Below, piece by piece: positions 1 to 64,000 of a stretch of DNA of 64,000 bases. Source of the DNA: Flavobacterium reichenbachii (GTDB lineage: Bacteria; Bacteroidota; Bacteroidia; Flavobacteriales; Flavobacteriaceae); assembly GCF_002217435.1 (NCBI RefSeq), contig NZ_MUHF01000003.1, forward strand, positions 248,001-312,000. The letters run 5' to 3'. The stretch's first letter is position 1, and each line of letters opens with the position of its first letter. The translations under genes and the position numbers were made by a program. The notes under the pieces are model-generated. The model was not told where the DNA came from. It worked only from the letters and a program-made list of their open reading frames with translations, and searched no databases.

Positions 1-1453
1 TGACAAGAGAAATCCAGTTTTTAGAAACGCTGAAAGTGCTTGTTATTTTTGCAGCCGCAGCTGTTGTGATTTCAGATTTTGGAGCTGTTGCAGTTCCGTC
101 AATTTTCCATTTATAACTATCATTTCCAATCGTTAAATCGTAGTTACCGCGAATATCTTTTCCGTCAATATCATTAACAACATATTTAGAACCTTCAACC
201 CAGTTCTCAAATAATACTGTTTTTTCGTCAAATATTTCGCCAGAAGTAATAACAAAATTGGCATAACTTCCTGCTTTTAAACTTCCTATTTCGTTACTTT
301 TTCCTAAAATAGCAGCAGGAATTGTAGTTAGAGCTTCTAAGGCTTTTGTTTTATCAAAACCGTATTTTATAGCTTTTAATAAATTAGGTTTAAAATCTTC
401 TATTTTTTTTAGTTTATCTGTTGTCAAAGCAAAAGTTACTCCGTTATCAGAAAGAACTTTAAGATTTGCAGGAGCTTGGTTCCAGAAACGCATATCGGCC
501 AATTCGATCTGATTGGACAAATAAGGGTTAGAAACATCATAAGCTTCCGGGAAACTTATCGGAATGATAAATTTTGCATTTGTATTTTTGATTTCTTCGA
601 TTCTCTCAAATTCATTTCCGCTTCCTTTTAAGACATAATTTAAGCCAAATTCTTTTGCGATTTTAGACGCTCTTAAACTGTTTAATTTATCCTCTGCAGC
701 AAAAATCTGAACCAGTTTTTCGTTAGCAGCCAAAGCCTCCAAAGACAAATCTTTAGTTTCAGAATTTCCTTTTTTATACCAATCCAAATCTAAATACATC
801 TGACGAAGTAAAGCCATCATACCCATTAATGAACTTGGATAGGCTTGATTGGTTAAAGCACTTTTTGTAAATGCAAAGTGATTGGTAATTTTTTCTGCAA
901 TAATCTGTTTGCTGTTTTCGGTATTGTTTAAGGCAACCAAAACTCCGGTTCCTTGTGCAATTCCGTCTGGAATATGCGTTCCTACAACACCAAAACCTGC
1001 TTTTAATAATTCTTCGGCTTTAGCCGTATCATATTTAAAGGTTTCGTAACCATTTAGTTCAGAACGAATACTTTCATTCCAGTAATATCCTGCTCTTTTA
1101 GTATCGTAAAGCAAATTACCTCTTCCAAGGTTTTGATTTCCTTTTGGTTTTTCTATACCAAAACTGGTATAAATATCAATAAACGAAGGATAAATTGTTT
1201 TTCCCTGAAGATCAATAACAATACTATTTTTAGGTATTGCTACAGTATTTCCAACCGCGGCAACTTTGCCGTCCTGAACTAATAAAGTTCCTTTTTCAAT
1301 TTTTTGAGTTGGAGTAACATAAATTGTGGCATTTGTAAAAACAGTAAAATTTTTGTTTTTGTTCTGTACACTTTCGTTAACAGGGAAATAGCTTTGAGCC
1401 TGTGTTTTTGTTAAAAAAGCAGTCAAAAAGAATAGTAGTAGGGCTTTTTTCAT
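1..1453 (-). CDS. Exported amidohydrolase family protein, N-terminal part (cut by window edge)
   Basis: An open frame runs from an ATG at 1453 to the left edge; about 484 residues are present and the C-terminus is missing. The protein starts MKKALLLFFLTAFLTKTQAQ, a Sec signal peptide ending in AQA/Q typical of Bacteroidota exported proteins. A short beta-domain follows (ATIYVTPTQKIEKGTLLVQDGK, here only outlined), then GKTIYPSFIDIYTSFG, the usual amidohydrolase entry strand, where a metal-binding HxH would be expected but IDIYTS is seen. Near the edge, KALEALTTIPAAILG and GSLKAGSYANFVIT match the C-terminal signature of the imidazolonepropionase-like subgroup. Two amidohydrolase halves are often fused in flavobacterial relatives of about 1000 residues, and this may be the first, possibly metal-free, half. 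Substrate unknown. Family assignment is firm, function is not. Confidence 0.8.
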   Translation of the reverse strand, partial: MKKALLLFFLTAFLTKTQAQSYFPVNESVQNKNKNFTVFTNATIYVTPTQKIEKGTLLVQDGKVAAVGNTVAIPKNSIVIDLQGKTIYPSFIDIYTSFGIEKPKGNQNLGRGNLLYDTKRAGYYWNESIRSELNGYETFKYDTAKAEELLKAGFGVVGTHIPDGIAQGTGVLVALNNTENSKQIIAEKITNHFAFTKSALTNQAYPSSLMGMMALLRQMYLDLDWYKKGNSETKDLSLEALAANEKLVQIFAAEDKLNSLRASKIAKEFGLNYVLKGSGNEFERIEEIKNTNAKFIIPISFPEAYDVSNPYLSNQIELADMRFWNQAPANLKVLSDNGVTFALTTDKLKKIEDFKPNLLKAIKYGFDKTKALEALTTIPAAILGKSNEIGSLKAGSYANFVITSGEIFDEKTVLFENWVEGSKYVVNDIDGKDIRGNYDLTIGNDSYKWKIDGTATAPKSEITTAAAAKITSTFSVSKNWISLV

Positions 1454-1585
1454 AGGTTATTTCTTGATTTGCTGCTAAAAATATGAAATATATGTTATAC
1501 TGCTTTTATTTTTTTTGAAAAGTTTTTTCTTACTTTAGTTAATTATTTGACAAACCTTTTGAAATTGAAGCAGATATAAAATTTT

Positions 1586-2563
1586 ATGGAAAACAGCAGT
1601 ACAATAAAATGGGGAATAATCGGTCTGGGAAATATTGCAAATCAGTTTGCTGCCGATTTATTATTGATAAAAGACGCCACACTTATTGCGGCGGCTTCTC
1701 GAGATAAAAATAAGGCAGATGCGTTTGCTAAAAGGTATAATATTCAGAAAGCATATGATTCTTACGATGCACTTTTTGCAGACGATGAAATTGATATTGT
1801 ATACATTGCTACACCACACGATTCGCACGCGGCTTTATCTATAAAAGCGCTTGAAAATGGCAAACATGTTTTATGCGAAAAACCAATTGCATTGTCTCAT
1901 GCAGATGCTTTAAAAATGGTTGAAGCCTCCAGAAAGCATAATAAATTTTTTATGGAAGCTTTTTGGACACGATTTATTCCCTCGGTTCAGGAAGTCTTGT
2001 ATAAAATAAATAATGGCATTATAGGAGATTTAAAATACATAAAAGCAGATTTTGCATGTTTGATTCAAGAATTGGAAGGAAACAGAATGACCGATAAAAA
2101 ACTTGGTGGAGGCGCTCTTTTTGATATTGGTGTTTATCCGCTTTTTCTTTCCTATATAGTATTAGGTAAACCAAAAGAAATTACGGCCAAATCTACTTAT
2201 CATAAAACTGGTGTCGATTTGCAGACCACAATGATTTTGCAATACGAAAATGCACAGGCAGTTCTGCATGCAGGTTTTATTTCAGAATCTGATATGAAAG
2301 CTACAATCAGCGGCACTCAAGGCAGAATCGAACTCAACTCACCGTGGTACATGGCAGATGGTTATTCTATATTTAAAGACAATCATGAAGCAGCTTTTAA
2401 TCTGCCCAATTTTGGTAAAGGGTATGCGCATGAAGCTTTAGAATGTCATTATTGTATTCGAAATAATCAAATTGAAAGTCATCAATGGTCGCACCAAAAC
2501 AGTTTGGATTTAAGTGAAATAGTAGAAGAAATTAAAAATCAAATCGGATTAAGTTTTTCTTAA
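1586..2563 (+). CDS. Gfo/Idh/MocA family oxidoreductase
   Basis: NAD(P)-dependent sugar or dihydrodiol dehydrogenase type, 325 residues, the normal family length, cytoplasmic. The N-terminal Rossmann fold shows GIIGLGNIANQFA near residues 10-22. The family Lys lies in the motif GKHVLCEKP near residues 92-100, and the C-terminal alpha/beta substrate domain begins at about residue 125. MEAFWTRFIP and GGGALFDIGVYPL resemble the trans-1,2-dihydrobenzene-1,2-diol dehydrogenase-like subgroup. Single gene; divergent from the amidohydrolase on its left. The stop codon lies inside a terminator hairpin. The substrate cannot be told from sequence. Confidence 0.9.
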   Translation: MENSSTIKWGIIGLGNIANQFAADLLLIKDATLIAAASRDKNKADAFAKRYNIQKAYDSYDALFADDEIDIVYIATPHDSHAALSIKALENGKHVLCEKPIALSHADALKMVEASRKHNKFFMEAFWTRFIPSVQEVLYKINNGIIGDLKYIKADFACLIQELEGNRMTDKKLGGGALFDIGVYPLFLSYIVLGKPKEITAKSTYHKTGVDLQTTMILQYENAQAVLHAGFISESDMKATISGTQGRIELNSPWYMADGYSIFKDNHEAAFNLPNFGKGYAHEALECHYCIRNNQIESHQWSHQNSLDLSEIVEEIKNQIGLSFS

Positions 2564-2576
2564 TCCGATTTCTATT
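2541..2576 (+). terminator. Terminator overlapping the oxidoreductase stop codon
   Basis: Perfect 13-bp arms (2541-2553 and 2559-2571) around a TTTTT loop, ending in a T-rich stretch. The TAA stop at 2561-2563 is inside the right arm, so the last codons of the gene build half of the hairpin. Confidence 0.7.
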
Positions 2577-2578
2577 AA

Positions 2579-2998
2579 TTATAGATTATATCCACAACCA
2601 ACATATTCGATTTTTTTGCCGGCAAAATATTGTTTAAATATTTTCACTTCTTCATTTATATTTTTTAAGTCCTGCTCAATTTTGCTTTTTTCAAAATTCC
2701 ATATTTTATTATGATTTAAGTCTTCCCATGTTATTGTATTTGTTGTGTGCGTAACATTAATACCTTTGAGCCATCCGCTGCATTGCGGAATACCGCACGA
2801 ACATGAAAAAATAAAATACGATCCATTTTTTATTAAACTTTCCTGAAGAATATACGAATCAATAATGTCACCCTCATTATATGGTTTTTCTCCATTAATA
2901 AATATTTCAATGTCTCCCTGCATCCAGATATTATCCGGTTCACTTAAAACAGCGTATACTTTTAATTCTATGTTTATTGTGTCTAAAGTTTTTTCCAT
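2579..2998 (-). CDS. Conserved-looking hypothetical protein with CSCG cysteine motif
   Basis: 139 residues from the ATG at 2998 (MEKTLDTINIELKVY). A further in-frame start 33 bases upstream adds only MITIIIYIYIR, which is low complexity and unlikely to be translated. No signal peptide or membrane segment. The middle carries FSCSCGIPQCSGW, three cysteines in a tight cluster, and the C-terminus ends in VGCGYNL, so a bound metal is possible. The protein is acidic and mostly beta-strand-like in the first half with a helical, charged second half. Convergent with the oxidoreductase; 15 bp separate the two stops. I do not recognise a named family. Confidence 0.75.
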   Translation of the reverse strand: MEKTLDTINIELKVYAVLSEPDNIWMQGDIEIFINGEKPYNEGDIIDSYILQESLIKNGSYFIFSCSCGIPQCSGWLKGINVTHTTNTITWEDLNHNKIWNFEKSKIEQDLKNINEEVKIFKQYFAGKKIEYVGCGYNL

Positions 2999-3118
2999 AC
3001 GAATATAAATGTAGATAATTATAGTTATCAATTAATTTATTGTAATAAAATATTTACAAAAAATACGTTTTTTTCTACTTATTTAAATACTTTTACTATT
3101 TCCTTTTAAGATAGATTT

Positions 3119-4654
3119 ATGTTAGTAAAAGTTTACGGAAGTGCTGTGTTTGGAGTAGAAGCAACAACAATTACGGTTGAAGTTCATATGGATAAAGGAA
3201 TTGGTTATCATTTAGTTGGACTTCCGGATAATGCCATAAAAGGAAGCAGTTACAGAATTGCAGCGGCTTTAAAAAATAACGGTCTTGCAATGCCTGGCAA
3301 AAAAATAACCATTAATATGGCGCCCGCCGACTTACGAAAAGAAGGTTCTGCGTACGATTTGACTCTGGCAATGGGAATTTTAGTAGCTTCAAATCAGATA
3401 AATGCTCCCGAAATAGAAGATTATATTATTATGGGCGAACTTTCTTTAGACGGAAGTCTGCAGCCCATTCGCGGTGCTCTGCCTATTGCTATAAAAGCAA
3501 AAGAAGACGGTTATAAAGGTTTTTTTCTTCCGATTCAAAATGCAAAAGAAGCAGCGATTGTTGCTGGATTAGATGTTTACGGGGTAGAAAATCTTCAGGA
3601 TGTTTTAGATTTTTTCTCTGGAAAAAGGAAACTCGAACCTACCGTTATCGATACACGCGCTGAGTTTTACAAAACCTTAGATTTTCCAGAATTTGATTTT
3701 TCAGATGTTCGCGGGCAGGAAAGCATCAAACGCTGTATGGAAATTGCAGCTGCGGGCGGACATAATATTATTTTAATTGGTCCGCCCGGAGCAGGAAAAA
3801 CAATGCTGGCCAAACGAGTTCCGAGTATTTTACCGCCAATGACTTTGCGAGAAGCACTCGAAACTACCAAAATTCACAGCGTTGCAGGAAAACTTAAGGA
3901 AGTTGGTTTGATGAATCAAAGACCATTTAGAAGTCCGCATCATACTATTTCAAATGTAGCTTTGGTAGGAGGAGGGAGTTATCCACAGCCGGGAGAAATC
4001 TCAATGGCACATAATGGTGTTTTATTTTTAGACGAATTGCCAGAATTTAAACGAGATGTTCTTGAAGTAATGCGCCAGCCGTTAGAAGATCGAGAAGTAA
4101 CTATTTCTCGTGCAAAATTTACAGTTACTTATCCATCTTCATTTATGCTGGTAGCGAGTATGAATCCGAGTCCAAGTGGTTTTTTTAACGATCCGGGTAT
4201 GCCGAATACTTCCTCGCCGCATGAAATGCAGCGTTATATGAGTAAAATTTCCGGTCCGCTATTAGATCGAATAGATATTCATATTGAAGTTACACCAGTT
4301 CCGTTCGAAAAATTAGCCGACGACAGAAAAGCAGAAAGCAGTGTTGAGATTCGCAAAAGAGTTACAGCAGCGCGTGAAATTCAGACATTAAGATTTCAGG
4401 AAATCGAAAACATACATTACAATGCCCAAATGAGCAGTAAATTAATTCGGGAGTTTTGCGCATTAGACGAACAGTCTAAACAATTACTGAAAACTGCAAT
4501 GGAAAGGCTGAATCTTTCTGCTCGGGCGTACGACAGGATTTTGAAAGTATCCAGAACAATTGCCGATTTAGACAATTCGGAAAAAGTTATTTCGCAGCAT
4601 ATCGCAGAAGCCATTCAATATAGAAGTCTGGATCGGGAAGGATGGCTGGGGTAA
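3119..4654 (+). CDS. YifB/ComM family Mg-chelatase-like AAA+ ATPase
   Basis: 511 residues, full length for the family. The N-terminal Lon/S5-like ChlI domain occupies about residues 1-170 (LVKVYGSAVFGVEATTITVE). The AAA+ core has a Walker A GPPGAGKTMLAKR near residue 221, a Walker B VLFLDELPEF near 300 and the sensor/arginine-finger region LLDRIDIHIEV near 380. A Mg_chelatase C-terminal helical domain closes the protein (LSARAYDRILKVSRTIADL). In Gram-negative bacteria ComM is a hexameric helicase that promotes branch migration during natural transformation; YifB proteins of non-competent species are less understood. Stands alone, 15 bp from the convergent GNAT gene. Confidence 0.95.
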   Translation: MLVKVYGSAVFGVEATTITVEVHMDKGIGYHLVGLPDNAIKGSSYRIAAALKNNGLAMPGKKITINMAPADLRKEGSAYDLTLAMGILVASNQINAPEIEDYIIMGELSLDGSLQPIRGALPIAIKAKEDGYKGFFLPIQNAKEAAIVAGLDVYGVENLQDVLDFFSGKRKLEPTVIDTRAEFYKTLDFPEFDFSDVRGQESIKRCMEIAAAGGHNIILIGPPGAGKTMLAKRVPSILPPMTLREALETTKIHSVAGKLKEVGLMNQRPFRSPHHTISNVALVGGGSYPQPGEISMAHNGVLFLDELPEFKRDVLEVMRQPLEDREVTISRAKFTVTYPSSFMLVASMNPSPSGFFNDPGMPNTSSPHEMQRYMSKISGPLLDRIDIHIEVTPVPFEKLADDRKAESSVEIRKRVTAAREIQTLRFQEIENIHYNAQMSSKLIREFCALDEQSKQLLKTAMERLNLSARAYDRILKVSRTIADLDNSEKVISQHIAEAIQYRSLDREGWLG

Positions 4655-4668
4655 TAATTTTAAATGAA

Positions 4669-5361
4669 TTAAAATAAATCATTTTTAGAAATATTCCAGA
4701 AACTCATCTTTCTTCTTGTTTCAAAACCTAGTTTCTCATATAGTTTTACGGCGCCGAGATTAGTTTCTATAACATGTAAAAAAGGAATTTTATTTTCATT
4801 AAAAATAGTATTTACAGCGTACGAAGTCAATTGTTTGGCATAACCATTTCCTGTATGATCCGGATGAGTTACAATAGCACTGACTTCGGTAAAGTTGTTC
4901 ATTTTCATTCGTTCGCCGGCAACAGATACTAATTTTTTATCCTTGAAAATTCCGTAGTAATTGCCTAACAAAAAAGTTTTGTTTTTAAAATATCCAGGTT
5001 GAACCAAATTTACCAAATCAAATAATTCTTGTTGATGTTCTTCGATTAATTTAATGATTTCATTATCGTACGATATTTGAACTTTTTCACGAATAATCAT
5101 TTGAAGGCAAACCAATTCTTTTGCTATTTTCAAAGTGTCAGCAATTTTAGGTTTTTCTCCAACAACAAAGAAATTTTCGCTCAAAAAAGCATATTTTTCT
5201 ACAGATTCTAAAGTGCTTTCAAGATCTAAAAAACCTCCAAACGGACAATAAGCCGGATCATAAAATTTGGTTCCGTTATAATCTAAAGCAAATTTCTCGT
5301 GGTTTTCAGATAATGAATTCCAAACAGGATTGTCTAATCTGTTTTCTTCTGTAATCTTCAT
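4669..5361 (-). CDS. GNAT family N-acetyltransferase
   Basis: 230 residues. The C-terminal half is a GNAT fold of the FR47-like type. The acetyl-CoA binding motif A is visible as VTHPDHTGNGYAKQL, with the Q/RxxGxG/A element as HTGNGYA, followed by the motif B region FLHVIETNLGAVKLYEKLGF. The N-terminal 110 residues are family-specific and probably shape the acceptor site. Substrate unknown. One base separates its start from the stop of the upstream esterase gene, so the two are probably co-transcribed. Confidence 0.88.
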   Translation of the reverse strand: MKITEENRLDNPVWNSLSENHEKFALDYNGTKFYDPAYCPFGGFLDLESTLESVEKYAFLSENFFVVGEKPKIADTLKIAKELVCLQMIIREKVQISYDNEIIKLIEEHQQELFDLVNLVQPGYFKNKTFLLGNYYGIFKDKKLVSVAGERMKMNNFTEVSAIVTHPDHTGNGYAKQLTSYAVNTIFNENKIPFLHVIETNLGAVKLYEKLGFETRRKMSFWNISKNDLF

Positions 5362-5362
5362 T

Positions 5363-6232
5363 TTATAATTTTATTTGAGGATAAAAAAACTTAAAAGAGT
5401 TTGAAACTGCCGGATGCAAAATTGTGGCGTGATTTTCCTGAGGCAGGTAATCAAAATAGACTTTTAGATTTTTGCTTTTTGAAGCTTTAATTTTTTCGGC
5501 TAATAAATTTGCATCAACTTCCATTAGTCTCGGAATCTCTGTCGGAGTTAATCCTTCTTTTCCCACTGCAATATAAATTTCAGTCTGCTGTGCAAAATTG
5601 TCTTTAAAAATAATTGAATCTTCATTTAAAAGCGAACCATTATTCCACCACAAACTTGGACTGACAATTACATATTTAGAAAAAAGAGATGGTTTTTTAA
5701 ACAATATTTCTGTAATCAATAAACCTCCCAGAGATTGGCCAATAATAGTTTTAGATTCATTTGTCTTGTATTTTTTGTCTATAAAAGGCTGTAATTCCTT
5801 TTCTATAAAAGCAATAAATTGATCCGAATGTCCTGTTGTTGGAAAACGAGTTTTGTCCTTCTCTACGGCAGTCGGAAAAGTAAAATCTCTTCTTCTGTCT
5901 ACCGTTGCAATTCCGACAACGATAGATTTAGGAACCTGATTGATCCATTCAAAACTGTTGAATTGCACTAAACCCGAAATATGAATAAAATCTTCATCTG
6001 CAGAGCCGTCAAGTAAGTAAATAACAGGATATTTTACGGCATCTTCAGGTTTATAACCTTCTGGTAAATATATGTTTAGTGTTCTTTTTTCTTTTAATTC
6101 TTTCGACTGAATTTCATCAATAACACCTAAAACAAAAGGTTTGCTGGTTGCTGCAGTTTTTGATATATTATTTTGACTGAAAATTAAAGTTGATGAAAAA
6201 AGTAAAAAAATAAGGGTAATGTATTTATTCAT
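5363..6232 (-). CDS. Exported alpha/beta hydrolase, putative esterase (PF00756-like)
   Basis: 289 residues with a Sec signal peptide (MNKYITLIFLLFSSTLIFSQ). The sequence follows the esterase D/IroE-like layout: RTLNIYLPEGY at the first strands, YPVIYLLDGSADEDF for the oxyanion region, nucleophile elbow IIGQSLGGLL (Ser in GQSLGG, near residue 166), and a late histidine in ENHATILHPA. Such enzymes cleave esters, including siderophore esters in the IroE branch, but nothing nearby is a siderophore gene. First gene of a probable two-gene unit with the GNAT protein downstream. Confidence 0.88.
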   Translation of the reverse strand: MNKYITLIFLLFSSTLIFSQNNISKTAATSKPFVLGVIDEIQSKELKEKRTLNIYLPEGYKPEDAVKYPVIYLLDGSADEDFIHISGLVQFNSFEWINQVPKSIVVGIATVDRRRDFTFPTAVEKDKTRFPTTGHSDQFIAFIEKELQPFIDKKYKTNESKTIIGQSLGGLLITEILFKKPSLFSKYVIVSPSLWWNNGSLLNEDSIIFKDNFAQQTEIYIAVGKEGLTPTEIPRLMEVDANLLAEKIKASKSKNLKVYFDYLPQENHATILHPAVSNSFKFFYPQIKL

Positions 6233-6280
6233 TTTTATATTTTGTTGATTGCATTGTTCTTGTTTTTCAAGAAGATCAAT

Positions 6281-7009
6281 TTATTTTTTCAGTCTTAAAA
6301 GCACTTTTTTGACTTCATAATCTTTATGTTTATCCGAAAATATTTGATCATCAGGATCTGTGAAAACAAAGTAAAAATCGTTTAGAAAAAATTCACTATT
6401 AATTATAGTGGCATTTGTATCATATTGTTTTGGAATTGTTTTTTGATTTTCATTTGTATAAAGTGTATTAGTACTTATGTAAGTGTTTTTAGAATCAATA
6501 TTTAAAATATATTTTTGACTCGATGTATTAAAATTATGAGATTTTTGGTTGTAAACTAAATTTAGCGGACCACGAATTATGTCTATTTTTTCGAAGGAAT
6601 TGGCCTTTACAATTATCGTATCTTTATGATTAATTACGACTTCAATATTTTTGCTGTAGCCATTATCAATTATAAGTTCGGTTTTGTTTGATGTAAAAGA
6701 CAAACAACCTACAAAAAGGGTGAAAATGAAAATCACGATTGTAAATTTATAATTTAGAATGCTAGGTATTTGATACATAAAATATTGACCATCTTCTTTT
6801 TCGATGATTATTTTATTGTTAATGACTTCTTGTCTTTTTTTATAAGTAAATCCTAAAATAGAAAAGAGATAAAGCAGAAGCAACAAGAAATATTGATAAA
6901 ACTTAATTTCAGGAAAAAAGTACAGAATTACATAATTTAAAAATAATGTGAATATTATTGCAATTACCGAAACAAAAAAGAGATGGAGATTTTTTAGTAT
7001 TGAAAACAT
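6281..7009 (-). CDS. Hypothetical membrane protein
   Basis: 242 residues. Two hydrophobic helices lie at the N-terminus (about residues 8-30 and 37-55) and a third near 85-105 (FTIVIFIFTLFVGCLSF). The rest is polar and beta-rich (about 115-242) and would face one side of the membrane, with the motif KDYEVKKVLLRLKK at the end. No named family recognised. Strongly AT-rich codons as in neighbours. It stands 48 bp upstream of the esterase and could be co-transcribed with it. Confidence 0.65.
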   Translation of the reverse strand: MFSILKNLHLFFVSVIAIIFTLFLNYVILYFFPEIKFYQYFLLLLLYLFSILGFTYKKRQEVINNKIIIEKEDGQYFMYQIPSILNYKFTIVIFIFTLFVGCLSFTSNKTELIIDNGYSKNIEVVINHKDTIIVKANSFEKIDIIRGPLNLVYNQKSHNFNTSSQKYILNIDSKNTYISTNTLYTNENQKTIPKQYDTNATIINSEFFLNDFYFVFTDPDDQIFSDKHKDYEVKKVLLRLKK

Positions 7010-7070
7010 TTTTTTAAAATGACTTGGGATTTTGGAAACCGAAAATACAAATTAAAATTCACAAGATTGA

Positions 7071-7102
7071 AAAAAAAATCCCGTCTTAAATAAGACAGGA
7101 TT
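7071..7102 (-). terminator. Terminator of the arsR-SRPBCC operon
   Basis: Inverted repeat AATCCCGTCTTA / TAAGACAGGATT (one mismatch pair) with an AA loop. On the minus strand it is followed by an eight-T tract, immediately after the SRPBCC gene. Confidence 0.75.
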
Positions 7103-7124
7103 TGTATATACAGAAATTAAATTG

Positions 7125-7625
7125 TTATGCTCGAGAAGCAAAAATTTCGTCCAAGCCTTCCATAGCAATTGTAAACCCTTCTTTGAAACCCATTTCAATA
7201 ATTTTCTCTAAATCAGATAGTTTATCATGTTTAATGCTGATATTAACAATGGTAGAATTTCCCTGCTCAGAAAAATTCACATCCCATTGAGAACGTGGAA
7301 AATCGGTGTTTAAATTTCCTTCGCTATCGCTGAAAGCGTCCAGATATTTAAAATTTGTTTTCGGACTAATTGAAGTAAAATCTGCAATTGCCCAGTGTTC
7401 TTCGCCTTCGGGACCAACCATTGCATACAATCTGCGCCCGCCTTCTTTAAAATCCATGCTTTTCGTTCTGGATTTCCATGGAGCAGGTGCCCACCACTGA
7501 TCCAGTATTTTGGCTTCTGTCCAGGCAGCCCAGACGTTAGACAATGGTGCATTGAATTCGCGTTTTACATTTACGGTGTTGTTTTCTTTATCTACGATAA
7601 AATCCATTTCAAGATTAGTTTTCAT
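7125..7625 (-). CDS. SRPBCC (AHSA1-like) domain protein
   Basis: 166 residues. The START/Bet v1-like fold of the AHSA1 group is recognisable from VKREFNAPLSNVWAAWTEAK, then LDQWWAPAPW and FKEGGRRLYAM, and a final long helix (EKIIEMGFKEGFTIAMEGLDEI). These cytosolic proteins bind small hydrophobic ligands; the ligand is unknown. The gene overlaps the arsR stop by 11 bp, so translation is coupled. ArsR-type repressor plus AHSA1 pairs are common in bacteria, and the repressor presumably controls this gene through the operator described at 7960-7999. Confidence 0.9.
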   Translation of the reverse strand: MKTNLEMDFIVDKENNTVNVKREFNAPLSNVWAAWTEAKILDQWWAPAPWKSRTKSMDFKEGGRRLYAMVGPEGEEHWAIADFTSISPKTNFKYLDAFSDSEGNLNTDFPRSQWDVNFSEQGNSTIVNISIKHDKLSDLEKIIEMGFKEGFTIAMEGLDEIFASRA

Positions 7626-7941
7626 TTTCTTTAGTTTTTAAATTTATTAATACTTGATCCAGTTGGTTAAAACGTTTTTCCCAGATTTCCTTAAATTGCT
7701 CTAACCATTTATCTATTTCTTTCATTTTATCTATTTTTAGCTGATAAAAAATTTCTCTTCCTTCTTTTCTTTCTTCCAATAAATCACACTCGTTCAATAT
7801 TTTTATATGTTTAGAAACAGCTTGTCTGGTAGTTTTAAATTGTTCAGCTATTGCATTTGGTGTCAATGCAGTAGAGGAAATCAATACCAAAATGGCTCTT
7901 CTTGTTGGGTCTGCAATTGCCTGAAATATATCTCTTTTCAT
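7615..7941 (-). CDS. ArsR family winged-helix transcriptional regulator
   Basis: 108 residues, full length. The HTH is clear: FQAIADPTRRAILVLI at the N-terminus, then LTPNAIAEQFKTTRQAVSKHI as the recognition helix region, and the wing EERKEGREIFYQL. There are no paired cysteines of the metal-sensing ArsR/SmtB type (one Cys in NECDLLEE), so this belongs to the metal-independent branch often paired with SRPBCC proteins. First gene of the operon; the -7 box and an array of four half-sites lie directly upstream, which suggests autoregulation. Confidence 0.93.
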   Translation of the reverse strand: MKRDIFQAIADPTRRAILVLISSTALTPNAIAEQFKTTRQAVSKHIKILNECDLLEERKEGREIFYQLKIDKMKEIDKWLEQFKEIWEKRFNQLDQVLINLKTKENEN

Positions 7942-7959
7942 TCTAATTTATTTTAATGC

Positions 7960-7999
7960 GCAATCAATTAGTTGCAAATATAAGCAACTTTTTGGTTGC
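7960..7999. promoter_or_regulatory. Candidate ArsR operator: four phased half-sites
   Basis: GCAA at 7960-7963, TTGC at 7972-7975, GCAA at 7984-7987 and TTGC at 7996-7999, each separated by exactly eight bases. This makes two GCAA-N8-TTGC palindromes with centres 24 bp apart. The half-sites extend to a consensus close to GCAAYYWA. The array covers the -7 box and the region just upstream of it, so a bound dimer pair would block transcription. Confidence 0.65.
7975..7982 (-). promoter_or_regulatory. -7 box of the arsR operon
   Basis: Reads TATATTTG on the minus strand, matching TAnnTTTG, 33 bases ahead of the arsR ATG and embedded in the operator array. Confidence 0.6.
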
Positions 8000-8033
8000 G
8001 TAATTACTTTTTTCAAACTTTTTAATATAATTC

Positions 8034-8067
8034 AAAAAAAATCCCATTTGAAAGTACAAATGGGATT
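8034..8067 (-). terminator. Terminator of the 8.1-9.3 kb lipoprotein gene
   Basis: Arms AATCCCATTTG and CAAATGGGATT around AAAGTA, followed on the minus strand by an eight-T tract. Confidence 0.8.
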
Positions 8068-8075
8068 ATAAATTT

Positions 8076-9257
8076 TTATCTAAATCTGTTTCTGACAATA
8101 ATGTTTTTCAGCTTGACTTTGAGATCTTCTCCAGTATCAAAAACCATCTGCTCGTTGTTAGGAAACGGAACGGCGCGTTTATTAAAATAGCCCAGATAAC
8201 TTTCGTCGCAGGCATTTCTGTCACCGCGGTAGGTAGAATAAACATTCTCAAAAATAAATTCGCTGGCCACAGGAAAAGACTGCAGTAACTCATTCGATTT
8301 TAAATTTACATAATCTACTTTTGCTGTCACCTGACACGCTTTATATTGTCTAAACTCGTAAATGTTGACTTTGATTGTTTTAAAATTATCGACTTTTATC
8401 GGGCGCCCCAAACTGTCTTTTACTGCATTTCCTCTGCCGTCAACCAGTGTTTTAACACCGTCTTTAATTTGTTTTTCTTTAATAAATTCTTTCTCTTTTA
8501 TCTGTTCCGGCGAAATGTATATTTCTCTAAAATTTACGATCAGCCCATAATCGTACGCAATACTTTTTTGTTTAACACTGTGATAAACCGTCCATTTGTC
8601 GTCTAATCCGTAGGTGCTGATGTCCAATAAATCATTTTGCAGCTGTTTCGGAATCACCATATTGGTTTCGTTTGTGGCATAAACATTTACAAAATCAGTT
8701 CCTTTAAATTCTGCATCAGCCATAAGTTTTTTGGCATTTTTATAATTTGGGTTAATGCTCTCTACATAACTCAAATCATCATATGCTTTTCTGGCATCTA
8801 ATTTATTTGGTGATTTTAGAAGAATTTGCGCGTTGTCGTACAAATATTTAGATAAATCGTTTTTGCTGTTTACAATCTGATCCGAATAATTATCAAACTG
8901 AAATTGAGCAGTTCTATTCTGCTTTAATAACTGAAGCGGTAATATTGGCCTGATTTTTTCCTGACGTTTGTTTAATTGGATGTAAGTAGTATAGATGCGC
9001 TCGAGATTGACAGGATTTTTTTCTTTTTCCATCATCTCAAGATTTCGTAAATCTCGGTCTTTTCCTTTTGCAAAGGCTTCTTCGAGTAAATACACATAAT
9101 CTTGTTTTCCTTTAGAGTCTTTTTTGGTTTTCAAAGCCTCGACAGCACGGTTTATGGCACCATCATAATCACCGTCACTCAGAAGCGACTGGGTAGTTTT
9201 TACACCGCAGGAAACCGCTAGAAATAAGATCGAAACCAGTAAAGTAATTTTTTGCAT
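8076..9257 (-). CDS. Lipoprotein with helical repeat-like N-terminal half
   Basis: 393 residues from the ATG at 9257 (MQKITLLVSILFLAVSCG); the lipobox LAVSC puts the lipidated Cys at residue 17. A longer frame adds 15 polar residues before the signal and is unlikely. The first half is helical and TPR/Sel1-like in spacing (LLSDGDYDGAINRAVEALK, then DARKAYDDLSYVESINPNYKNA). The second half is beta-rich with a cysteine pair in the region DRNACDESY. Probably anchored in the outer membrane facing the periplasm. No named function recognised. It ends in its own strong terminator. Confidence 0.75.
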   Translation of the reverse strand: MQKITLLVSILFLAVSCGVKTTQSLLSDGDYDGAINRAVEALKTKKDSKGKQDYVYLLEEAFAKGKDRDLRNLEMMEKEKNPVNLERIYTTYIQLNKRQEKIRPILPLQLLKQNRTAQFQFDNYSDQIVNSKNDLSKYLYDNAQILLKSPNKLDARKAYDDLSYVESINPNYKNAKKLMADAEFKGTDFVNVYATNETNMVIPKQLQNDLLDISTYGLDDKWTVYHSVKQKSIAYDYGLIVNFREIYISPEQIKEKEFIKEKQIKDGVKTLVDGRGNAVKDSLGRPIKVDNFKTIKVNIYEFRQYKACQVTAKVDYVNLKSNELLQSFPVASEFIFENVYSTYRGDRNACDESYLGYFNKRAVPFPNNEQMVFDTGEDLKVKLKNIIVRNRFR

Positions 9258-9385
9258 AAGTATAGCGTTTGAAGGTGTAAATATATCTTTTTTAACTTTC
9301 AACAGCTATGCCTTTTTCCAAATTATTTTGAGTGTCAGAGCGAGATATTTTCCTAACGTTATTTGCTTTTTTATTAGAAAACCAA

Positions 9386-9751
9386 CTATTCAGTCACTTT
9401 TTTGTACTCAAAAGTTCCTACCTGAGGAGAGGTAATGATACGTTTTTGGCTGTCAAAATAATCGATTTTAAATTTTACCGGAATTAGAACAGAAACAATA
9501 GTAAGTTCAGAATTGTCTTTAGATAATTCCCATTTTGCTTTATGAGATTCTTCGCCAATCAGGCTGTTAAAATCCCCATTTTCGTTAAAAATCTGAAAAA
9601 CCTGATCTGTTTTAAAATGTTCCTGAATGTTTTTTTCTTTTCCGTTTTTTGTCCATTTTACCAATTGCCATTTTCCTATAAGTTCTTTAGAAGTTTGTGC
9701 ATGTACTGTTAAGCCCAGTAAAAAGATAAATGCTAAAATTAATTTTCTCAT
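9386..9751 (-). CDS. Small exported lipocalin-like protein
   Basis: 121 residues with a Sec signal (MRKLILAFIFLLGLTVHAQ). The mature part begins TSKELIGKWQLVKW, the GxW element of lipocalin-like domains (the lipocalin_4/5 type common in Bacteroidota), followed by alternating short strands (VFQIFNENGDFNSLIG, KWELSKDNSELTIVSV) to the end. Probably binds or shields a small ligand in the periplasm; this is inference from the fold. It lies 94 bp from the next upstream gene on the same strand. Confidence 0.75.
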   Translation of the reverse strand: MRKLILAFIFLLGLTVHAQTSKELIGKWQLVKWTKNGKEKNIQEHFKTDQVFQIFNENGDFNSLIGEESHKAKWELSKDNSELTIVSVLIPVKFKIDYFDSQKRIITSPQVGTFEYKKVTE

Positions 9752-9844
9752 TTTGAATAGATTAAGGATTTCTAAATATAAATTTAGAAATTTTCTGAAT
9801 CAGAAAGAAAATTATTACGAATTATTTTTGAAGAACACAATTTA

Positions 9845-10564
9845 TCAGTCTTCCCACTTTTCAATTAAATTTTTGTTCCATAATTTTTGAGCAAAATCTT
9901 TAAAGGCTTTTTCCGCTTTTTTGAAATTTTCATCAAACTTAAATTCGCCTCCTATATATTGTGCTTTTCCATTATCCAAAACTCCAACCTGAACTTTATT
10001 TTCGCCTCGCATTGCGTATTTTTGTTTTCCTTCATACATAATAATTTTCATGTTAGAGGGACTTACATCTCCATGACAGACAGTTTTGTACATGATCCAC
10101 ACTTCTGCAATTCCGTTATTATTTAAGTCAGTAACCTGAAAAGTGTTTTTAACAAACGAAGCTGTAATGTCTACTGGACAATCTGCAATGTAATCGTAGA
10201 TTTTCCAGGTTTGCTGCGCTTTATTTCCTGACATTATATAATGATATACAAACAATTCGGCATCAGAACTATTCTCAGATTCGTGTTTAAATTTGCTGCT
10301 TACAAAATATCCGGTTTCGGTGGTAATTACAATATTATCGCCCAGTTTATCTTTCCAGCGAACGGCATTTTTTACAAAACCTTCGTATTTTATTGAACTC
10401 GGAAATTGTGTAGAATCTATTTTGTTTACTGTTAACGTAAAAGGTTCTTTGCTTGGAGAAACTTGCAATGTATCTTTTTCTGAAATTTGAGAAGCGTCTG
10501 TTTTTAATTCTTTTTTACAAGATATTGTAATTAAAGAGAGAAGGAGTAAAATTCTGATTTTCAT
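9845..10564 (-). CDS. Hypothetical lipoprotein
   Basis: 239 residues. The signal MKIRILLLLSLITISC has the lipobox ITISC with Cys at residue 16. The mature protein contains a stretch reminiscent of FG-GAP/calcium-loop repeats (VTDLNNNGIAEVWIMYK, near residue 150). It resembles, from memory only, flavobacterial proteins that databases label M949_RS01915-type surface polysaccharide proteins; I cannot confirm this. Eight bp from the upstream gene at 10573, so probably one transcription unit. Confidence 0.7.
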   Translation of the reverse strand: MKIRILLLLSLITISCKKELKTDASQISEKDTLQVSPSKEPFTLTVNKIDSTQFPSSIKYEGFVKNAVRWKDKLGDNIVITTETGYFVSSKFKHESENSSDAELFVYHYIMSGNKAQQTWKIYDYIADCPVDITASFVKNTFQVTDLNNNGIAEVWIMYKTVCHGDVSPSNMKIIMYEGKQKYAMRGENKVQVGVLDNGKAQYIGGEFKFDENFKKAEKAFKDFAQKLWNKNLIEKWED

Positions 10565-10572
10565 AGTAATAA

Positions 10573-10977
10573 TTAAATTTTATTTTTAATTAATCCTGTC
10601 ACAAGAACAGACAGCAGGGCAATAAATAAAGAGAAAATTACAGTAAAGATAGTTTCTTCGTTTCCAAATATTTGATCTCTAGGATGCCAAATATCATATA
10701 ATGTATTAAAAAAAAATAAAATATTAACCACAGCCAATAGTACTATGATAATTCGGATTGAATTTTTAACCGTCGTTTTTTTTCTATCTATTTGTTTAAA
10801 TACGATTAATAAGGCTGCTGTAAAAATAATAAAAGCAAATGTAAAATAATCTGTTATTTTTAGCGGCGGATTATGACCTGCAGCACCAGCAAGAAATCTT
10901 CCTGTGAGTAATACGGGAAGAATTAGAATTAAAATTGTCCGATAAATCAGGAAACTATAGTTGTAAATTTTATTCAT
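10573..10977 (-). CDS. Hypothetical four-helix membrane protein
   Basis: 134 residues with four hydrophobic segments: about residues 10-31 (LIYRTILILILPVLLTGRFL), 45-62, 75-92 (IIIVLLAVVNILFFF) and 108-130. A charged KQIDRKKTTVKN loop separates helices 2 and 3. No family recognised. Lies between two other small unknown genes on the same strand with short gaps. Confidence 0.65.
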   Translation of the reverse strand: MNKIYNYSFLIYRTILILILPVLLTGRFLAGAAGHNPPLKITDYFTFAFIIFTAALLIVFKQIDRKKTTVKNSIRIIIVLLAVVNILFFFNTLYDIWHPRDQIFGNEETIFTVIFSLFIALLSVLVTGLIKNKI

Positions 10978-11012
10978 TATTTTTATTCCAATTTAATATT
11001 CAGCATTAAATA

Positions 11013-11378
11013 CTAAAATTTGGTTCTAATCTTTACCTGATAGACAATTTCCCAAAATATAATAGATAAAACGGCATTGGTAAATATTGCGGTTTTAACC
11101 TGATACGGATCATATTTTAAAAATAGATGTAAATTGGTAAATTTTAAAGCTAAAAATAAAGCCAAAGCAGCAATTCCAGCAGAGCATAATATATTTAATA
11201 GAGGTTTCCACTTTAAAGCTAAAAAAGCATAAATAAGATTTAAAACACCAAAACCACAGCCCAAAGTTATATACGGATCTGTTTTTAATATTTCGCCCAG
11301 CGACAGTAGAAAGTGGGTTGAAGTAAGATATAAAAAGAACAGTATAGAGTAAAGGAGGATTCTTATTTGTGGTTTCAT
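11013..11378 (-). CDS. Hypothetical four-helix membrane protein
   Basis: 121 residues with four hydrophobic helices, roughly 5-28, 38-58, 61-82 and 95-115 (IFTNAVLSIIFWEIVYQV). Short, basic termini. An overlapping frame at 11110-11487 on the same strand lacks coding character, so this frame is preferred. The size and layout resemble the 10573-10977 protein, but no clear sequence similarity is visible. Confidence 0.6.
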   Translation of the reverse strand: MKPQIRILLYSILFFLYLTSTHFLLSLGEILKTDPYITLGCGFGVLNLIYAFLALKWKPLLNILCSAGIAALALFLALKFTNLHLFLKYDPYQVKTAIFTNAVLSIIFWEIVYQVKIRTKF

Positions 11379-11497
11379 TTAGTTTATTTTTTAATTTATC
11401 GAAATTACGAATTAAAAATGAAGCTTGGATTAAATTATTCTTCGTGTTGATTGAATTACTAATTAATTTTGATGTTTTTTTATACAATTAAATTATC

Positions 11498-12448
11498 TCA
11501 ATTTTTACAATTTTCTACCTGAATCGTATCCAAATCAGATCCATATTTTGCTCTATAACCTAATTTAAAAGCGCTTTCAATATCGATACACGCTTTTTTA
11601 GAATCTTTCATTTTAATGTAAACTAGAGCCCTGTTTCTAAAGGCATATGAATTTTCAGGACGAAGTTTTATCGATTTATTGACATCCTCTAATGCTTGTT
11701 TGGTAAAACCTAATTGTAAATTAGAGTAACTCCGATTATTATAAGGTAAAGGCTCGTTAGGTTCGTCTTTAATAATTTTGCTAAATATTTTTTTTGCTTT
11801 CTCATGCTGACCAGCCTGTTGATAAAGCCATGCTAGAGCATTCCAAATATTATTAAGATTAGGATTGATTTCTGTTGTTTTTTCATAATAAAAAATAGCT
11901 TTTTCTATATTTTTTTCCTCTTGATTAGTATAGCCTAAAATCATTGCTGCTCTATAATTTTTTTTATCTAGTTCATATGATTTTTCGAAATTTTGATTTG
12001 CATTAATTTTAAAAAGCCTTTTTAAATCAATAGTGCCCAACATATAATATATAGAACTTTTTATAGAATCATTGGAAGCATAAGGAAGATATTTTGATAA
12101 TGAACTCGAAGAACTGGCCAGCTGATCCATATTTAGTTCTAAAATAGCTTGTAAAATTAGAAGTTCATTTTTTTTATCTTTTTCGTCAATAGAATTCAGT
12201 AATTGATATGCCTTTTCGTTTTCTTCTTTCTCAAGTAACGGCATTATTTGTTTTACAAGTTCTATATTTTTTTTTGAAATTTTTGTACTGTCAAGAACAT
12301 CAGCAACATTTAATTGATATTCTGCCGTTTGTCTAAAATCTAAAGGATCAGTGCTTTTTACAATAGTTTCTGTCTTTTTTATTTTTTGTGCATTTATAAA
12401 ATTGCAAGTAAAAATAATAAGTAATAGATGTAGAATGATTTGCTTCAT
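11498..12448 (-). CDS. Exported tetratricopeptide-repeat protein
   Basis: 316 residues with a Sec signal peptide (MKQIILHLLLIIFTCNFINAQ). Several TPR motifs are clear in the second half: NFEKSYELDKKNYRAAMILGY, then IEKAIFYYEKTTEINPNLN (near 180), NALAWLYQQAGQHEKAKKIF (near 205), LPYNNRSYSNLQLGFTKQALED (near 235) and SYAFRNRALVYIKMKDSKKA (near 270). The protein probably acts as a periplasmic scaffold; partners are unknown. Confidence 0.85.
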   Translation of the reverse strand: MKQIILHLLLIIFTCNFINAQKIKKTETIVKSTDPLDFRQTAEYQLNVADVLDSTKISKKNIELVKQIMPLLEKEENEKAYQLLNSIDEKDKKNELLILQAILELNMDQLASSSSSLSKYLPYASNDSIKSSIYYMLGTIDLKRLFKINANQNFEKSYELDKKNYRAAMILGYTNQEEKNIEKAIFYYEKTTEINPNLNNIWNALAWLYQQAGQHEKAKKIFSKIIKDEPNEPLPYNNRSYSNLQLGFTKQALEDVNKSIKLRPENSYAFRNRALVYIKMKDSKKACIDIESAFKLGYRAKYGSDLDTIQVENCKN

Positions 12449-12541
12449 TTACTAACGGTCTGTTTTTGGTTTATTTGGATCATATTTCAGCTTAATTAGT
12501 TTCTTATTTGATAAATTCAGAAGGAGAGATGTAGTCCATGA

Positions 12542-12991
12542 TTATTGCAAAATCGCCTCTATTTTAGTTTCTGATTTTTCTTTTATTTTACTGTCTGGGC
12601 GAAAACTCCAGATGATCAGGAATTTTCCTTTTGCAAGATATTCTTCCGGGCGTTCATCAGTGGGCTGGCCTTCTTTTCCCCATAATAATCCTTGCAGAAA
12701 TCTATCGCCTTTAAAGGTGTGTTCAAATTCAAAATACATGATAGATCCGCTGTCACCTTTATTTTTAAAACTTTGAATTTGTTTGCTTTTTACAGTTCCC
12801 ACAATATTACTGTAGGTTTCAATATCAGTATAAAAATTGCAAGCCTGAGGATTAACGCAGATCTGACCGTCGTTAGCAGTGTATCCTTTTGGAATTTCTT
12901 TCGGTTTTAGTTTTAAATCGGCAAGAGTCTGGCTGAATAAATTGGTAGTAAGTAAGAGGAATAATACAGATAGTGGAATCGTAAATTTCAT
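12542..12991 (-). CDS. Small exported hypothetical protein
   Basis: 149 residues with a Sec signal (MKFTIPLSVLFLLLTTNLFSQ). The mature protein has two cysteines close together (GQICVNPQACNFY, near residues 45-52), likely disulfide-bonded after export, and a C-terminal strand-rich part. No domain recognised. Lies 93 bp ahead of the TPR gene on the same strand. Confidence 0.7.
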   Translation of the reverse strand: MKFTIPLSVLFLLLTTNLFSQTLADLKLKPKEIPKGYTANDGQICVNPQACNFYTDIETYSNIVGTVKSKQIQSFKNKGDSGSIMYFEFEHTFKGDRFLQGLLWGKEGQPTDERPEEYLAKGKFLIIWSFRPDSKIKEKSETKIEAILQ

Positions 12992-13206
12992 TGATTTTTA
13001 GGTTTGGATATGGCTAAAATAATATTTTTATTTGAGTTAATGGAATTTCATTTTGGTTTGAAATAGTAAAAAAATCTAACACAATGTTTCCTGAATTTTG
13101 CAGGATGAAATAAAAAGATGCTACTTTGGTTAAGTTTAAACGAGTCAATTTTATACCTTGCAGTCTTGGTACGCAAAAGTATTATCAGGAAATTAAATAG
13201 AAAACG

Positions 13207-13656
13207 ATGAGATTAATTTTAGCTTTTGGAATAACATTTCTTCTTTTTACTAATATTAGAGCACAGGATACAATACGGCTGCAAAGAAAACCACATGTTA
13301 TTTTGAAAAGCTGGTATCCTGAATTTAAAGAATTTCCTGAATTAAAAGTAGGAGAAACTAAAATTCTATTTACAATAATTCCAGACTTGAAAAACACTTT
13401 TATTCTTGACAACGATATTAATTTGATCCCTGTAAATGGTTTGCTCGAAATTGTAGAAACCGAAAAATCAAATCAATATTTGGTTAAGGTAAACAAAGCC
13501 GAATCAAAATACATTGAATTTGAGATTTGGTTTGATTTAGGAAATTTCACAATTCTTTTAAAGAAAAATTCTCAGTGGGAAGATGTAAGAAACGTTTATC
13601 CTTTTAAAGATAATAGAATAATGATGCAAAAGATAAGGCTTAAAATAGCAAAATAA
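13207..13656 (+). CDS. Small exported hypothetical protein
   Basis: 149 residues starting MRLILAFGITFLLFTNIRAQ, a Sec signal. The mature part is strand-rich, with FKEFPELKVGETKILFTI and WEDVRNVYPFKDNRI. No domain recognised. Divergent from the gene at 12542-12991, with about 215 bp between the starts and no clear TAnnTTTG box in it. Confidence 0.7.
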   Translation: MRLILAFGITFLLFTNIRAQDTIRLQRKPHVILKSWYPEFKEFPELKVGETKILFTIIPDLKNTFILDNDINLIPVNGLLEIVETEKSNQYLVKVNKAESKYIEFEIWFDLGNFTILLKKNSQWEDVRNVYPFKDNRIMMQKIRLKIAK

Positions 13657-13697
13657 GCCTGAGAGTTTAGCTGAAAATGATATCATTCACTATAGAA

Positions 13698-13746
13698 CTT
13701 TGACAAAGTTTCGCAATCATGTTATTTCTCTCCCGAAGCCTCGGGA
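13698..13746. repeat. Two short palindromes in the 3' intergenic region
   Basis: ACTTTGACAAAGT at 13698-13710 and TCCCGAAGCCTCGGGA at 13731-13746. The second belongs to the TCCCGA-N4-TCGGGA family seen at several other places in the window. They lie between two convergent genes. Confidence 0.6.
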
Positions 13747-13835
13747 CCAGCATAAGAGGATATCACTTCCAGCGGGGCTAGATTATAAATTTATTTTTTA
13801 GAAGTCTTTAATTTCAGTATCTGCATAGCTGTAAA

Positions 13836-14996
13836 TTAAATATATCTCAACCACCAGTGCTGCTTTTCAGTTTTATATTTTCCAAACCATTTAGAAGGTT
13901 TGTAAAGTAAAGCCACGACAAAAATCCAGATCAGATAGATTGCCCAAAGTGATAAACCACTTTCTAAACCCTTTGGTCTTCCAAAAGTTCCCGAAGCAAA
14001 TTCAAATTGCGTCCAGTTAAAACCTTGAGAAAAAAGCATAATTAAAGTGAGAATATGAATGACATAAAAATGAACGATGAAATAAAACAAAGGCACTTTT
14101 CCGTAACCTAAAGCCACTTTTTTAATTCCGTTTTGAAATTGTTCTGCAAAAGCAAGCAGTAAAAACAAAACTCCTAAAGTTATCAGACAAAACAGGAGTG
14201 AAGGCGGATATTTGGTGACATTCATAAAAGACAAAAATGTAAAGACAGCATCTTTCTGTGTTGCCCATAAAACCGGATCACCATAAATATTTATAAACCG
14301 AATGGCGATAAATAAGCCCAAAGTGCCGAGACCAATTTTTACAAATAGTTTTTTTCTTTTTTCCTCTTCAAGTGCAAAGAATTTACCCGTTGCAAAACCA
14401 ACCAGCATAATGCCCAGCCAGGGAATTGGAGGATATCCCATAATAAAAGCTCTTCCGGAAAACGGAATTACAATTGGACTAAAAAATGGTGATAAAACGG
14501 CTTTCAAAATCGAGTTTTCTGCAAATGGAATAAGTGGTAAGAGATTATGACAAAAGATTATGATCAATCCGATAATTCCCAATATTTTGGAACGGATTTT
14601 TAACAGCAATCCTAAAATAATAAAACCGAAACCTATTGCGGCTATCACTTCGAATAATAGGGTATGAAAACCAATATCGAAAAACAATCCAAAATTGAAA
14701 ATAGTAAATTCAACAACTATTAACCAAAAACCTCTTTTTAATAAATACTGTCTTGTTTGGGCAATATTATTATTGTTTTGAAGGGAAAGATAAACCGAGG
14801 TTCCTGCCAGAAAAACAAAAATTGGCGCACATAAGTGGGTGATCCAACGTGTAAAAAACAGCAAAGGTGTAGTAGTTGCCAGATCCGTCGGACTTTGTGT
14901 AATAGAATCTATATGCAGCAAATCCCGAACATGATCAAGAGCCATAATAATCATTACAATGCCGCGGACTATGTCTATAGATGGCTGTCGTTTCAT
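13836..14996 (-). CDS. DUF1624/heparan-alpha-glucosaminide N-acetyltransferase-like membrane protein
   Basis: 386 residues, about ten membrane segments. The N-terminus MKRQPSIDIVRGIVMIIMALDH matches the acyltransferase-3/DUF1624 entry motif, where the DxxRG and LDH residues are conserved; TRWITHLCAPIFVFLAGTS follows at residues 50-68. Related proteins transfer acetyl groups across the inner membrane to sugars. The acceptor is unknown and no polysaccharide genes are adjacent. Single gene. Confidence 0.88.
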   Translation of the reverse strand: MKRQPSIDIVRGIVMIIMALDHVRDLLHIDSITQSPTDLATTTPLLFFTRWITHLCAPIFVFLAGTSVYLSLQNNNNIAQTRQYLLKRGFWLIVVEFTIFNFGLFFDIGFHTLLFEVIAAIGFGFIILGLLLKIRSKILGIIGLIIIFCHNLLPLIPFAENSILKAVLSPFFSPIVIPFSGRAFIMGYPPIPWLGIMLVGFATGKFFALEEEKRKKLFVKIGLGTLGLFIAIRFINIYGDPVLWATQKDAVFTFLSFMNVTKYPPSLLFCLITLGVLFLLLAFAEQFQNGIKKVALGYGKVPLFYFIVHFYVIHILTLIMLFSQGFNWTQFEFASGTFGRPKGLESGLSLWAIYLIWIFVVALLYKPSKWFGKYKTEKQHWWLRYI

Positions 14997-15098
14997 GGTT
15001 TTGATTTTTAAATAGTTAAAGTAAATCTAATAAAATATTTTTAAGTTTTTATAAAGTTACTTTATCGATTTTAGTTTTTCCTTATTTTACTTGCTAGT

Positions 15099-15131
15099 AA
15101 ACCCGACAGGTTTTTAAAACCTGTCGGGTTT
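15099..15131. repeat. CCCGACAGG palindrome, copy 1
   Basis: Perfect 16-bp arms (15099-15114 and 15116-15131) around a single T. The same arms return at 42676-42707. It lies in the intergenic stretch 15001-15258, which otherwise holds only the degenerate repeat at 15181-15210. Confidence 0.75.
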
Positions 15132-15180
15132 GTTATTTCTCATTCTTCAAAATTACAAATGTTGTGGTTATTTTACGAGT

Positions 15181-15210
15181 CTTCGACTTCGCTCAGCCTG
15201 ACAAACGTTT
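15181..15210. repeat. Degenerate CTCAGCCTGACAAACG repeat
   Basis: ACTTCGCTCAGCCTGACAAA with flanks; a related copy (GATTCACTCAGCCCGACAGA) is at 15728-15752. The pair brackets the small lipoprotein gene at 15259-15678. Confidence 0.45.
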
Positions 15211-15258
15211 CAAAATCTACATTGAAAAAACAAGTGGTGAGGGAATTAGATTTTAATT

Positions 15259-15678
15259 TTAATTTGAAAATTGATTCTTATTTTTCTTTATAAGTTTAAA
15301 AGAATCATACCTAAAAACTTTCGCTTTTTTAAGTTGTTGTTCGGTAGTCTTTTGTTCGTAAGATGAAGGAATTCCTTTGTCATTATAAAATTGTCCAGTG
15401 AGTTCTAGATAATGATCAAAATTTCCTTTTCTGTAAAATGCATTAGGAATTTTATTATTGTCATTAGATGGTTCAATGAAGATACAATCTGTTTCTTTAA
15501 TTTGATAATTGAAATTTGATTTGTAAAATTTTGTTTCAATGAAATTTGCACAATCACATGCCCAGTTTACATATGATACTTCGATTGTTTCATGAATGGC
15601 TGAAAGCTTTTGAGGTTGAGTATTACAACTTATTAATAATAACAACAAAAAAGGATATAAGGATTTTAAAAGTCTCAT
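15259..15678 (-). CDS. Small hypothetical lipoprotein
   Basis: 139 residues. Signal MRLLKSLYPFLLLLLISC with lipobox LLISC, Cys at 18. The mature part carries a cysteine pair NWACDCANFIETKFY near residue 40 and a further Cys in ETDCIFIEP. The C-terminus is basic and helical. No named family recognised. It has its own promoter box and is flanked by related repeats. Confidence 0.7.
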   Translation of the reverse strand: MRLLKSLYPFLLLLLISCNTQPQKLSAIHETIEVSYVNWACDCANFIETKFYKSNFNYQIKETDCIFIEPSNDNNKIPNAFYRKGNFDHYLELTGQFYNDKGIPSSYEQKTTEQQLKKAKVFRYDSFKLIKKNKNQFSN

Positions 15679-15697
15679 TGTTTTTAATTTAAAAAGA

Positions 15698-15705
15698 CAA
15701 ATATA
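15698..15705 (-). promoter_or_regulatory. -7 box of the 15.3-15.7 kb lipoprotein gene
   Basis: TATATTTG on the minus strand, 20 bases before the ATG. Confidence 0.5.
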
Positions 15706-15727
15706 GAGAGATAATTTTTATTTTTTC

Positions 15728-15752
15728 TGCATTAGATTCACTCAGCCCGACA
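15728..15752. repeat. Second degenerate CTCAGCCCGACAGACG repeat
   Basis: Related to 15181-15210; see that entry. Confidence 0.4.
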
Positions 15753-15799
15753 GACGTTTACCAATCTGAAATCTAAACTCTAAAATCAGAAATCTACAA

Positions 15800-15834
15800 T
15801 AAAAAAAATCCCGCCTCAATTAAGAAACGGGATT
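15800..15834 (-). terminator. lysA terminator
   Basis: AATCCCG / CGGGATT hairpin with an internal loop, followed on the minus strand by eight T residues, shortly after the lysA stop. Confidence 0.75.
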
Positions 15835-15860
15835 CAATAGATATTCTCTTTTTTTTTATT

Positions 15861-17084
15861 TTAAACTGTCGCAGCAATTTCTTCTGGCAGTGGAATTTGA
15901 TTTTTAAGTAAGTCTTCGAATGTTTCGTGCTGACGAATTAAGATTCCTTTTCCGTCTTTCCAAAGCACTTCGGCTGGTTTGTATCTTGAATTGTAGTTTG
16001 AAGCCATTGAAAAACAATATGCTCCTGCGTTTCTGAAAGCTAAAATATCGCCTTCGGTAATTTCAGAAATTCTGCGGTTGTTGGCAAAAGTATCTGTTTC
16101 GCAAATGTATCCTACAACCGAGTAAAAACGCTCTTTTCCTTTTGGGTTCGAGATGTTTTCGATATAATGTTGTGAACCGTAAAACATCGGACGAATTAAG
16201 TGGTTGAAACCACTGTCAACTCCGGCAAAAACTGTTGAGGTTGTTTGTTTTACTACGTTTACTTTTGCTAAGAAGAAACCTGCTTCACTCACTAGGAATT
16301 TTCCTGGCTCGAAAATCAACGTTAAATCTCTGCCATATTCTGCACAGAAAGCATTGAATCTTTTTGATAGTTTTTTACCAAGTTCTTCGATGTCTGTTTC
16401 GATATCGTCTTTTTTGTATGGAACTTTGAATCCGCTTCCGAAATCTAAAAATTCTAAATCTTTAAAGTGTTTTGCCGTATCAAACAAAATTTCAGCAGCA
16501 TACAAGAATACTTCGATATCTAAAATATCAGATCCTGTGTGCATGTGAATTCCAACAATACTCATTTTTGTATTCTCTACAATTCTCAAGATATGCGGAA
16601 TCTGGTGTACCGAAATTCCGAATTTACTATCGATATGTCCCACAGAAATATTAGCATTTCCTCCCGCCATTACGTGTGGATTGATACGAATACATACCGG
16701 AATTTGAGGATATTTTGTTCCGAATTGCTCCAGAATAGATAAGTTATCAATATTGATTTGTACACCCATTGCGGCCACTTCTTCGATTTCTTCAAGTGAA
16801 ACTCCGTTTGGTGTAAAGAAGATTTTTTCAGGTTCATAGCCAGCATGAAGTCCCAATAAAACTTCTTGAATTGATACAGTATCTAAACCAGACCCCATGT
16901 TCTTTAATAACTGAAGAATCGCAACGTTTGACAATGCCTTCATGGCGTAATTAACTCTCAAGTTTTCTACCTTAGAGAAAGCTTTAGTTAATCTGTTGTA
17001 CTGAGATTGGATTTTTTCGGCATCGTAAACATACAATGGACTTCCAAATTGGTCTGCTAACTGCAGTAAATCTTTTGCTTGCAT
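15861..17084 (-). CDS. lysA: Diaminopimelate decarboxylase
   Basis: Last step of lysine biosynthesis: meso-diaminopimelate to L-lysine and CO2, PLP-dependent, cytoplasmic. 407 residues from the ATG at 17084. A longer frame exists but starts upstream of the promoter box. The PLP lysine is in NYAMKA (Lys49); the barrel carries HMHTGSDI and LDFGSGF; the C-terminal domain has EPGKFLVSEAG, the substrate Cys in YICETDTFA and NAGAYCFSMASNYNSR. Monocistronic, between its promoter and terminator. Confidence 0.95.
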   Translation of the reverse strand: MQAKDLLQLADQFGSPLYVYDAEKIQSQYNRLTKAFSKVENLRVNYAMKALSNVAILQLLKNMGSGLDTVSIQEVLLGLHAGYEPEKIFFTPNGVSLEEIEEVAAMGVQINIDNLSILEQFGTKYPQIPVCIRINPHVMAGGNANISVGHIDSKFGISVHQIPHILRIVENTKMSIVGIHMHTGSDILDIEVFLYAAEILFDTAKHFKDLEFLDFGSGFKVPYKKDDIETDIEELGKKLSKRFNAFCAEYGRDLTLIFEPGKFLVSEAGFFLAKVNVVKQTTSTVFAGVDSGFNHLIRPMFYGSQHYIENISNPKGKERFYSVVGYICETDTFANNRRISEITEGDILAFRNAGAYCFSMASNYNSRYKPAEVLWKDGKGILIRQHETFEDLLKNQIPLPEEIAATV

Positions 17085-17101
17085 TTTTAAATCATTTTGG
17101 G

Positions 17102-17109
17102 CAAAGTTA
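17102..17109 (-). promoter_or_regulatory. lysA -7 box
   Basis: TAACTTTG on the minus strand, 17 bases before the ATG at 17084. It gives a very short leader and rules out the longer reading frame starting at 17153. Confidence 0.6.
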
Positions 17110-17248
17110 TTACACTTTTGAGTAACGGCAAATTTTTTGTAGAAAAATAACAAATTATAACAAAATGTTTAATTTTAAACAAAAATCGACTTAAATCAAA
17201 TTTTTATAAAACTACCATGCGTGCCTAGTAAAAGTTGCTAAATTACTA

Positions 17249-17264
17249 TCCCGAAGCATCGGGA
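17249..17264. repeat. TCCCGA-N4-TCGGGA palindrome
   Basis: TCCCGAAGCATCGGGA. First element of the repeat-rich, gene-free stretch 17110-18002. Confidence 0.6.
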
Positions 17265-17340
17265 CTAAGTTTATGCCACAGATTAAACTGGTTAATGGGT
17301 TTTTGTCCCGATTTTTAAAAGAAGCCAAATGTTTGGATTT

Positions 17341-17406
17341 AGCCCCGATAGAGGCAGTATCCTCGCAGTAGAACGGAGAGATAAAGCCGAAAGCGGGAAC
17401 TATGTT
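17341..17406 (+). ncRNA. Structured RNA-like element, copy 2 (partial 3' end)
   Basis: Begins AGCCCCGATAGAGGC and ATCC, has a variable middle, and ends AGATAAAGC, CGAAAGCGGGAA. It aligns without gaps in the 22-base 5' core to the element at 35074-35152. The pair CCCG (17344-17347) with CGGG (17394-17397) replaces CCTG with CAGG of the other copy, a compensatory change. The 3' end of this copy is less well kept. The strand is assigned by analogy only. Confidence 0.5.
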
Positions 17407-17433
17407 TATTAAAATGCCAATTGTGATGCTTCG

Positions 17434-17717
17434 AAATGGGGGAATTTTTTTTACCACAAATTTGCTGCGCCTGTTCGCTATCGCTTGAGTCACAAATTTT
17501 CGCAAATTTTAATTTTGGATTTTTTGTAAAATTTATAAAACATAATCGTGGTTTCAACTATTGGAAACGTTACTTCAAAATGGGGATTTTTTTTACCACA
17601 AATTTGCTGCGCCTGTTCACTATCGCTCGAGTCGCAAATTTTCGCAAATTTTAATTTTAGATTTTTCGCAAAATTTATAAAACATAGCCCGTGGTTTCAA
17701 CCACGGGAAACGTTACG
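17434..17717. repeat. 142-bp tandem duplication (two copies)
   Basis: Copy 1 about 17434-17575 and copy 2 about 17576-17717; identical landmarks (the T8-ACCACAAATTTG junction, at 17453 and 17595) are 142 bp apart. Each unit holds a stretch with CTATCGCT(T/C)GAGTC(A/G)CAAATTTTCGC and ends in a GTGGTTTCAAC palindrome. The palindrome is decayed in copy 1 and intact in copy 2. Frames read through it are repeat artefacts. Confidence 0.8.
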
Positions 17718-17770
17718 GATGAGCATAATTATGTATTGCGTTCCCGTGGTTGAAACCACGGGCTATGTTT
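17680..17770. repeat. BIME-like inverted pair of self-complementary arms
   Basis: Two arms of about 32 bp (17680-17711 and 17739-17770) are near-perfect inverted repeats around a 27-bp AT-rich spacer. Each arm also contains CCCGTGGTT-TC-AACCACGGG, so each can fold alone. This is the architecture of REP/BIME elements mobilised by RAYT-type transposases; no such transposase gene is in the window. Confidence 0.7.
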
Positions 17771-17785
17771 GAAATAGAAATCGGA

Positions 17786-17862
17786 CAAAAAAAGAAATTC
17801 GTGAAAATTCGTGTAATTCGTGGCAAAAAGATCTATTTAATTTGTGCAATTTGTGGCTAAAA
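17786..17862. repeat. AATTCGTG / AATTTGTG short direct repeats
   Basis: Three AATTCGTG units about 11 bp apart (17800-17822), followed by two AATTTGTG units. Degenerate, low-information repeat next to the gltD terminator. Confidence 0.45.
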
Positions 17863-17896
17863 AAAACAAAACCCCTGAATATTAATTCAAGGGTTT
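17859..17896 (-). terminator. gltD terminator
   Basis: AACCCCTGAAT / ATTCAAGGGTTT hairpin (arms about 17869-17879 and 17885-17896, one mismatch), then a T tract on the minus strand. Confidence 0.65.
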
Positions 17897-17950
17897 GTTA
17901 GTAGTTATGTTGTTTATCGGAATAAAGATTAAATAATATGCAAGGAAAAA

Positions 17951-18002
17951 AACTTAGTCCCGAGGCTTCGGGATAGCATCTTAGTACCTCAGAACCTTAA
18001 GA
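17951..18002. repeat. CTTAG-ACCTCAGAACCTT repeat with an inserted palindrome
   Basis: The stretch reads AACTTAG, then TCCCGAGGCTTCGGGA (17958-17973), then CTTAGTACCTCAGAACCTTAA up to the gltD stop. A related repeat without the palindrome (AACTTAGCACCTCTGC ... TCTCAGAACCTTTTAA) sits just after the gltB stop at 19509-19550. The palindrome appears to have inserted into the older repeat. Confidence 0.5.
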
Positions 18003-19457
18003 TTATAAGCTCGGTAAATCTCCTTTTCCTTTAGTAGGCAGATTGGTAGAGCCCATTAGGAACAAATCTACTTCTCTTGCTGCTTCACGACCTTCTGAAA
18101 TAGCCCACACGATTAATGATTGTCCTCTTCTCATATCACCAGCAGTGAAAATGTGAGGAACGTTTGTCTGATAATTATGTGCTTTATAATTGCTTCTAAA
18201 ATCAGTTTCGATACCTAATTGCTCGCTTAATGTTTTCTCCGGACCTGTAAATCCAAGTGCTAATAAAGCTAAATCGCAAGGCCAGATTTTTTCAGAACCT
18301 TCTTTTTCGATTAATTCAGGTCTTTGTCCCGGAGTCATTTTCCATTGAACTTCAACAGTTTTTAATCCGGTTAATTCACCTTTATCGTTAGAAATAAATT
18401 CTTTAGTATTGATTAACCAGTTTCTGTTACAGCCTTCTTCGTGAGAAGAAGATGTTTTTAACTGCAAAGGCCAGAAAGGCCAAGGTGTTGACTCGCTTCT
18501 TCCAACTGGAGGTTTTGGTAAAATCTCAAAGTTAGTTACCGATTTTGCACCGTGTCTGTTTGATGTTCCAACGCAGTCAGAACCTGTATCGCCGCCACCA
18601 ATAACGATAACATCTTTACCAGTCGCTTTAACCTGATCTGGAATTGATTCTCCAAATAAAACTTTAGTCTGCTGTGTAAGGAAATCCATTGCCTGAACAA
18701 CGCCTTTACTATCAGCTCCTTTTGTTGGTAAACCTCTTCTTTCTGTTGCTCCTCCGCATAAAACGATAGAATCAAAAGAATCTAATTCGCTTACGCTAAA
18801 GTTAACTCCAACATTTACGTTAGTTTTAAACGTGATTCCTTCAGCTTCAAGAACAATCACACGTCTGTCGATAATTTCTTTTTCTAATTTGAAATTCGGG
18901 ATTCCGTAACGTAATAGACCTCCAATTGCATTATCTCTTTCAAAAACAGTAACCGTGTGTCCGGCTCTGTTTAATTGTTGTGCTGCTGCAAGTCCCGCAG
19001 GTCCTGAACCAATAACGGCAACTGTTTTGCCAGTTCTTGTTTTTGGCGGCTGTGGTTTGATCCATCCTTCTGCAAAACCTCTTTCAATAATGTTTTTCTC
19101 AATGTTTTCGATTGCTACAGGATCTTTGATGATTCCTAATACGCATGATTTCTCACACGGAGCAGGGCATAAGCGACCTGTAAATTCAGGAAAGTTATTA
19201 GTAGATTGTAAAATCTCTAACGCGCCTTGCCATTCCTCCTGATGCACCATGTCGTTGAAGTCTGGAATTAAATTTCCTAACGGACAACTGCTGTGGCAAA
19301 AAGGAATACCACAATCCATACATCTTGAACCTTGTTCTTTTATTTTATCTTTTGCTAACGGAATAGTAAATTCGTTGTAGTTAGAAACACGTTCTGCTAC
19401 TGCTAGATTACTTTCGTCGGCTCTGTTATATTCTTTAAATCCGCCTATTTTACCCAT
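18003..19457 (-). CDS. gltD: Glutamate synthase (NADPH) small subunit
   Basis: 484 residues, full length. It feeds electrons from NADPH through FAD and 4Fe-4S clusters to the large subunit. The N-terminal cluster region shows CMDCGIPFCHSSCPLGN and CPAPCEKSCVLG. The FAD-binding motif is VIGSGPAGLAAAQQL near residue 150, and the NADPH-binding motif VIGGGDTGSDCVGTS near 285. The C-terminal FAD motif FTAGDMRRGQSLIVWAI is near 430. Second gene of the gltBD operon; 94 bp follow the gltB stop, partly repeat sequence. Confidence 0.96.
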   Translation of the reverse strand: MGKIGGFKEYNRADESNLAVAERVSNYNEFTIPLAKDKIKEQGSRCMDCGIPFCHSSCPLGNLIPDFNDMVHQEEWQGALEILQSTNNFPEFTGRLCPAPCEKSCVLGIIKDPVAIENIEKNIIERGFAEGWIKPQPPKTRTGKTVAVIGSGPAGLAAAQQLNRAGHTVTVFERDNAIGGLLRYGIPNFKLEKEIIDRRVIVLEAEGITFKTNVNVGVNFSVSELDSFDSIVLCGGATERRGLPTKGADSKGVVQAMDFLTQQTKVLFGESIPDQVKATGKDVIVIGGGDTGSDCVGTSNRHGAKSVTNFEILPKPPVGRSESTPWPFWPLQLKTSSSHEEGCNRNWLINTKEFISNDKGELTGLKTVEVQWKMTPGQRPELIEKEGSEKIWPCDLALLALGFTGPEKTLSEQLGIETDFRSNYKAHNYQTNVPHIFTAGDMRRGQSLIVWAISEGREAAREVDLFLMGSTNLPTKGKGDLPSL

Positions 19458-19508
19458 GACATTTAAATAAATTTAGTTGTGAGTTGTAAAATGTGAGAGG
19501 TGAGTAAA

Positions 19509-19551
19509 AAAACTTAGCACCTCTGCACCTTTGTATCTCAGAACCTTTTAA
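19509..19551. repeat. CTTAGCACCTCTGCACCTT repeat between gltB and gltD
   Basis: Sits right after the gltB stop and resembles the sequence right after the gltD stop (17951-18002). Confidence 0.4.
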
Positions 19552-22500
19552 TTAAGCTATTAATTCTTCTATTTTTTTCTCTTCTGCAATTCGTTGTAAT
19601 GCTTTTTTATAATCAGTCGGCATTACTTTTACGAAGTGTTTCTGTTGATTTTCCCAGTCTGCTAAAATTCTTTTTGCTAATGGACTGCTTGTGTATAGTG
19701 AATGATTTTTGATCAATCGTCTTAGTTTTGTAACGTCTTCTTCTTCCAGCGGATCGAATGCAACCATTTCCATGTTACATACTGTCGAATCGAATTTCTG
19801 ATTTGGATCGTAAACATAAGCTACACCGCCGCTCATACCAGCTGCGAAGTTTCTTCCTGTTTTTCCTAAAACTACCACTGTACCTCCGGTCATGTACTCG
19901 CATCCGTGATCTCCAATTCCTTCAACAACTGCTGTTGCTCCAGAATTTCTTACACAGAAACGCTCTCCGGCAATACCATTAATATAAGCCTCTCCGGTAA
20001 TAGCTCCGTAAAGGGCAACGTTCCCGATAATGATGTTATCCTCTGGTTTAAAAGTTGCAGTAGGAGGTACTTTTACAATTAGTTTTCCTCCAGAAAGACC
20101 TTTTCCTAAGTAATCATTACAGTTTCCGTGAATTTTAAACGACAATCCGTTTGTTGCAAAAGCACCAAAACTTTGTCCGGCAGAACCTTCAAAATCGACT
20201 AAAATAGTGTCATCAGGTAATCCTTGTGCACCATATATTTTTGAGATTTCATTACTCAAAATGGCACCTACAGAACGGTCTGTATTTTTAATTTTAAAGG
20301 TAACTCTTGTTTTTTCTTTTCTGTAAATCGACGGAATTGCTTCTTTGATGATGTCAAAATCCAATACGTTTTCAAGTTGGTGATCTTGTGTAGTAGTATT
20401 GTGAATTGGCTCTGTTTTAGCTTTTTCCGGTTTGTATAGAATTGGTGATAAATCTAAACCATTTGCTTTATAATGTTTGATCGCTTTGTTCACATTTAAT
20501 TTTTGTGACTGACCTACCATTTCTTTTAAAGTTCTGAAACCTAGCTGCGCCATGATTTCTCTTAACTCCTCAGCAATAAAATACATGAAGTTGATGACGT
20601 GCTCTGGAGTTCCTTTGAAATTTTTTCTCAATTCAGGATCCTGAGTTGCAATACCAACCGGACAAGTATTTAAGTGACAAGCTCTCATCATGATACAACC
20701 AGAAGCCACAAGCGGTGCAGTTGCAAAACCAAATTCCTCAGCTCCTAATAAAGCTGCGATTGCAACGTCACGACCTGTTTTTAACTGTCCGTCACATTCT
20801 AAAACTACACGGCTTCTTAAATCATTTAAAATCAAAGTCTGCTGCGCTTCGGCTAAACCAAGTTCCCACGGAATACCTGTGTGTTGTAAAGATGTTAATG
20901 GTGCAGCACCAGTTCCTCCGTCATAACCTGAAATCAGGATCACGTCAGCTTTTGCTTTGGCAACACCGGCAGCGATGGTTCCAACTCCAACTTCAGAAAC
21001 TAATTTTACGTTAATACGAGCTTCACGGTTTGCATTTTTCAAATCATAAATCAACTGAGATAAATCTTCGATTGAGTAAATATCGTGGTGAGGCGGAGGC
21101 GAAATCAAACCTACATAAGGAGTAGAATTTCTGGTTTCTGCAATCCAAGGCACCACTTTTTCTCCAGGTAACTGACCACCTTCTCCGGGTTTTGCACCCT
21201 GAGCCATTTTAATCTGAATTTCTTTAGCGTTTGTCAAATAGTTGATCGAAACACCAAAACGTCCCGAAGCAACTTGTTTGATCGCACTGTTTCTGGAATC
21301 TCCGTTAATTTCTTTCTGGAAACGTTTTGGATCTTCTCCACCTTCTCCAGAATTACTTTTTCCGCCAATTCTGTTCATTGCAATTGCTAAATTCTCATGC
21401 GCTTCTCTGGAAATAGATCCGTAAGACATTGCACCAGTTTTGAATTTTTTTACAATTTCTGTCCAAGGTTCTACTTCGTCAATAGAAATTGGATCTAAGT
21501 TGTTGAATTCGAATAAACCTCTAATGGTCATTAAGTTTGAGCTTTGCTCGTTAACGGCATTAGAGTATTCTTTATAACTTTCAGGGCTGTTTAAACGAAC
21601 CGCTTGTTGTAATTTAGAAATAGTCGTTGGGTTAAACATGTGTTTTTCACCACCGCGTCTCCATCTGTAAATACCTCCAATTTCAAGAGAAAGCAAGTTT
21701 GCAATTTTTGAATTTGGGAATGCTTTTTGGAAACGTTTTTTTACTTCTTTTTCCACTTCCATTAAACCAATTCCTTCGATTCTTGATGGAGTGTAAGGGA
21801 AATATTTAGAGGTAAATGTTTTGTTTAAACCTAAAATCTCGAAAATCTGAGCAGCTCTGTACGAATGTAATGTAGAGATACCAATTTTGTTCATGATTTT
21901 AACGATTCCTTTTGCAATCGCTTTATTGTAGTTTACAACTGCATAATCGGCTTTAACTCCAGTAATGAATCCTTGCTCAACCTGATCGTAAATGATTTCG
22001 TTTACCATATAAGGATTGATTGCACTTGCACCGTATCCGAACAATAACGCAAAATGATGCGGTTCACGCGGTTCTGCAGATTCGATTATGATTCCGAATT
22101 TAGAACGAACCTGTAAAATATTCAATGAGTGGTGAATGTAAGAACAAGCCAATAACATAGGGATTGGAGCTAATTGCTCACTAACTCCTCTGTCTGATAA
22201 AATGATGATGTTGCATCCTTCAGAAACAGCTTTAAAAGTTGCCTGAACACATTTTTCAAGTGCGCGTTCTAAACCGTTAACTCCTTTTTCTATTTTATAT
22301 AAAGTAGAAATCGTAGCCGATTTGAAATCTGCATGATCAATGTTTCTTATTTTGTCCAAATCCTCGTTTGAAATAACCGGATTTTGGATTTTTAGTTTTT
22401 TACACTGCTTAGATTCGATTTCAAAAATATTGAAATCACCACCAATTGCTAAACTGATATCCGTAATAATTTCTTCACGAATACCATCCAACGGAGGGTT

Positions 22501-24066
22501 GGTAACCTGAGCAAATAATTGTTTAAAGTAGTTATACAACAATTGCGGCTGTTCTGATAATACGGCCAAAGGTGTATCGTTACCCATAGAACTAATGGCT
22601 TCAGCTCCCTGTCCACCCATCGGGTTGATGATTGTTTTTAAATCTTCAATTGTGTAACCAAATAATTTTTGTCTCGTTAAGAAATCTAATTTCTCAACTG
22701 GAGTTGGATTATTAGTATAAGGAATATTAGCCAAAGGCAATAAATTGGCATCTAACCATTCTTTATAAGGACGTTTTGTAACGATCGCTTTTTTTACTTC
22801 TTCATCTTCAATAATACGACCTTCGTTCATATCAACCAAGAACATTTTTCCTGGCTCTAAACGACCGTGCTGAATTACATCTTCCGGATCGATATCCAGT
22901 ACACCAATTTCTGATGACATGATTACAAATCCGCTTTTTGTTAAAGTATAACGAGAAGGACGCAATCCGTTTCTGTCTAGTAAAGCACCAATTACGTTAC
23001 CATCTGTAAACGGAATCGAAGCCGGACCATCCCAAGGTTCCATAATACAAGCATTAAACTCGTAAAATGCTTTTTTCTCAGGAGACATAGTCTGGTGTTT
23101 TTCCCAAGCTTCAGGAACGACCATCATCATCGCTTCCGGCAATGAACGACCAGTCATTAATAAAAGCTCAACCACCATATCCATAGAAGCAGAATCTGAT
23201 TTTCCTTCTAAGATAATTGGGAATAATTTTTTTATATCGTCGCCAAAAACTTTGCTTTCCATGAGCTCTTCACGAGCACGCATACGGCTTACGTTGCCTC
23301 GAAGTGTGTTAATCTCACCATTATGACACATGTATCTAAACGGCTGCGCTAAGTCCCAAGAAGGGAAAGTATTGGTAGAGAAACGCTGGTGAACAAGCGC
23401 AAGACGCGTCACCAGGTCTGGATCTTTTAAATCTATATAATAACGGCTGATGTCTTCCGGCATCAAGAGACCTTTATATATTATAGTAGTTGTCGATAAA
23501 CTAGTAAAATAAAACATGTGGCTTTCAGAAGTTTTAGATCCTCTTACGGCATGTTCAGCAATTTTTCTAGCTGCAAAAAGTTTTGCATTAAATTCTTGTT
23601 CAGTTAAATTTTGACCGTTTTTGCTAACAAAAACCTGTTTAACTGTTGGTTCTTTTTCTGCGGCAATCTGTCCTAAATTTTCTACGTCAACAGGTACATC
23701 TCTCCAACCTAAAACCTTTAAGTTCTGGTCTTTGATAGTCGCTTCAAATGCATTGATGCAAAAAGAAACCTGGTTTTTGCTTTTTGGTAAAAAAACCATT
23801 CCTACTGCATACTCACGCGTTTCAGGGATTTCAAAATCACATACTTTCTTAAAGAAATCATGAGGGATATCAAATAAAATTCCAGCTCCGTCTCCCGTTC
23901 TTCCATCAGAACTAACGGCACCACGATGTTCCAATTTTATTAAGATATCTAATGCTTTATGAATAATATCATTTGACTTAATACCATTCAAATTACAAAT
24001 AAATCCTGCACCACAATTGTCGTGTTCAAATTCAGGCAGATAAAGCCCTTGTTCTTTAACTCTCAT
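19552..24066 (-). CDS. gltB: Glutamate synthase large subunit
   Basis: 1504 residues from the ATG at 24066 ([20 protein letters not shown]); an upstream start at 24108 lies before the promoter box. It converts glutamine and 2-oxoglutarate to two glutamates. The class II glutamine amidotransferase domain starts at the catalytic Cys18 (DNCGAGF, exposed after propeptide removal) and runs to about 420. The central domain follows, then the FMN barrel with the 3Fe-4S cysteines in [15 protein letters not shown] (near 1130). The GXGXG C-terminal domain shows [17 protein letters not shown] and [10 protein letters not shown]. First gene of the operon with gltD; together with the amino-acid dehydrogenase at 59 kb it covers glutamate handling. 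Confidence 0.97.
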
Positions 24067-24083
24067 TCTTGATATTTTTTCTA

Positions 24084-24091
24084 CAAAAATA
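24084..24091 (-). promoter_or_regulatory. gltB -7 box
   Basis: TATTTTTG on the minus strand, 17 bases before the ATG at 24066; fixes the start and gives a short leader. Confidence 0.55.
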
Positions 24092-24108
24092 AAGATTTCG
24101 TTAAACAT

Positions 24109-24425
24109 AATGTATTGAAATTATCATTTGGCTTACATTTTTGTTGTAATAGTAGAAAAACGGTTCTTAATTGATAATAATATTCTAGAAAGCATTGCGA
24201 ATTGACAAAATCACAATAGGCTTTAAAATATATTAAGAAAAATCGTCTCTGAGCTATTGATATTGTTGATGTTTTTGTTAAATCTCAAACTATATTACCT
24301 CTTTCTGTTAACTTTTTGCATGCAATTGTTTAACGATTTATTTTCTTTGAATCAGATTATCGTTAGAATATAGATCTGACATATTTTTTAATTAAAAAAG
24401 ATTTTACTATTAAGTTGAATTTTGC
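24109..24425. other. Gene-free spacer between divergent gltB and sucC
   Basis: About 320 bp of AT-rich sequence between the two promoter boxes. I see no open frame, hairpin with a T tract or repeat; it is probably upstream regulatory DNA for one or both genes. Confidence 0.6.
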
Positions 24426-24433
24426 TATTTTTG
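24426..24433 (+). promoter_or_regulatory. sucC -7 box
   Basis: TATTTTTG, 48 bases before the ATG at 24482. In-frame codons upstream of this ATG overlap the box and cannot be translated from it. Confidence 0.6.
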
Positions 24434-24481
24434 TCGCACTTTTATTCTGAACTAAATTCAGAACCAGACAAATTCTATATT

Positions 24482-25675
24482 ATGAACATACACGAATATC
24501 AAGGAAAAGAAATTTTAGCAAGTTACGGAGTACGCATTCAACGCGGAATTGTAGCTAACAATGCGGTTGAAGCTGTTGCTGCTGCAAAACAATTAACTGC
24601 CGAAACTGGTACAGGATGGCATGTAATTAAAGCACAAATTCACGCAGGTGGTCGTGGAAAAGGCGGTGGAGTTAAACTAGCTAAAAATTTACAGCAAGTT
24701 GAAGAAATTGCAGGACAAATTATCGGAATGCAATTGATTACTCCTCAAACTTCTGCTGAAGGTAAAAAAGTAAACAAAGTTTTAGTTGCTGAAGATGTTT
24801 ATTATCCTGGAGAAAGCGAAACGTCTGAATTTTATGTTTCTGTTTTATTGAATAGAGCTACAGGACGCAACATGATTATGTATTCTACTGAAGGTGGAAT
24901 GGATATTGAAGAAGTTGCTGAGCATACACCACACTTAATCTTTACTGAAGAAGTTGATCCTTCTGTAGGTTTACAAGGTTTTCAAGCAAGAAGAATTGCT
25001 TTTAACTTAGGTCTTTCTGGAAATGCTTTCAAAGAAATGGTAAAATTCATCGATTCATTATACAATGCTTACATTGGTTCTGATGCTTCTATGTTTGAAA
25101 TCAACCCGGTTTTGAAAACATCTGACAATAAAATTATGGCTGTTGATGCTAAAGTAAATATCGATGATAATGCTTTGTACAGACAACCAAAATATGCTGA
25201 AATGAGAGATATCCGTGAGGAGAATCCAATCGAAGTTGAAGCTAAAGAAGTAGGTTTGAACTATGTAGATCTTGACGGTACTGTAGGATGTATGGTAAAC
25301 GGAGCAGGTCTTGCAATGGCAACTATGGATTTAATTAAATACGCTGGTTTTGAGCCTGCTAACTTCTTAGACGTTGGTGGAACTGCTGATGCTAAACGTG
25401 TTGAAACTGCTTTCAGAATTATCTTGAAAGATCCAAACGTAAAAGCTATTTTGATTAACATCTTCGGAGGAATCGTTCGTTGTGACCGTGTTGCTCAAGG
25501 TGTTGTTGATGCTTACAAAAACATGGGAGACGCTATCAATGTGCCAATCATAGTTCGTTTGCAAGGAACAAATGCTGAAATTGCAAAAGAATTAATTGAT
25601 AATTCTGGTATGCCAATTTTATCAGCTGTTCAATTTCAAGAAGCAGCTGACCAAGTTAAAGCTGCACTTTCTTAA
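24482..25675 (+). CDS. sucC: Succinyl-CoA synthetase (ADP-forming) beta subunit
   Basis: 397 residues, standard length. TCA-cycle enzyme: succinyl-CoA plus ADP and Pi to succinate, ATP and CoA, as a complex with SucD (not in this window). Starts [17 protein letters not shown]. The ATP-grasp domain has [20 protein letters not shown] (residues 44-63) and FEINPVLKT with Mg ligands near 206. The C-terminal ligase domain shows [11 protein letters not shown] and [18 protein letters not shown]. Codon use is more biased than in neighbours, as expected for a highly expressed gene. Confidence 0.97.
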
Positions 25676-25703
25676 TCAAATAAGAAATCAATTTATATAA
25701 AAT

Positions 25704-25736
25704 AATCCCTTCGATACTTCGGAGGGATTTTTTTTT
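25704..25736 (+). terminator. sucC terminator
   Basis: AATCCCT / AGGGATT arms (25704-25710 and 25723-25729) followed by a long T tract. Confidence 0.75.
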
Positions 25737-25743
25737 GGAATCG

Positions 25744-25865
25744 ATTTAACCGCAAAGAACGCAAGGATTTTATTGTAGGATTTTGTATAAACGCAAAGTT
25801 CGCAAAGCGGTATCTTGACAGCTTTGCGAACTTTACGTAAATCTTAGCGTTCTTTGCGGTTAAAT
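25744..25865. repeat. Long imperfect palindrome ATTTAACCGCAAAGAACGC, copy 1
   Basis: The ends ATTTAACCGCAAAGAACGC and its complement at 25847-25865 pair, and the inner arms AACGCAAAGTTCGCAAAGC and GCTTTGCGAACTTTACGT pair as well. About 122 bp in all, in a convergent intergenic region. A second copy is at 28668-28790. Confidence 0.8.
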
Positions 25866-25882
25866 TCGTCCCAGTTAGAAAA

Positions 25883-26686
25883 TTACTTAAGCATAGTACC
25901 CAATTCAACAATTTCAAATTCAGGATTATGCTCAACGAATTCTCTAATCATTGCCGTATGGCCGGCGCCTAATAAAACCATTATTTTGTCATCTTTACTT
26001 TCGGTTAGTTTTTGAATTAAAGCATACATATAAAGATTTCTTCTGTACCATTCTGAAACTAAAAAAGCACCCACAAAATTATCAGTTTTTCCACCTTTGA
26101 CGGCAGTTTGAAGATACCACTGGAGATTGTCACTATTTGATTTTTTTGTATTAATATCTAAAAGAAGTTCTGTTAAAGAATACTTTGTGATTTTTGTATT
26201 GAAATCTGTTTCATAATGCTTCATAGTCTCTTCATTCCTTTTGATTAAATCAAGCTGACCAGCTTCTTTCATTCCTTTTACCAAACTATCATATGGAAAA
26301 TCAGCGCCATTGTAATCAATTCCGTATAGCTTTTTATGGCCTAATTTTTTAGCAGATCTTAAAGCTATTTGTACTATTTCATCTGAATCATTTTTAAGTA
26401 AACTATCAGTGTTCCTAGCGTAAAATTTATCTAATTTGGCTTGTTTTTGATAATTCCATTCAATGAAGATTTTATCGGGGCCAAACTTTTTAATTTTATC
26501 GGTGATGTTTTCAAGCTCTTTCTGGCTTTTGTCTGACATGACATTAAAAGTGTTTACTTTAGCAACGTCAAGTCCCGGATTCTCAAAATGGAAACTTCCG
26601 AATAATAATATTTGTTTCTTTTTTGTTTGAGCAGAACCTGCATTAAATGCCATTGTAAAAACGAGTAATAAAGCGATTTTTTTCAT
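25883..26686 (-). CDS. Exported DUF5694-like (TraB/haem-lyase-type) protein
   Basis: 267 residues from the ATG at 26686 (MKKIALLLVFTMAFNAGSAQ), a clear Sec signal; a longer frame begins upstream of the promoter box. The mature part starts ILLFGSFHFENPGLDV and contains FGPDKIFIEWNYQ, the GxxH and E elements of the TraB/DUF5694 group, which are suspected metal-dependent hydrolases. It ends VLLGAGHTAMIREFVEHNPEF, the GxGH element. Substrate unknown; probably periplasmic. Convergent with sucC. Confidence 0.85.
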   Translation of the reverse strand: MKKIALLLVFTMAFNAGSAQTKKKQILLFGSFHFENPGLDVAKVNTFNVMSDKSQKELENITDKIKKFGPDKIFIEWNYQKQAKLDKFYARNTDSLLKNDSDEIVQIALRSAKKLGHKKLYGIDYNGADFPYDSLVKGMKEAGQLDLIKRNEETMKHYETDFNTKITKYSLTELLLDINTKKSNSDNLQWYLQTAVKGGKTDNFVGAFLVSEWYRRNLYMYALIQKLTESKDDKIMVLLGAGHTAMIREFVEHNPEFEIVELGTMLK

Positions 26687-26709
26687 GATGATTTGTTTTA
26701 AATTCAAAG

Positions 26710-26717
26710 CAAATGTA
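26710..26717 (-). promoter_or_regulatory. -7 box of the DUF5694 gene
   Basis: TACATTTG on the minus strand, 23 bases before the ATG at 26686. Confidence 0.5.
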
Positions 26718-26879
26718 TCGTAGCTTTTCCCATGATATTTTAGTTTTTGATGAACATCAGATTTCAAATCACAAACACTAAAAATAAGCTGTCAAAAAAT
26801 TTCGTGTATCGTTTTTGATAGTTCGTCACAGAAAATAGCTATTTTATATAAACATAGTATTCATGTAATTGCATAGTTG

Positions 26880-26887
26880 TATTTTTG
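26880..26887 (+). promoter_or_regulatory. -7 box of the two-component operon
   Basis: TATTTTTG, 19 bases before the histidine kinase ATG. Confidence 0.55.
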
Positions 26888-26906
26888 AAATAACAACAAC
26901 ATTATT

Positions 26907-27947
26907 ATGAAGCTGAAAATTCCTTTTTATTACCATATTCTTCTTTTCTTAGGATTATTTATAACCTTTTATCTTTGGGATATTGGCGTGAGTAATCGAA
27001 AATTGGAGTCTGTTTTCAGTATTATGTATTTCTTTTTTAATTCAGGTTTTTTACTTTCTATTTTCATTGTTTATCTTCTGAATTTTTATACATTTTGCGA
27101 CTGGTTTTTAAACAAAAAAAGGATGTTATGGTACTTTTTAAGTATTCCGGTTTCATTATTAATTTTTGCAGGAGTCCGTTATTTTTTGCAGGAAGTAGTT
27201 GTGTTTGAAATTACCGGAATTCACAATTACGGAGAGGAAACACGTAAATTAGGATATTATATTCGGGATAATTTTTTCTTCGGATTACCGTCTGTAATTT
27301 TAAGTGCTCTGAATTATTTGTTTTGGCAATTTCAGGATGCTAATAAGCAAAACCAGGAATTGTTATTAGAAAATAAAAAGGCTCAGCTTCAAATGCTTAA
27401 ATCTCAGGTAAGTCCGCATTTTTTGTTTAATACGCTTAATTCGTTTTATAGTCAGTTGATTTTGAGAGACGATAAAATGGCTTCGGATATTTTAGTGTTA
27501 TCAGATTTGTTACGCTATGTGATTACGGAAACAGAGAAAGATGAGGTGTTACTTTCTAATGAAATTCAGTTTGTGCAAAACTACATTCATTTGCAGCAAA
27601 AACGATTTGAAGATCAGCTTTGTCTGGACTTTGAAATTGAAGGAAATTATGCAAACGAAAAAATCCTGTCATCAGCTTTAATTCATTTTATAGAAAATGT
27701 TTTTAAACACGCCAAACTCAATAATCCGGATGAAAAAGCGATTATTTCGATCAAAATAAAAGGAAACTTTTTAGAACTATTAACCTTTAATTATAATGTA
27801 GGAGGAGAGAATTATTCCTCGACCGGAATTGGTTTCGAAAATCTGACCAAACGTTTAGAGTACACTTATAAAGATCAATTTGTGCTTGAAAAAATCGCAG
27901 AAAATAATACCTTTAAAACCTATTTAAAAATACCGCTAAAAAAATAA
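26907..27947 (+). CDS. LytS-like sensor histidine kinase
   Basis: 346 residues. Four membrane helices at about residues 5-26, 38-62, 72-95 and 124-142, with no large extracytoplasmic domain, so the stimulus is probably sensed in or at the membrane. A coiled coil (144-168) leads to the His_kinase domain with the phospho-acceptor His171 in SQVSPHFLFNTLNSF. The ATP domain has the N-box-like HFIENVFKHAKL and a G box STGIGFENLTKRL near 310. It presumably phosphorylates the response regulator encoded 4 bp downstream. Confidence 0.93.
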   Translation: MKLKIPFYYHILLFLGLFITFYLWDIGVSNRKLESVFSIMYFFFNSGFLLSIFIVYLLNFYTFCDWFLNKKRMLWYFLSIPVSLLIFAGVRYFLQEVVVFEITGIHNYGEETRKLGYYIRDNFFFGLPSVILSALNYLFWQFQDANKQNQELLLENKKAQLQMLKSQVSPHFLFNTLNSFYSQLILRDDKMASDILVLSDLLRYVITETEKDEVLLSNEIQFVQNYIHLQQKRFEDQLCLDFEIEGNYANEKILSSALIHFIENVFKHAKLNNPDEKAIISIKIKGNFLELLTFNYNVGGENYSSTGIGFENLTKRLEYTYKDQFVLEKIAENNTFKTYLKIPLKK

Positions 27948-27951
27948 TTCC

Positions 27952-28656
27952 ATGAATTTTAAATGTATCATTGTTGATGATGAACCGCCAGCAACACGCA
28001 TACTCGAAAATTATATCGAAAAAGTATCTTTTCTCGAAAAAGTAGGCGTTTTTAATGATTCATTAAAAGCATTAGAATTTCTGAATACACAAAGTGTCGA
28101 TGTTATTTTTTTGGATATCCAGATGCCTCAACTCACAGGTTTGCAGATTTCGAGGATAATTTCAAAGGATATAAAAGTCGTTTTTACAACGGCATATCCC
28201 GATTTCGCATTAGAAGGATTTGAACTTAATGCGATTGATTATCTATTGAAACCAATTGCTTTTGAACGTTTTTATCAGGCCGTTTCTAAACTAAATGCGG
28301 AGGTAAAAGCAGAAGTTGTAACAAGTACTTCATCTGACTTTATTTTTGTGAAAACAGATGGTAAAAATAAATTCCAGAAATTGTTTTTAGAGGAAATTTT
28401 ATATGTCGAAAGTCTTCAGAATTATGTTTGCATTCACACTCAAAAACAGCAGTTAATTACGCATTCTTCTTTAAAAAATGTACTTGAATCATTGCCTGAA
28501 AAAGATTTTATCCAAATACATAAATCCTTTGTAATTGCATTAAAACAAATAGAATCTACAGATAGTTTTTCGGTTTTTATTAATAGCAAAGAATTGCCAA
28601 TAGGAGCAACGTATAAAGATGCTTTTTTTGAACGAATTGATCAGAATAAAATCTAG
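27952..28656 (+). CDS. LytTR family response regulator
   Basis: 234 residues. Receiver domain 1-120 with the acidic pocket VDDE (residues 8-11), the phosphorylated Asp55 in VIFLDIQMPQLTG, and the conserved Lys in YLLKPIAF (near 103). A LytTR DNA-binding domain covers about 130-230: DGKNKFQKLFLEEILYVESL, then FIQIHKSFVIALKQIES. It presumably binds direct repeats in target promoters; no target can be named. Four bp after the kinase stop, clearly one operon. The convergent repeat at 28668 follows directly. Confidence 0.94.
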   Translation: MNFKCIIVDDEPPATRILENYIEKVSFLEKVGVFNDSLKALEFLNTQSVDVIFLDIQMPQLTGLQISRIISKDIKVVFTTAYPDFALEGFELNAIDYLLKPIAFERFYQAVSKLNAEVKAEVVTSTSSDFIFVKTDGKNKFQKLFLEEILYVESLQNYVCIHTQKQQLITHSSLKNVLESLPEKDFIQIHKSFVIALKQIESTDSFSVFINSKELPIGATYKDAFFERIDQNKI

Positions 28657-28667
28657 GTTTGGTGGTG

Positions 28668-28790
28668 ATTTAACCGCAAGCGCGTAAAGATTTTTACTTA
28701 ATCTGTGAAATTATAAACGCAAAGTTCGCAAAGCTTTATTTAAAAACTTTGCGAACTCTGCGTAAATCTTTGCGTTCTTTGCGGTTAAAT
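28668..28790. repeat. Long imperfect palindrome ATTTAACCGCAAGCGCG, copy 2
   Basis: Same family as 25744-25865: outer arms ATTTAACCGCAA and TTGCGGTTAAAT, inner arms AACGCAAAGTTCGCAAAGC and AACTTTGCGAACTCTGCGT. It ends on the first base of the DUF1456 stop codon and again lies between convergent genes. Confidence 0.8.
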
Positions 28791-29254
28791 TACTTTTTAT
28801 TCTTACCGTTTTTATAAACTACTTTTTCTACAACAGGTGTTTTTCCATTTCCTTTTGGGAATGCTTTCTTTTTAGGTTTTCCAGTTGATGAACTCGACTT
28901 AGATGAACTTTGATCACCTCTATATTTTTCTGAATCTTTTGGTGCAGCTTTAAATTCAGGTCTTTCTTTAGAATTTTCTTTCTTCGGAATTTCTGCTTTA
29001 TGTTTTGCTAAAACATCATTTGGGTTTTTAGGATTTTCTTTTGTTCCTCTTAAATGAATTACCAATCCGTTCAGGAAGTTACGCAAAACCTGATCGCCGC
29101 ATTCCATGTAATTTTCATGATCTTCAGCTCTGAAAAAAGCACCTAATTCTGATTTTGAAATTCTAAAATCTACCAATTCTAAAATTTCAACTATTTGATC
29201 ATCACGGAGCATCAAAGCCACGCGAAGTTTTTTTAGTATATCGTTGTTTGTCAT
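28790..29254 (-). CDS. DUF1456 (YehS-like) family protein
   Basis: 154 residues. Two repeated DUF1456 helical modules: NDILKKLRVALMLRDDQIVEILELVDFRISKSELGAFFR (first 40 residues, quoted in part), then YMECGDQVLRNFLNGLVIHLRG. The second half, from about residue 85, is a low-complexity basic tail rich in K, S, P and E (KSSSSTGKPKKKAFPKGN), which may bind nucleic acid. Function not established for the family. Confidence 0.88.
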   Translation of the reverse strand: MTNNDILKKLRVALMLRDDQIVEILELVDFRISKSELGAFFRAEDHENYMECGDQVLRNFLNGLVIHLRGTKENPKNPNDVLAKHKAEIPKKENSKERPEFKAAPKDSEKYRGDQSSSKSSSSTGKPKKKAFPKGNGKTPVVEKVVYKNGKNKK

Positions 29255-29268
29255 TTTATTATTTTTTA

Positions 29269-29276
29269 CAAAGGTA
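29269..29276 (-). promoter_or_regulatory. -7 box of the DUF1456 gene
   Basis: TACCTTTG on the minus strand, 14 bases before the ATG. Confidence 0.5.
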
Positions 29277-29295
29277 CATTATTTTAAAAAGAATG

Positions 29296-30306
29296 TTAGT
29301 ATAAAATTACTCCAGTTCCCGGTCTTTCAGGATAAATCGTTTTTCCATTTTTGATCAAAACTCCGTCAGCTATATCTTGTGCTAATAGTAAAGCGCCGTC
29401 CATATCTACGTAATCCAGTTCGGGCAGTAAATGTGCGATAGCCGAAATCCCAACGGATGATTCTGTCATACAGCCGACCATTGTTTTTAAGCCTAATTTT
29501 TTTGCTTCTGTAATCATTCTTCGGCCTGGAGTTATACCGCCGCATTTCATTAATTTTATATTTACACCATGAAAATGATTAAAACATTGAGCTACATCTT
29601 CTTCTTTTATACAGCTTTCGTCAGCAATTATAGGCAGAACAGAGTTTTTTAAAACTTCACGCTGTCCTTTCCAGTCGTTTGCTTTTAGCGGTTGTTCTAT
29701 AAATTCTACAGCTAAGCTTTTTAGTTTTTCTGCATTTAGTAAAGTTTCTTCAACAGTCCAGGCACAATTAGCATCTACTCTAAAAATAGCATCAGTGTGT
29801 TTTCGTAATTCGGTTACAATAGCAAGATCTTCTGGAGTTCCAAGTTTGATTTTATAAATTGGCCAAGGAAGCTCTTCCATTTTTTTAACCATATTTTCAA
29901 TAGTATCAATTCCAATCGTATAATTTGTTAGTGGATTATGAGTCATATCATAATTCCATAATTCATATAATTTCTTTCCTTTTTTTCTAGCATATAAATC
30001 GTTGTATGCATTGTCAAGTGCACATAATGCAAAAGGATTATTTTTTAAAAATGGATTGATTTTTATCCAAAATTCTTCGGGCGTTATATTTGCAGTTTCT
30101 TCTACAATAGTTCTAATTTGTTCAATGTCATTTTTCAGGATTTCAATAGTAATATTATAATACGGATTTGAAGTTGCTTCTCCGTATCCAACAATGCCGT
30201 CTTCTTCTAATTCTACAATCAGAGAGGGTTGAAAATCAATTGTTTTTCTTGAAATTCTAAATGTATGTTTTAGTTTTAAATCGAAAGCTTTTAAGGTAAG
30301 TTTCAT
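29296..30306 (-). CDS. Dipeptide (L-Ala-D/L-Glu) epimerase, enolase superfamily
   Basis: 336 residues. Member of the muconate lactonising subgroup: catalytic lysines in YKIKLG (near 152) and NIKLMKCGG (near 250), and metal ligands in VDANCAWT, EQPLKANDW and IADESC. This arrangement is that of Ala-Glu epimerases (YcjG/YkfB type), which racemise the Glu of murein-derived dipeptides. The final segment GCMTESSVGISAIAHL is also typical. Murein recycling is inferred; substrate range varies in the family. Single gene. Confidence 0.88.
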   Translation of the reverse strand: MKLTLKAFDLKLKHTFRISRKTIDFQPSLIVELEEDGIVGYGEATSNPYYNITIEILKNDIEQIRTIVEETANITPEEFWIKINPFLKNNPFALCALDNAYNDLYARKKGKKLYELWNYDMTHNPLTNYTIGIDTIENMVKKMEELPWPIYKIKLGTPEDLAIVTELRKHTDAIFRVDANCAWTVEETLLNAEKLKSLAVEFIEQPLKANDWKGQREVLKNSVLPIIADESCIKEEDVAQCFNHFHGVNIKLMKCGGITPGRRMITEAKKLGLKTMVGCMTESSVGISAIAHLLPELDYVDMDGALLLAQDIADGVLIKNGKTIYPERPGTGVILY

Positions 30307-30458
30307 GAAATTTGAATATTAATAACACAGTCGTTTTTTGAATTCGTTTTCTGTCCATTTACAGAAATTGCCTTAAAGAATATAAAAAATAAAAAACCTC
30401 GAATCATTAGTTTGTAATTATACTTAAAAACAATATTTTAGCTAAAAATACAAATTTG

Positions 30459-30860
30459 ATGAATACACAAATAGAAAAGAAAAGTTTACTTTTAGAAATG
30501 ATCGCTTTTTCTACGATTGATGGTAGTCTGCATAAACGCGAGCTTGAATTTCTATGGATCGTAGCTCAGGAATTAAATATCGATCGTACAGAATTTAATG
30601 ATTTATTTCATCAGGAAATCAAGCCTTTAGTGATAAAATCAGAATTTCAGCGTATTAAGCAGTTTTACAGATTAGCTTTAATTATGCATTGTGATGGTAT
30701 TTTGCATGAGAAAGAAGCTGCTGCAATACAGCAAATTTCAATTGAAATGGGTTTGAATCCAAGTGCTACAAAACGAATTTTGGACTTGATGAAAAAAGCA
30801 CCAAATGCAATGATTGACCCTAAAGTTTTATTAAAGGTTTTTCAGGAGCAGCACAATTAA
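30459..30860 (+). CDS. TerB-like helical protein
   Basis: 133 residues from the ATG at 30459; a TTG codon directly before it adds one residue and is not preferred. All-helical, with the acidic metal-binding-like elements of the TerB fold: MIAFSTIDGSLHKRELEFLW and LIMHCDGILHEKEAAAIQQI. The tellurite-resistance name of this family says little about its role here. Convergent with uvrB, overlapping its last four bases. Confidence 0.8.
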   Translation: MNTQIEKKSLLLEMIAFSTIDGSLHKRELEFLWIVAQELNIDRTEFNDLFHQEIKPLVIKSEFQRIKQFYRLALIMHCDGILHEKEAAAIQQISIEMGLNPSATKRILDLMKKAPNAMIDPKVLLKVFQEQHN

Positions 30861-32848
30861 GCTAATTGTTCTTGTAGTTTTTTAATATCATCTCTCAATT
30901 TTGCCGCTTGTAAAAAGTCAAGTTCTTTTGCCGCTTTTTCCATTGATTTTCTCTTTTCGCGAATTAATTTTTCCAATTCGGTTTTAGATAAGTACTTTGT
31001 TTCTGGTTCAGCTGCAACAGATAAAGTATGTCCTAATTCGTATTCTACCAATGGATTTTTTGTAAAAGCACTTTCGATTTTTTTATTTAAAGCCTGAGGC
31101 GTAATATTGTGAGCGGTATTAAAATTGATTTGTTTTGTTCTTCTGTATTCGGTTTCGTCAATTGTTTTCTGCATACTGGCTGTAATTTTATCAGCATACA
31201 AAATTGCTTTACCGTTTAAGTTTCTCGCTGCACGCCCAATTGTCTGTGTCAGTGATCTGTGGTTACGAAGAAAACCTTCTTTATCAGCATCTAAAATAGC
31301 GACAAGCGAAACTTCTGGTAAATCTAAACCTTCACGAAGTAAGTTTACTCCAATTAAAACATCAAAAATACCTTTTCTTAAATCCTGCATAATTTCAATA
31401 CGTTCTAATGTATCAACCTCAGAATGTATATAACGACAGCGAACCCCAACTTTGGTTAAGTATTTTGCGAGCTCTTCGGCCATTCTTTTGGTTAAAGTGG
31501 TTACCAAAACTCGTTCGTCCAGTTCACAACGCACCTGAATTTCTTCTATTAAATCATCAATCTGATTCAAACTTGGGCGTACTTCAATTGTAGGATCCAG
31601 TAAACCTGTTGGGCGGATGATCTGCTCTACATATATACCATCTGATTTTTGTAATTCATAATCGGCCGGAGTTGCAGATACATAGATAACCTGGTTTTGC
31701 AATGCTTCAAATTCTTCAAACTTCAAAGGACGGTTATCCATTGCGGCCGGAAGTCTAAAACCATATTCTACCAGATTTTCTTTACGGCTTCTGTCGCCTC
31801 CGTACATAGCATGGACTTGCGAAACCGTTACGTGGCTTTCGTCAATAACCATTAGAAAATCATTTGGAAAATAATCTAACAAACAGAATGGTCTTGTTCC
31901 TGCTTGTCTTCCGTCAAGATAACGGGAATAATTTTCAATTCCGGAACAATATCCTAATTCTCTTATCATTTCAAGATCAAAATTAGTTCGTTCTTCCAGA
32001 CGTTTGGCTTCGAGATGCTTTCCTACTTCCTTAAAATAATCGACCTGCTTTACCAAATCCTGCTGGATTTCCCAGATTGCACCTTGCAGGACTTCTGGTG
32101 AAGTCACAAACATGTTGGCGGGATAGATTGTCAGTCTTTTAAATTTTTCAATCACTTGCGAAGTCTTTGCATCAAAAGATTCTATTTCTTCGATTTCATC
32201 ACCAAAAAAGTGTATTCTAAAAGCATCATCAGCGTAACTTGGATAAACTTCAACGGTATCACCCTTGATTCTAAAAGTTCCAGGATTAAAATCTGCTTCG
32301 GTTCTGGCGTATAAACTCTGAACCAAACTGTGTAACAATTTAGTTCTCGAAATAACCTGATCTCTGGCAATTTCTATTACATTCTTCTTAAATTCAACAG
32401 GATTTCCTATACCATATAAACACGAAACAGAAGCTACAACCAAAATATCACGACGACCCGAAAGAAGGGAAGAAGTGGTACTCAAACGCATTTTTTCCAG
32501 CTCTTCATTGATAGACAAATCTTTTTCTATAAATACGCCAGTTACCGGCATAAAGGCTTCTGGTTGATAATAATCGTAATAAGAGACAAAATATTCAACC
32601 GCATTATCAGGGAAAAATTGTTTGAATTCTGAGTACAATTGTGCAGCTAAAGTTTTGTTGTGTGCCAAAACTAAAGTAGGCCTTTGTACTTCCTGAATTA
32701 CATTGGCTACGGTAAACGTTTTACCAGAACCGGTAACTCCTAATAAGGTTTGATATTTTTCTCCATCAACGACACCTTGTGCCAATTTTTGAATAGCTTG
32801 AGGCTGGTCACCTTTTGGATTATATTCTGAAGAGACTTGAAATTTCAT
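30857..32848 (-). CDS. uvrB: Excinuclease ABC subunit B
   Basis: 663 residues, full length. The damage-verifying helicase of nucleotide excision repair, working with UvrA and UvrC. Walker A TLLGVTGSGKTFTVANVI near residue 40, beta-hairpin VSYYDYYQPEAF near 95 with its conserved Tyr cluster, DEAD-like VIDESHVTV near 340, and helicase motifs IGRAARN near 545. The C-terminal UVR domain is at 625-660 (RKSMEKAAKELDFLQAAKLR). Single gene. Confidence 0.98.
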   Translation of the reverse strand: MKFQVSSEYNPKGDQPQAIQKLAQGVVDGEKYQTLLGVTGSGKTFTVANVIQEVQRPTLVLAHNKTLAAQLYSEFKQFFPDNAVEYFVSYYDYYQPEAFMPVTGVFIEKDLSINEELEKMRLSTTSSLLSGRRDILVVASVSCLYGIGNPVEFKKNVIEIARDQVISRTKLLHSLVQSLYARTEADFNPGTFRIKGDTVEVYPSYADDAFRIHFFGDEIEEIESFDAKTSQVIEKFKRLTIYPANMFVTSPEVLQGAIWEIQQDLVKQVDYFKEVGKHLEAKRLEERTNFDLEMIRELGYCSGIENYSRYLDGRQAGTRPFCLLDYFPNDFLMVIDESHVTVSQVHAMYGGDRSRKENLVEYGFRLPAAMDNRPLKFEEFEALQNQVIYVSATPADYELQKSDGIYVEQIIRPTGLLDPTIEVRPSLNQIDDLIEEIQVRCELDERVLVTTLTKRMAEELAKYLTKVGVRCRYIHSEVDTLERIEIMQDLRKGIFDVLIGVNLLREGLDLPEVSLVAILDADKEGFLRNHRSLTQTIGRAARNLNGKAILYADKITASMQKTIDETEYRRTKQINFNTAHNITPQALNKKIESAFTKNPLVEYELGHTLSVAAEPETKYLSKTELEKLIREKRKSMEKAAKELDFLQAAKLRDDIKKLQEQLA

Positions 32849-33024
32849 TTTAAGAGGCTGAAAATTTAGTTTTGTAAAGATACGAAGTTTAATTGTTTCT
32901 AAATTTTTTGACTCAAATTACACTAATCTTTACTGAAATTTTGTGCTGCGATCTGCAGCAGTTTGTAATTTGTAAAGATTTGTGTAATTCATTGTTTTAG
33001 AAATAGAAATTCATGTTAAAGAAA

Positions 33025-33960
33025 TTATTCCAAAAAGTTTATTACAGCGTCATTTGTAATTTTAGATTGATCGATACTTAAAAAATGACCTGCATCTTTT
33101 ACGATTTTAGTCTTACTATTTGATAAATATTTTTTAGCGCGTTCTACACTGTCTTCACCATTTATCACATCATGATCACCAATTAAAACCAAAACGGGAT
33201 TTCGAATTAGTCCCAATTCCTCATCTGAGAAAGGCTGCATTTTAAGCAGGCTCGAATTTGATTTTGCGTATTTATTGGCCAGATAAAATTGTCGTTTATA
33301 AACCGGACTTATTTTTTCGGGATGAGTCGAGAAAGTGGTTAGTGTTTTGTTGAATTTCTTTTCATTTGGAAAAAGTTTCAGCATTAGTGCAGATGAGGTT
33401 TTTCCTAGTTTGTCAATAAATTTAAAAGTCTGTGCAGGACTCAGTAATACTATTTTGTCTATTGAATTTTTTTTCTCTGTTGCCAATAAAGTTGCAATCC
33501 ATCCGCCGCGTGAAGCCGCTACAATATCAAAGTTTTTTAATTTGTAATGTTTGAAAATCTCATTGTACAAAATGATGATTTCTTCTCTGGAAAGTGGTTT
33601 TGCTTTTAAGACAGATTTGTTGGGTTCCATTAAAAAATCTATGGCATAAACGCGATGATTTTTTGCCAGTGCTTTAATATTTGGATACCACATAGTAGAA
33701 CTGGCATCCATACCATGAAGCAGTACCAAATCTTTGGCATTTCTTGGGCCGGCTACAATAACGTGGGCAGTTCCGTAAGTAGTTTGAATATCTTCTTCTG
33801 TGTATGGAACATCCCAAAGCTTTAAGGCTTTGTTGTATGATTTGGTATAAGAATCTTTTTCTTTTTTATTTTTAAAGCTGTAGTCTTCAAATTTTGCTTT
33901 TGTTGAAGAACAGCTGACCAAAAGAAATAAGACTGCAATTTGTAAAGATTTTTTAAGCAT
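33025..33960 (-). CDS. Alpha/beta hydrolase lipoprotein
   Basis: 311 residues. Lipoprotein signal MLKKSLQIAVLFLLVSC (lipobox LLVSC, Cys17). Alpha/beta hydrolase core: oxyanion region LVLLHGMDASSTMWY, nucleophile elbow FDIVAASRGGWIATL (Ser in ASRGG), acid in LVLIGDHDVI, and His in DAGHFLSIDQ. The elbow sequence A-S-R-G-G is less common than G-x-S-x-G. Membrane anchored, substrate unknown. Confidence 0.88.
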   Translation of the reverse strand: MLKKSLQIAVLFLLVSCSSTKAKFEDYSFKNKKEKDSYTKSYNKALKLWDVPYTEEDIQTTYGTAHVIVAGPRNAKDLVLLHGMDASSTMWYPNIKALAKNHRVYAIDFLMEPNKSVLKAKPLSREEIIILYNEIFKHYKLKNFDIVAASRGGWIATLLATEKKNSIDKIVLLSPAQTFKFIDKLGKTSSALMLKLFPNEKKFNKTLTTFSTHPEKISPVYKRQFYLANKYAKSNSSLLKMQPFSDEELGLIRNPVLVLIGDHDVINGEDSVERAKKYLSNSKTKIVKDAGHFLSIDQSKITNDAVINFLE

Positions 33961-34054
33961 AATAGTGTTTTTAGTTACACTAAAAGTATCTTAAAAGAAG
34001 CAAAAAGGCGTAATATAATTTTGGTTTAAACTATCATAATTTTAAGGTAAGATC

Positions 34055-35005
34055 TTATAACTTCCAGTTATTTCTGTCATTTTCTGATATAAAACTCCAG
34101 GCAATAATGCGGCTGGTTTTCTGACCTTGCGACATTTCTATTGTTTTTACTGTAATGGCATCGACTTTTTTAAGTATTTTATAGATACTGGCAAGATTTT
34201 CTTTTTTAGAAGCCAAAGTGGTAAACCATAAACATTGTGTTTTGTATTTAGCACTTTCGTAAATCATTTGAGTTATAAAACCAATTTCGCCGCCGTTACA
34301 CCAAAGTTCTGCATTTTGACCGCCAAAATTTAAAACAGGATTTGAAGTTTTCTTTTCTTTTGGATTTAAGTTTCCGATTTTTCTAACTGTTCCTTTATTT
34401 GCTTCTTCGACAGATGCATGAAAAGGCGGATTACATATGGTAAAGGTAAAACGATCTTCTGGAGTAATAATATTTTTAAAAATAAAACGTGCTTCGGTTT
34501 GCTGCTGTAAACTTATTACATCAATTAATTTTGGATTTGCCTCGATAATTTTGCTGCAATTTTCGATCGCTTTTTTGTCAATATCTGTTCCAACAAAACT
34601 CCAGTCGTAGACTGCGTACCCTAATATCGGATAGATTAAATTTGCTCCTGTACCGATATCTAAACCCAGAACAGAATTTCCTGTTGGAATCACTCCGTTG
34701 TTACTTTCGGCCAATAAATCGGCTAAATAGTGTATGTAATCTACACGGCCGGGAATTGGCGGACAAAGATAATTTGCCGGGATATTCCAAAATTCAAGAT
34801 TGTAATACGTCTGAAGTAAGGCTTTGTTAAGCACTTTTACGGATTTGGGATCACTAAAATCAATAGTTTCTATTTGATGTTTGTTTACAGAAACATAATT
34901 TTTTAATTCTGGACAATTTGCAGTAAGAAGTTCAAAATCATAACGGGAACGATGCAGATTTCGAGGATGTAAATTGTTTTTTTCAGAATTGTCTATTGCT
35001 TTCAT
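34055..35005 (-). CDS. rlmF: 23S rRNA (adenine(1618)-N6)-methyltransferase
   Basis: 316 residues, normal length. Methylates A1618 of 23S rRNA with SAM. The N-terminus NLHPRNLHRSRYDF is diagnostic for RlmF; the SAM-binding motif LGLDIGTGANLIYPI is near residue 115 and the catalytic FTICNPPFHAS near 190. The SGG/GGQNAELWCNGGEIGF region near 225 is also typical. Own promoter; followed downstream by the alpha/beta hydrolase gene. Confidence 0.96.
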   Translation of the reverse strand: MKAIDNSEKNNLHPRNLHRSRYDFELLTANCPELKNYVSVNKHQIETIDFSDPKSVKVLNKALLQTYYNLEFWNIPANYLCPPIPGRVDYIHYLADLLAESNNGVIPTGNSVLGLDIGTGANLIYPILGYAVYDWSFVGTDIDKKAIENCSKIIEANPKLIDVISLQQQTEARFIFKNIITPEDRFTFTICNPPFHASVEEANKGTVRKIGNLNPKEKKTSNPVLNFGGQNAELWCNGGEIGFITQMIYESAKYKTQCLWFTTLASKKENLASIYKILKKVDAITVKTIEMSQGQKTSRIIAWSFISENDRNNWKL

Positions 35006-35020
35006 TTTTTGAATTTACTG

Positions 35021-35028
35021 CAAAGATA
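35021..35028 (-). promoter_or_regulatory. rlmF -7 box
   Basis: TATCTTTG on the minus strand, 15 bases before the ATG. Confidence 0.55.
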
Positions 35029-35072
35029 GTCATTCCTTTTTTGAAAAAATGTACTTATAGTAACGGGTGGTC

Positions 35073-35152
35073 TAGCCCTGATGGGAGCGGCATCCTTTTT
35101 CTGGCTTCTTTAGCCGGGAAAAGATACAGCGGACAGCAGGAAACAGCTCCTT
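35073..35152 (+). ncRNA. Structured RNA-like intergenic element, copy 1
   Basis: GC-rich island in an AT-rich gap. A long hairpin (35094-35105 with 35113-35123, loop TTCTTTA) is flanked by conserved core blocks. CCTG 35077-35080 can pair with CAGG 35137-35140, and GGAGC 35084-35088 with GCTCC 35146-35150. The two pairings interlock, as in a pseudoknot. A second copy is at 17341-17406. Such AGCCCTGAT...AGCTCC elements recur in Flavobacterium genomes in my memory, and this may be the Flavo-1 RNA motif; not verified. The strand is tentative. Confidence 0.6.
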
Positions 35153-35186
35153 AATTAAAATCTGAATTTAAGGTACAGGCAATAGA

Positions 35187-35849
35187 TTAGTCAAAACACT
35201 CCATTAAAAGCAAATCGCCATCGGTGTGTGTTATCGTGACAAGTCCGTCTTGTGCAACAGAATTACTGCTTCCGGTTCTGTAGCCCATGGTGAGTGTATC
35301 GTTGTCTAAAGGATATTCTAAATTGATCGAAAAAATGCCGTTTACGACTCCGATCGGGATGAGAGAAATTGGTGTTTTCTCTGTATACCATTTTTCGAAT
35401 TTATTAGGGAGCAAAAATATCTTAGAATGATCATCTAGAATGACAATTTTAAGCAGATTACGATAACGAACAATATTGGTAAGATTGGTGATGGTATGAT
35501 CTGCACGTCTTCCGGTTGCCCATACTACATTTACGGCAGGAATTTTTCTGGCTATTAGATAATCAAATGCTTTTTCTAAATCGGTTTTGTTTTGATCGGG
35601 AGCGTGTATTATTTCTATTGGAAATTGTGTGGTTTTATAAATTTCCGGATCAAAACCGTGATCAAAATCACCCAATAATACATCTACTTTTATTCCTAAT
35701 TCTATAACTCTCTCCATAGCAGAATCGAGAACAATAACCAATGGCGACCACTCTAAGAGCTGTCCCAATAATTCTGGATTGCAAGCTGCTCCGTTGGCAA
35801 TTATTAAGGCAGGTTCCTGATCGTCGCGTACAATATGGTGTGAAGACAT
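35187..35849 (-). CDS. Thiamine pyrophosphokinase
   Basis: 220 residues. Transfers pyrophosphate from ATP to thiamine to give TPP. The catalytic domain has IIANGAACNPELLGQL, LLGDFDHGFD with the metal-binding aspartates, QNKTDLEKAFDYLI, and WATGRRADHTITNL. The C-terminal beta-barrel ends with NSVAQDGLVTITHTDGDLLL, the thiamine-site region. No TPP riboswitch is visible upstream. Single gene. Confidence 0.95.
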   Translation of the reverse strand: MSSHHIVRDDQEPALIIANGAACNPELLGQLLEWSPLVIVLDSAMERVIELGIKVDVLLGDFDHGFDPEIYKTTQFPIEIIHAPDQNKTDLEKAFDYLIARKIPAVNVVWATGRRADHTITNLTNIVRYRNLLKIVILDDHSKIFLLPNKFEKWYTEKTPISLIPIGVVNGIFSINLEYPLDNDTLTMGYRTGSSNSVAQDGLVTITHTDGDLLLMECFD

Positions 35850-35896
35850 TTTTTAATTTTAGATTGTTGATTTTAGATTGAAAACTCAGATAGGGT

Positions 35897-36337
35897 TTAA
35901 ATCAATCTTCTGTGGTAATTGATCTGGCCTAAATGATAAGCCAAATGTGTTGCTAAATGGACTAGAAAATAACCTGTAGTCATTTCTTTTTCGAATACGA
36001 TTTGAGGATAATTTTTTTCTAAATCTTCTTCTTTTAAAGAATCTAGTGCACTTTTTACAACCAAAATTGTATTTTCAATTTTCTCTATTAGTACGGCTTT
36101 AGGAATATCTTTTAAAGAAAATTCGAGTTCACGATTTCTGATATAATCTGTTTTTCCAATTTCTGCACCAATATACGTATTTAAATTTCCGATTAGGTGC
36201 AGGCAAAGATTTCCGGCAGCATTAGATATGTTTTTATCTACAGCCCAAATTTGCGCTTCTTCCGGATAAGATTCTATTTCTAATTTTAGCTTTTTAAGAT
36301 CTCTTTCGAAGAGCGATTTCAGTGTTTCGATTAACAT
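35897..36337 (-). CDS. DinB-like/DUF1572 family protein
   Basis: 146 residues, four-helix bundle layout of the DinB/YfiT superfamily. Metal-ligand histidines are likely in AGNLCLHLIGNLNTYI (near residue 47) and in the C-terminal FLVHLATHLAYHLGQINYH. Some relatives are bacillithiol or glutathione-type transferases; the thiol used here is unknown. Four bp downstream of the GyrI-like gene, so co-transcribed. Confidence 0.85.
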   Translation of the reverse strand: MLIETLKSLFERDLKKLKLEIESYPEEAQIWAVDKNISNAAGNLCLHLIGNLNTYIGAEIGKTDYIRNRELEFSLKDIPKAVLIEKIENTILVVKSALDSLKEEDLEKNYPQIVFEKEMTTGYFLVHLATHLAYHLGQINYHRRLI

Positions 36338-36341
36338 GATT

Positions 36342-36824
36342 CTAGTTTTTGAATTTTATAGGAATCCAAATTTCTTCTTCAGAATTAGGATCGTCTTTTT
36401 TGTATTTTTCATCCATTACCGCAAAATGTGGTCTGTTGTCTACTTTATATTCAGAGTTTGGCAGCCATTCTGCGAATATAGAATGATAGGTTCTCTGTCC
36501 GTCTGTCTGCAGGCCTTTATGAATAAAAACAGCATATAATCCGGTTGGAATTAGTAAAGTTTCCATTTCTGAGGGAATGTTATCGAAATCACTGACTTCG
36601 ACTGCTGCCCACTTTTGAAAACGATCATTTGGATTAAAATTATCGAAATGATTTTCTGGAAAAACTTCAAGCGAATATAAATTAGAATTTACAGTATTTT
36701 CGATGCTTTTGCGTTTTGGCATAAAACTGCTCCATAACTGAAAAGTATTGTTTTCTGCAAATGACATCTGGATGTATTTACCAATCAGTTTTTTTTCGTT
36801 TAATGTTTCTATTCGGGCTTCCAT
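36342..36824 (-). CDS. GyrI-like/effector-binding domain protein
   Basis: 160 residues from the ATG at 36824 (MEARIETLNEKKLIGKYIQM). A longer frame runs into the DUF4249 gene and is not preferred. The whole protein is a SHS2-type GyrI-like domain: EARIETLNEKKLIGK at the start, WAAVEVSDFDNIP in the middle, GLYAVFIHKG, and the closing YHSIFAEWLPNSEYKVDNRP with EIWIPIK. No HTH is attached, so this is a stand-alone small-molecule binding or hydrolase-like version. Sits between the DUF4249 and DinB-like genes on one strand. Confidence 0.85.
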   Translation of the reverse strand: MEARIETLNEKKLIGKYIQMSFAENNTFQLWSSFMPKRKSIENTVNSNLYSLEVFPENHFDNFNPNDRFQKWAAVEVSDFDNIPSEMETLLIPTGLYAVFIHKGLQTDGQRTYHSIFAEWLPNSEYKVDNRPHFAVMDEKYKKDDPNSEEEIWIPIKFKN

Positions 36825-36834
36825 ACATGCAAAA

Positions 36835-37653
36835 TTATTCAATTTTATATTGTTTTGAATCAATTTCGCTTAAAGAAAAATAGCCCAGCGGGTAATTTGT
36901 TTTATCGGTCGTATTGATAATGTTTCCTCTTACAGTCGCGGGAGGCGATTGAAACGGACCGCCAACGTTACTGCCGGCAATGCTCACGAGAATGTTCATA
37001 TAGTTATAGTACTGTTTTGAGATGCCGTAGTGCGTTATTTCAATTTCATCACCAGGTTTTAATTCATCATCATCAGAGCTGCTGAAAATTTCGTTTCCCT
37101 GATAAAATTTATCTTCAGAAACATAATAGCTGGAAGTGATTTTACTAGAGTAAGTGTATTTAAACAAATAAAAATTATCTTCTGGCGGATCTGTAAAGAA
37201 TGCTTTTACTTCGATATCTTTTCCTGTAAATCCTCCTTCATTATTTTGTTCAAGGCGAGTAATAGGTGCTACAGATTTTAATGTTTCGCTAGCGGTATAA
37301 GTATTGCCGCCAGAAACTACAGTCAAAGTGTAGGTTTCGTTTATTTCCGGTTTAAAATTATTGCAGACGTATCGTCCGGTTTTAGAGTTTTCTGTAAAAT
37401 TGAATTGTTGATTTTTACTGTTTTTTATCGATACGACTGCACCAGAAACTACCGGAATTACGTTTTCAAAATATCCGGTTGTAGTCGATAATTGTATAGT
37501 CTGCTGCGTTCCTGTTGTTCCTTTTTTCCAGTTTATAGCCGCTTCAATGACTAATTTTGGCGCTGCAGTATCTAAATCGACATCTACAACTTCTTCACAG
37601 CTTAGAAAGAAAAGAGATAATAAAAACACCATTAAGAATCTTGCTTTTTTCAT
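36835..37653 (-). CDS. DUF4249 family lipoprotein
   Basis: 272 residues. Signal MKKARFLMVFLLSLFFLSC with lipobox FFLSC (Cys19). The mature start EEVVDVDLDTAAPKLVIEA is characteristic of DUF4249: an acidic stretch followed by a beta-sandwich, with NETYTLTVVSGGNTYTA in the middle. Genes of this family regularly follow a TonB-dependent receptor in Bacteroidota and are thought to be its surface partner. Here it lies 37 bp downstream of such a receptor. Confidence 0.9.
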   Translation of the reverse strand: MKKARFLMVFLLSLFFLSCEEVVDVDLDTAAPKLVIEAAINWKKGTTGTQQTIQLSTTTGYFENVIPVVSGAVVSIKNSKNQQFNFTENSKTGRYVCNNFKPEINETYTLTVVSGGNTYTASETLKSVAPITRLEQNNEGGFTGKDIEVKAFFTDPPEDNFYLFKYTYSSKITSSYYVSEDKFYQGNEIFSSSDDDELKPGDEIEITHYGISKQYYNYMNILVSIAGSNVGGPFQSPPATVRGNIINTTDKTNYPLGYFSLSEIDSKQYKIE

Positions 37654-37690
37654 GATATATCTTTTGATTTCTTTTACAGAAAATGATTTT

Positions 37691-40069
37691 TTAAAATTTG
37701 AAATTATAACTTACCGCAGGAACCATTCCGAAAATAGAAGTTTTAACTGCTTCATTTTCTCCTGTATCAACATTTTGCCTAAAGTTTATGGAAGCCGCAT
37801 TTTGTCGATTGTATAAGTTGTAGATACTAAAAACCCATTCGCCTTTCCAGTTTCTGTCTTTGTTTCTTCTAGGAGTCAGGGTTGCAGATATATCCAAATG
37901 ATGATAAGCAGGAAGACGGCTTTCGTTTCTCAAACCATAGCTCGGAACTGTAATGCCCAGATATTCATATTGACCGTTAGGATAGGTGACAGGCTGACCA
38001 GACTGCAAAGCAAAGTTAGCGCCAAATGACCATTTTTCGTTTAAGTTATAAGCAGATGTAATGGCTAAATTATGTGTTTTGTCGTATGCAGAACTGTACC
38101 ATTGCCCGTTATTGATTCCTGTTTCTTCTGGAGTTCTTCCCGGTGTCTGTTGTTGTGATTTTGATAAAGTATACGAAATCCATCCATTAAACTTGCCTTC
38201 ATTTTTCTTCAGCATAATTTCGAGACCATATGCCCTCATTTGTCCGTTTAAAATTACTTGTTCAATTGCATTATTGGCAATTAAATCTGCACCATCAATA
38301 TAATCTAACCTGTTTTGAATTTCTTTATAATAAGTTTCGACTTCGAGCGAGTAAGCTCCGTCTTTTATATTTCTAAAATAGCCTAAGGCAACCTGATCTG
38401 CAATCTGCGGTTTAATATATTTGTCACTAGGCATCCAGACATCCAGCGGAGTAGGCGATGAGGTATTTGAAATCAACTGAAGATATTGTGCCATTCTGTT
38501 GTAACTCGCTTTTATGGATTGATTATCATTTAATTGATATGAGACAGCAAATCTCGGCTCCAAATTATTATAATCCTGAATTACTTTGTTTTTGCCATAA
38601 TATTGGGTCGAACTTGGAGTTCCTTTTTCATAAATCTGCATATCTGTATTAAAAACAACAGGATTATTATTGGCATAATAATTTACAGTCGAAGATCCTA
38701 AACGATAAAATAAACTATAACGAAGTCCGTAAGAAATTGTAATTTTTGTTGAAAGCTGATTTTCAGCATCTAAATAAACTGAAGGCTCAAAAGCATATTT
38801 TTTATCTAATTGATCCGGATTAATTCCCGAGCTATCGCCGGAGGGCTTGATTGTTCCGGGATTAAATTCGTAATAAATACCGCTTAATCCATAATTTAAT
38901 TTGAACTTATCTGAAATATAATGTTTGAAATCATATTTTATATTGTAATTTTTAATGCCCGAATCCCATTTAAAGCCAACGAAATCGAGATCCAATCCGT
39001 AATAATAGTCACTGTAAATCAAGGATAAATTAGAGAATAATTTATCAGAATATAAATGATTCCAACGTAGATTTAAAGTTGCATTTCCGTATATATTCGA
39101 GAAACTTTTATTTAAACTAAAAACATCCCGCCCAAAATAACCGGATAAATATAAACTATTATTATCATTTACCTTAAAGCTTATTTTGGTATTTAAATCA
39201 TAAAAATAAGCCGAATTATCTTTTTGCTCTTCAGATAATTTTAAAAATAAATGAGCATAAGAAGCCCTTCCTCCAATTAAAAATGATCCTCTGTCTTTTA
39301 CGATCGGACCTTCTGCAAGAAGCCGGCTTGAAATTAATCCGATACCACCATTCATATGGAAATCTTTACTATTTCCGTCTTTTTGATAAATGTCTAAAAC
39401 CGAAGAAGCTCTTCCTCCAAAACGCGCGGGAATACCGCCTTTGTATAATTTGAGATCTTTAATCGCATCGGGATTAAAAACTGAGAAAAACCCAAACACG
39501 TGCGAAGAATTGAATATAGTGGCTTCGTCTAATAAAATTAAGTTTTGGTCTGCACCGCCTCCGCGAACATTAAATCCAGAAGCACCTTCGCCGGCATTGG
39601 TAACTCCAGGGAGTAATAATATTGATTTTAAAACATCAACTTCTCCCAAAACAACAGGCATTTTTTTTATAGTAGAAATAGAAAGTTTATTAATGCTCAT
39701 TTCTGGCGATTTAATATTTACTTTCCCCTTATTGTCTGTAATCACAACTTCCTGAAGTTCTTGTCCTTCCTGTAGAGAAAAATTGCTTTTAGTATTCTGA
39801 TTTAAAATAATTATTTTTTGAATCGTTTGATAACCAACATAAGTAATTTCTACCTGATGCTCTCCTTTGGGAACTGTAATCGAAAAAAAACCATATTCAT
39901 TTGTTGTAGTTCCAATTTTAAGAGCTGGAATATAAATATTCACACCAATTAGAGTTTCGTTGTTTTTATAATCGGTAATAGTACCGCTTAGCGTAAATTT
40001 TTCCTGAGAATAGGAACTTAAAGATGATAAAATAACGATAAGAAATACAGTAATGCTTTTTGAAATCAT
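37691..40069 (-). CDS. TonB-dependent receptor with carboxypeptidase-like N-terminal domain
   Basis: 792 residues. Sec signal (MISKSITVFLIVILSSLSSYSQ); CarboxypepD_reg-like domain at about 25-105 (FTLSGTITDYKNNETLIGVN); plug at about 120-225 (FNVRGGGADQNLILLDEATI, GGIPARFGGRASSVLDI); then the 22-strand barrel ending in the aromatic signature YNFKF. It imports a large substrate across the outer membrane with energy from TonB. The substrate is unknown; the short plug and FecA-like layout resemble the DUF4249-linked group rather than SusC. First gene of the pair. Confidence 0.93.
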   Translation of the reverse strand: MISKSITVFLIVILSSLSSYSQEKFTLSGTITDYKNNETLIGVNIYIPALKIGTTTNEYGFFSITVPKGEHQVEITYVGYQTIQKIIILNQNTKSNFSLQEGQELQEVVITDNKGKVNIKSPEMSINKLSISTIKKMPVVLGEVDVLKSILLLPGVTNAGEGASGFNVRGGGADQNLILLDEATIFNSSHVFGFFSVFNPDAIKDLKLYKGGIPARFGGRASSVLDIYQKDGNSKDFHMNGGIGLISSRLLAEGPIVKDRGSFLIGGRASYAHLFLKLSEEQKDNSAYFYDLNTKISFKVNDNNSLYLSGYFGRDVFSLNKSFSNIYGNATLNLRWNHLYSDKLFSNLSLIYSDYYYGLDLDFVGFKWDSGIKNYNIKYDFKHYISDKFKLNYGLSGIYYEFNPGTIKPSGDSSGINPDQLDKKYAFEPSVYLDAENQLSTKITISYGLRYSLFYRLGSSTVNYYANNNPVVFNTDMQIYEKGTPSSTQYYGKNKVIQDYNNLEPRFAVSYQLNDNQSIKASYNRMAQYLQLISNTSSPTPLDVWMPSDKYIKPQIADQVALGYFRNIKDGAYSLEVETYYKEIQNRLDYIDGADLIANNAIEQVILNGQMRAYGLEIMLKKNEGKFNGWISYTLSKSQQQTPGRTPEETGINNGQWYSSAYDKTHNLAITSAYNLNEKWSFGANFALQSGQPVTYPNGQYEYLGITVPSYGLRNESRLPAYHHLDISATLTPRRNKDRNWKGEWVFSIYNLYNRQNAASINFRQNVDTGENEAVKTSIFGMVPAVSYNFKF

Positions 40070-40150
40070 CGTCTTGGTTTTGAGTTTACATAGTTAAGAA
40101 TTCTTGCTAAGTATTGCCGTAATGAGTTTGTTAAACATTAGTTAAGATAA

Positions 40151-40178
40151 AAAAAGACAGCCAATTGGCTGTCTTTTT
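40151..40178. terminator. icd terminator (perfect 28-bp palindrome)
   Basis: AAAAAGACAGCCAA followed by its exact complement, with T/A tracts on both ends. It lies just after the icd stop and works in either direction in principle. Confidence 0.8.
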
Positions 40179-40204
40179 AATGAATAGTATTATATAATCT
40201 TGTA

Positions 40205-42487
<2,283 letters not shown>

Positions 42488-42502
42488 TCAAAACGAGCGG
42501 AG

Positions 42503-42510
42503 CAAATATA
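42503..42510 (-). promoter_or_regulatory. icd -7 box
   Basis: TATATTTG on the minus strand, about 75 bases before the ATG. Confidence 0.5.
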
Positions 42511-42675
42511 ATAAAAACAGTCCGAAAACGGTGTAGTTTTTCGGAGAAATACCGAAATTATCAGATTGTTATTTCGGACTCATTTAATTGCTAAATTGGT
42601 GATTTTGGTATTAAAAAATTACAGTTTTGATCAATCATAAGTAAAAGCAGAACATTTCGAAAAACAAAAAGACTA

Positions 42676-42707
42676 AAACCCGACAGGTTTTAAAACCTGT
42701 CGGGTTT
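42676..42707. repeat. CCCGACAGG palindrome, copy 2
   Basis: Perfect 32-bp palindrome with the same 16-bp arms as 15099-15131. It lies in the 376-bp spacer between icd and rplS; the rest of this spacer holds the icd promoter and the rplS terminator. Confidence 0.8.
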
Positions 42708-42745
42708 GGCATAAACTAAATTCAAGATATTTTAAAAACAGGCAC

Positions 42746-42784
42746 AAAAAAAACTCGTTTCAAATTATTTGAAACGAGTTTTTT
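42746..42784. terminator. rplS terminator
   Basis: AAACTCGTTTCAAA and TTTGAAACGAGTTT arms around TTA, flanked by A and T tracts; works on the minus strand for rplS. Confidence 0.85.
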
Positions 42785-42803
42785 ATAACAAAGAGATAAA
42801 TGA

Positions 42804-43154
42804 TTATCTTCTTTTATCTTTAATCTTAGCTTTTTTACCAGTAAGTTCTCTGAAGTAGAAAATTCTAGCTCTACGAACTGCACCTTTTTTGTTGATTTCG
42901 ATTTTTTGTAAAGCAGGTAAGTTTACTGGGAAGATACGCTCAACTCCAATAGCACCAGACATTTTACGAATCGTGAAAGTTTCTGTGTTTCCAGAACCTC
43001 TTCTTTGAATAACAACTCCTTTAAAAAACTGAGTTCTTGTTTTTTCACCCTCTTTAATTTCGTAGAAAACTGTGATAGTATCTCCAGCTCCAAAAACAGG
43101 GAAATCTTTTTTAGCAACGAATTCGGTTTGAACGAATTTTAATAAATCTGCCAT
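42804..43154 (-). CDS. rplS: 50S ribosomal protein L19 (bL19)
   Basis: 116 residues, normal length. Sits at the 30S-50S interface. Starts ADLLKFVQTEF and contains FGAGDTITVFYEIKEG, QFFKGVVIQRRGSG and SGAIGVERIFPVNLP, all hallmark blocks, with a basic C-terminus (ELTGKKAKIKDKRR). Downstream of trmD on the same strand, the common order, but with a 216-bp gap that holds its own -7 box, so it can be transcribed alone. Confidence 0.98.
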   Translation of the reverse strand: MADLLKFVQTEFVAKKDFPVFGAGDTITVFYEIKEGEKTRTQFFKGVVIQRRGSGNTETFTIRKMSGAIGVERIFPVNLPALQKIEINKKGAVRRARIFYFRELTGKKAKIKDKRR

Positions 43155-43221
43155 GATAATTTTTAATTATAGTTTAGATAAGAGTAACATTCACGGATCT
43201 CGCCAGAGGTTAGTCTAATTC
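43155..43221 (-). promoter_or_regulatory. Candidate structured leader of rplS
   Basis: The transcript from the -7 box would have a leader of about 67 nt. Bases 43209-43216 can pair with 43181-43188 (eight positions, one C-C mismatch), and inside that helix 43206-43208 pair with 43199-43201 around a four-base loop. The section is richer in G and C than its surroundings. Autoregulation by L19 is suggested, not shown. Confidence 0.35.
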
Positions 43222-43226
43222 GGGTG

Positions 43227-43234
43227 CAAATGTA
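43227..43234 (-). promoter_or_regulatory. rplS -7 box
   Basis: TACATTTG on the minus strand. Confidence 0.55.
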
Positions 43235-43276
43235 GAAAATAATTATGAATTACAAATTGTAAATTGTATTTTTTTT

Positions 43277-43370
43277 AAGTCGAAAGTCATAAAGTCGAAA
43301 GTCATAAAGTTTTAGCAATCTAAAGATAAACATTTTAAATTCTAGACTTTATGACTTTCGACTTTTGACT
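43277..43370. repeat. AAAGTCGAAAGTCATAAAGT inverted and direct repeat
   Basis: The 20-bp arms at 43291-43310 and 43346-43365 are perfect inverted repeats, and the left arm is preceded by a partial direct copy from 43277. It ends directly at the trmD stop. No T tract follows, so it is not a standard terminator. Confidence 0.7.
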
Positions 43371-44051
43371 TTAATCCTCTTCTAACAAATCAGGTCTTCT
43401 ATTCTTCGTATGTTCGTACGCCATATCTTCACGCCATTTGTCAATTTTGGCAAAATGGCCGCTGGTTAAAACATCAGGAACTTTCCATCCTTTGTAATCT
43501 GCAGGACGTGTATATATAGGTCCAGAAAGTAAATTGTCTTGAAAACTATCCGTCAATGCCGAAGTCTCATCGCTTAAAACTCCTGGAATTAATCTTATTA
43601 GGGCATCAGATAAAACTAATGCGCCCAATTCTCCTCCAGATAAAACATAATCTCCAATCGAAATTTCCTTTGTAATAAAATGATCACGAACACGCTGATC
43701 GACTCCTTTATAATGACCGCATAAAATAATGATGTTTTCATACATCGACATTGTATTAGCCATTTTTTGGTTCAAAGTTTCGCCGTCTGGAGACATATAT
43801 ATAATCTCGTCATATTCGCGTTCGCTTTTAAGATGTGTTATACAAGCGTCAATTGGCTGTACAGTCATTACCATTCCGGCTCCTCCGCCAAACGGATAAT
43901 CATCTACACTTTTTTGCTTGTTTGTGGTGTAATCGCGTAAATTATGAAAATGAACTTCAACCAATCCTTTATCTATAGCTCTTTTCATAATCGAAGCCTC
44001 AAAAGGGCTTTTTAATAATTCAGGTAAAATCGTTATTATATCAATTCGCAT
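43371..44051 (-). CDS. trmD: tRNA (guanine(37)-N1)-methyltransferase
   Basis: 226 residues from the ATG at 44051 ([17 protein letters not shown]); a TTG nine bases upstream is rejected. SPOUT methyltransferase that makes m1G37 and prevents frameshifting. Trefoil-knot motifs: [29 protein letters not shown] and [17 protein letters not shown], then the catalytic Asp region LTDSFQ and C-terminal domain [14 protein letters not shown] with [10 protein letters not shown]. Own promoter. Confidence 0.98.
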
Positions 44052-44071
44052 TTTCTTCAAAATTTCTCCGG

Positions 44072-44079
44072 CAAAGATA
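44072..44079 (-). promoter_or_regulatory. trmD -7 box
   Basis: TATCTTTG on the minus strand, 20 bases before the ATG at 44051. Confidence 0.55.
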
Positions 44080-44183
44080 CAAAGTTAATGTTAGAGATTT
44101 TTAAGAGTTTAAAAATGAAATTAAGGAAAAATCAGGTCGTTTTTTGTAAGATCAGAAAGGTTTATTCATATAATAATCTCCTT

Positions 44184-44216
44184 TTGTTATATAATTAACA
44201 TATTGATATACATTTG
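44184..44216 (+). promoter_or_regulatory. Complete flavobacterial promoter of the 44.3 kb lipoprotein gene
   Basis: TTG at 44184-44186, 22-base spacer, TACATTTG at 44209-44216. This fits the TTG-N17-23-TAnnTTTG consensus and is the only box in the window where I also see a -33 element at normal distance. Confidence 0.65.
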
Positions 44217-44294
44217 ATTAGGATTTGTAAGAAAAAATGTTTTATTTTTAATGTAAATTAAAGACGGGGGCTAATTTTATACCAAAAACACCAA

Positions 44295-44657
44295 ATGAAA
44301 AATTTATCTGCATTACTTTTATTATTAACAATTTGCATGTCATGTGCATCTTCACAGAATTCGATGGACGGCATGGTTGGAAAAACCAAGCAGAATTTTA
44401 TTAAAACATGGGGACCTGCTGTACGTGTTTTAAATAACGATCAAGAGGGCGAAATTTTAATCTACGCAGATCAGGTTTACGTAAAATCTGAGAATAATAG
44501 TTTTGAAATGGCTCACTCAAATTATTGGAATTACACTTTTGTTTACGTCAATAAAGAAGGGAAGATAGCTTCTTATCGAAAAGAAAAACAAGTGTTTCCG
44601 CCACAGCAAATTAGTGCAGGAGACCTAATTAAGTCGAATGCAATTAGTGCAAAATAA
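44295..44657 (+). CDS. Small lipoprotein, possibly BamE/SmpA-like
   Basis: 120 residues. Signal MKNLSALLLLLTICMSC (lipobox CMSC, Cys17). The segment MVGKTKQNFIKTWGPAVRVL followed by EGEILIYADQVYV has the layout of the small BamE/SmpA/OmlA fold (short helix after G-x-T, then strands), where the signature is G-x-T-x-x-x-V/F-x-x-x-x-G. This is inference from pattern only. Has its own promoter and terminator. Confidence 0.7.
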   Translation: MKNLSALLLLLTICMSCASSQNSMDGMVGKTKQNFIKTWGPAVRVLNNDQEGEILIYADQVYVKSENNSFEMAHSNYWNYTFVYVNKEGKIASYRKEKQVFPPQQISAGDLIKSNAISAK

Positions 44658-44663
44658 AATAAT

Positions 44664-44699
44664 AAAAAAGCTGTATTTTTAAAATGCAGCTTTTTTTTT
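44664..44699 (+). terminator. Terminator of the 44.3 kb lipoprotein gene
   Basis: AAGCTGTATTTT / AAAATGCAGCTT arms (one G-T pair) with a long T tract. Confidence 0.8.
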
Positions 44700-44763
44700 A
44701 CGTGACCTATTTTTTCATAAATTTAGATTTTGAAAATAATATCACTTTCTAAATAGTAGTACA

Positions 44764-45225
44764 ATGAAAAAAATAGTAATTCTTCTTCTATCCGTTCTAT
44801 TATTTATATCCTGCAGGCAAACAAAAGAACCTAATCTTGATCCAACTGAAAAAGAAAAAATTGTAAAGCAGTATTTCGAGTTGTTTAATAAACATCAATG
44901 GAAAGAAATGGCGGCGATGTATGCGCCGGTTTCTGATTTTAAAGATCCTTCTTTTGGAAAAGAAATGATCACTCAGACCAGAAAGCAGACAATCGATAAA
45001 TATACTGCACTAAATGCTGTTTTTCCTGATCTGCATGATGAAATTATCCATATTTATCCTTCAGATGAAAAACATATTATTGTCGAATTTATTTCATCGG
45101 GAACGGCCGCAGATGGAACAAAATTTAAATTGCCCGTTTGTACAATTTTTACAATCGAGAACGGAAAAATCATCAAAGATTTTACTTATTTTGATAATTT
45201 TGATGATCCGGAATCTAATAAATAA
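44764..45225 (+). CDS. NTF2-like/SnoaL-like lipoprotein
   Basis: 153 residues. Signal MKKIVILLLSVLLFISC (lipobox LFISC, Cys17). The mature part has the SnoaL/NTF2-like cone fold signature: VKQYFELFNKHQWKEMAAMYAPV, then a strand pair around IIVEFISSGTAADGTKFKLP and CTIFTIENGKIIKDFTYFDN, the usual ending. First gene of an operon that runs to 48657; the gaps are 35, 5, 29, 7 and 17 bp. Probably a ligand-binding or isomerase-like periplasmic protein; reaction unknown. Confidence 0.85.
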   Translation: MKKIVILLLSVLLFISCRQTKEPNLDPTEKEKIVKQYFELFNKHQWKEMAAMYAPVSDFKDPSFGKEMITQTRKQTIDKYTALNAVFPDLHDEIIHIYPSDEKHIIVEFISSGTAADGTKFKLPVCTIFTIENGKIIKDFTYFDNFDDPESNK

Positions 45226-45260
45226 AGCTAGATTTACTTTTTGAATTTCAATATAAAATA

Positions 45261-46139
45261 ATGGTTTCCAGACGAATTTTTATCATCAATGGAAGTTTGG
45301 CAGCTGCAGCTGTTTTAACTCTGCCGTCATTAGCATTTACTATGAAGAAAAAAGAAATTGGTTTGCAGTTATACACACTGCGTGATGAACTTCCTAAAAA
45401 TGTAAAATTAGTTTTAGAAAAAGTTGCTTCAGCGGGCTACACCACTGTTGAAACTTATGGTTTTTCTGTTAAAGATCAGTTTTGGGGATTGTCTGCTGTT
45501 GAATTGAAAAAGATATTGGATGCAAACCGTCTTAAAGCCGTAAGCGGTCATTATAATTCTGGAACTTTTCTGGCCGACGGAAATACAACGGAACTAATAG
45601 AATCAATTAAAGCAGCAAAAATTTTAAAAAGCGAATATTTTACCATTCCCTGGATTGACGAACCAATCCGAAGAAGCAGTGAAGATTATAAAGTAATCGC
45701 GTCAAGGCTCAATCTGGCTGCTAAACTGTGTAAGGAAGCAGGTTTAAAATTAGCATACCATAATCATGATTTCGAATTTATAAAATATAATGGCATAACA
45801 GGATTTGAAATTCTGCTGCAAGAAACAGATAAAAATCTAGTGTTTTTTGAGATGGATTTATACTGGGTTTTTTACTCTGGAAATAATCCTCTTCAATTGT
45901 TTAAAGAAAATCCAGGCCGCTTTAAATTGTGGCATGTAAAAGATATGGATAAGAAAATACCAGCTTTAAATACAGAAATTGGTTCAAGTTCGATAGATTT
46001 TAAAGCTGTTTTTGCAGCAGCAAAACTATCGGGAATGGATCATTTTTTTGTAGAACAGGAAAATAATTTTGCCGTTGATTCTTTTACATCCATAAGAGCA
46101 AGTTCAGATTTTATACTAAACCACTTAACTAACTTATAA
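45261..46139 (+). CDS. Exported sugar phosphate isomerase/epimerase-like (xylose isomerase-like TIM barrel) protein
   Basis: 292 residues. The N-terminus MVSRRIFIINGSLAAAAVLT has an SRR-F-I pattern and an Ala-rich core like a Tat signal, which would mean export of a folded, metal-bound enzyme. The AP-endonuclease-2/IolE barrel follows: KEIGLQLYTLRDEL, VSGHYNSGTF, LKLAYHNHDFEF (metal His and Glu), FFEMDLYWVFYSG, LWHVKDMDKK and HFFVEQEN. The substrate is likely a sugar or keto-sugar but cannot be fixed. Second gene of the operon. Confidence 0.88.
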   Translation: MVSRRIFIINGSLAAAAVLTLPSLAFTMKKKEIGLQLYTLRDELPKNVKLVLEKVASAGYTTVETYGFSVKDQFWGLSAVELKKILDANRLKAVSGHYNSGTFLADGNTTELIESIKAAKILKSEYFTIPWIDEPIRRSSEDYKVIASRLNLAAKLCKEAGLKLAYHNHDFEFIKYNGITGFEILLQETDKNLVFFEMDLYWVFYSGNNPLQLFKENPGRFKLWHVKDMDKKIPALNTEIGSSSIDFKAVFAAAKLSGMDHFFVEQENNFAVDSFTSIRASSDFILNHLTNL

Positions 46140-46144
46140 TATTT

Positions 46145-47011
46145 ATGAGAAAACTTTCTCTCTTCATTTTGGTACTTCTGTTTGCATGTAAGTCAGATAA
46201 AAAAAATCATTATTTTGATGCTGTAAAAGATAATGATGTTGCACTTTTTCCTCCAGCACCAGGAGAATGGCTTTATGAACATAAAGAAAAGGGACAGACT
46301 TTCGAGCAGTTTTTAAAAACCAAACATGTCGTTCCCACAAAAGAACAAAATGTTATTTATATACAGCCTATCGGAAAATTTAATGTATTACAAACAAAAC
46401 AAATTGATCTGACCAGAGCGTATTTGGAAATCTTTTTTCAGTTGAAAACAAAGATTTTAGAAACAAAATCAAATGATATTATTCCCAGTCATGTGCGAAG
46501 AATAGGCGGGGAAGGGCAGGAACAATTTCTGGCAGGGTATATTTTAGACAGCATTCTGATAAAGCAAAAACCATCAGACAGAATCGCTTTGATGGGATTG
46601 ACTGAGGTAGATTTATACCCAAAACCAGAATGGAATTTTGTTTTTGGATTAGCATCTTACAGTCAGAAAACAGGAGTGAGTTCTATTTTTAGGCTGCAAG
46701 ATGGAGAATTAACCGAAGCTAACTTTAATAAATGCTTAGATCGTTTGTTGAAAATATGCTCACACGAAATTGGTCATATGTTTGGACTTCATCACTGTAC
46801 AGCTGCAGATTGCGTAATGAATGGTACGAACAGCCTGTCTGAAACAGATAAACATACCGTTCGATTATGTTCTGTCTGCCAGAGAAAATTAAATTCTGGT
46901 ATTAAATATAATAATGCCAAAAGGCTCGCAGATCTGGAAAAGTATTTTAAAGCCAATAATTTAAAAGAAAGTGCAGCATTAATGCATAAAGATCTTGAAA
47001 GTATTCAATAA
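46145..47011 (+). CDS. Archaemetzincin-like lipoprotein metalloprotease
   Basis: 288 residues. Lipoprotein signal MRKLSLFILVLLFAC (Cys15). The catalytic motif CSHEIGHMFGLHHCTAADC lies at residues 205-223: zinc ligands His207, His211 and His217, with Glu208 as base. It continues to Met225 and, 16 residues on, to a CSVC pair, as in archaemetzincins (HExxHxxGxxHCx4CxM ... CxxC), so a second structural zinc is likely. Archaemetzincins are mostly known as soluble archaeal and vertebrate proteins; here it is lipid-anchored. Substrate unknown. Confidence 0.88.
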   Translation: MRKLSLFILVLLFACKSDKKNHYFDAVKDNDVALFPPAPGEWLYEHKEKGQTFEQFLKTKHVVPTKEQNVIYIQPIGKFNVLQTKQIDLTRAYLEIFFQLKTKILETKSNDIIPSHVRRIGGEGQEQFLAGYILDSILIKQKPSDRIALMGLTEVDLYPKPEWNFVFGLASYSQKTGVSSIFRLQDGELTEANFNKCLDRLLKICSHEIGHMFGLHHCTAADCVMNGTNSLSETDKHTVRLCSVCQRKLNSGIKYNNAKRLADLEKYFKANNLKESAALMHKDLESIQ

Positions 47012-47040
47012 AAACAAAATAGATTTAAGCACAATATAAC

Positions 47041-47739
47041 ATGAAAAAACTAGGACTTGTAGGCGGCATCAGCTGGGTTTCGACAATAGATTATTACAGA
47101 TTTATAAACGAAGGAATTAATGAAAAATTAGGCGGACTTAATTTTGCCGAATGCATTATCTATTCTTTAAATTTTGATGATTTTCAAAGAAATAATACGA
47201 ATGGAGATTGGGATGCTACTTTTGAATTACTTCTAAATGCCTGCAGAAGTTTAGAAAAAAGCGGTGCCGATGCCATTGTTTTGTGTGCCAATACGGCTCA
47301 TGCAGTATCAGATCAATTAGAAAAAGAAATAAAACTTCCTATTATTCATGTTGCCACAGCAACAGCAAATGAAATTAATAAGCAGGGATTGAAAAAAGTA
47401 GGTTTGCTGGGAACAAAATTCACGATGGAAATGGATTTTTATTTTAAGAAACTAGCAGAGAATAATATCGAGGCAATTGTTCCTTTTTTGCAGGAAGAAA
47501 GAGATTTTATTCAGCAGACTCTAAAAGAAGAATTAGGGCGAGGCATAATTAAGGAGCAGACTAAGAGAGCGTATCTCTCGATTATCGAAAAATTAATAGA
47601 AAATGGTGCTGAAGGAATTATTTTGGGCTGTACCGAAATCCCTCTGCTGATTAGTCAGGATGATGTATCAGTTCCGGTTTTTGACACCACAAAAATTCAT
47701 TCAAAAGAAGCAGTAAATTTTGCTGTTTCATTAAATTAA
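47041..47739 (+). CDS. Aspartate/glutamate racemase family protein
   Basis: 232 residues, PLP-independent two-cysteine racemase fold. The two catalytic cysteines are in IVLCANTAHAV (near residue 83) and IILGCTEIPLL (near 196). The start LGLVGGISWVSTIDYYRFIN is typical of the YgeA-type amino-acid racemase group. It interconverts L- and D-forms of an acidic or broader amino acid; the specificity is not readable. Fourth gene of the operon. Confidence 0.92.
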   Translation: MKKLGLVGGISWVSTIDYYRFINEGINEKLGGLNFAECIIYSLNFDDFQRNNTNGDWDATFELLLNACRSLEKSGADAIVLCANTAHAVSDQLEKEIKLPIIHVATATANEINKQGLKKVGLLGTKFTMEMDFYFKKLAENNIEAIVPFLQEERDFIQQTLKEELGRGIIKEQTKRAYLSIIEKLIENGAEGIILGCTEIPLLISQDDVSVPVFDTTKIHSKEAVNFAVSLN

Positions 47740-47746
47740 AAATCGA

Positions 47747-48286
47747 ATGATTGTTCTAAAAGAAAAAATATTTGCCATTTCTGGAAGCACAAGAAAAAAT
47801 TCGAGTAATTTTAAAATCCTGAAATTTATTTCAGAACATCTAAACAGCAGATTTGAGGTTGAGATTTTTGAAGATTTAGAACGTATACCGCATTTTAATC
47901 CAGATTTGGAAAATGACAATCTGCCTGAGAGCGTTGCAGTCTTGAGAAGAAAAATAGAAAATGCCGCCGGAGTCATAATTTGTACGCCTGAGTATGTTTT
48001 CAGTCTTCCCGGAAGTTTAAAAAATGCTTTAGAATGGTGCGTTTCTACTACAATATTTTCAGGTAAAAAAGCGGGTTTAATAACTGCTTCTGCATCTGGA
48101 GAGAAAGCACAGGAACAATTAAGTTTAATAATGAAAACTATTGAAGCCGTATTTACTGATGAAACACAGCTTCTGATTCAGGGAATTAGAGGGAAAATAG
48201 ATCCTGAGGGAAATATTATTGATGACAAAACGTTATTTAATCTTTTAGAATTCGTAAAGAATTTTGAAAAACAAGCTGATGAATAA
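47747..48286 (+). CDS. NADPH-dependent FMN reductase family protein
   Basis: 179 residues, flavodoxin-like. FMN phosphate loop AISGSTRKNSSNFKIL at residues 11-26, and GVIICTPEYVFSLPGSLKNALEW near 80-100, the loop that grips the isoalloxazine. Probably an FMN or quinone/azo-type reductase. Co-transcribed with the racemase upstream (7 bp) and cupin downstream (17 bp). Confidence 0.92.
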   Translation: MIVLKEKIFAISGSTRKNSSNFKILKFISEHLNSRFEVEIFEDLERIPHFNPDLENDNLPESVAVLRRKIENAAGVIICTPEYVFSLPGSLKNALEWCVSTTIFSGKKAGLITASASGEKAQEQLSLIMKTIEAVFTDETQLLIQGIRGKIDPEGNIIDDKTLFNLLEFVKNFEKQADE

Positions 48287-48303
48287 AAATTTAAATTAAG
48301 ATT

Positions 48304-48657
48304 ATGCAAAAATTTGGAACAAGCAAAGAGTTTATTAAAGGAGACGAAATAGAATGGGAAGTAGTTGGTGAAGGAATTAAAAGAAAAATTTTAGCTTATG
48401 ATGATAAAGTAATGCTGGTAAATGTTCACTTTGAAAAAGGAGGCATTGGCGTTTTGCATGAGCATTATCATTCGCAGGTAACTTACATTGCGAGCGGAAA
48501 ATTTGATGTAACTATAAGCGGTATAACTCAAACTCTAAAAGAGGGAGACAGTTTCTATATTCCACCTCACGCAATCCATGGGGTTGTATGCTTAGAAACT
48601 GGAATGCTTACCGATGTTTTCAGTCCGATGCGAGAAGATTTCTACAATAAAAATTAA
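48304..48657 (+). CDS. Small cupin domain protein
   Basis: 117 residues, one double-stranded beta-helix. Cupin motif 1 is GVLHEHYHSQVTYIASGKFD (His ligands and Glu replaced by Gln-Val, so check the metal set), motif 2 GDSFYIPPHAIHGVVC with a further His. Similar to the KdgF/QdoI-like small cupins. Substrate unknown. Last gene of the operon. Confidence 0.9.
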   Translation: MQKFGTSKEFIKGDEIEWEVVGEGIKRKILAYDDKVMLVNVHFEKGGIGVLHEHYHSQVTYIASGKFDVTISGITQTLKEGDSFYIPPHAIHGVVCLETGMLTDVFSPMREDFYNKN

Positions 48658-48719
48658 GCTTAGAATAAATTTTAACTTTAAAAATATACTTTTTTAAAGT
48701 AGGAGTTGAATTTAGATAG

Positions 48720-48727
48720 TATTTTTG
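48720..48727 (+). promoter_or_regulatory. -7 box of the MFS transporter gene
   Basis: TATTTTTG ends five bases before the ATG at 48732, so transcription would begin about at the ATG itself (a leaderless or near-leaderless message). Confidence 0.55.
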
Positions 48728-48731
48728 CAAA

Positions 48732-49895
48732 ATGAATTTATCCAAAACGAATGTCTTATTTATGGCAGCTTGCACTGGACTTATAGTTGCAAATCTTTAT
48801 TACTGCCAGCCTCTAATTGTTTTAATTGCCAAAGAATTTAAAATTCCTGAAGCCAGTGCCGGAACGATAACTTACCTAACACAGGCAGGTTATGCAATCG
48901 GACTGTTTTTTATGGTGCCTCTTGGCGATAAAATCGAGCGTAAAAAACAGATTCTTATCACCACTTTTGCCTCAGTAATTGCGTTGATTCTTGCGGCTTC
49001 GGCAAAAAGTTTTTTTCTTCTGCAGCTGTCCTCATTATTAATCGGAATTACATCAATTGTGCCGCAGCTTATTCTGCCATTAGCCGCTTCTTTGAGTGCG
49101 CCGGAACAGCGAGGAAAAGTTGTCGGAACAATTATGAGCGGTTTGTTGGTCGGAATTTTACTTTCGAGAACTTTAAGCGGTTTTATTGGTCAGGTTTTAG
49201 GCTGGAGATCGATGTTTTATATTGCTGCCGGAATTTGTCTTTTGATCTTTTTTGTAATTCAAAATAAATTCCCGGTAAATAAACCTCAATTCCAAGGAAC
49301 TTATGGTCAATTGATTCAATCGCTTTTTACACTTATAAAAACACAGCCCATTTTACGCGAAGCAACGTTGATTAATGTTTTTAGTTTTGCTCAGTTTGGC
49401 GCATTTTGGACTACAATGGTTTTACTGCTTTCTGTAGCACCTTTTAATTTTAACAGTGCGACAATCGGTTTATTTGGAATTGTAGGTGCATCTGGAGCTT
49501 TGGCTGCGCCTTTGGTTGGTAAAATGGGAGATAAAGGCGGCTCAAGAGTAGCGGTTGGTTATGGATGTTTGTTGATTCTGATCAGCTTTTTGGTTTTTTA
49601 TTTTTCAGTAGAAAGTGTAATCGGAATTGCTATCGGAATTGTTTTTATCGACATAGGAATTCAGGGAGTTCATATTTCAAACCAAACCAGAGTTTATTCA
49701 CTGCTTCCAGAAGCCCGAAACAGACTAAATACAGTATTTATGTCTTTTAGCTTTTTAGGAACTGCGGCAGGATCTGCTTATGGATTATTGTTGTGGAAAC
49801 TTGGAGGATGGCACGCTGTAACTATTGGCTGTGTTGGTTTGTCGGCTTTAGCATTTACGGTTTACGGGCTTACTTATAAATCAAAATCTAAATAA
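48732..49895 (+). CDS. MFS transporter (YnfM-like drug/sugar exporter type)
   Basis: 387 residues with 12 predicted helices. The first loop after helix 2 carries the MFS motif A as VPLGDKIERKKQIL near 70; helix 1 contains TGLIVANLYYCQPLIVLIA, typical of the YnfM/NepI-like group of proton-driven exporters. The second half starts near residue 205. Substrate unknown. The neighbouring small lipoprotein gene begins 8 bp downstream. Confidence 0.92.
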   Translation: MNLSKTNVLFMAACTGLIVANLYYCQPLIVLIAKEFKIPEASAGTITYLTQAGYAIGLFFMVPLGDKIERKKQILITTFASVIALILAASAKSFFLLQLSSLLIGITSIVPQLILPLAASLSAPEQRGKVVGTIMSGLLVGILLSRTLSGFIGQVLGWRSMFYIAAGICLLIFFVIQNKFPVNKPQFQGTYGQLIQSLFTLIKTQPILREATLINVFSFAQFGAFWTTMVLLLSVAPFNFNSATIGLFGIVGASGALAAPLVGKMGDKGGSRVAVGYGCLLILISFLVFYFSVESVIGIAIGIVFIDIGIQGVHISNQTRVYSLLPEARNRLNTVFMSFSFLGTAAGSAYGLLLWKLGGWHAVTIGCVGLSALAFTVYGLTYKSKSK

Positions 49896-49903
49896 TTATT
49901 TTT

Positions 49904-50197
49904 ATGAAAAAGACAATTGTTTTTGCAGGCTTATTGTTAATCTTGGGTTGTCAAAAAACACTTTCTGATTCTGAAATAAAAGGATATGCGTGGAAATGTG
50001 GATTTTCTTGCGGATTGGGAGATGTAATAATCTTTAATGAGAATACAGATCTTAGAAATGATACCATTTTTGTAGCTAACAAACCTTACGCGAAAATAGT
50101 AAAGCGAACAAATAATTTTGATGAGGACACTAAAATATCAGTTATTAATCTGCGAAATCCGGTAATTAAAGATACTTGCGTTTTTCACGCAAAATGA
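49904..50197 (+). CDS. Small hypothetical lipoprotein
   Basis: 97 residues. Signal MKKTIVFAGLLLILGC (lipobox LILGC, Cys16). Three more cysteines occur in WKCGFSCGLGDVIIF and near the end (DTCVFHAK), so disulfides are possible. The C-terminal half is strand-like. No family recognised. Probably co-transcribed with the MFS gene (8 bp gap). Confidence 0.65.
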   Translation: MKKTIVFAGLLLILGCQKTLSDSEIKGYAWKCGFSCGLGDVIIFNENTDLRNDTIFVANKPYAKIVKRTNNFDEDTKISVINLRNPVIKDTCVFHAK

Positions 50198-50212
50198 TAA
50201 AAAATTAATTTG

Positions 50213-50220
50213 TAAATTTG
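50213..50220 (+). promoter_or_regulatory. -7 box of the immunophilin gene
   Basis: TAAATTTG, 23 bases before the ATG. Confidence 0.55.
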
Positions 50221-50243
50221 CATTTAAATTAAAAATAACAACA

Positions 50244-51176
50244 ATGGAAAACGGAATATACGCTAAATTCAACACTAGTAAAGGTGCGATTTTAGTAAAA
50301 CTAACACACGATTTAACACCAGGAACAGTAGGTAACTTCGTAGGATTGGCAGAAGGAAACTTAGAAAATAAGATTAAACCACAAGGAAATAAATTTTACG
50401 ACGGATTAAAATTTCACCGTGTAATTCCAGATTTCATGATTCAGGGAGGATGTCCTCAAGGAACTGGAACAGGTGGTCCTGGTTATAAATTTGATGATGA
50501 GTTTCACCCAAGTTTAAAACACGATCGTCCGGGAGTTTTGGCAATGGCAAATTCTGGTGTAGGAACAAACGGTTCTCAATTTTATATCACTCACGTTCCA
50601 ACTTCTTGGTTAGACGGAAAACATACTGTTTTTGGTCATGTTGTAGAAGGTCAAGATATCGTTGATGCAGTTGCTCAAGGCGATTCTTTAGACACTGTTG
50701 AGATCGTTAGAGTTGGAGAAGAAGCTCAAAAATGGAATGCTATTGAAGCTTTTAGAGTTTTTGAAGGTTCTCGTGCAAAGCGTGAAGCTGCAGAAAAAGC
50801 TGCTGCTGAAGCAAAAATGGAAGAACTTGCTGCAGGTTTTGATAAAACAGAAAGCGGTTTACGTTACAAAATGATTCAAAAAGGAGACGGTAAAAGAGCT
50901 GAAGCTGGAAAAACAGTAGCAGTACACTATGAAGGTTCTCTGGAAACTGGAAAAGTTTTTGATTCTTCTTACCCGCGCAAAAAACCAATCGAATTTAGAT
51001 TAGGTCAAGGTCAGGTGATCGAAGGCTGGGACGAAGGTATTGCTTTACTGCAAGTTGGAGACAAAGCTCGTTTTGTTATTCCTTCTAATTTAGCCTACGG
51101 ATCTGCAGGTGCAGGAGGTGTTATTCCACCAAATGCAACTTTGATTTTTGATGTTGAATTAATGGAAGTAAAATAA
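50244..51176 (+). CDS. Dual-family peptidyl-prolyl isomerase (cyclophilin-FKBP fusion)
   Basis: 310 residues. N-terminal cyclophilin domain at about 1-165: FHRVIPDFMIQGGCPQGTGT with the catalytic Arg, NGSQFYITHVPTSWLDGKHT and FGHVVEGQDIVDAV. A linker with Ala/Glu-rich helices (KREAAEKAAAEAKMEELAA) is at about 178-200. The C-terminal FKBP domain covers about 205-310: VHYEGSLETGKVFDSSY, GQVIEGWDEGIALLQVGDKA and AYGSAGAGGVIPPNATLIF, with the full catalytic set. No signal peptide, so cytoplasmic. Both proline-isomerase folds in one chain is the CFBP type known from Flavobacterium and some protists. Cyclophilin comes first. Confidence 0.95.
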   Translation: MENGIYAKFNTSKGAILVKLTHDLTPGTVGNFVGLAEGNLENKIKPQGNKFYDGLKFHRVIPDFMIQGGCPQGTGTGGPGYKFDDEFHPSLKHDRPGVLAMANSGVGTNGSQFYITHVPTSWLDGKHTVFGHVVEGQDIVDAVAQGDSLDTVEIVRVGEEAQKWNAIEAFRVFEGSRAKREAAEKAAAEAKMEELAAGFDKTESGLRYKMIQKGDGKRAEAGKTVAVHYEGSLETGKVFDSSYPRKKPIEFRLGQGQVIEGWDEGIALLQVGDKARFVIPSNLAYGSAGAGGVIPPNATLIFDVELMEVK

Positions 51177-51210
51177 GTAATTAGACTGATTTTAAATAGC
51201 TTTATTAATG

Positions 51211-51243
51211 AATCCCGTTCGTTTATCGAATGGGATTTTTTTT
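51211..51243 (+). terminator. Terminator of the immunophilin gene
   Basis: AATCCCGTTCG / CGAATGGGATT arms (one G-T pair) with a T tract. Confidence 0.8.
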
Positions 51244-51269
51244 ATATTTACCTTAAAAAACAAAGCTAA

Positions 51270-51578
51270 ATGAAATCCAGAATTTTAACTCTTATTGCAA
51301 TTACCACAATATTGGTTTCTTGCGGTACTCAAAAAACGGCAGTTGCGGCAAAAGATTCATCTGCAGTAACAACTGAAACTAAAGTCGCTTTGACGCCAGA
51401 ACTTTTGGAAGGTCAAAACTTATATTCTAACAATTGTGCAAAATGCCACAAATTGTACGAACCTAAAAAATTTACTAAAGAAGAATGGCAGCCAATTTTA
51501 GTTCGCATGCAGAAAAAAGCGAAAGTAGATGATGTGAATATGGCATCGATAACGAATTATATTCATTCGCAATTATAA
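51270..51578 (+). CDS. Small c-type cytochrome lipoprotein
   Basis: 102 residues. Signal MKSRILTLIAITTILVSC (lipobox ILVSC, Cys18). One haem site CAKCH near residues 56-60, followed by a likely Met ligand downstream (VRMQKKAK region, near 76). The short domain is a minimal class I cytochrome c, and the KLYEPKKFTKEEWQPILVRM stretch is usual in flavobacterial small cytochromes. Probably an outer-membrane or periplasmic electron shuttle; partner unknown. Confidence 0.87.
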   Translation: MKSRILTLIAITTILVSCGTQKTAVAAKDSSAVTTETKVALTPELLEGQNLYSNNCAKCHKLYEPKKFTKEEWQPILVRMQKKAKVDDVNMASITNYIHSQL

Positions 51579-51586
51579 AATATTTT

Positions 51587-51617
51587 AAAAGCATTCTTTA
51601 CGGGATGCTTTTTTTTT
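51587..51617 (+). terminator. Terminator of the cytochrome gene
   Basis: AAAAGCAT / ATGCTTTT arms with a T tract. Confidence 0.7.
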
Positions 51618-51630
51618 GGAGTTGAGGTAT

Positions 51631-51659
51631 AAAAAAACACCTTCAGTAATGAGGTGTTT
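51631..51659 (-). terminator. Terminator of the GreA-like gene
   Basis: AAACACCT / AGGTGTTT arms with a T tract on the minus strand; placed back to back with the previous terminator. Confidence 0.7.
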
Positions 51660-51664
51660 AAAAA

Positions 51665-52057
51665 TTATAAATTGCTTACAGCAACTATTCTTAAAGTCTT
51701 TATTCCGGCCGGCAATTCCCAATCAACCTGATCGTTTTCTTTAAATCCAATAATCGCAACGCTCAAAGGTGCCAGAATAGAAATTTTCCCTTCTTTTACA
51801 ACTGCAGCTGAAGGCAGAACAATCTGAATCTCCATTTGTTTTCCTGCTTTTACATCCTCAATAGTAACATGAGAATTTATTCTGATAATAGAAGGATCCA
51901 GAAAATCTCCCTTGCTTACAACAGCGCGATCTAATTCTTGCGAAAGTTGTCCGGCTTCTCTGGAATTGGTCGAGTTTTTACTTTTTAAAATTAGCTCTCT
52001 CAGAAGTTTGTAATCTCCTGAGGAAAATGTGGGTGTTGGTTTTATCATTGTATTCAT
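51665..52057 (-). CDS. GreA/GreB C-terminal domain protein (Rnk-like)
   Basis: 130 residues. The C-terminal FKBP-like domain of Gre factors is clear: INSHVTIEDVKAGKQMEIQI, PSAAVVKEGKISILAPLSVAIIGFKENDQVDW. The N-terminal 50 residues are too short for a full GreA coiled coil, so this is closer to Rnk, which binds RNA polymerase but does not stimulate cleavage. A second Met at residue 4 could be the start. Role in transcription is inferred. Confidence 0.85.
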   Translation of the reverse strand: MNTMIKPTPTFSSGDYKLLRELILKSKNSTNSREAGQLSQELDRAVVSKGDFLDPSIIRINSHVTIEDVKAGKQMEIQIVLPSAAVVKEGKISILAPLSVAIIGFKENDQVDWELPAGIKTLRIVAVSNL

Positions 52058-52217
52058 ATTGTGATTTTTAATATTATTTTTTTTCCTTTGGATGTAGTTA
52101 TAGTATAGAATGCAGATTCTTGAAATAAAATTTGCTTTTAAATGTATTGGATTAATAAATGCAAAAGATTATTTGATAGAGATTGCCTCTTTCAAATAAA
52201 ATAAAAAGAAAATGTGG

Positions 52218-52257
52218 TAAAATCCTCCGCCTGAAGAATAAATGAAATAGACGGAGG
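52218..52257 (-). terminator. Weak hairpin, possible terminator of the small transcript
   Basis: CCTCCG at 52224-52229 pairs with CGGAGG at 52252-52257 across a 22-base loop, followed by ATTTTA on the minus strand. Confidence 0.3.
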
Positions 52258-52258
52258 C

Positions 52259-52363
52259 CTAATTAATAAAGGCCTTATTATGTGAAATAATTACAGCAGG
52301 AATTGGTTTTCTTGTAAAAGAAAACAGCAGATTTAAAGCTGTAAATGATATTATATTTCCCAT
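52259..52363 (-). CDS. Possible small protein of 34 residues
   Basis: ATG at 52363 to a TAG at 52259, starting MGNIISFTALNLLFSFTRKP. The first half is hydrophobic enough for a short membrane segment and the second half is polar. A TATATTTG box lies 22 bases upstream and a hairpin follows the stop. No clear ribosome-binding site is visible. It could equally be a non-coding RNA. This is the only content I see in the 365-bp gap between the GreA-like and thioredoxin-fold genes. Confidence 0.3.
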   Translation of the reverse strand: MGNIISFTALNLLFSFTRKPIPAVIISHNKAFIN

Positions 52364-52384
52364 AACGATGATAATCGTGATCTG

Positions 52385-52392
52385 CAAATATA
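52385..52392 (-). promoter_or_regulatory. -7 box in the gap ahead of the possible small protein
   Basis: TATATTTG on the minus strand, 22 bases before the ATG at 52363. It lies 31 bases after the stop of the thioredoxin-fold gene, so it would start a separate transcript. Confidence 0.45.
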
Positions 52393-52422
52393 GGTAAAAT
52401 TTTTAGATTTGAAAGAAAATGT

Positions 52423-52977
52423 TTACTTCCATTTAATGTTACAACCCAGACTTGGTTTTTGAGGTTCTTTTAAACTTCTGTTATAAATCAAGGCATCAAT
52501 GGCACTTCTAAGGTCACTTCCGCTTAACGGAATACCATTTGCAGGTCTTGAATCATCTAACTGACCTCTGTAAAATAAACGATTTTGATCGTCGAATAAA
52601 TAAAAGTCCGGCGTACAGGCAGCGTCATATGCTTTTGCAACATCTTGACTTTCGTCGAATAAATAAGGAAAATCTATTTTGTTTTTAAAAGCAAATTCAG
52701 TCATCATTTCTGGAGAATCTTCCGGATATTTTTCGACATCATTACTGGAAATTCCAATTACGCCAAGTCCCTGAACGCGATAATCATTGGCAATCATAAC
52801 AATTTCCTTTAAAACATGAAGCACAAACGGGCAGTGATTGCACATAAAAATAACCAATGTACCTTTTGATCCTTTTAAATCCTCAAAAGTATATTCATTA
52901 TTCAAGTTTGTATCTTTTAGTTTAAAATCTGGAGCAAGTGTTCCAATCGGAATCATATTTGAAAGCGTTCGTGCCAT
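52423..52977 (-). CDS. Thioredoxin-fold (AhpC/TSA-like) protein with CNHC motif
   Basis: 184 residues from the ATG at 52977 (MARTLSNMIPIGTLAPDF); earlier in-frame codons lie upstream of the promoter box. The fold of the thioredoxin/peroxiredoxin-like (redoxin) group is seen: APDFKLKDTNLNNEYTFEDL, then VIFMCNHCPFVLHVLKEI with the CNHC active site near residue 48, and ACTPDFYLFDDQNRLFYRGQ. No signal peptide, so cytoplasmic. Probably a thiol-disulfide oxidoreductase; partner unknown. Confidence 0.9.
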   Translation of the reverse strand: MARTLSNMIPIGTLAPDFKLKDTNLNNEYTFEDLKGSKGTLVIFMCNHCPFVLHVLKEIVMIANDYRVQGLGVIGISSNDVEKYPEDSPEMMTEFAFKNKIDFPYLFDESQDVAKAYDAACTPDFYLFDDQNRLFYRGQLDDSRPANGIPLSGSDLRSAIDALIYNRSLKEPQKPSLGCNIKWK

Positions 52978-52997
52978 TTTATCAAAAATTAGATTAT

Positions 52998-53005
52998 CAA
53001 AAATA
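52998..53005 (-). promoter_or_regulatory. -7 box of the thioredoxin-fold gene
   Basis: TATTTTTG on the minus strand, 20 bases before the ATG at 52977. Confidence 0.55.
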
Positions 53006-53049
53006 GACTTAAATTTCTGTAAATAAAAGGGAGAACAGCTATTAAAAAA

Positions 53050-53097
53050 AATATCCAAAGAAATGCACTTTCTTAAAAAGCGTAATCCTTTGGATAT
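53050..53097. repeat. Ten-bp inverted repeat ATATCCAAAG / CTTTGGATAT
   Basis: Arms about 53050-53059 and 53088-53097 across 28 bases, just after the alpha/beta hydrolase stop. No T tract, so its role as a terminator is uncertain. Confidence 0.4.
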
Positions 53098-53117
53098 TCA
53101 GTGTTAAAATGTAGTAT

Positions 53118-54011
53118 TTATGAATTTAAAAAAGCGAGTAAATCGTTATTTAATTTTTCGCGCTCTGTATAGAAAAGTCCGTGAGGAGCTCCTTCGTAAA
53201 CGATATATCTATTATTTGCAATTCCTTCTGCTGCCTTTTTAGATGTTAAATCAATCGGAACAATTTTATCATCATCTCCATGAATAATTAACGTTGGTAC
53301 TTTTACAAAATCTAACTCATCTCTAAAATCAGTGTAAGAGAAAGATTCAGCACATTTTAAAGTAGCACGAGGAGAAGCGGCAGAACAAAGAGATCTGTAA
53401 TATTCTAAAAGTGGTGTACTTAGAGGTTTATTGATAATGTTTACACCAAAAAAGGTTTTTCCAAAATTATCAATAAAAGCAATTCTGTCTTCTTTTATAG
53501 CATTTGCTGTAGCATCGCTTTTTTCTTTTGAATGACCGTCTGGATTGTCACTTGTTTTTAGTAAAAATGGAATTATAGAAGATATTAAAGCTGCCTTGCT
53601 AACGCCTTTTCCGCCATGACGGCTAAAATAACGTACAACTTCGCCGCCACCCATAGAAAAACCTACAAGAGTTGCATCTTTTAATTCTAATTGTTCTATT
53701 ATTTCTTGTAAATCGTCTGAAAGTGTATCATAATCATAACCATCCCAAGGCTGTGATGACTTACCAAAACCACGGCGGTCATAGGCGATTACTCTAAAAC
53801 CGTTTTGAACTAGAAAATCTATTTGATATTCCCACATTTCGTTAGAAAGAGGCCAGCCGTGAATAAGAATTACAGGTTTTCCCTGCCCATAATCTTTTAC
53901 ATATAGTCTTACATTCTGTGCTGTTTCTACATATTTATCTGTATGCACTTGTTTTAGATTAGATTCAAAATCCTTAACAGATAAGCATCCATTTGGTTCA
54001 GTATGTTCCAT
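53118..54011 (-). CDS. Alpha/beta hydrolase (non-haem chloroperoxidase-like)
   Basis: 297 residues. Core: VRLYVKDYGQGKPVILIHGWP (oxyanion region), FRVIAYDRRGFGKSSQPWDGYDYDT (typical of the chloroperoxidase/esterase branch), nucleophile elbow LVGFSMGGGEVVRYF (Ser in GFSMGG), acid in LIIHGDDDKIVP and His in EGAPHGLFYTE. No signal peptide, although the first 30 residues are family-unlike. Some relatives perhydrolyse acids; the natural substrate is unknown. Confidence 0.92.
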   Translation of the reverse strand: MEHTEPNGCLSVKDFESNLKQVHTDKYVETAQNVRLYVKDYGQGKPVILIHGWPLSNEMWEYQIDFLVQNGFRVIAYDRRGFGKSSQPWDGYDYDTLSDDLQEIIEQLELKDATLVGFSMGGGEVVRYFSRHGGKGVSKAALISSIIPFLLKTSDNPDGHSKEKSDATANAIKEDRIAFIDNFGKTFFGVNIINKPLSTPLLEYYRSLCSAASPRATLKCAESFSYTDFRDELDFVKVPTLIIHGDDDKIVPIDLTSKKAAEGIANNRYIVYEGAPHGLFYTEREKLNNDLLAFLNS

Positions 54012-54111
54012 TGTATATCTTTTTTCGTTAGTTTAATAATTTGTCTAGTAAAATTAAAAGCTAAGTGCAAAAAACAGGTTATAGAATTAGTAGTATTAAT
54101 TACAAAATTAA

Positions 54112-54119
54112 TAGGTTTG
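54112..54119 (+). promoter_or_regulatory. csaA -7 box
   Basis: TAGGTTTG, 24 bases before the ATG. Confidence 0.5.
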
Positions 54120-54143
54120 TATATAACTAAATTTAAATAAAAT

Positions 54144-54479
54144 ATGGATTTAACTTGGAATGAGTTCGAAAGAACCGATATGCGTGTGGGAACAATTATA
54201 GAAATAAATGATTTTCCAGAAGCAAGAAAACCAGCTTATCAGCTTACTATTGATTTTGGTGATGCAATTGGAATCAGAAAATCATCGGCACAAATTACCA
54301 AACGATATTCAAAAGAAGAATTACTCAATCGCCAGATTGTGGGCGTAGTTAATTTTCCTAAAAAACAAATAGGTAAATTTATGAGTGAATGTCTGGTTCT
54401 TGGCGCTGTGGGCGAGGAGGGAGATGTAATTTTACTAGCTCCCGATTTTAAAATAGAAAACGGGTTAAGGATTGGTTAG
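54144..54479 (+). CDS. csaA: tRNA-binding protein CsaA
   Basis: 111 residues, the whole protein being one OB-fold tRNA-binding domain. Starts MDLTWNEFERTDMRVGTIIE, and has ARKPAYQLTIDFGDAIGIRKSSAQIT and VNFPKKQIGKFMSECLVLGA, matching CsaA, which binds tRNA as a dimer and has chaperone-like activity with exported proteins. The last 32 bases overlap the convergent YIP1 gene. Confidence 0.95.
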   Translation: MDLTWNEFERTDMRVGTIIEINDFPEARKPAYQLTIDFGDAIGIRKSSAQITKRYSKEELLNRQIVGVVNFPKKQIGKFMSECLVLGAVGEEGDVILLAPDFKIENGLRIG

Positions 54480-55137
54480 GAAAAGGCTGGAATAAATCGA
54501 TAATTAGAAATAGAGCAAGTGCAGCACACGCTATCAAAACCGCTGCAATAACTACGTTTAAAACTGCTTTGAAAATCGAGAATTTTTGGACCACAGACAG
54601 ACCTATAACGAGTAGAATAATAGACCAGATTACAAGAAGTATATCTATAATAACATACAAATAATATATTTGATAGTAGGGTGATTCTATTAAAAGGTAG
54701 GAAAGGCTCGATTGAAAAATAAGGCTCCCGTAAATTGGAAACTGAATTGCTGTTAGAAATATAGAACATATAGATGGAATCATTGCATAGGCAATAATTT
54801 TTAAAATTGATCTTGTATCTCCTTGGCCATTCATCCATTTTCCGGCCCATTTTAATGCCGCTGCAAGCAGTAAGTTAAATAGTTGTCCAAAACTTATTCC
54901 GATTAATATAACACAGATAATTACTCCCCAAAAAGGTAAATAATCCCCCATGTTCTTAGATAAAGCTTTGTCTAAGGCTTTTGAAATCCCTGATAAAATT
55001 AAGAGCAGCGTTACATACTTACTGTATTTATGAGTTTCGATGAAAGTGAAAACTTGCTTTGGAGAAAACCATATTTTTGTTAAAACGTTTACAGGTGTAA
55101 CTAAACTCTCTATTTCAGGATTGTCATTATTAATCAT
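54448..55137 (-). CDS. YIP1 family membrane protein
   Basis: 229 residues from the ATG at 55137. The start nearest the upstream gene gives a typical 8-bp overlap with it; an earlier in-frame ATG at 55158 would deepen the overlap to 29 bp. Five membrane helices: about 45-65, 73-100, 125-150, 160-185 and 190-215. NVLTKIWFSPKQVFTFIETHK is the Yip1-type N-terminal element. Bacterial relatives have no established role. Its stop lies inside the csaA 3' end. Confidence 0.85.
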   Translation of the reverse strand: MINNDNPEIESLVTPVNVLTKIWFSPKQVFTFIETHKYSKYVTLLLILSGISKALDKALSKNMGDYLPFWGVIICVILIGISFGQLFNLLLAAALKWAGKWMNGQGDTRSILKIIAYAMIPSICSIFLTAIQFPIYGSLIFQSSLSYLLIESPYYQIYYLYVIIDILLVIWSIILLVIGLSVVQKFSIFKAVLNVVIAAVLIACAALALFLIIDLFQPFPNQSLTRFLF

Positions 55138-55687
55138 TTTTCGTCTTGATTGTTTCAATTAATTGCTGTAAAATTACTTGTCCTTCTTCCCAATATTTTA
55201 AATCTGAGTCCGAATTAATGTGTCCTTTCTGGCCGACATTTACGAAATCACTTCCCCATTGTGCTGCAAAATATTTTTTTCTTTCAAAAGAGGCATAAGG
55301 ATCATTCTCGCTTGCGACAACTATTGAAGGAAACGGAAGTTTATAAACAGGCATTGGTGAAAAATTTCGAATGGAATCTGGTGTGTGCAGTGGCGAATCT
55401 ACATCTGCAGGAGCAACTAATAAGGCACCGACTATATTTTTGTTGTTGTTTTTTTCTGCCCAATGCAGTACAAGAGAAACAGCCAGACTGTGTGCAATCA
55501 AAATAGTCGGAGTTTTTAATTTAGAAACTTCTTCGTTTAATCTTTCAACCCAATCTTCCAGAATTGGTTCGTCCCAATTGTCCTGAACAATTCTATTTGA
55601 ATTTTTAAATTTTTCGTGCCAAAAGGTCTGCCAATGTTTTTCGCCAGAATTACCTAGTCCTGGCAGTATTAATAAATTTGTTTCCAT
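55130..55687 (-). CDS. RBBP9/YdeN-type alpha/beta hydrolase
   Basis: 185 residues. Short serine hydrolase: LLILPGLGNSGEKHWQTFWHEK at the start, nucleophile elbow LIAHSLAVSLVLHWA (Ser in AHSLA), acid in VVASENDPYASFE, and His in VGQKGHINSDSDLKYW, the RBBP9 hallmark. The substrate is unknown. The first gene of a pair with the YIP1 protein, which overlaps its end by 8 bp. Confidence 0.92.
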   Translation of the reverse strand: METNLLILPGLGNSGEKHWQTFWHEKFKNSNRIVQDNWDEPILEDWVERLNEEVSKLKTPTILIAHSLAVSLVLHWAEKNNNKNIVGALLVAPADVDSPLHTPDSIRNFSPMPVYKLPFPSIVVASENDPYASFERKKYFAAQWGSDFVNVGQKGHINSDSDLKYWEEGQVILQQLIETIKTKND

Positions 55688-55710
55688 TGCCGTGGATTTT
55701 TATTTAATGG

Positions 55711-56535
55711 TTATTTCTTCTGTTCTTTTATAATCCTGTTTACTTCATTAATTAATAGCGGAAAAGCAGGTTCTGTCATTCCGTGGCCGTAACCGTCGAG
55801 CTCAAAAAGTTTAGTTTGTTTGTGGCCGACAAGTTTCATCATTCTGGCCATATAAGCATTTTCTTCATAACGGCCCAGCATTTCGAGTTCGCGGTCTCCC
55901 GTTATGAGTAATAACGGAGGAGCGTCGGCACGTACATAATACAGTGGAGCAAATGCATCTATAGTAGGTTGTGTTTCTGGAATACCATTTTCTTTTCTAA
56001 TTTCGAAATGTGTAATGCATTGACCGCTAAACGGAATAAGTCCTGCGATTTTATTTGCATCAATTCCTTCTTTTTGCAGCCACTTTTTATCCAGACCAAT
56101 CATTGATGATAAATAACCGCCGGCAGAATGTCCTGAAACAAAGATTAAAGAAGAATCGCCTCCATAATTTGCAATGTTATTAAAAACCCATGCGACTGCA
56201 GCTGCTGCATCTTCAATATATTTTGGTGCTTTTACCTTTGGACTTAGTCTGTAATTAACTCCAATAACTGCAAAACCTTTGTTTTTGAGAGCTTCTGGAA
56301 TTTCTTTACTGCCGCCTGTTAATCCTCCTCCATGAAACCAAACAATAGTCGCAAAATTTTTACTGTTTTTAGGATAATAAATGTCCAATACGCAGCGTTC
56401 ATTAATATAACTGTCAGATTTATTAACTCCGGCATTGTAATATTGAATGTTTGATTTTGTTTCGTATTCTGTTTTTTGAGCAAAAACAGTTATGGAGAGA
56501 AAGAGAAAGAAAAATAACGGAAGTAATTTTTTCAT
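55711..56535 (-). CDS. Exported alpha/beta hydrolase, carboxylesterase-like
   Basis: 274 residues from the ATG at 56535 (MKKLLPLFFFLFLSITVFAQ, Sec signal); an earlier in-frame start adds 26 residues before the signal and is rejected. Hormone-sensitive-lipase-type layout: RCVLDIYYPKNSKNFATIVW, HGGGLTGGSKEIP (oxyanion HGGG), elbow IFVSGHSAGGYLSSMIG (Ser in GHSAG), acid in LLITGDRELEML and His in GYGHGMTEPAFP. Secreted esterase; substrate unknown. Confidence 0.93.
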   Translation of the reverse strand: MKKLLPLFFFLFLSITVFAQKTEYETKSNIQYYNAGVNKSDSYINERCVLDIYYPKNSKNFATIVWFHGGGLTGGSKEIPEALKNKGFAVIGVNYRLSPKVKAPKYIEDAAAAVAWVFNNIANYGGDSSLIFVSGHSAGGYLSSMIGLDKKWLQKEGIDANKIAGLIPFSGQCITHFEIRKENGIPETQPTIDAFAPLYYVRADAPPLLLITGDRELEMLGRYEENAYMARMMKLVGHKQTKLFELDGYGHGMTEPAFPLLINEVNRIIKEQKK

Positions 56536-56568
56536 TTTATAATTTTTAAAACTAGAAATTAAATATAT

Positions 56569-56601
56569 AAAAAAAGTCCAAATTGCAGGACAAATTGGAC
56601 T
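56569..56601 (-). terminator. Terminator of the DUF3276 gene
   Basis: AGTCCAA / TTGGACT arms followed by a T tract on the minus strand. Confidence 0.7.
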
Positions 56602-56630
56602 CGTACTTTTCAAAAAAAGCTATAATGGGA

Positions 56631-57014
56631 TTAAATATCGTCAAAATCAATATCAGTAAAACTATTTCTGTTTCCTTCAGGTTTATCAGAACCGTATTCT
56701 TTTTTAAAGTCTTTTTGATGTCTTTCAGAAATAACTTCCTCGCCTTTGTGGTTTAAGACATATGAGGTCATTTCTTCTAATATTTCAGCAAAAGCAGCAA
56801 AATCTTCTTTGTATAAATAAATTTTGTGTTTTTTGAAATGGAACGAACCGTCTTCTTCAGTAAATTTTTTGCTTTCGGTAATGGTGATGTAATAATCGTC
56901 TGCCTTTGTAGCTCTCACATCAAAGAAATAAGTTCTTCTTCCTGCTCGTAATACTTTAGAAAAAATCTCTTCTTTTTCTAACATGTCATTTTCTCTCATA
57001 ATACGTTCTATCAT
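56631..57014 (-). CDS. DUF3276/PUR-alpha-like nucleic-acid-binding protein
   Basis: 127 residues; the ATG at 56999 (MRENDMLEKEE) is also possible. PUR-like fold: IFSKVLRAGRRTYFFDVRAT, DDYYITITESKKFTEEDGSF and FKKHKIYLYKEDFAAFAEIL, the beta-beta-beta-beta-alpha repeat known from the Bacteroidota and Borrelia PUR proteins. A disordered acidic tail follows (GSDKPEGNRNSFTDIDFDD). Binds single-stranded nucleic acid in the related proteins; cytoplasmic. Confidence 0.92.
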   Translation of the reverse strand: MIERIMRENDMLEKEEIFSKVLRAGRRTYFFDVRATKADDYYITITESKKFTEEDGSFHFKKHKIYLYKEDFAAFAEILEEMTSYVLNHKGEEVISERHQKDFKKEYGSDKPEGNRNSFTDIDFDDI

Positions 57015-57067
57015 TTTTGGAATTAATAGTAATCAAAAATCATAAAAAATTATCTATTACGCAACAT

Positions 57068-58846
57068 TTAAAGTAATTCTTTTTCCGAAAGTTGTTTTAA
57101 ATATAACGCTGCATAATAGCCGCCCTGATTTATTAATTGATTATGAGAACCTTGTTGTATTATTTTTCCATCCTCTAAAATGATAATTTTATCAGCATTT
57201 TTTGCAGACGAAACACGATGACTTACTATTATCGTAGTTTTGTCTTTGCAGATTTCAAATAAATTATTCAAAATTGTTTCTTCAGTTTCCGTATCTACAG
57301 CAGACAGGCAATCATCAAATAGTAGTATTGCCGGGTTTTTAATTATAGCTCTGGCGATAGAAACACGCTGTTTTTGTCCGCCGGAAAGGGTAATTCCTCT
57401 TTCTCCTAAAATCGTATCATATTGTTTGTTAAAAGCAATAATATTATCATGTACCACAGCATTTTTTGCGGCTTCAATTACTTGGTCATCTGTCGCATTT
57501 TGGTTTCCAAATTTAATATTGTTTTTAATAGTATCAGAAAACAAGAAAGCATCCTGAGGTACAATTCCGATATTATTTCTCAGATCATTTAAGTTTAGTG
57601 AGCTTATTTCACTTTCATCGATCGTAATTTTACCAGCAGTCACATCATACAATCTGGAAATTAAAGATAATATAGTCGATTTTCCCGAACCTGTTTTTCC
57701 TAAAATAGCCAATGTTTCTCCTTTTTTTACTGTAAAAGAGACATTTTTTAAAGCCTCGATATTCGTGTCTTCGTAAACGTAACTTACGTTTTCAAAAGAA
57801 ATAGAGCCTTGAATCTCAGAAGAATTTTCGTTGTTGTTTTTTATTTCTGGTTCAATTTTCAAAAATTCATTCAAACGTTTTTGAGATGCTTCTGCTTCCT
57901 GGACCATAGATGAAACCCATCCTAGAGAAGCTACAGGCCATGTCAGCATGTTTACATATAAGATAAACTCAGCAATAGTTCCAATATTTTGAATGGTGCC
58001 ATTAATATACATTAAGCCTCCAAAATAGATTACCACCAAATTACTAATTCCGATTAAAGCAATCATTAAAGGACCAAACAACGATTGTACTTTGGCTAAA
58101 TCCAAACTTTTAGCTTTGCTTTCCTCAGCAAGAGCAACCATATTTTCCTGATTTTTGTTTTCTAATGAATAGGCTTTTATAACGCGAATTCCCGAAAATA
58201 TCTCCTGCGAAAAACTAGAAACTTTAGACAAATACTGCTGAAAGGTGGTACTTCGTTTATTGATTTCTGAACTCAGTTTAAATATACAATACGATAGAAT
58301 TGGTAAAGGTAAAATTGTATACAGCGTTAGCAAAGGCGAAACATTATACATATATAGTATTACAATAGCAAAACGAATAAATGTATTTATTGTATACATT
58401 ACAGCGGGACCAACATACATTCGTACTTTAGAAACATCTTCGCTGATACGGTTCATTAAGTCTCCGGTTCGGTTTTGCTTGTAGAAGTTCTGCGAAAGAT
58501 TTTCATATTGTTTGAAAACTTCGTTTTTAAGATCAAATTCAATGTGGCGAGACATTACAATCAAAGTCTGGCGCATTAAAAAAGTCAAAACACCGCCCAC
58601 AACAGCACTCAGTATGATTAAAAGTACATTATGAATCAATTCTTGTTTGTATGAACTTCTGATAATTTCAGAAACCTGATCGGTATTTGATGATTTAATA
58701 AATCGTTCTATAACATCAAAAGACTCACTGACAAGCTTTGGAGTAAATAAAAAGAAAATTTGTGCGATAATAGTTGTTAAAATCCCAAGCGAAAAACTAT
58801 ATTTATATTTAATGAAATATTTGTTTAAATAGCGTAATTCTTTCAT
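57068..58846 (-). CDS. ABC transporter, fused permease and ATPase (exporter type)
   Basis: 592 residues, homodimeric half-transporter. Six membrane helices in about 15-310, with the coupling regions RTGDLMNRISEDVSKVRM and GIRVIKAYSLE. ATPase domain 340-590: Walker A LAILGKTGSGKSTILSL near 380, Q-loop GIVPQDAFLFSDT, signature LSGGQKQRVSIARA near 485, Walker B AILLFDDCLSAVD (note Cys after the acidic pair), and H-loop IIVSHRVSSA. Lipid- or multidrug-type exporter; substrate unknown. Confidence 0.95.
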   Translation of the reverse strand: MKELRYLNKYFIKYKYSFSLGILTTIIAQIFFLFTPKLVSESFDVIERFIKSSNTDQVSEIIRSSYKQELIHNVLLIILSAVVGGVLTFLMRQTLIVMSRHIEFDLKNEVFKQYENLSQNFYKQNRTGDLMNRISEDVSKVRMYVGPAVMYTINTFIRFAIVILYMYNVSPLLTLYTILPLPILSYCIFKLSSEINKRSTTFQQYLSKVSSFSQEIFSGIRVIKAYSLENKNQENMVALAEESKAKSLDLAKVQSLFGPLMIALIGISNLVVIYFGGLMYINGTIQNIGTIAEFILYVNMLTWPVASLGWVSSMVQEAEASQKRLNEFLKIEPEIKNNNENSSEIQGSISFENVSYVYEDTNIEALKNVSFTVKKGETLAILGKTGSGKSTILSLISRLYDVTAGKITIDESEISSLNLNDLRNNIGIVPQDAFLFSDTIKNNIKFGNQNATDDQVIEAAKNAVVHDNIIAFNKQYDTILGERGITLSGGQKQRVSIARAIIKNPAILLFDDCLSAVDTETEETILNNLFEICKDKTTIIVSHRVSSAKNADKIIILEDGKIIQQGSHNQLINQGGYYAALYLKQLSEKELL

Positions 58847-58993
58847 TTTTTTAAGATATTCAATGTTAAAATGATATTGATTTTAAGCATTACTTTCAAT
58901 TAAAAGCAATAGATGATACAATATTATTAAAATTAATTGATTGATAATTTGTTATTATAAAGATAAAAAATTAGCACATGTGTATTTTTTGAT

Positions 58994-59001
58994 TATGTTT
59001 G
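58994..59001 (+). promoter_or_regulatory. -7 box of the amino-acid dehydrogenase gene
   Basis: TATGTTTG, 51 bases before the ATG. Confidence 0.45.
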
Positions 59002-59052
59002 AGATGTCTTTTTGACGAATTCATAATTTTAAACAAATAATATAGTAGCGCT

Positions 59053-60159
59053 ATGGATGCAACTTTCGCAACTGGAAAAGAACTTCAAAAAATGGATCCT
59101 GTTTTTGGTCAGTTATCTTTTGACGATCACGAACAAATTGTATTTTGCAATGACAAAGATACAGGTTTAAAAGCAATTATTGGTATTCATAATTCGGTTA
59201 TGGGGCCAGCATTAGGAGGTACTAGAATGTGGAATTACAATACCGAATGGGAAGCATTAAACGATGTTTTGCGTCTTTCTAGAGGTATGACTTATAAATC
59301 TGCAATTACAGGACTTAATATTGGTGGTGGAAAAGCAGTAATTATTGGTGATGCCAAAACGCAGAAAACTCCTGAGCTGATGCGTAAATTTGGTGAATTC
59401 GTTCACTCTTTAAGCGGACGTTATATTACAGCTGAAGATGTTGGAATGGAAACAAAAGACATGGACACTGTTAGAGACGTAACACCATATGTTACGGGTA
59501 TTTCTGAAGAAAGAGGTGGTTCTGGAAATCCTTCTCCAATAACAGCTTATGGTGTTTATTTGGGAATGAAAGCAGCTGCAAAAAGCCAATTTGGTTCTGA
59601 TGTTTTAGAAGGTAAAAAAGTTTTGGTTCAGGGAATTGGACACGTGGGTGAGGCTTTGGTAGAATATTTGACTAAAGAAGGAGCTCAGGTTACGATTACA
59701 GATATCAACGAAGAAAAATTATACCAGACAGCTTCAAAATATAACGCCACAATTTATACTGGTGAAGATTTGTATACTGCAGATGTTGATATTTATGCGC
59801 CATGTGCAATGGGAGCAACTATTAACGATGATACTGTAAACAAGATTAAAGCTAAAGTTATTGCTGGTGCAGCCAACAATCAGCTGGCAGATGAAAATGT
59901 ACACGGAGCAAGATTAACAGAAAGAGGTATTTTATACGCACCTGATTTCTTGATTAATGCTGGTGGAATCATCAATGTTTATGCTGAATTAGAGCATTAT
60001 GGCAAAGCTGAAATCATGAGCAAAACCGAAAATATCTATAATACTACTTTAGAAATTATCGATTACGCGGCTAAAAACGGAATCACAACGCATAAAGCGG
60101 CGCTTACAATTGCTCAAAATCGTATCGATCAGAGAAAAATTGAGAACAGCAAAAAATAA
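59053..60159 (+). CDS. Glu/Leu/Phe/Val dehydrogenase
   Basis: 368 residues. Oxidatively deaminates an amino acid to its keto acid with NAD. The catalytic region is DVLRLSRGMTYKSAITGLNIGGGKAVI (key Lys in GGGKAV), near residues 75-100, and MGPALGGTRMW. The Rossmann motif VLVQGIGHVGEALVEYL is near 195. Length and GTRMW are like leucine dehydrogenase rather than the 440-residue glutamate enzyme, so branched-chain amino acids are the likelier substrate. Own promoter and strong terminator. Confidence 0.93.
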   Translation: MDATFATGKELQKMDPVFGQLSFDDHEQIVFCNDKDTGLKAIIGIHNSVMGPALGGTRMWNYNTEWEALNDVLRLSRGMTYKSAITGLNIGGGKAVIIGDAKTQKTPELMRKFGEFVHSLSGRYITAEDVGMETKDMDTVRDVTPYVTGISEERGGSGNPSPITAYGVYLGMKAAAKSQFGSDVLEGKKVLVQGIGHVGEALVEYLTKEGAQVTITDINEEKLYQTASKYNATIYTGEDLYTADVDIYAPCAMGATINDDTVNKIKAKVIAGAANNQLADENVHGARLTERGILYAPDFLINAGGIINVYAELEHYGKAEIMSKTENIYNTTLEIIDYAAKNGITTHKAALTIAQNRIDQRKIENSKK

Positions 60160-60185
60160 TTTTAGACTATTAGTTTAATTCTCGA

Positions 60186-60252
60186 GTCTCAGTATCGGTC
60201 CTAGTTTTTAATATTATTTTAAAACCAGGACCGATAACTGAGACTTTTTTTT
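60186..60252 (+). terminator. Long hairpin terminator of the amino-acid dehydrogenase gene
   Basis: GTCTCAGT-ATCGGTCCT and its near complement AGGACCGAT-AACTGAGAC form a long stem with an AT-rich loop, followed by eight T residues. Confidence 0.85.
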
Positions 60253-60323
60253 AATAAAAAATATAATTGATTGCGAAAAGTGTTTTTTATGGGATTAAAT
60301 TTTAATTTAAACTCTTAAATTCT

Positions 60324-60331
60324 TATTTTTG
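60324..60331 (+). promoter_or_regulatory. nusB -7 box
   Basis: TATTTTTG. The TTG at 60329-60331 is part of this box and therefore cannot be the start codon of the reading frame that begins there. Confidence 0.6.
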
Positions 60332-60358
60332 CAGCCTAATTTTAAATGTTCTTACAAG

Positions 60359-61303
60359 GTGGTAAATAGAAGACACATACGCGTTAAAGTAATGCAGTCC
60401 ATTTATGCAATGCATCAAAGCGGCTCTGATAATCTGGAAAAAGAAGAAAAATTCCTTTTTTACAGCATAGATAACATTCAGGACTTATATCTTATAATGC
60501 TTTCTTCATTGATAGAAATTTGTAAAAAAGAATCTGTTTTTTTACATCTTTCAAGCAAAAAACATCTTGCAACTGCTGCAGAACGTAATCCGAATCAAAA
60601 ATTTGTTAACAACAAAATTTTCCAGCTTCTTGCAGAAAGCAATTCACTTAGTATCGCTTTAGAGAATCGTAAAATCAATAACTGGTCCTTAAATGACGAT
60701 TATATTATTTTACTTTTAAATGATATCAAGTCAAGCGAATTGTATGCAAAATACATGAGCAATTCTACCAATACATTTGAAGAAGACAGACAATTTGTTA
60801 TTGATTTATTTGCAGATGTAATCGTTCCTAACGAAAAATTATACGAATACCTGGAAGATGATAAATTGACTTGGGTTGATGATATTCCTGTTGTAAACAC
60901 GCACATCATTAAACAATTGAAAGCTATTAAAACTGAAGATTCAGACGATTTTAGAGTTCCAAAATTGTATAAAGATGTTGAGGATAAAGATTTTGCAAAA
61001 GATTTATTTAGAAGAACAGTTTTAAACGAATCAATATTAGCAAAAGAATACGAAGACAAAACTCCAAATTGGGACAGCGATCGTATTGCAGAAATTGATA
61101 CTATTATTTTGAAAATGGCGATTTGCGAATTTTTAAAATTTCCATCGATTCCTGTAAAAGTAACTCTTAACGAATATTTAGAAATTGCAAAAGAGTATTC
61201 TACACCAAAAAGCAGTATTTTTATCAACGGAATTTTAGATAATTTGGTAAAAGAGCTTCAGGCTAACAAAAAGATGATAAAAGTCGGACGTGGTCTGATG
61301 TAA
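60359..61303 (+). CDS. nusB: Transcription antitermination factor NusB, long form
   Basis: 314 residues from the GTG at 60359 (MVNRRHIRVKVMQSIYAMHQ); the motif NRRHIR...KVMQSIYA is the normal NusB start. It binds boxA RNA with NusE (S10) in antitermination of rRNA operons. E. coli NusB has about 140 residues. Here about 170 extra residues (FLFYSIDNIQDLYLIMLSSL and following) lie between the N-terminal helix and the main domain near 190-305: NESILAKEYEDKTPNWD, AEIDTIILKMAICEFLKFPSI and VKVTLNEYLEIAKEYSTPKS. This longer layout is usual for Bacteroidota. Confidence 0.95.
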   Translation: MVNRRHIRVKVMQSIYAMHQSGSDNLEKEEKFLFYSIDNIQDLYLIMLSSLIEICKKESVFLHLSSKKHLATAAERNPNQKFVNNKIFQLLAESNSLSIALENRKINNWSLNDDYIILLLNDIKSSELYAKYMSNSTNTFEEDRQFVIDLFADVIVPNEKLYEYLEDDKLTWVDDIPVVNTHIIKQLKAIKTEDSDDFRVPKLYKDVEDKDFAKDLFRRTVLNESILAKEYEDKTPNWDSDRIAEIDTIILKMAICEFLKFPSIPVKVTLNEYLEIAKEYSTPKSSIFINGILDNLVKELQANKKMIKVGRGLM

Positions 61304-61366
61304 AGCTTTAAATTTCAGAATTCAAAAAAATATTTAAACAAATACTAAACAACAAAAACAAAAATT

Positions 61367-61642
61367 ATGCAGGATTTAATCAAATTTGCTCCTTATTTAT
61401 TAATGTTTGTGGTACTTTATTTCTTCATGATCAGACCGCAGCAGAAAAGAGCAAAAAACGAGAAAGAATTTGAAAGCGGTCTTAAAGTAGGCGATAAAAT
61501 AATTACTAAAAGTGGTTTTCACGGTAAAATAGTTGAACTTGCAGATACTACTGTTGTGATCGAAACTATGTCTGGAAAATTAAAATTAGAGCGTTCAGCT
61601 ATTTCTATGGAAATGAGTGCTGCTTTGAATAAAAAGGCGTAA
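61367..61642 (+). CDS. yajC: Preprotein translocase subunit YajC
   Basis: 91 residues. One N-terminal membrane helix (YLLMFVVLYFFMIRPQQKRAK) with the signature FMIRPQQKR at its end, then a short cytoplasmic domain (LKVGDKIITKSGFHGKIVEL). Associates with SecDF at the Sec translocon. It follows nusB by 63 bp, probably in one transcript; in relatives I recall additional genes between or after these two, but I cannot confirm that. Confidence 0.95.
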   Translation: MQDLIKFAPYLLMFVVLYFFMIRPQQKRAKNEKEFESGLKVGDKIITKSGFHGKIVELADTTVVIETMSGKLKLERSAISMEMSAALNKKA

Positions 61643-61660
61643 GCTTTTTAAAAATTTTCA

Positions 61661-61678
61661 ATCCCGAAACTTCGGGAT
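61661..61678. repeat. ATCCCGAAACTTCGGGAT palindrome
   Basis: Perfect outer arms (ATCCCGAA / TTCGGGAT, AC loop); same family as 13731, 17249, 17958 and 61801. Confidence 0.6.
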
Positions 61679-61729
61679 AAATCCCAAATTCCAATCCCGA
61701 ATCTTCGGAAGGAGTTTGGGATTTTTTTT
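61679..61729 (+). terminator. yajC terminator
   Basis: AAATCCCAAA / TTTGGGATTT arms (61679-61688 and 61715-61724), inner CCGAATCTTCGG hairpin, then a T tract. Confidence 0.75.
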
Positions 61730-61745
61730 GCGCAATATTTTACCT

Positions 61746-61785
61746 AAAAAAACCTTTGTCAAAGTTTTAAATTTGACAAAGGTTT
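61746..61785 (-). terminator. Terminator of the YdeI-like gene
   Basis: AAACCTTTGTCAAA / TTTGACAAAGGTTT perfect arms around an 8-base loop, with a T tract on the minus strand. Confidence 0.75.
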
Positions 61786-61800
61786 ATATTATTAATTCTC

Positions 61801-61820
61801 AATCCCGAAGTTTCGGGATT
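61801..61820. repeat. AATCCCGAAGTTTCGGGATT palindrome
   Basis: Perfect 9-bp arms around GT; second copy of the TCCCGAA family within 150 bp, one on each side of the convergent terminators. Confidence 0.6.
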
Positions 61821-61830
61821 GAGAATTAAA

Positions 61831-62415
61831 CTACCTGTATTTATCATTCAGCCCGACATTTGCTAAAATCATAGGAATCACTTTTTCAATTCTTGAGAGT
61901 TTCGTTTTTTCCTGTTTGGCTGTTTCAATATATTCTAAAAATTCATATTGTTTGTAAGGAGCAAACTTTTGAAATGCTTCTCTTAACGCAGGATTCAAAA
62001 TCATTTCTTTATCCAATAACTCGGAGACAATTGCTTCTTTCTTTGCAGGTTTAATGATTTTACCTTGCTTTTCATTTTCAATAGCTTCAGCAATATATTC
62101 TAAAATATCTTTTTCATTCACTTCTTCTTTCGACCTAAAACGCCATTGAAGCAAAGACTTTGTTACATCTTTCTGAGCGTTGATTAGTTTGTTTTTATCG
62201 TCTTTTAGAAATACGCCATTGAAAAACCAAATTGCAAAATAATCTTTAAATCCCCCAAGACCAATTACATTTTTTTTATTGTAAACATAAACCGGAGCGC
62301 CCCATTTTACTGTTTCAACAAGCTCGGTTTTATCAATAATTGATTTTAGAAAAAGGATTTCTTCTTCCCAATTATTCATTTTGTCCCAAACGTGTTTTTT
62401 AACAGCATCATCCAT
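61831..62415 (-). CDS. YdeI/OmpD-associated family protein (DUF1801-like)
   Basis: 194 residues. The N-terminal DUF1801 part has VETVKWGAPVYVYNKKNVIGLGGFKDY, and the C-terminal YdeI part shows LLDKEMILNPALREAFQKFAPY, then EYIETAKQEKTKLSRIEKVI. These proteins are of unknown function; some are linked to stress or antimicrobial-peptide responses. The stop of the upstream pepT gene lies directly adjacent (1 bp), so they are co-transcribed. Confidence 0.88.
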   Translation of the reverse strand: MDDAVKKHVWDKMNNWEEEILFLKSIIDKTELVETVKWGAPVYVYNKKNVIGLGGFKDYFAIWFFNGVFLKDDKNKLINAQKDVTKSLLQWRFRSKEEVNEKDILEYIAEAIENEKQGKIIKPAKKEAIVSELLDKEMILNPALREAFQKFAPYKQYEFLEYIETAKQEKTKLSRIEKVIPMILANVGLNDKYR

Positions 62416-63693
62416 TTACTTTTTCTTCTTTGAATTTTCATTCGCATCAAAAATTCCCTGAACAGCAGTTAGTTCGGCAATTTTTACAATAACATCAGTC
62501 GCTTTCTGGATACTCTCAGCTGGAACATATTCATATTTTCCGTGAAAGTTATGTCCGCCTGCAAAAATATTAGGGCAAGGCAGTCCCATGTAGGATAACT
62601 GCGAACCGTCAGTTCCGCCGCGAATAGGTTTTATAATAGGTTTTATGTTCAGTTCCCGCATTGCTTTTTCTGCAATATCTACAATATGTTTTACAGGAAG
62701 TACTTTTTCTTTCATATTGTAATACTGATCTTTAACTTCAGTAATTACAATATCTTCACCAAATTGTTTGGCGAACTTTTTATTGATTTTCTTGGCTATT
62801 TTTCCAATTAAATCTTTTCTTTTTTCGAATTTAATTTTATTGTGATCACGAATAATAAGTTCTAAAACCGTTTCTTCAATATTTCCTTTGATGTGATGAA
62901 CATGAAAAAATCCTTCGTAACCTTTAGTTTCCTGAGGAGTTTCTCCTTTAGGAAGTTCATTGATGAATTCATTGGCGATCAACATCGAATTGATCATTTT
63001 TCCTTTTGCATAACCCGGATGAACGCTTTTACCCTTAAAGGTGATTTTTGCTCCTGCAGCATTAAAGTTTTCATATTCTAATTCACCAATCTGGCTTCCA
63101 TCCATGGTATAAGCCCATTGCGCGCCAAATTTCTCCACATCAAAATGGTGTGCACCACGGCCAATTTCTTCGTCTGGAGTAAACCCAATTCTGATTTTTC
63201 CGTGTTTAATTTCCGGATGTTGAATTAGGTATTCCATTGCCGAAACAATTTCTGTGATTCCCGCTTTATCATCTGCACCCAGCAAAGTAGTTCCGTCCGT
63301 TGTAATGATGGTCTGGCCTTTATATTGCAAAAGATCTTTGAAGTAATTAGGAGATAAGACGATGTTTTTTTCAGCATTCAAAACGATATCTTTTCCGTCG
63401 TAGTTTTCAACAATTTGTGGTTTTACGTTTGCTCCGCTAAAGTCTGGTGAAGTATCAAAATGAGAGATAAAACCAATAACAGGAACTTCGTGGTCAACAT
63501 TACTTGGCAGTGTCGCCATAATATAGGCTTTGTCGTCTATTGTAACATCTTGGAGTCCAATTGCTTTTAGTTCTTCGACTAATTTATTGGCAAGATTCCA
63601 TTGTTTTTCTGTGCTTGGTGTAGTAGTTGAATTGGGATCAGACTCTGTATCAATTGTTACATAACTGATGAAACGATCTATGATATGTTGCAT
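62416..63693 (-). CDS. pepT: Peptidase T (tripeptide aminopeptidase)
   Basis: 425 residues, M20B zinc peptidase. Removes the N-terminal residue from tripeptides in the cytoplasm. Metal-binding motifs: [14 protein letters not shown] (His and Asp near 75-80), [16 protein letters not shown] (bridging Asp near 140), [14 protein letters not shown] (Glu pair near 175), and [20 protein letters not shown]. The C-terminal His is in [17 protein letters not shown]. The dimerisation domain lies at about 205-320. First gene of a pair with the YdeI-like protein. Confidence 0.96.
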
Positions 63694-63709
63694 TATTATA
63701 ATTTTTTAG

Positions 63710-63717
63710 CAAATATA
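63710..63717 (-). promoter_or_regulatory. pepT -7 box
   Basis: TATATTTG on the minus strand, 16 bases before the ATG. Confidence 0.6.
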
Positions 63718-63766
63718 GGTATTTTTATTAGCTGTGTAATTGCAGCTGGCTGATGTAAATTCAAAT

Positions 63767-63800
63767 AAAAAGACGGATTCTACAGGTATAGAATCCGTCC
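63767..63800 (-). terminator. Terminator of the formylglycine-generating-enzyme-like gene
   Basis: GACGGATTCTA / TAGAATCCGTC perfect 11-bp arms around CAGGTA, with T-rich sequence following on the minus strand. Confidence 0.75.
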
Positions 63801-63815
63801 ATAAATTTTATGCTG

Positions 63816-64000
63816 TTATATACTTTTTACACATCTAAAACCCAAATGATTGGCTGCAGATCGTACTTCGCCTTTTCCTCTTGTACCCACCATGTAGCGT
63901 GTACAATATTGATCGGTACATAAAAACGAACCGCCGCGGTGTACTCTTTTTATCTGTGACGGATCGTTTGGATCATTGTAAGCGCTTGGTCCCTGAGGAT
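63816..64000 (-). CDS. Formylglycine-generating enzyme (SUMF1-like) family protein, C-terminal end (cut by window edge)
   Basis: 61 residues to a TAA at 63816; the N-terminus lies beyond the window. The end reads RVHRGGSFLCTDQYCTRYM, then RSAANHLGFRCVKS, the C-terminal signature of SUMF1/FGE-sulfatase domains. The two cysteines in SFLCTDQYC correspond by spacing (C-x4-C) to the active-site pair of true formylglycine-generating enzymes, which convert a Cys of sulfatases to formylglycine. Many SUMF1-domain proteins lack this pair, so here enzymatic activity is likely. A sulfatase partner is not in the window. Confidence 0.88.
   Translation of the reverse strand, partial: PQGPSAYNDPNDPSQIKRVHRGGSFLCTDQYCTRYMVGTRGKGEVRSAANHLGFRCVKSI

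Follow-up and report, generated by a model that had tools for sequence, protein, structure and literature searches.

Flavo-1 elements of Flavobacterium: intergenic hairpins with a strand-specific fold, inherited sites and often replaced tips

Flavo-1 elements are inherited at their sites between Flavobacterium species, their stem covaries and folds in a strand-specific manner, on the strand modelled by Rfam, and their placement takes little notice of gene orientation or replication. At the resident sites, selection appears to act on one single strand, of defined polarity. The sequence analysed here is a window of 64,000 nucleotides from Flavobacterium reichenbachii (contig NZ_MUHF01000003.1), in which an earlier note had described two copies of a structured element, at about 17 kb and 35 kb. 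Its interpretation holds for the structure, the compensatory change, the recurrence in the genus and the suggested name, but not for a pseudoknot.

Identity of the two copies

Reading both stretches confirmed the positions of the copies, the gap-free alignment of their 5' cores and the wholly different hairpins between their arms (Table 1). Flavo-1 had been offered as a guess, and the proposed search with the covariance model of Rfam RF01705 matched the 35-kb copy at 35070-35147 with 74.1 bits against a gathering score of 42 (E 1.9e-14, window scan); its membership in Flavo-1 is settled. The 17-kb copy reached 36.7 bits at 17337-17404 (E 3.7e-4), under the cut-off of 42, and is a diverged Flavo-1 relative, no formal family member. 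R1, our own covariance model built from 82 genus copies that include the 35-kb copy (L030) but not the 17-kb copy, gave the latter 33.7 bits (E 6.8e-6, with rough calibration) and the former, itself a training row, 75.9 bits. In the 17-kb copy and in L201 of the same genome, a GGC/GCC helix replaces the first 3x3 loop and the tip is short.

Table 1. Features of the 35-kb and 17-kb loci (window coordinates)
Feature	Position	Strand	Basis
Flavo-1 element, type I (form A), full R1 match	35071..35151	+	Rfam 74.1 bits, R1 75.9 bits (training row)
5' arm	35074..35095	+	Read from sequence; pairs counted on relatives
Variable apical hairpin TTTTTCTGGC-loop-GCCGGGAAAA, two T.G pairs	35096..35122	+	Sequence; variability and pairing in relatives
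3' arm	35123..35141	+	Sequence; pair counts in relatives
Conserved 3' tail AGCTCC (last five bases: proposed pseudoknot partner)	35145..35150	+	Relatives
Weakly conserved upstream box, TTATGAAAACGATTGCCC in relatives at the same site	35053..35072	+	Positional profile
Second copy, diverged Flavo-1, short apical part, GGC/GCC helix for first 3x3 loop	17338..17408	+	Rfam 36.7 bits, R1 33.7 bits
Neighbour gene, 316 aa, reads away from element	34055..35005	-	ORF call
Neighbour gene, 220 aa, stop 35 bases past element, opposite strand	35187..35849	-	ORF call
TATCTTTG, between the 316-aa gene and the element, before that gene	35021..35028	-	Read from sequence

The 5' arm of the 35-kb copy consists, in order, of AGC, CCTG, an A.G mismatch, a U-A pair, the G35083-C35134 pair, a 3x3 loop, GC, a second 3x3 loop and AT; the CCTG pairs with 35137-35140 and the GC at 35087-35088 with 35129-35130. 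The spacing between the AGCTCC tail and the core varies within the family. The element is antisense to both neighbour genes, which we take to resemble the 23S rRNA methyltransferase RlmF (316 aa) and thiamine pyrophosphokinase (220 aa), and TATCTTTG is presumably a -7 box of the Bacteroidetes type. Conserved letters, internal loops and the variable apical hairpin are the same as in the published Flavobacteriaceae family (RF01705; Weinberg et al. 2010, PMC2864571). Differences from RF01705 are the low score and changed inner helix of the 17-kb copy, and the structure of the Rfam entry itself, which is one hairpin and does not model the outer helix and third hairpin of the types II and III described below.

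Several other features were noticed in the window. A direct repeat of about 140 bases in two tandem copies (ACCACAAATTTGCTGCGCCTGTTC..., read by eye) lies at 17450-17715, just past the 17-kb copy, and a palindrome TCCCGAAGCATCGGGA at 17249-17264; similar palindromes occur inside the Flavo-1 copies L114, L132, L155, L175, L190, L194, L199 and L243. An L19-Flavobacteria ribosomal protein leader (RF03130, 40.7 bits) is found at 43185-43212 on the minus strand. The inverted repeat at 60184-60246 gave a weak microRNA-family match on both strands, surely by chance, owing to its palindromic nature.

Covariation of the stem

Two variable pairs of the lower stem follow a strict rule. Pairs 9-76 and 13-72 are Watson-Crick in all 107 parsed intact copies and occur as all four pair types. 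These copies were obtained from 113 distinct pattern matches, six of which remained unparsed, with a pattern that left the four letters of both pairs free and demanded intact neighbours, so that decayed copies are absent from the count. The compensatory change claimed between the two window copies, where CCTG (35077-35080) paired with CAGG (35137-35140) corresponds to CCCG/CGGG in the 17-kb copy, is real and represents one instance of this family-wide rule. In the same 107 copies, pair 18-67 is T-A in 56, C-G in 49 and T.G in two, and pair 17-68 is G-C in 96, A-T in nine and G.T in two. Over 173 rows that include weak copies (alignments A1 and A2), Watson-Crick cells number 171 at 9-76, 163 at 13-72, 167 at 18-67 (plus five T.G) and 168 at 17-68 (plus three G.T). 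Rare swaps are seen over these rows at 12-73 and 10-75, with U12-A73 changed to C-G in five rows and to G-C in one, and a single copy, L180, carries G11.A74 in place of A11.G74. The short helices are separated by 3x3 loops with conserved purines.

On A1, which holds 82 of 83 candidate rows (L025 was left out for its long tip), the covariation score is 0.281 versus 0.109 ± 0.007 in shuffles, none of 500 being as high, and no slid version exceeds 0.085. Further pair types are not in excess of shuffles (17 vs 16.3). Thus, the lack of significant covariation that would have spoken against the earlier note was not found; covariation is strong and, together with the Rfam score of the 35-kb copy, bears out a structured element. 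A conserved stem with covariation is one mark of Flavo-1 membership, and occurrence in Flavobacteria, also found, is another. Folding of single sequences was no better than in shuffles for the 35-kb copy (RNA z -1.02, DNA z -0.97) and gave an RNA z of -2.61 for the 17-kb copy; judged on the sequences, the evidence for structure is comparative and does not come from the folding energy of the 35-kb copy.

The proposed pseudoknot between GGAGC (35084-35088) and GCTCC (35146-35150) is present as complementarity in the 35-kb copy but is not kept across the family and was rejected. Two of its bases, 35087 and 35088, are engaged in the conserved helix with 35130 and 35129, A15 stands opposite C87 in 31 of the 49 tailed copies having A15, and position 15 shows no covariation with its proposed partner in 85 tailed copies. 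Among relatives at the 35-kb site, A15 faces C eight times and T nine times.

Strand specificity of the fold

Mismatches within the helices are strongly asymmetric. Over 173 parsed copies, read with a pattern that permitted both G.T and A.C at constrained core positions, 46 G.T mismatches stand against three A.C (41 vs 3 loci), and core pairs alone on the model alignments give 14 and three. This excess indicates that one particular strand folds, since neither a double-stranded site nor a fold of the other strand would be expected to produce it. Divided by context, copies sense to the left neighbour have nine G.T and no A.C, antisense or divergent ones 12 and three, and the syntenic loci described below 14 and none; the surplus of G.T comes out, if anything, more clearly where placement is sense. 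Types II and III give 10 and 4. All these counts are inflated by shared ancestry among copies.

The 35-kb site across species

Eighty syntenic loci were fetched via the 220-aa neighbour gene, the named relatives being Flavobacterium. Beside this gene, an element recognised by R1 lies in the same orientation in 24 of the 80 loci and in the window, with the 316-aa gene behind it in 23 of the 24 (L109 being the exception). The tree made for these loci, rooted at its midpoint, has 78 tips, of which 23 carry the element, and presence on it requires 15 changes versus a mean of 20.0 and a minimum of 14 in shuffles; this closeness to the shuffle minimum means that presence is weakly clustered on the tree. 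As we read the tree, copies at the site occur on either side of its deepest split. Species without the element have other repeats or short spacers there, as is also the case in the rplS-IDH spacer among the loci listed. By eye, a clean pair of filled and empty sites was found neither at the 35-kb site nor among the rplS-IDH spacer loci listed. In the close relatives L147 and L154, the 35-kb site holds Flavo-1 in one and a repeat cassette, AAGTCCCAGAGGGACG..., in the other.

Pair counts at the site were made on 23 of 25 copies, after the aberrant L121 and L161 had been dropped. Pair 13-72 is G-C in 23 of 23, whereas the family as a whole most often has A-T there, and pair 17-68 is G-C in 15, G.U in three and A-U in five. 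All tabulated stem pairs stay paired, and the other tabulated changes fall at free positions. The 17-68 pattern strongly suggests, as far as the sequences tell, compensation in place through a G.U intermediate, at a site where both neighbour genes run on the other strand. Alternatively, replacement by another copy already carrying A17-U68 may have produced it.

Inheritance of sites and replacement of tips

Inheritance of sites is seen between the F. reichenbachii genome (62 elements) and G042 (47 elements, out of at least 64 matches, being used in this test), where 14 pairs share both flanks, all 14 with orientation kept, and 19 further pairs share one flank only. Core identity is 0.895 in 15 orthologous pairs vs 0.794 in 1753 non-orthologous pairs, and none of 5000 random draws was as high as the ten pairs between these two genomes. 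Apical identity is lower, with a mean of 0.636 in orthologues vs 0.499 in non-orthologues (p 0.0008 for the ten pairs), and mixed: eight of the 15 pairs are at or below 0.53, three lie at 0.72-0.79 and four at or above 0.89. This combination of high core and low, mixed apical identity implies that tips are often replaced while cores stay.

The 15 pairs comprise ten of the 14 double-flank pairs and five from an earlier locus set, with L001 used twice and L007-L058 resting on one flank. The double-flank pairs left out were L018-L065, L019-L070, L194-L213 and L198-L218, the first two of which touch a multicopy flank family, making their orthology less certain; earlier-set pairs left out include L004-L044 and L017-L059. 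The G042 copies L065, L068, L070, L072, L210 and L211 adjoin a multicopy segment, which probably represents rRNA operon ends, as judged from short spurious ORFs. A carrier transposon was rejected on the same grounds, as the multicopy flanks in both G042 and G051 have this appearance.

Tips also differ between genomes. The loop class GGKGTTC accounts for nine of 43 parsed copies in G000 and 25 of 41 in G042, and a second palindromic repeat, TCCCGARGCNTCGGGA-like, lies within the tips or arms of several copies.

Abundance, placement and candidate partners

The F. reichenbachii genome contains 65 Flavo-1 matches at E <= 0.001, 58 of them over the cut-off. In a genus sample that includes this genome, a match is present in 58 of 61 genomes and exceeds the cut-off in 56, in line with the earlier statement that such elements recur in Flavobacterium; the Rfam model found none in G018, G020 and G058, and copies per genome range from 0 to over 60, with at most 64 candidates scored in each genome. 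At family level, the sample of 149 genomes includes 96 with a match, 90 of them over the cut-off.

Gene contexts, which rest on mechanical ORF calling and are incomplete for 13 of 109 copies, are mixed. Of 59 copies in the F. reichenbachii genome, 19 are sense to their neighbour (co+), 18 antisense (co-), 11 divergent and 11 convergent, so that 29 are antisense or divergent. G042 leans towards sense (co+ 17, co- 6, divergent 8, convergent 6; n=37), and of 55 loci collected earlier across many genomes, 17 were co+, 22 co-, nine divergent and seven convergent. The constant orientation before a gene that a cis-regulatory leader would have was found in neither genome. Three genomes show no replication-strand bias (30/64, 22/41 and 16/33, with the origin assumed at coordinate 1), and split tests that do not depend on the origin position gave p values of 0.63-0.89 in these three.

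The motif TAnnTTTG, which we take to be the Bacteroidetes-type -7 box, is not enriched reading into the element (left 9 vs 16.6 expected, right 17 vs 16.4), counted over 117 copies, many from the 35-kb site, with expectations from simple shuffles. An own promoter of this type was therefore rejected. By the same kind of shuffle, TAnnTTTGC reading away is enriched on the left (24 vs 1.5, partly from one site) and on the right (11 vs 1.8). An upstream box is conserved at about -15 to -4 and is similar upstream of types I and III; at the 35-kb locus it differs from TAnnTTTG and was rejected as a promoter of that type.

Searches for a carrier or partner gave negative results. Phage and plasmid searches returned no Flavo-1 match, and IMG/VR none for one exact type I pattern, all with limited sensitivity; within that limit, the remnants of a mobile element that the earlier note had named as contrary evidence were not found. 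A RAYT/Y1 transposase as required partner was rejected, because Y1_Tnp matches occur in 41 of 61 genomes and 18 of the 20 without them still carry Flavo-1, among them the rich genomes G004 (at least 64 matches) and G029 (63). Hfq (0/61 genomes), TROVE (Ro60; 4/61) and reverse transcriptase (RVT_1; 32/61) were likewise rejected, since their distribution, compared by eye, does not agree with the Flavo-1 counts.

Related architectures

Two further forms carry additional helices. In type II, the element is preceded by GCGT(T/G)A and followed by a small hairpin and ACGCC; among 30 loci from ten other genera, 12 are of this type by our own reading, and by eye three G093 copies have an outer helix GCTT/AAGC or AGTT/AACT instead. 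Type III has a strongly conserved inner loop. Its pattern of 28 letters matched 42 times, in 14 of 61 genomes, and 22 of the matches are exact; as the pattern allows two mismatches in these letters, more diverged copies would be missed. The full form was read in 19 loci. Relatives of type III, such as L202 (1000-1085), L287, L288 and others, lie in recurring gene neighbourhoods in several species. Against RF01705, which treats them as a single hairpin, three type II copies score 60-63 bits; the scores of three type III copies are 30-36 bits.

All 30 parsed copies of types II and III have Watson-Crick pairs at 13-72 and at the outer pair that varies freely (G-C 19, T-A 10, A-T 1). Pair 8-77 is G-C in 24, A-T in five and G.T in one, and pair 9-76 is G-C in 26, C-G in two, T-A in one and A.C in one. 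No evidence is drawn from the first outer pairs, for which the pattern itself selected in part. According to these pairings, types II and III can form three-way junctions. Flavo-1 may be the plainest member of a superfamily that has a common lower stem and comprises at least three architectures: a hairpin (type I), a three-way junction (type II) and a three-way junction with a strongly conserved inner loop (type III). We advance tentatively, with clearly more doubt than confidence, that this superfamily is a host-maintained single-strand tag which works irrespective of how genes are oriented; its tip would pass between copies as a module, and its core would evolve at the site.

Possible mechanism and competing explanations

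The reading that we favour, although with somewhat less than even confidence, is that Flavo-1 is a host-kept RNA-type fold bound by a putative dedicated protein. Flavo-1 would consist of old hairpins between genes, retained at their sites from species to species, where selection would keep the fold of a single strand, the Rfam strand. This fold would be a long stem with two 3x3 internal loops, which in types II and III becomes a three-way junction; the putative protein would recognise the lower stem, and the apical hairpin would need only pairing, hence its frequent replacement. The covariation, the rare swaps that keep pairing, the G.T excess, the 17-68 steps, the 14 shared sites, the core identity and the outer pair of types II and III all argue for it. 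Against it stand the unenriched TAnnTTTG boxes, the 29 of 59 copies that are antisense or divergent, the folding energy of the 35-kb copy, the pair types on A1, the ancestry shared in the G.T counts with their 12/3 and 10/4 subsets, and the four protein families tried, which yielded no partner. Published transcript data also weigh against it: in Flavobacterium RNA-seq, as far as the accessible part of the report goes, Flavo-1 lies indistinctly sense or antisense and many copies fall outside transcribed regions (PMC9723704), with which our context counts agree in the main. We infer RNA rather than single-stranded DNA as the folded form, because of the conserved non-Watson-Crick loops and the G.U steps, and likewise that a protein binds it.

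As expression is left unexplained, single-stranded DNA is nonetheless a serious rival, if an unlikely one. The Rfam strand would then fold in unwound DNA and be bound by a putative recombinase, primase or repair protein, as in REP elements or attC sites. Such a hairpin would account for placement regardless of genes and for copies outside transcripts, the strand-specific tolerance of G.T may fit it too, and the swapped apical hairpins and the TCCCGARGCNTCGGGA-type palindrome inserted in tips or arms also favour it. However, replication-strand bias is absent in three genomes, the Y1 transposase family is missing from 18 of the genomes with Flavo-1, and the conserved loops and G.U steps would be more RNA-like. 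REP/REPIN elements are numerous intergenic imperfect palindromes mobilised by RAYT transposases. Flavo-1 resembles them in the first respect, but it is longer, is inherited at sites with compensatory change and does not depend on a partner Y1 tyrosine transposase gene in the genome. Integron attC sites are folded single strands with conserved unpaired bases and a variable tip; Flavo-1 is built similarly, although neither cassette arrays nor attC core letters were noticed.

We consider it doubtful that Flavo-1 is a selfish repeat mobilised in trans, without host role, whose structure serves copying only while resident copies drift. The copy numbers, the mixed orientation, the patchy presence at the 35-kb site and the loop classes that differ between genomes would suit such a repeat, and survivorship and gene conversion could mimic part of the contrary evidence. 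Yet most resident copies are intact (58 of 65 matches over the cut-off), stem pairs at the 35-kb site stay paired, and neither a clean filled/empty pair at the sites viewed nor a phage, plasmid or IMG/VR match was found. An independent trans-acting small RNA, present in many copies with an atypical promoter, perhaps the upstream box, is improbable: the conservation of this box before types I and III and the filing of the family as sRNA by Rfam speak for it, but the one promoter motif tested is not enriched, Hfq is absent from all 61 genomes and, in the part of PMC9723704 available to us, general transcription is not seen. That Flavo-1 acts in cis, as a UTR element regulating the gene before or after it, is disfavoured and would be very surprising. 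Some copies are sense to their neighbour, G042 leans that way, and several lie within 5' transcribed regions in the accessible part of PMC9723704; in the F. reichenbachii genome, however, co+ and co- are balanced, -7 boxes reading away are enriched beside the element, and the 35-kb copy is antisense to both neighbours.

Implications

Flavo-1 has been listed since 2010, and no function is given in the literature searched. In the publications naming Flavo-1 or RF01705 (including PMC2864571, PMC9723704, PMC9029176 and PMC12306157, most subscription papers being outside the scope), neither a function nor types II and III nor tip exchange is reported in the parts accessible to us. The apparent in-place compensation on one strand and the placement with scant regard to genes or replication narrow the question: at dozens of loci in a genome, something recognises this strand of Flavo-1 in single-stranded form. 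Types II and III offer a better model, and their strongly conserved loop could serve as bait for the partner.
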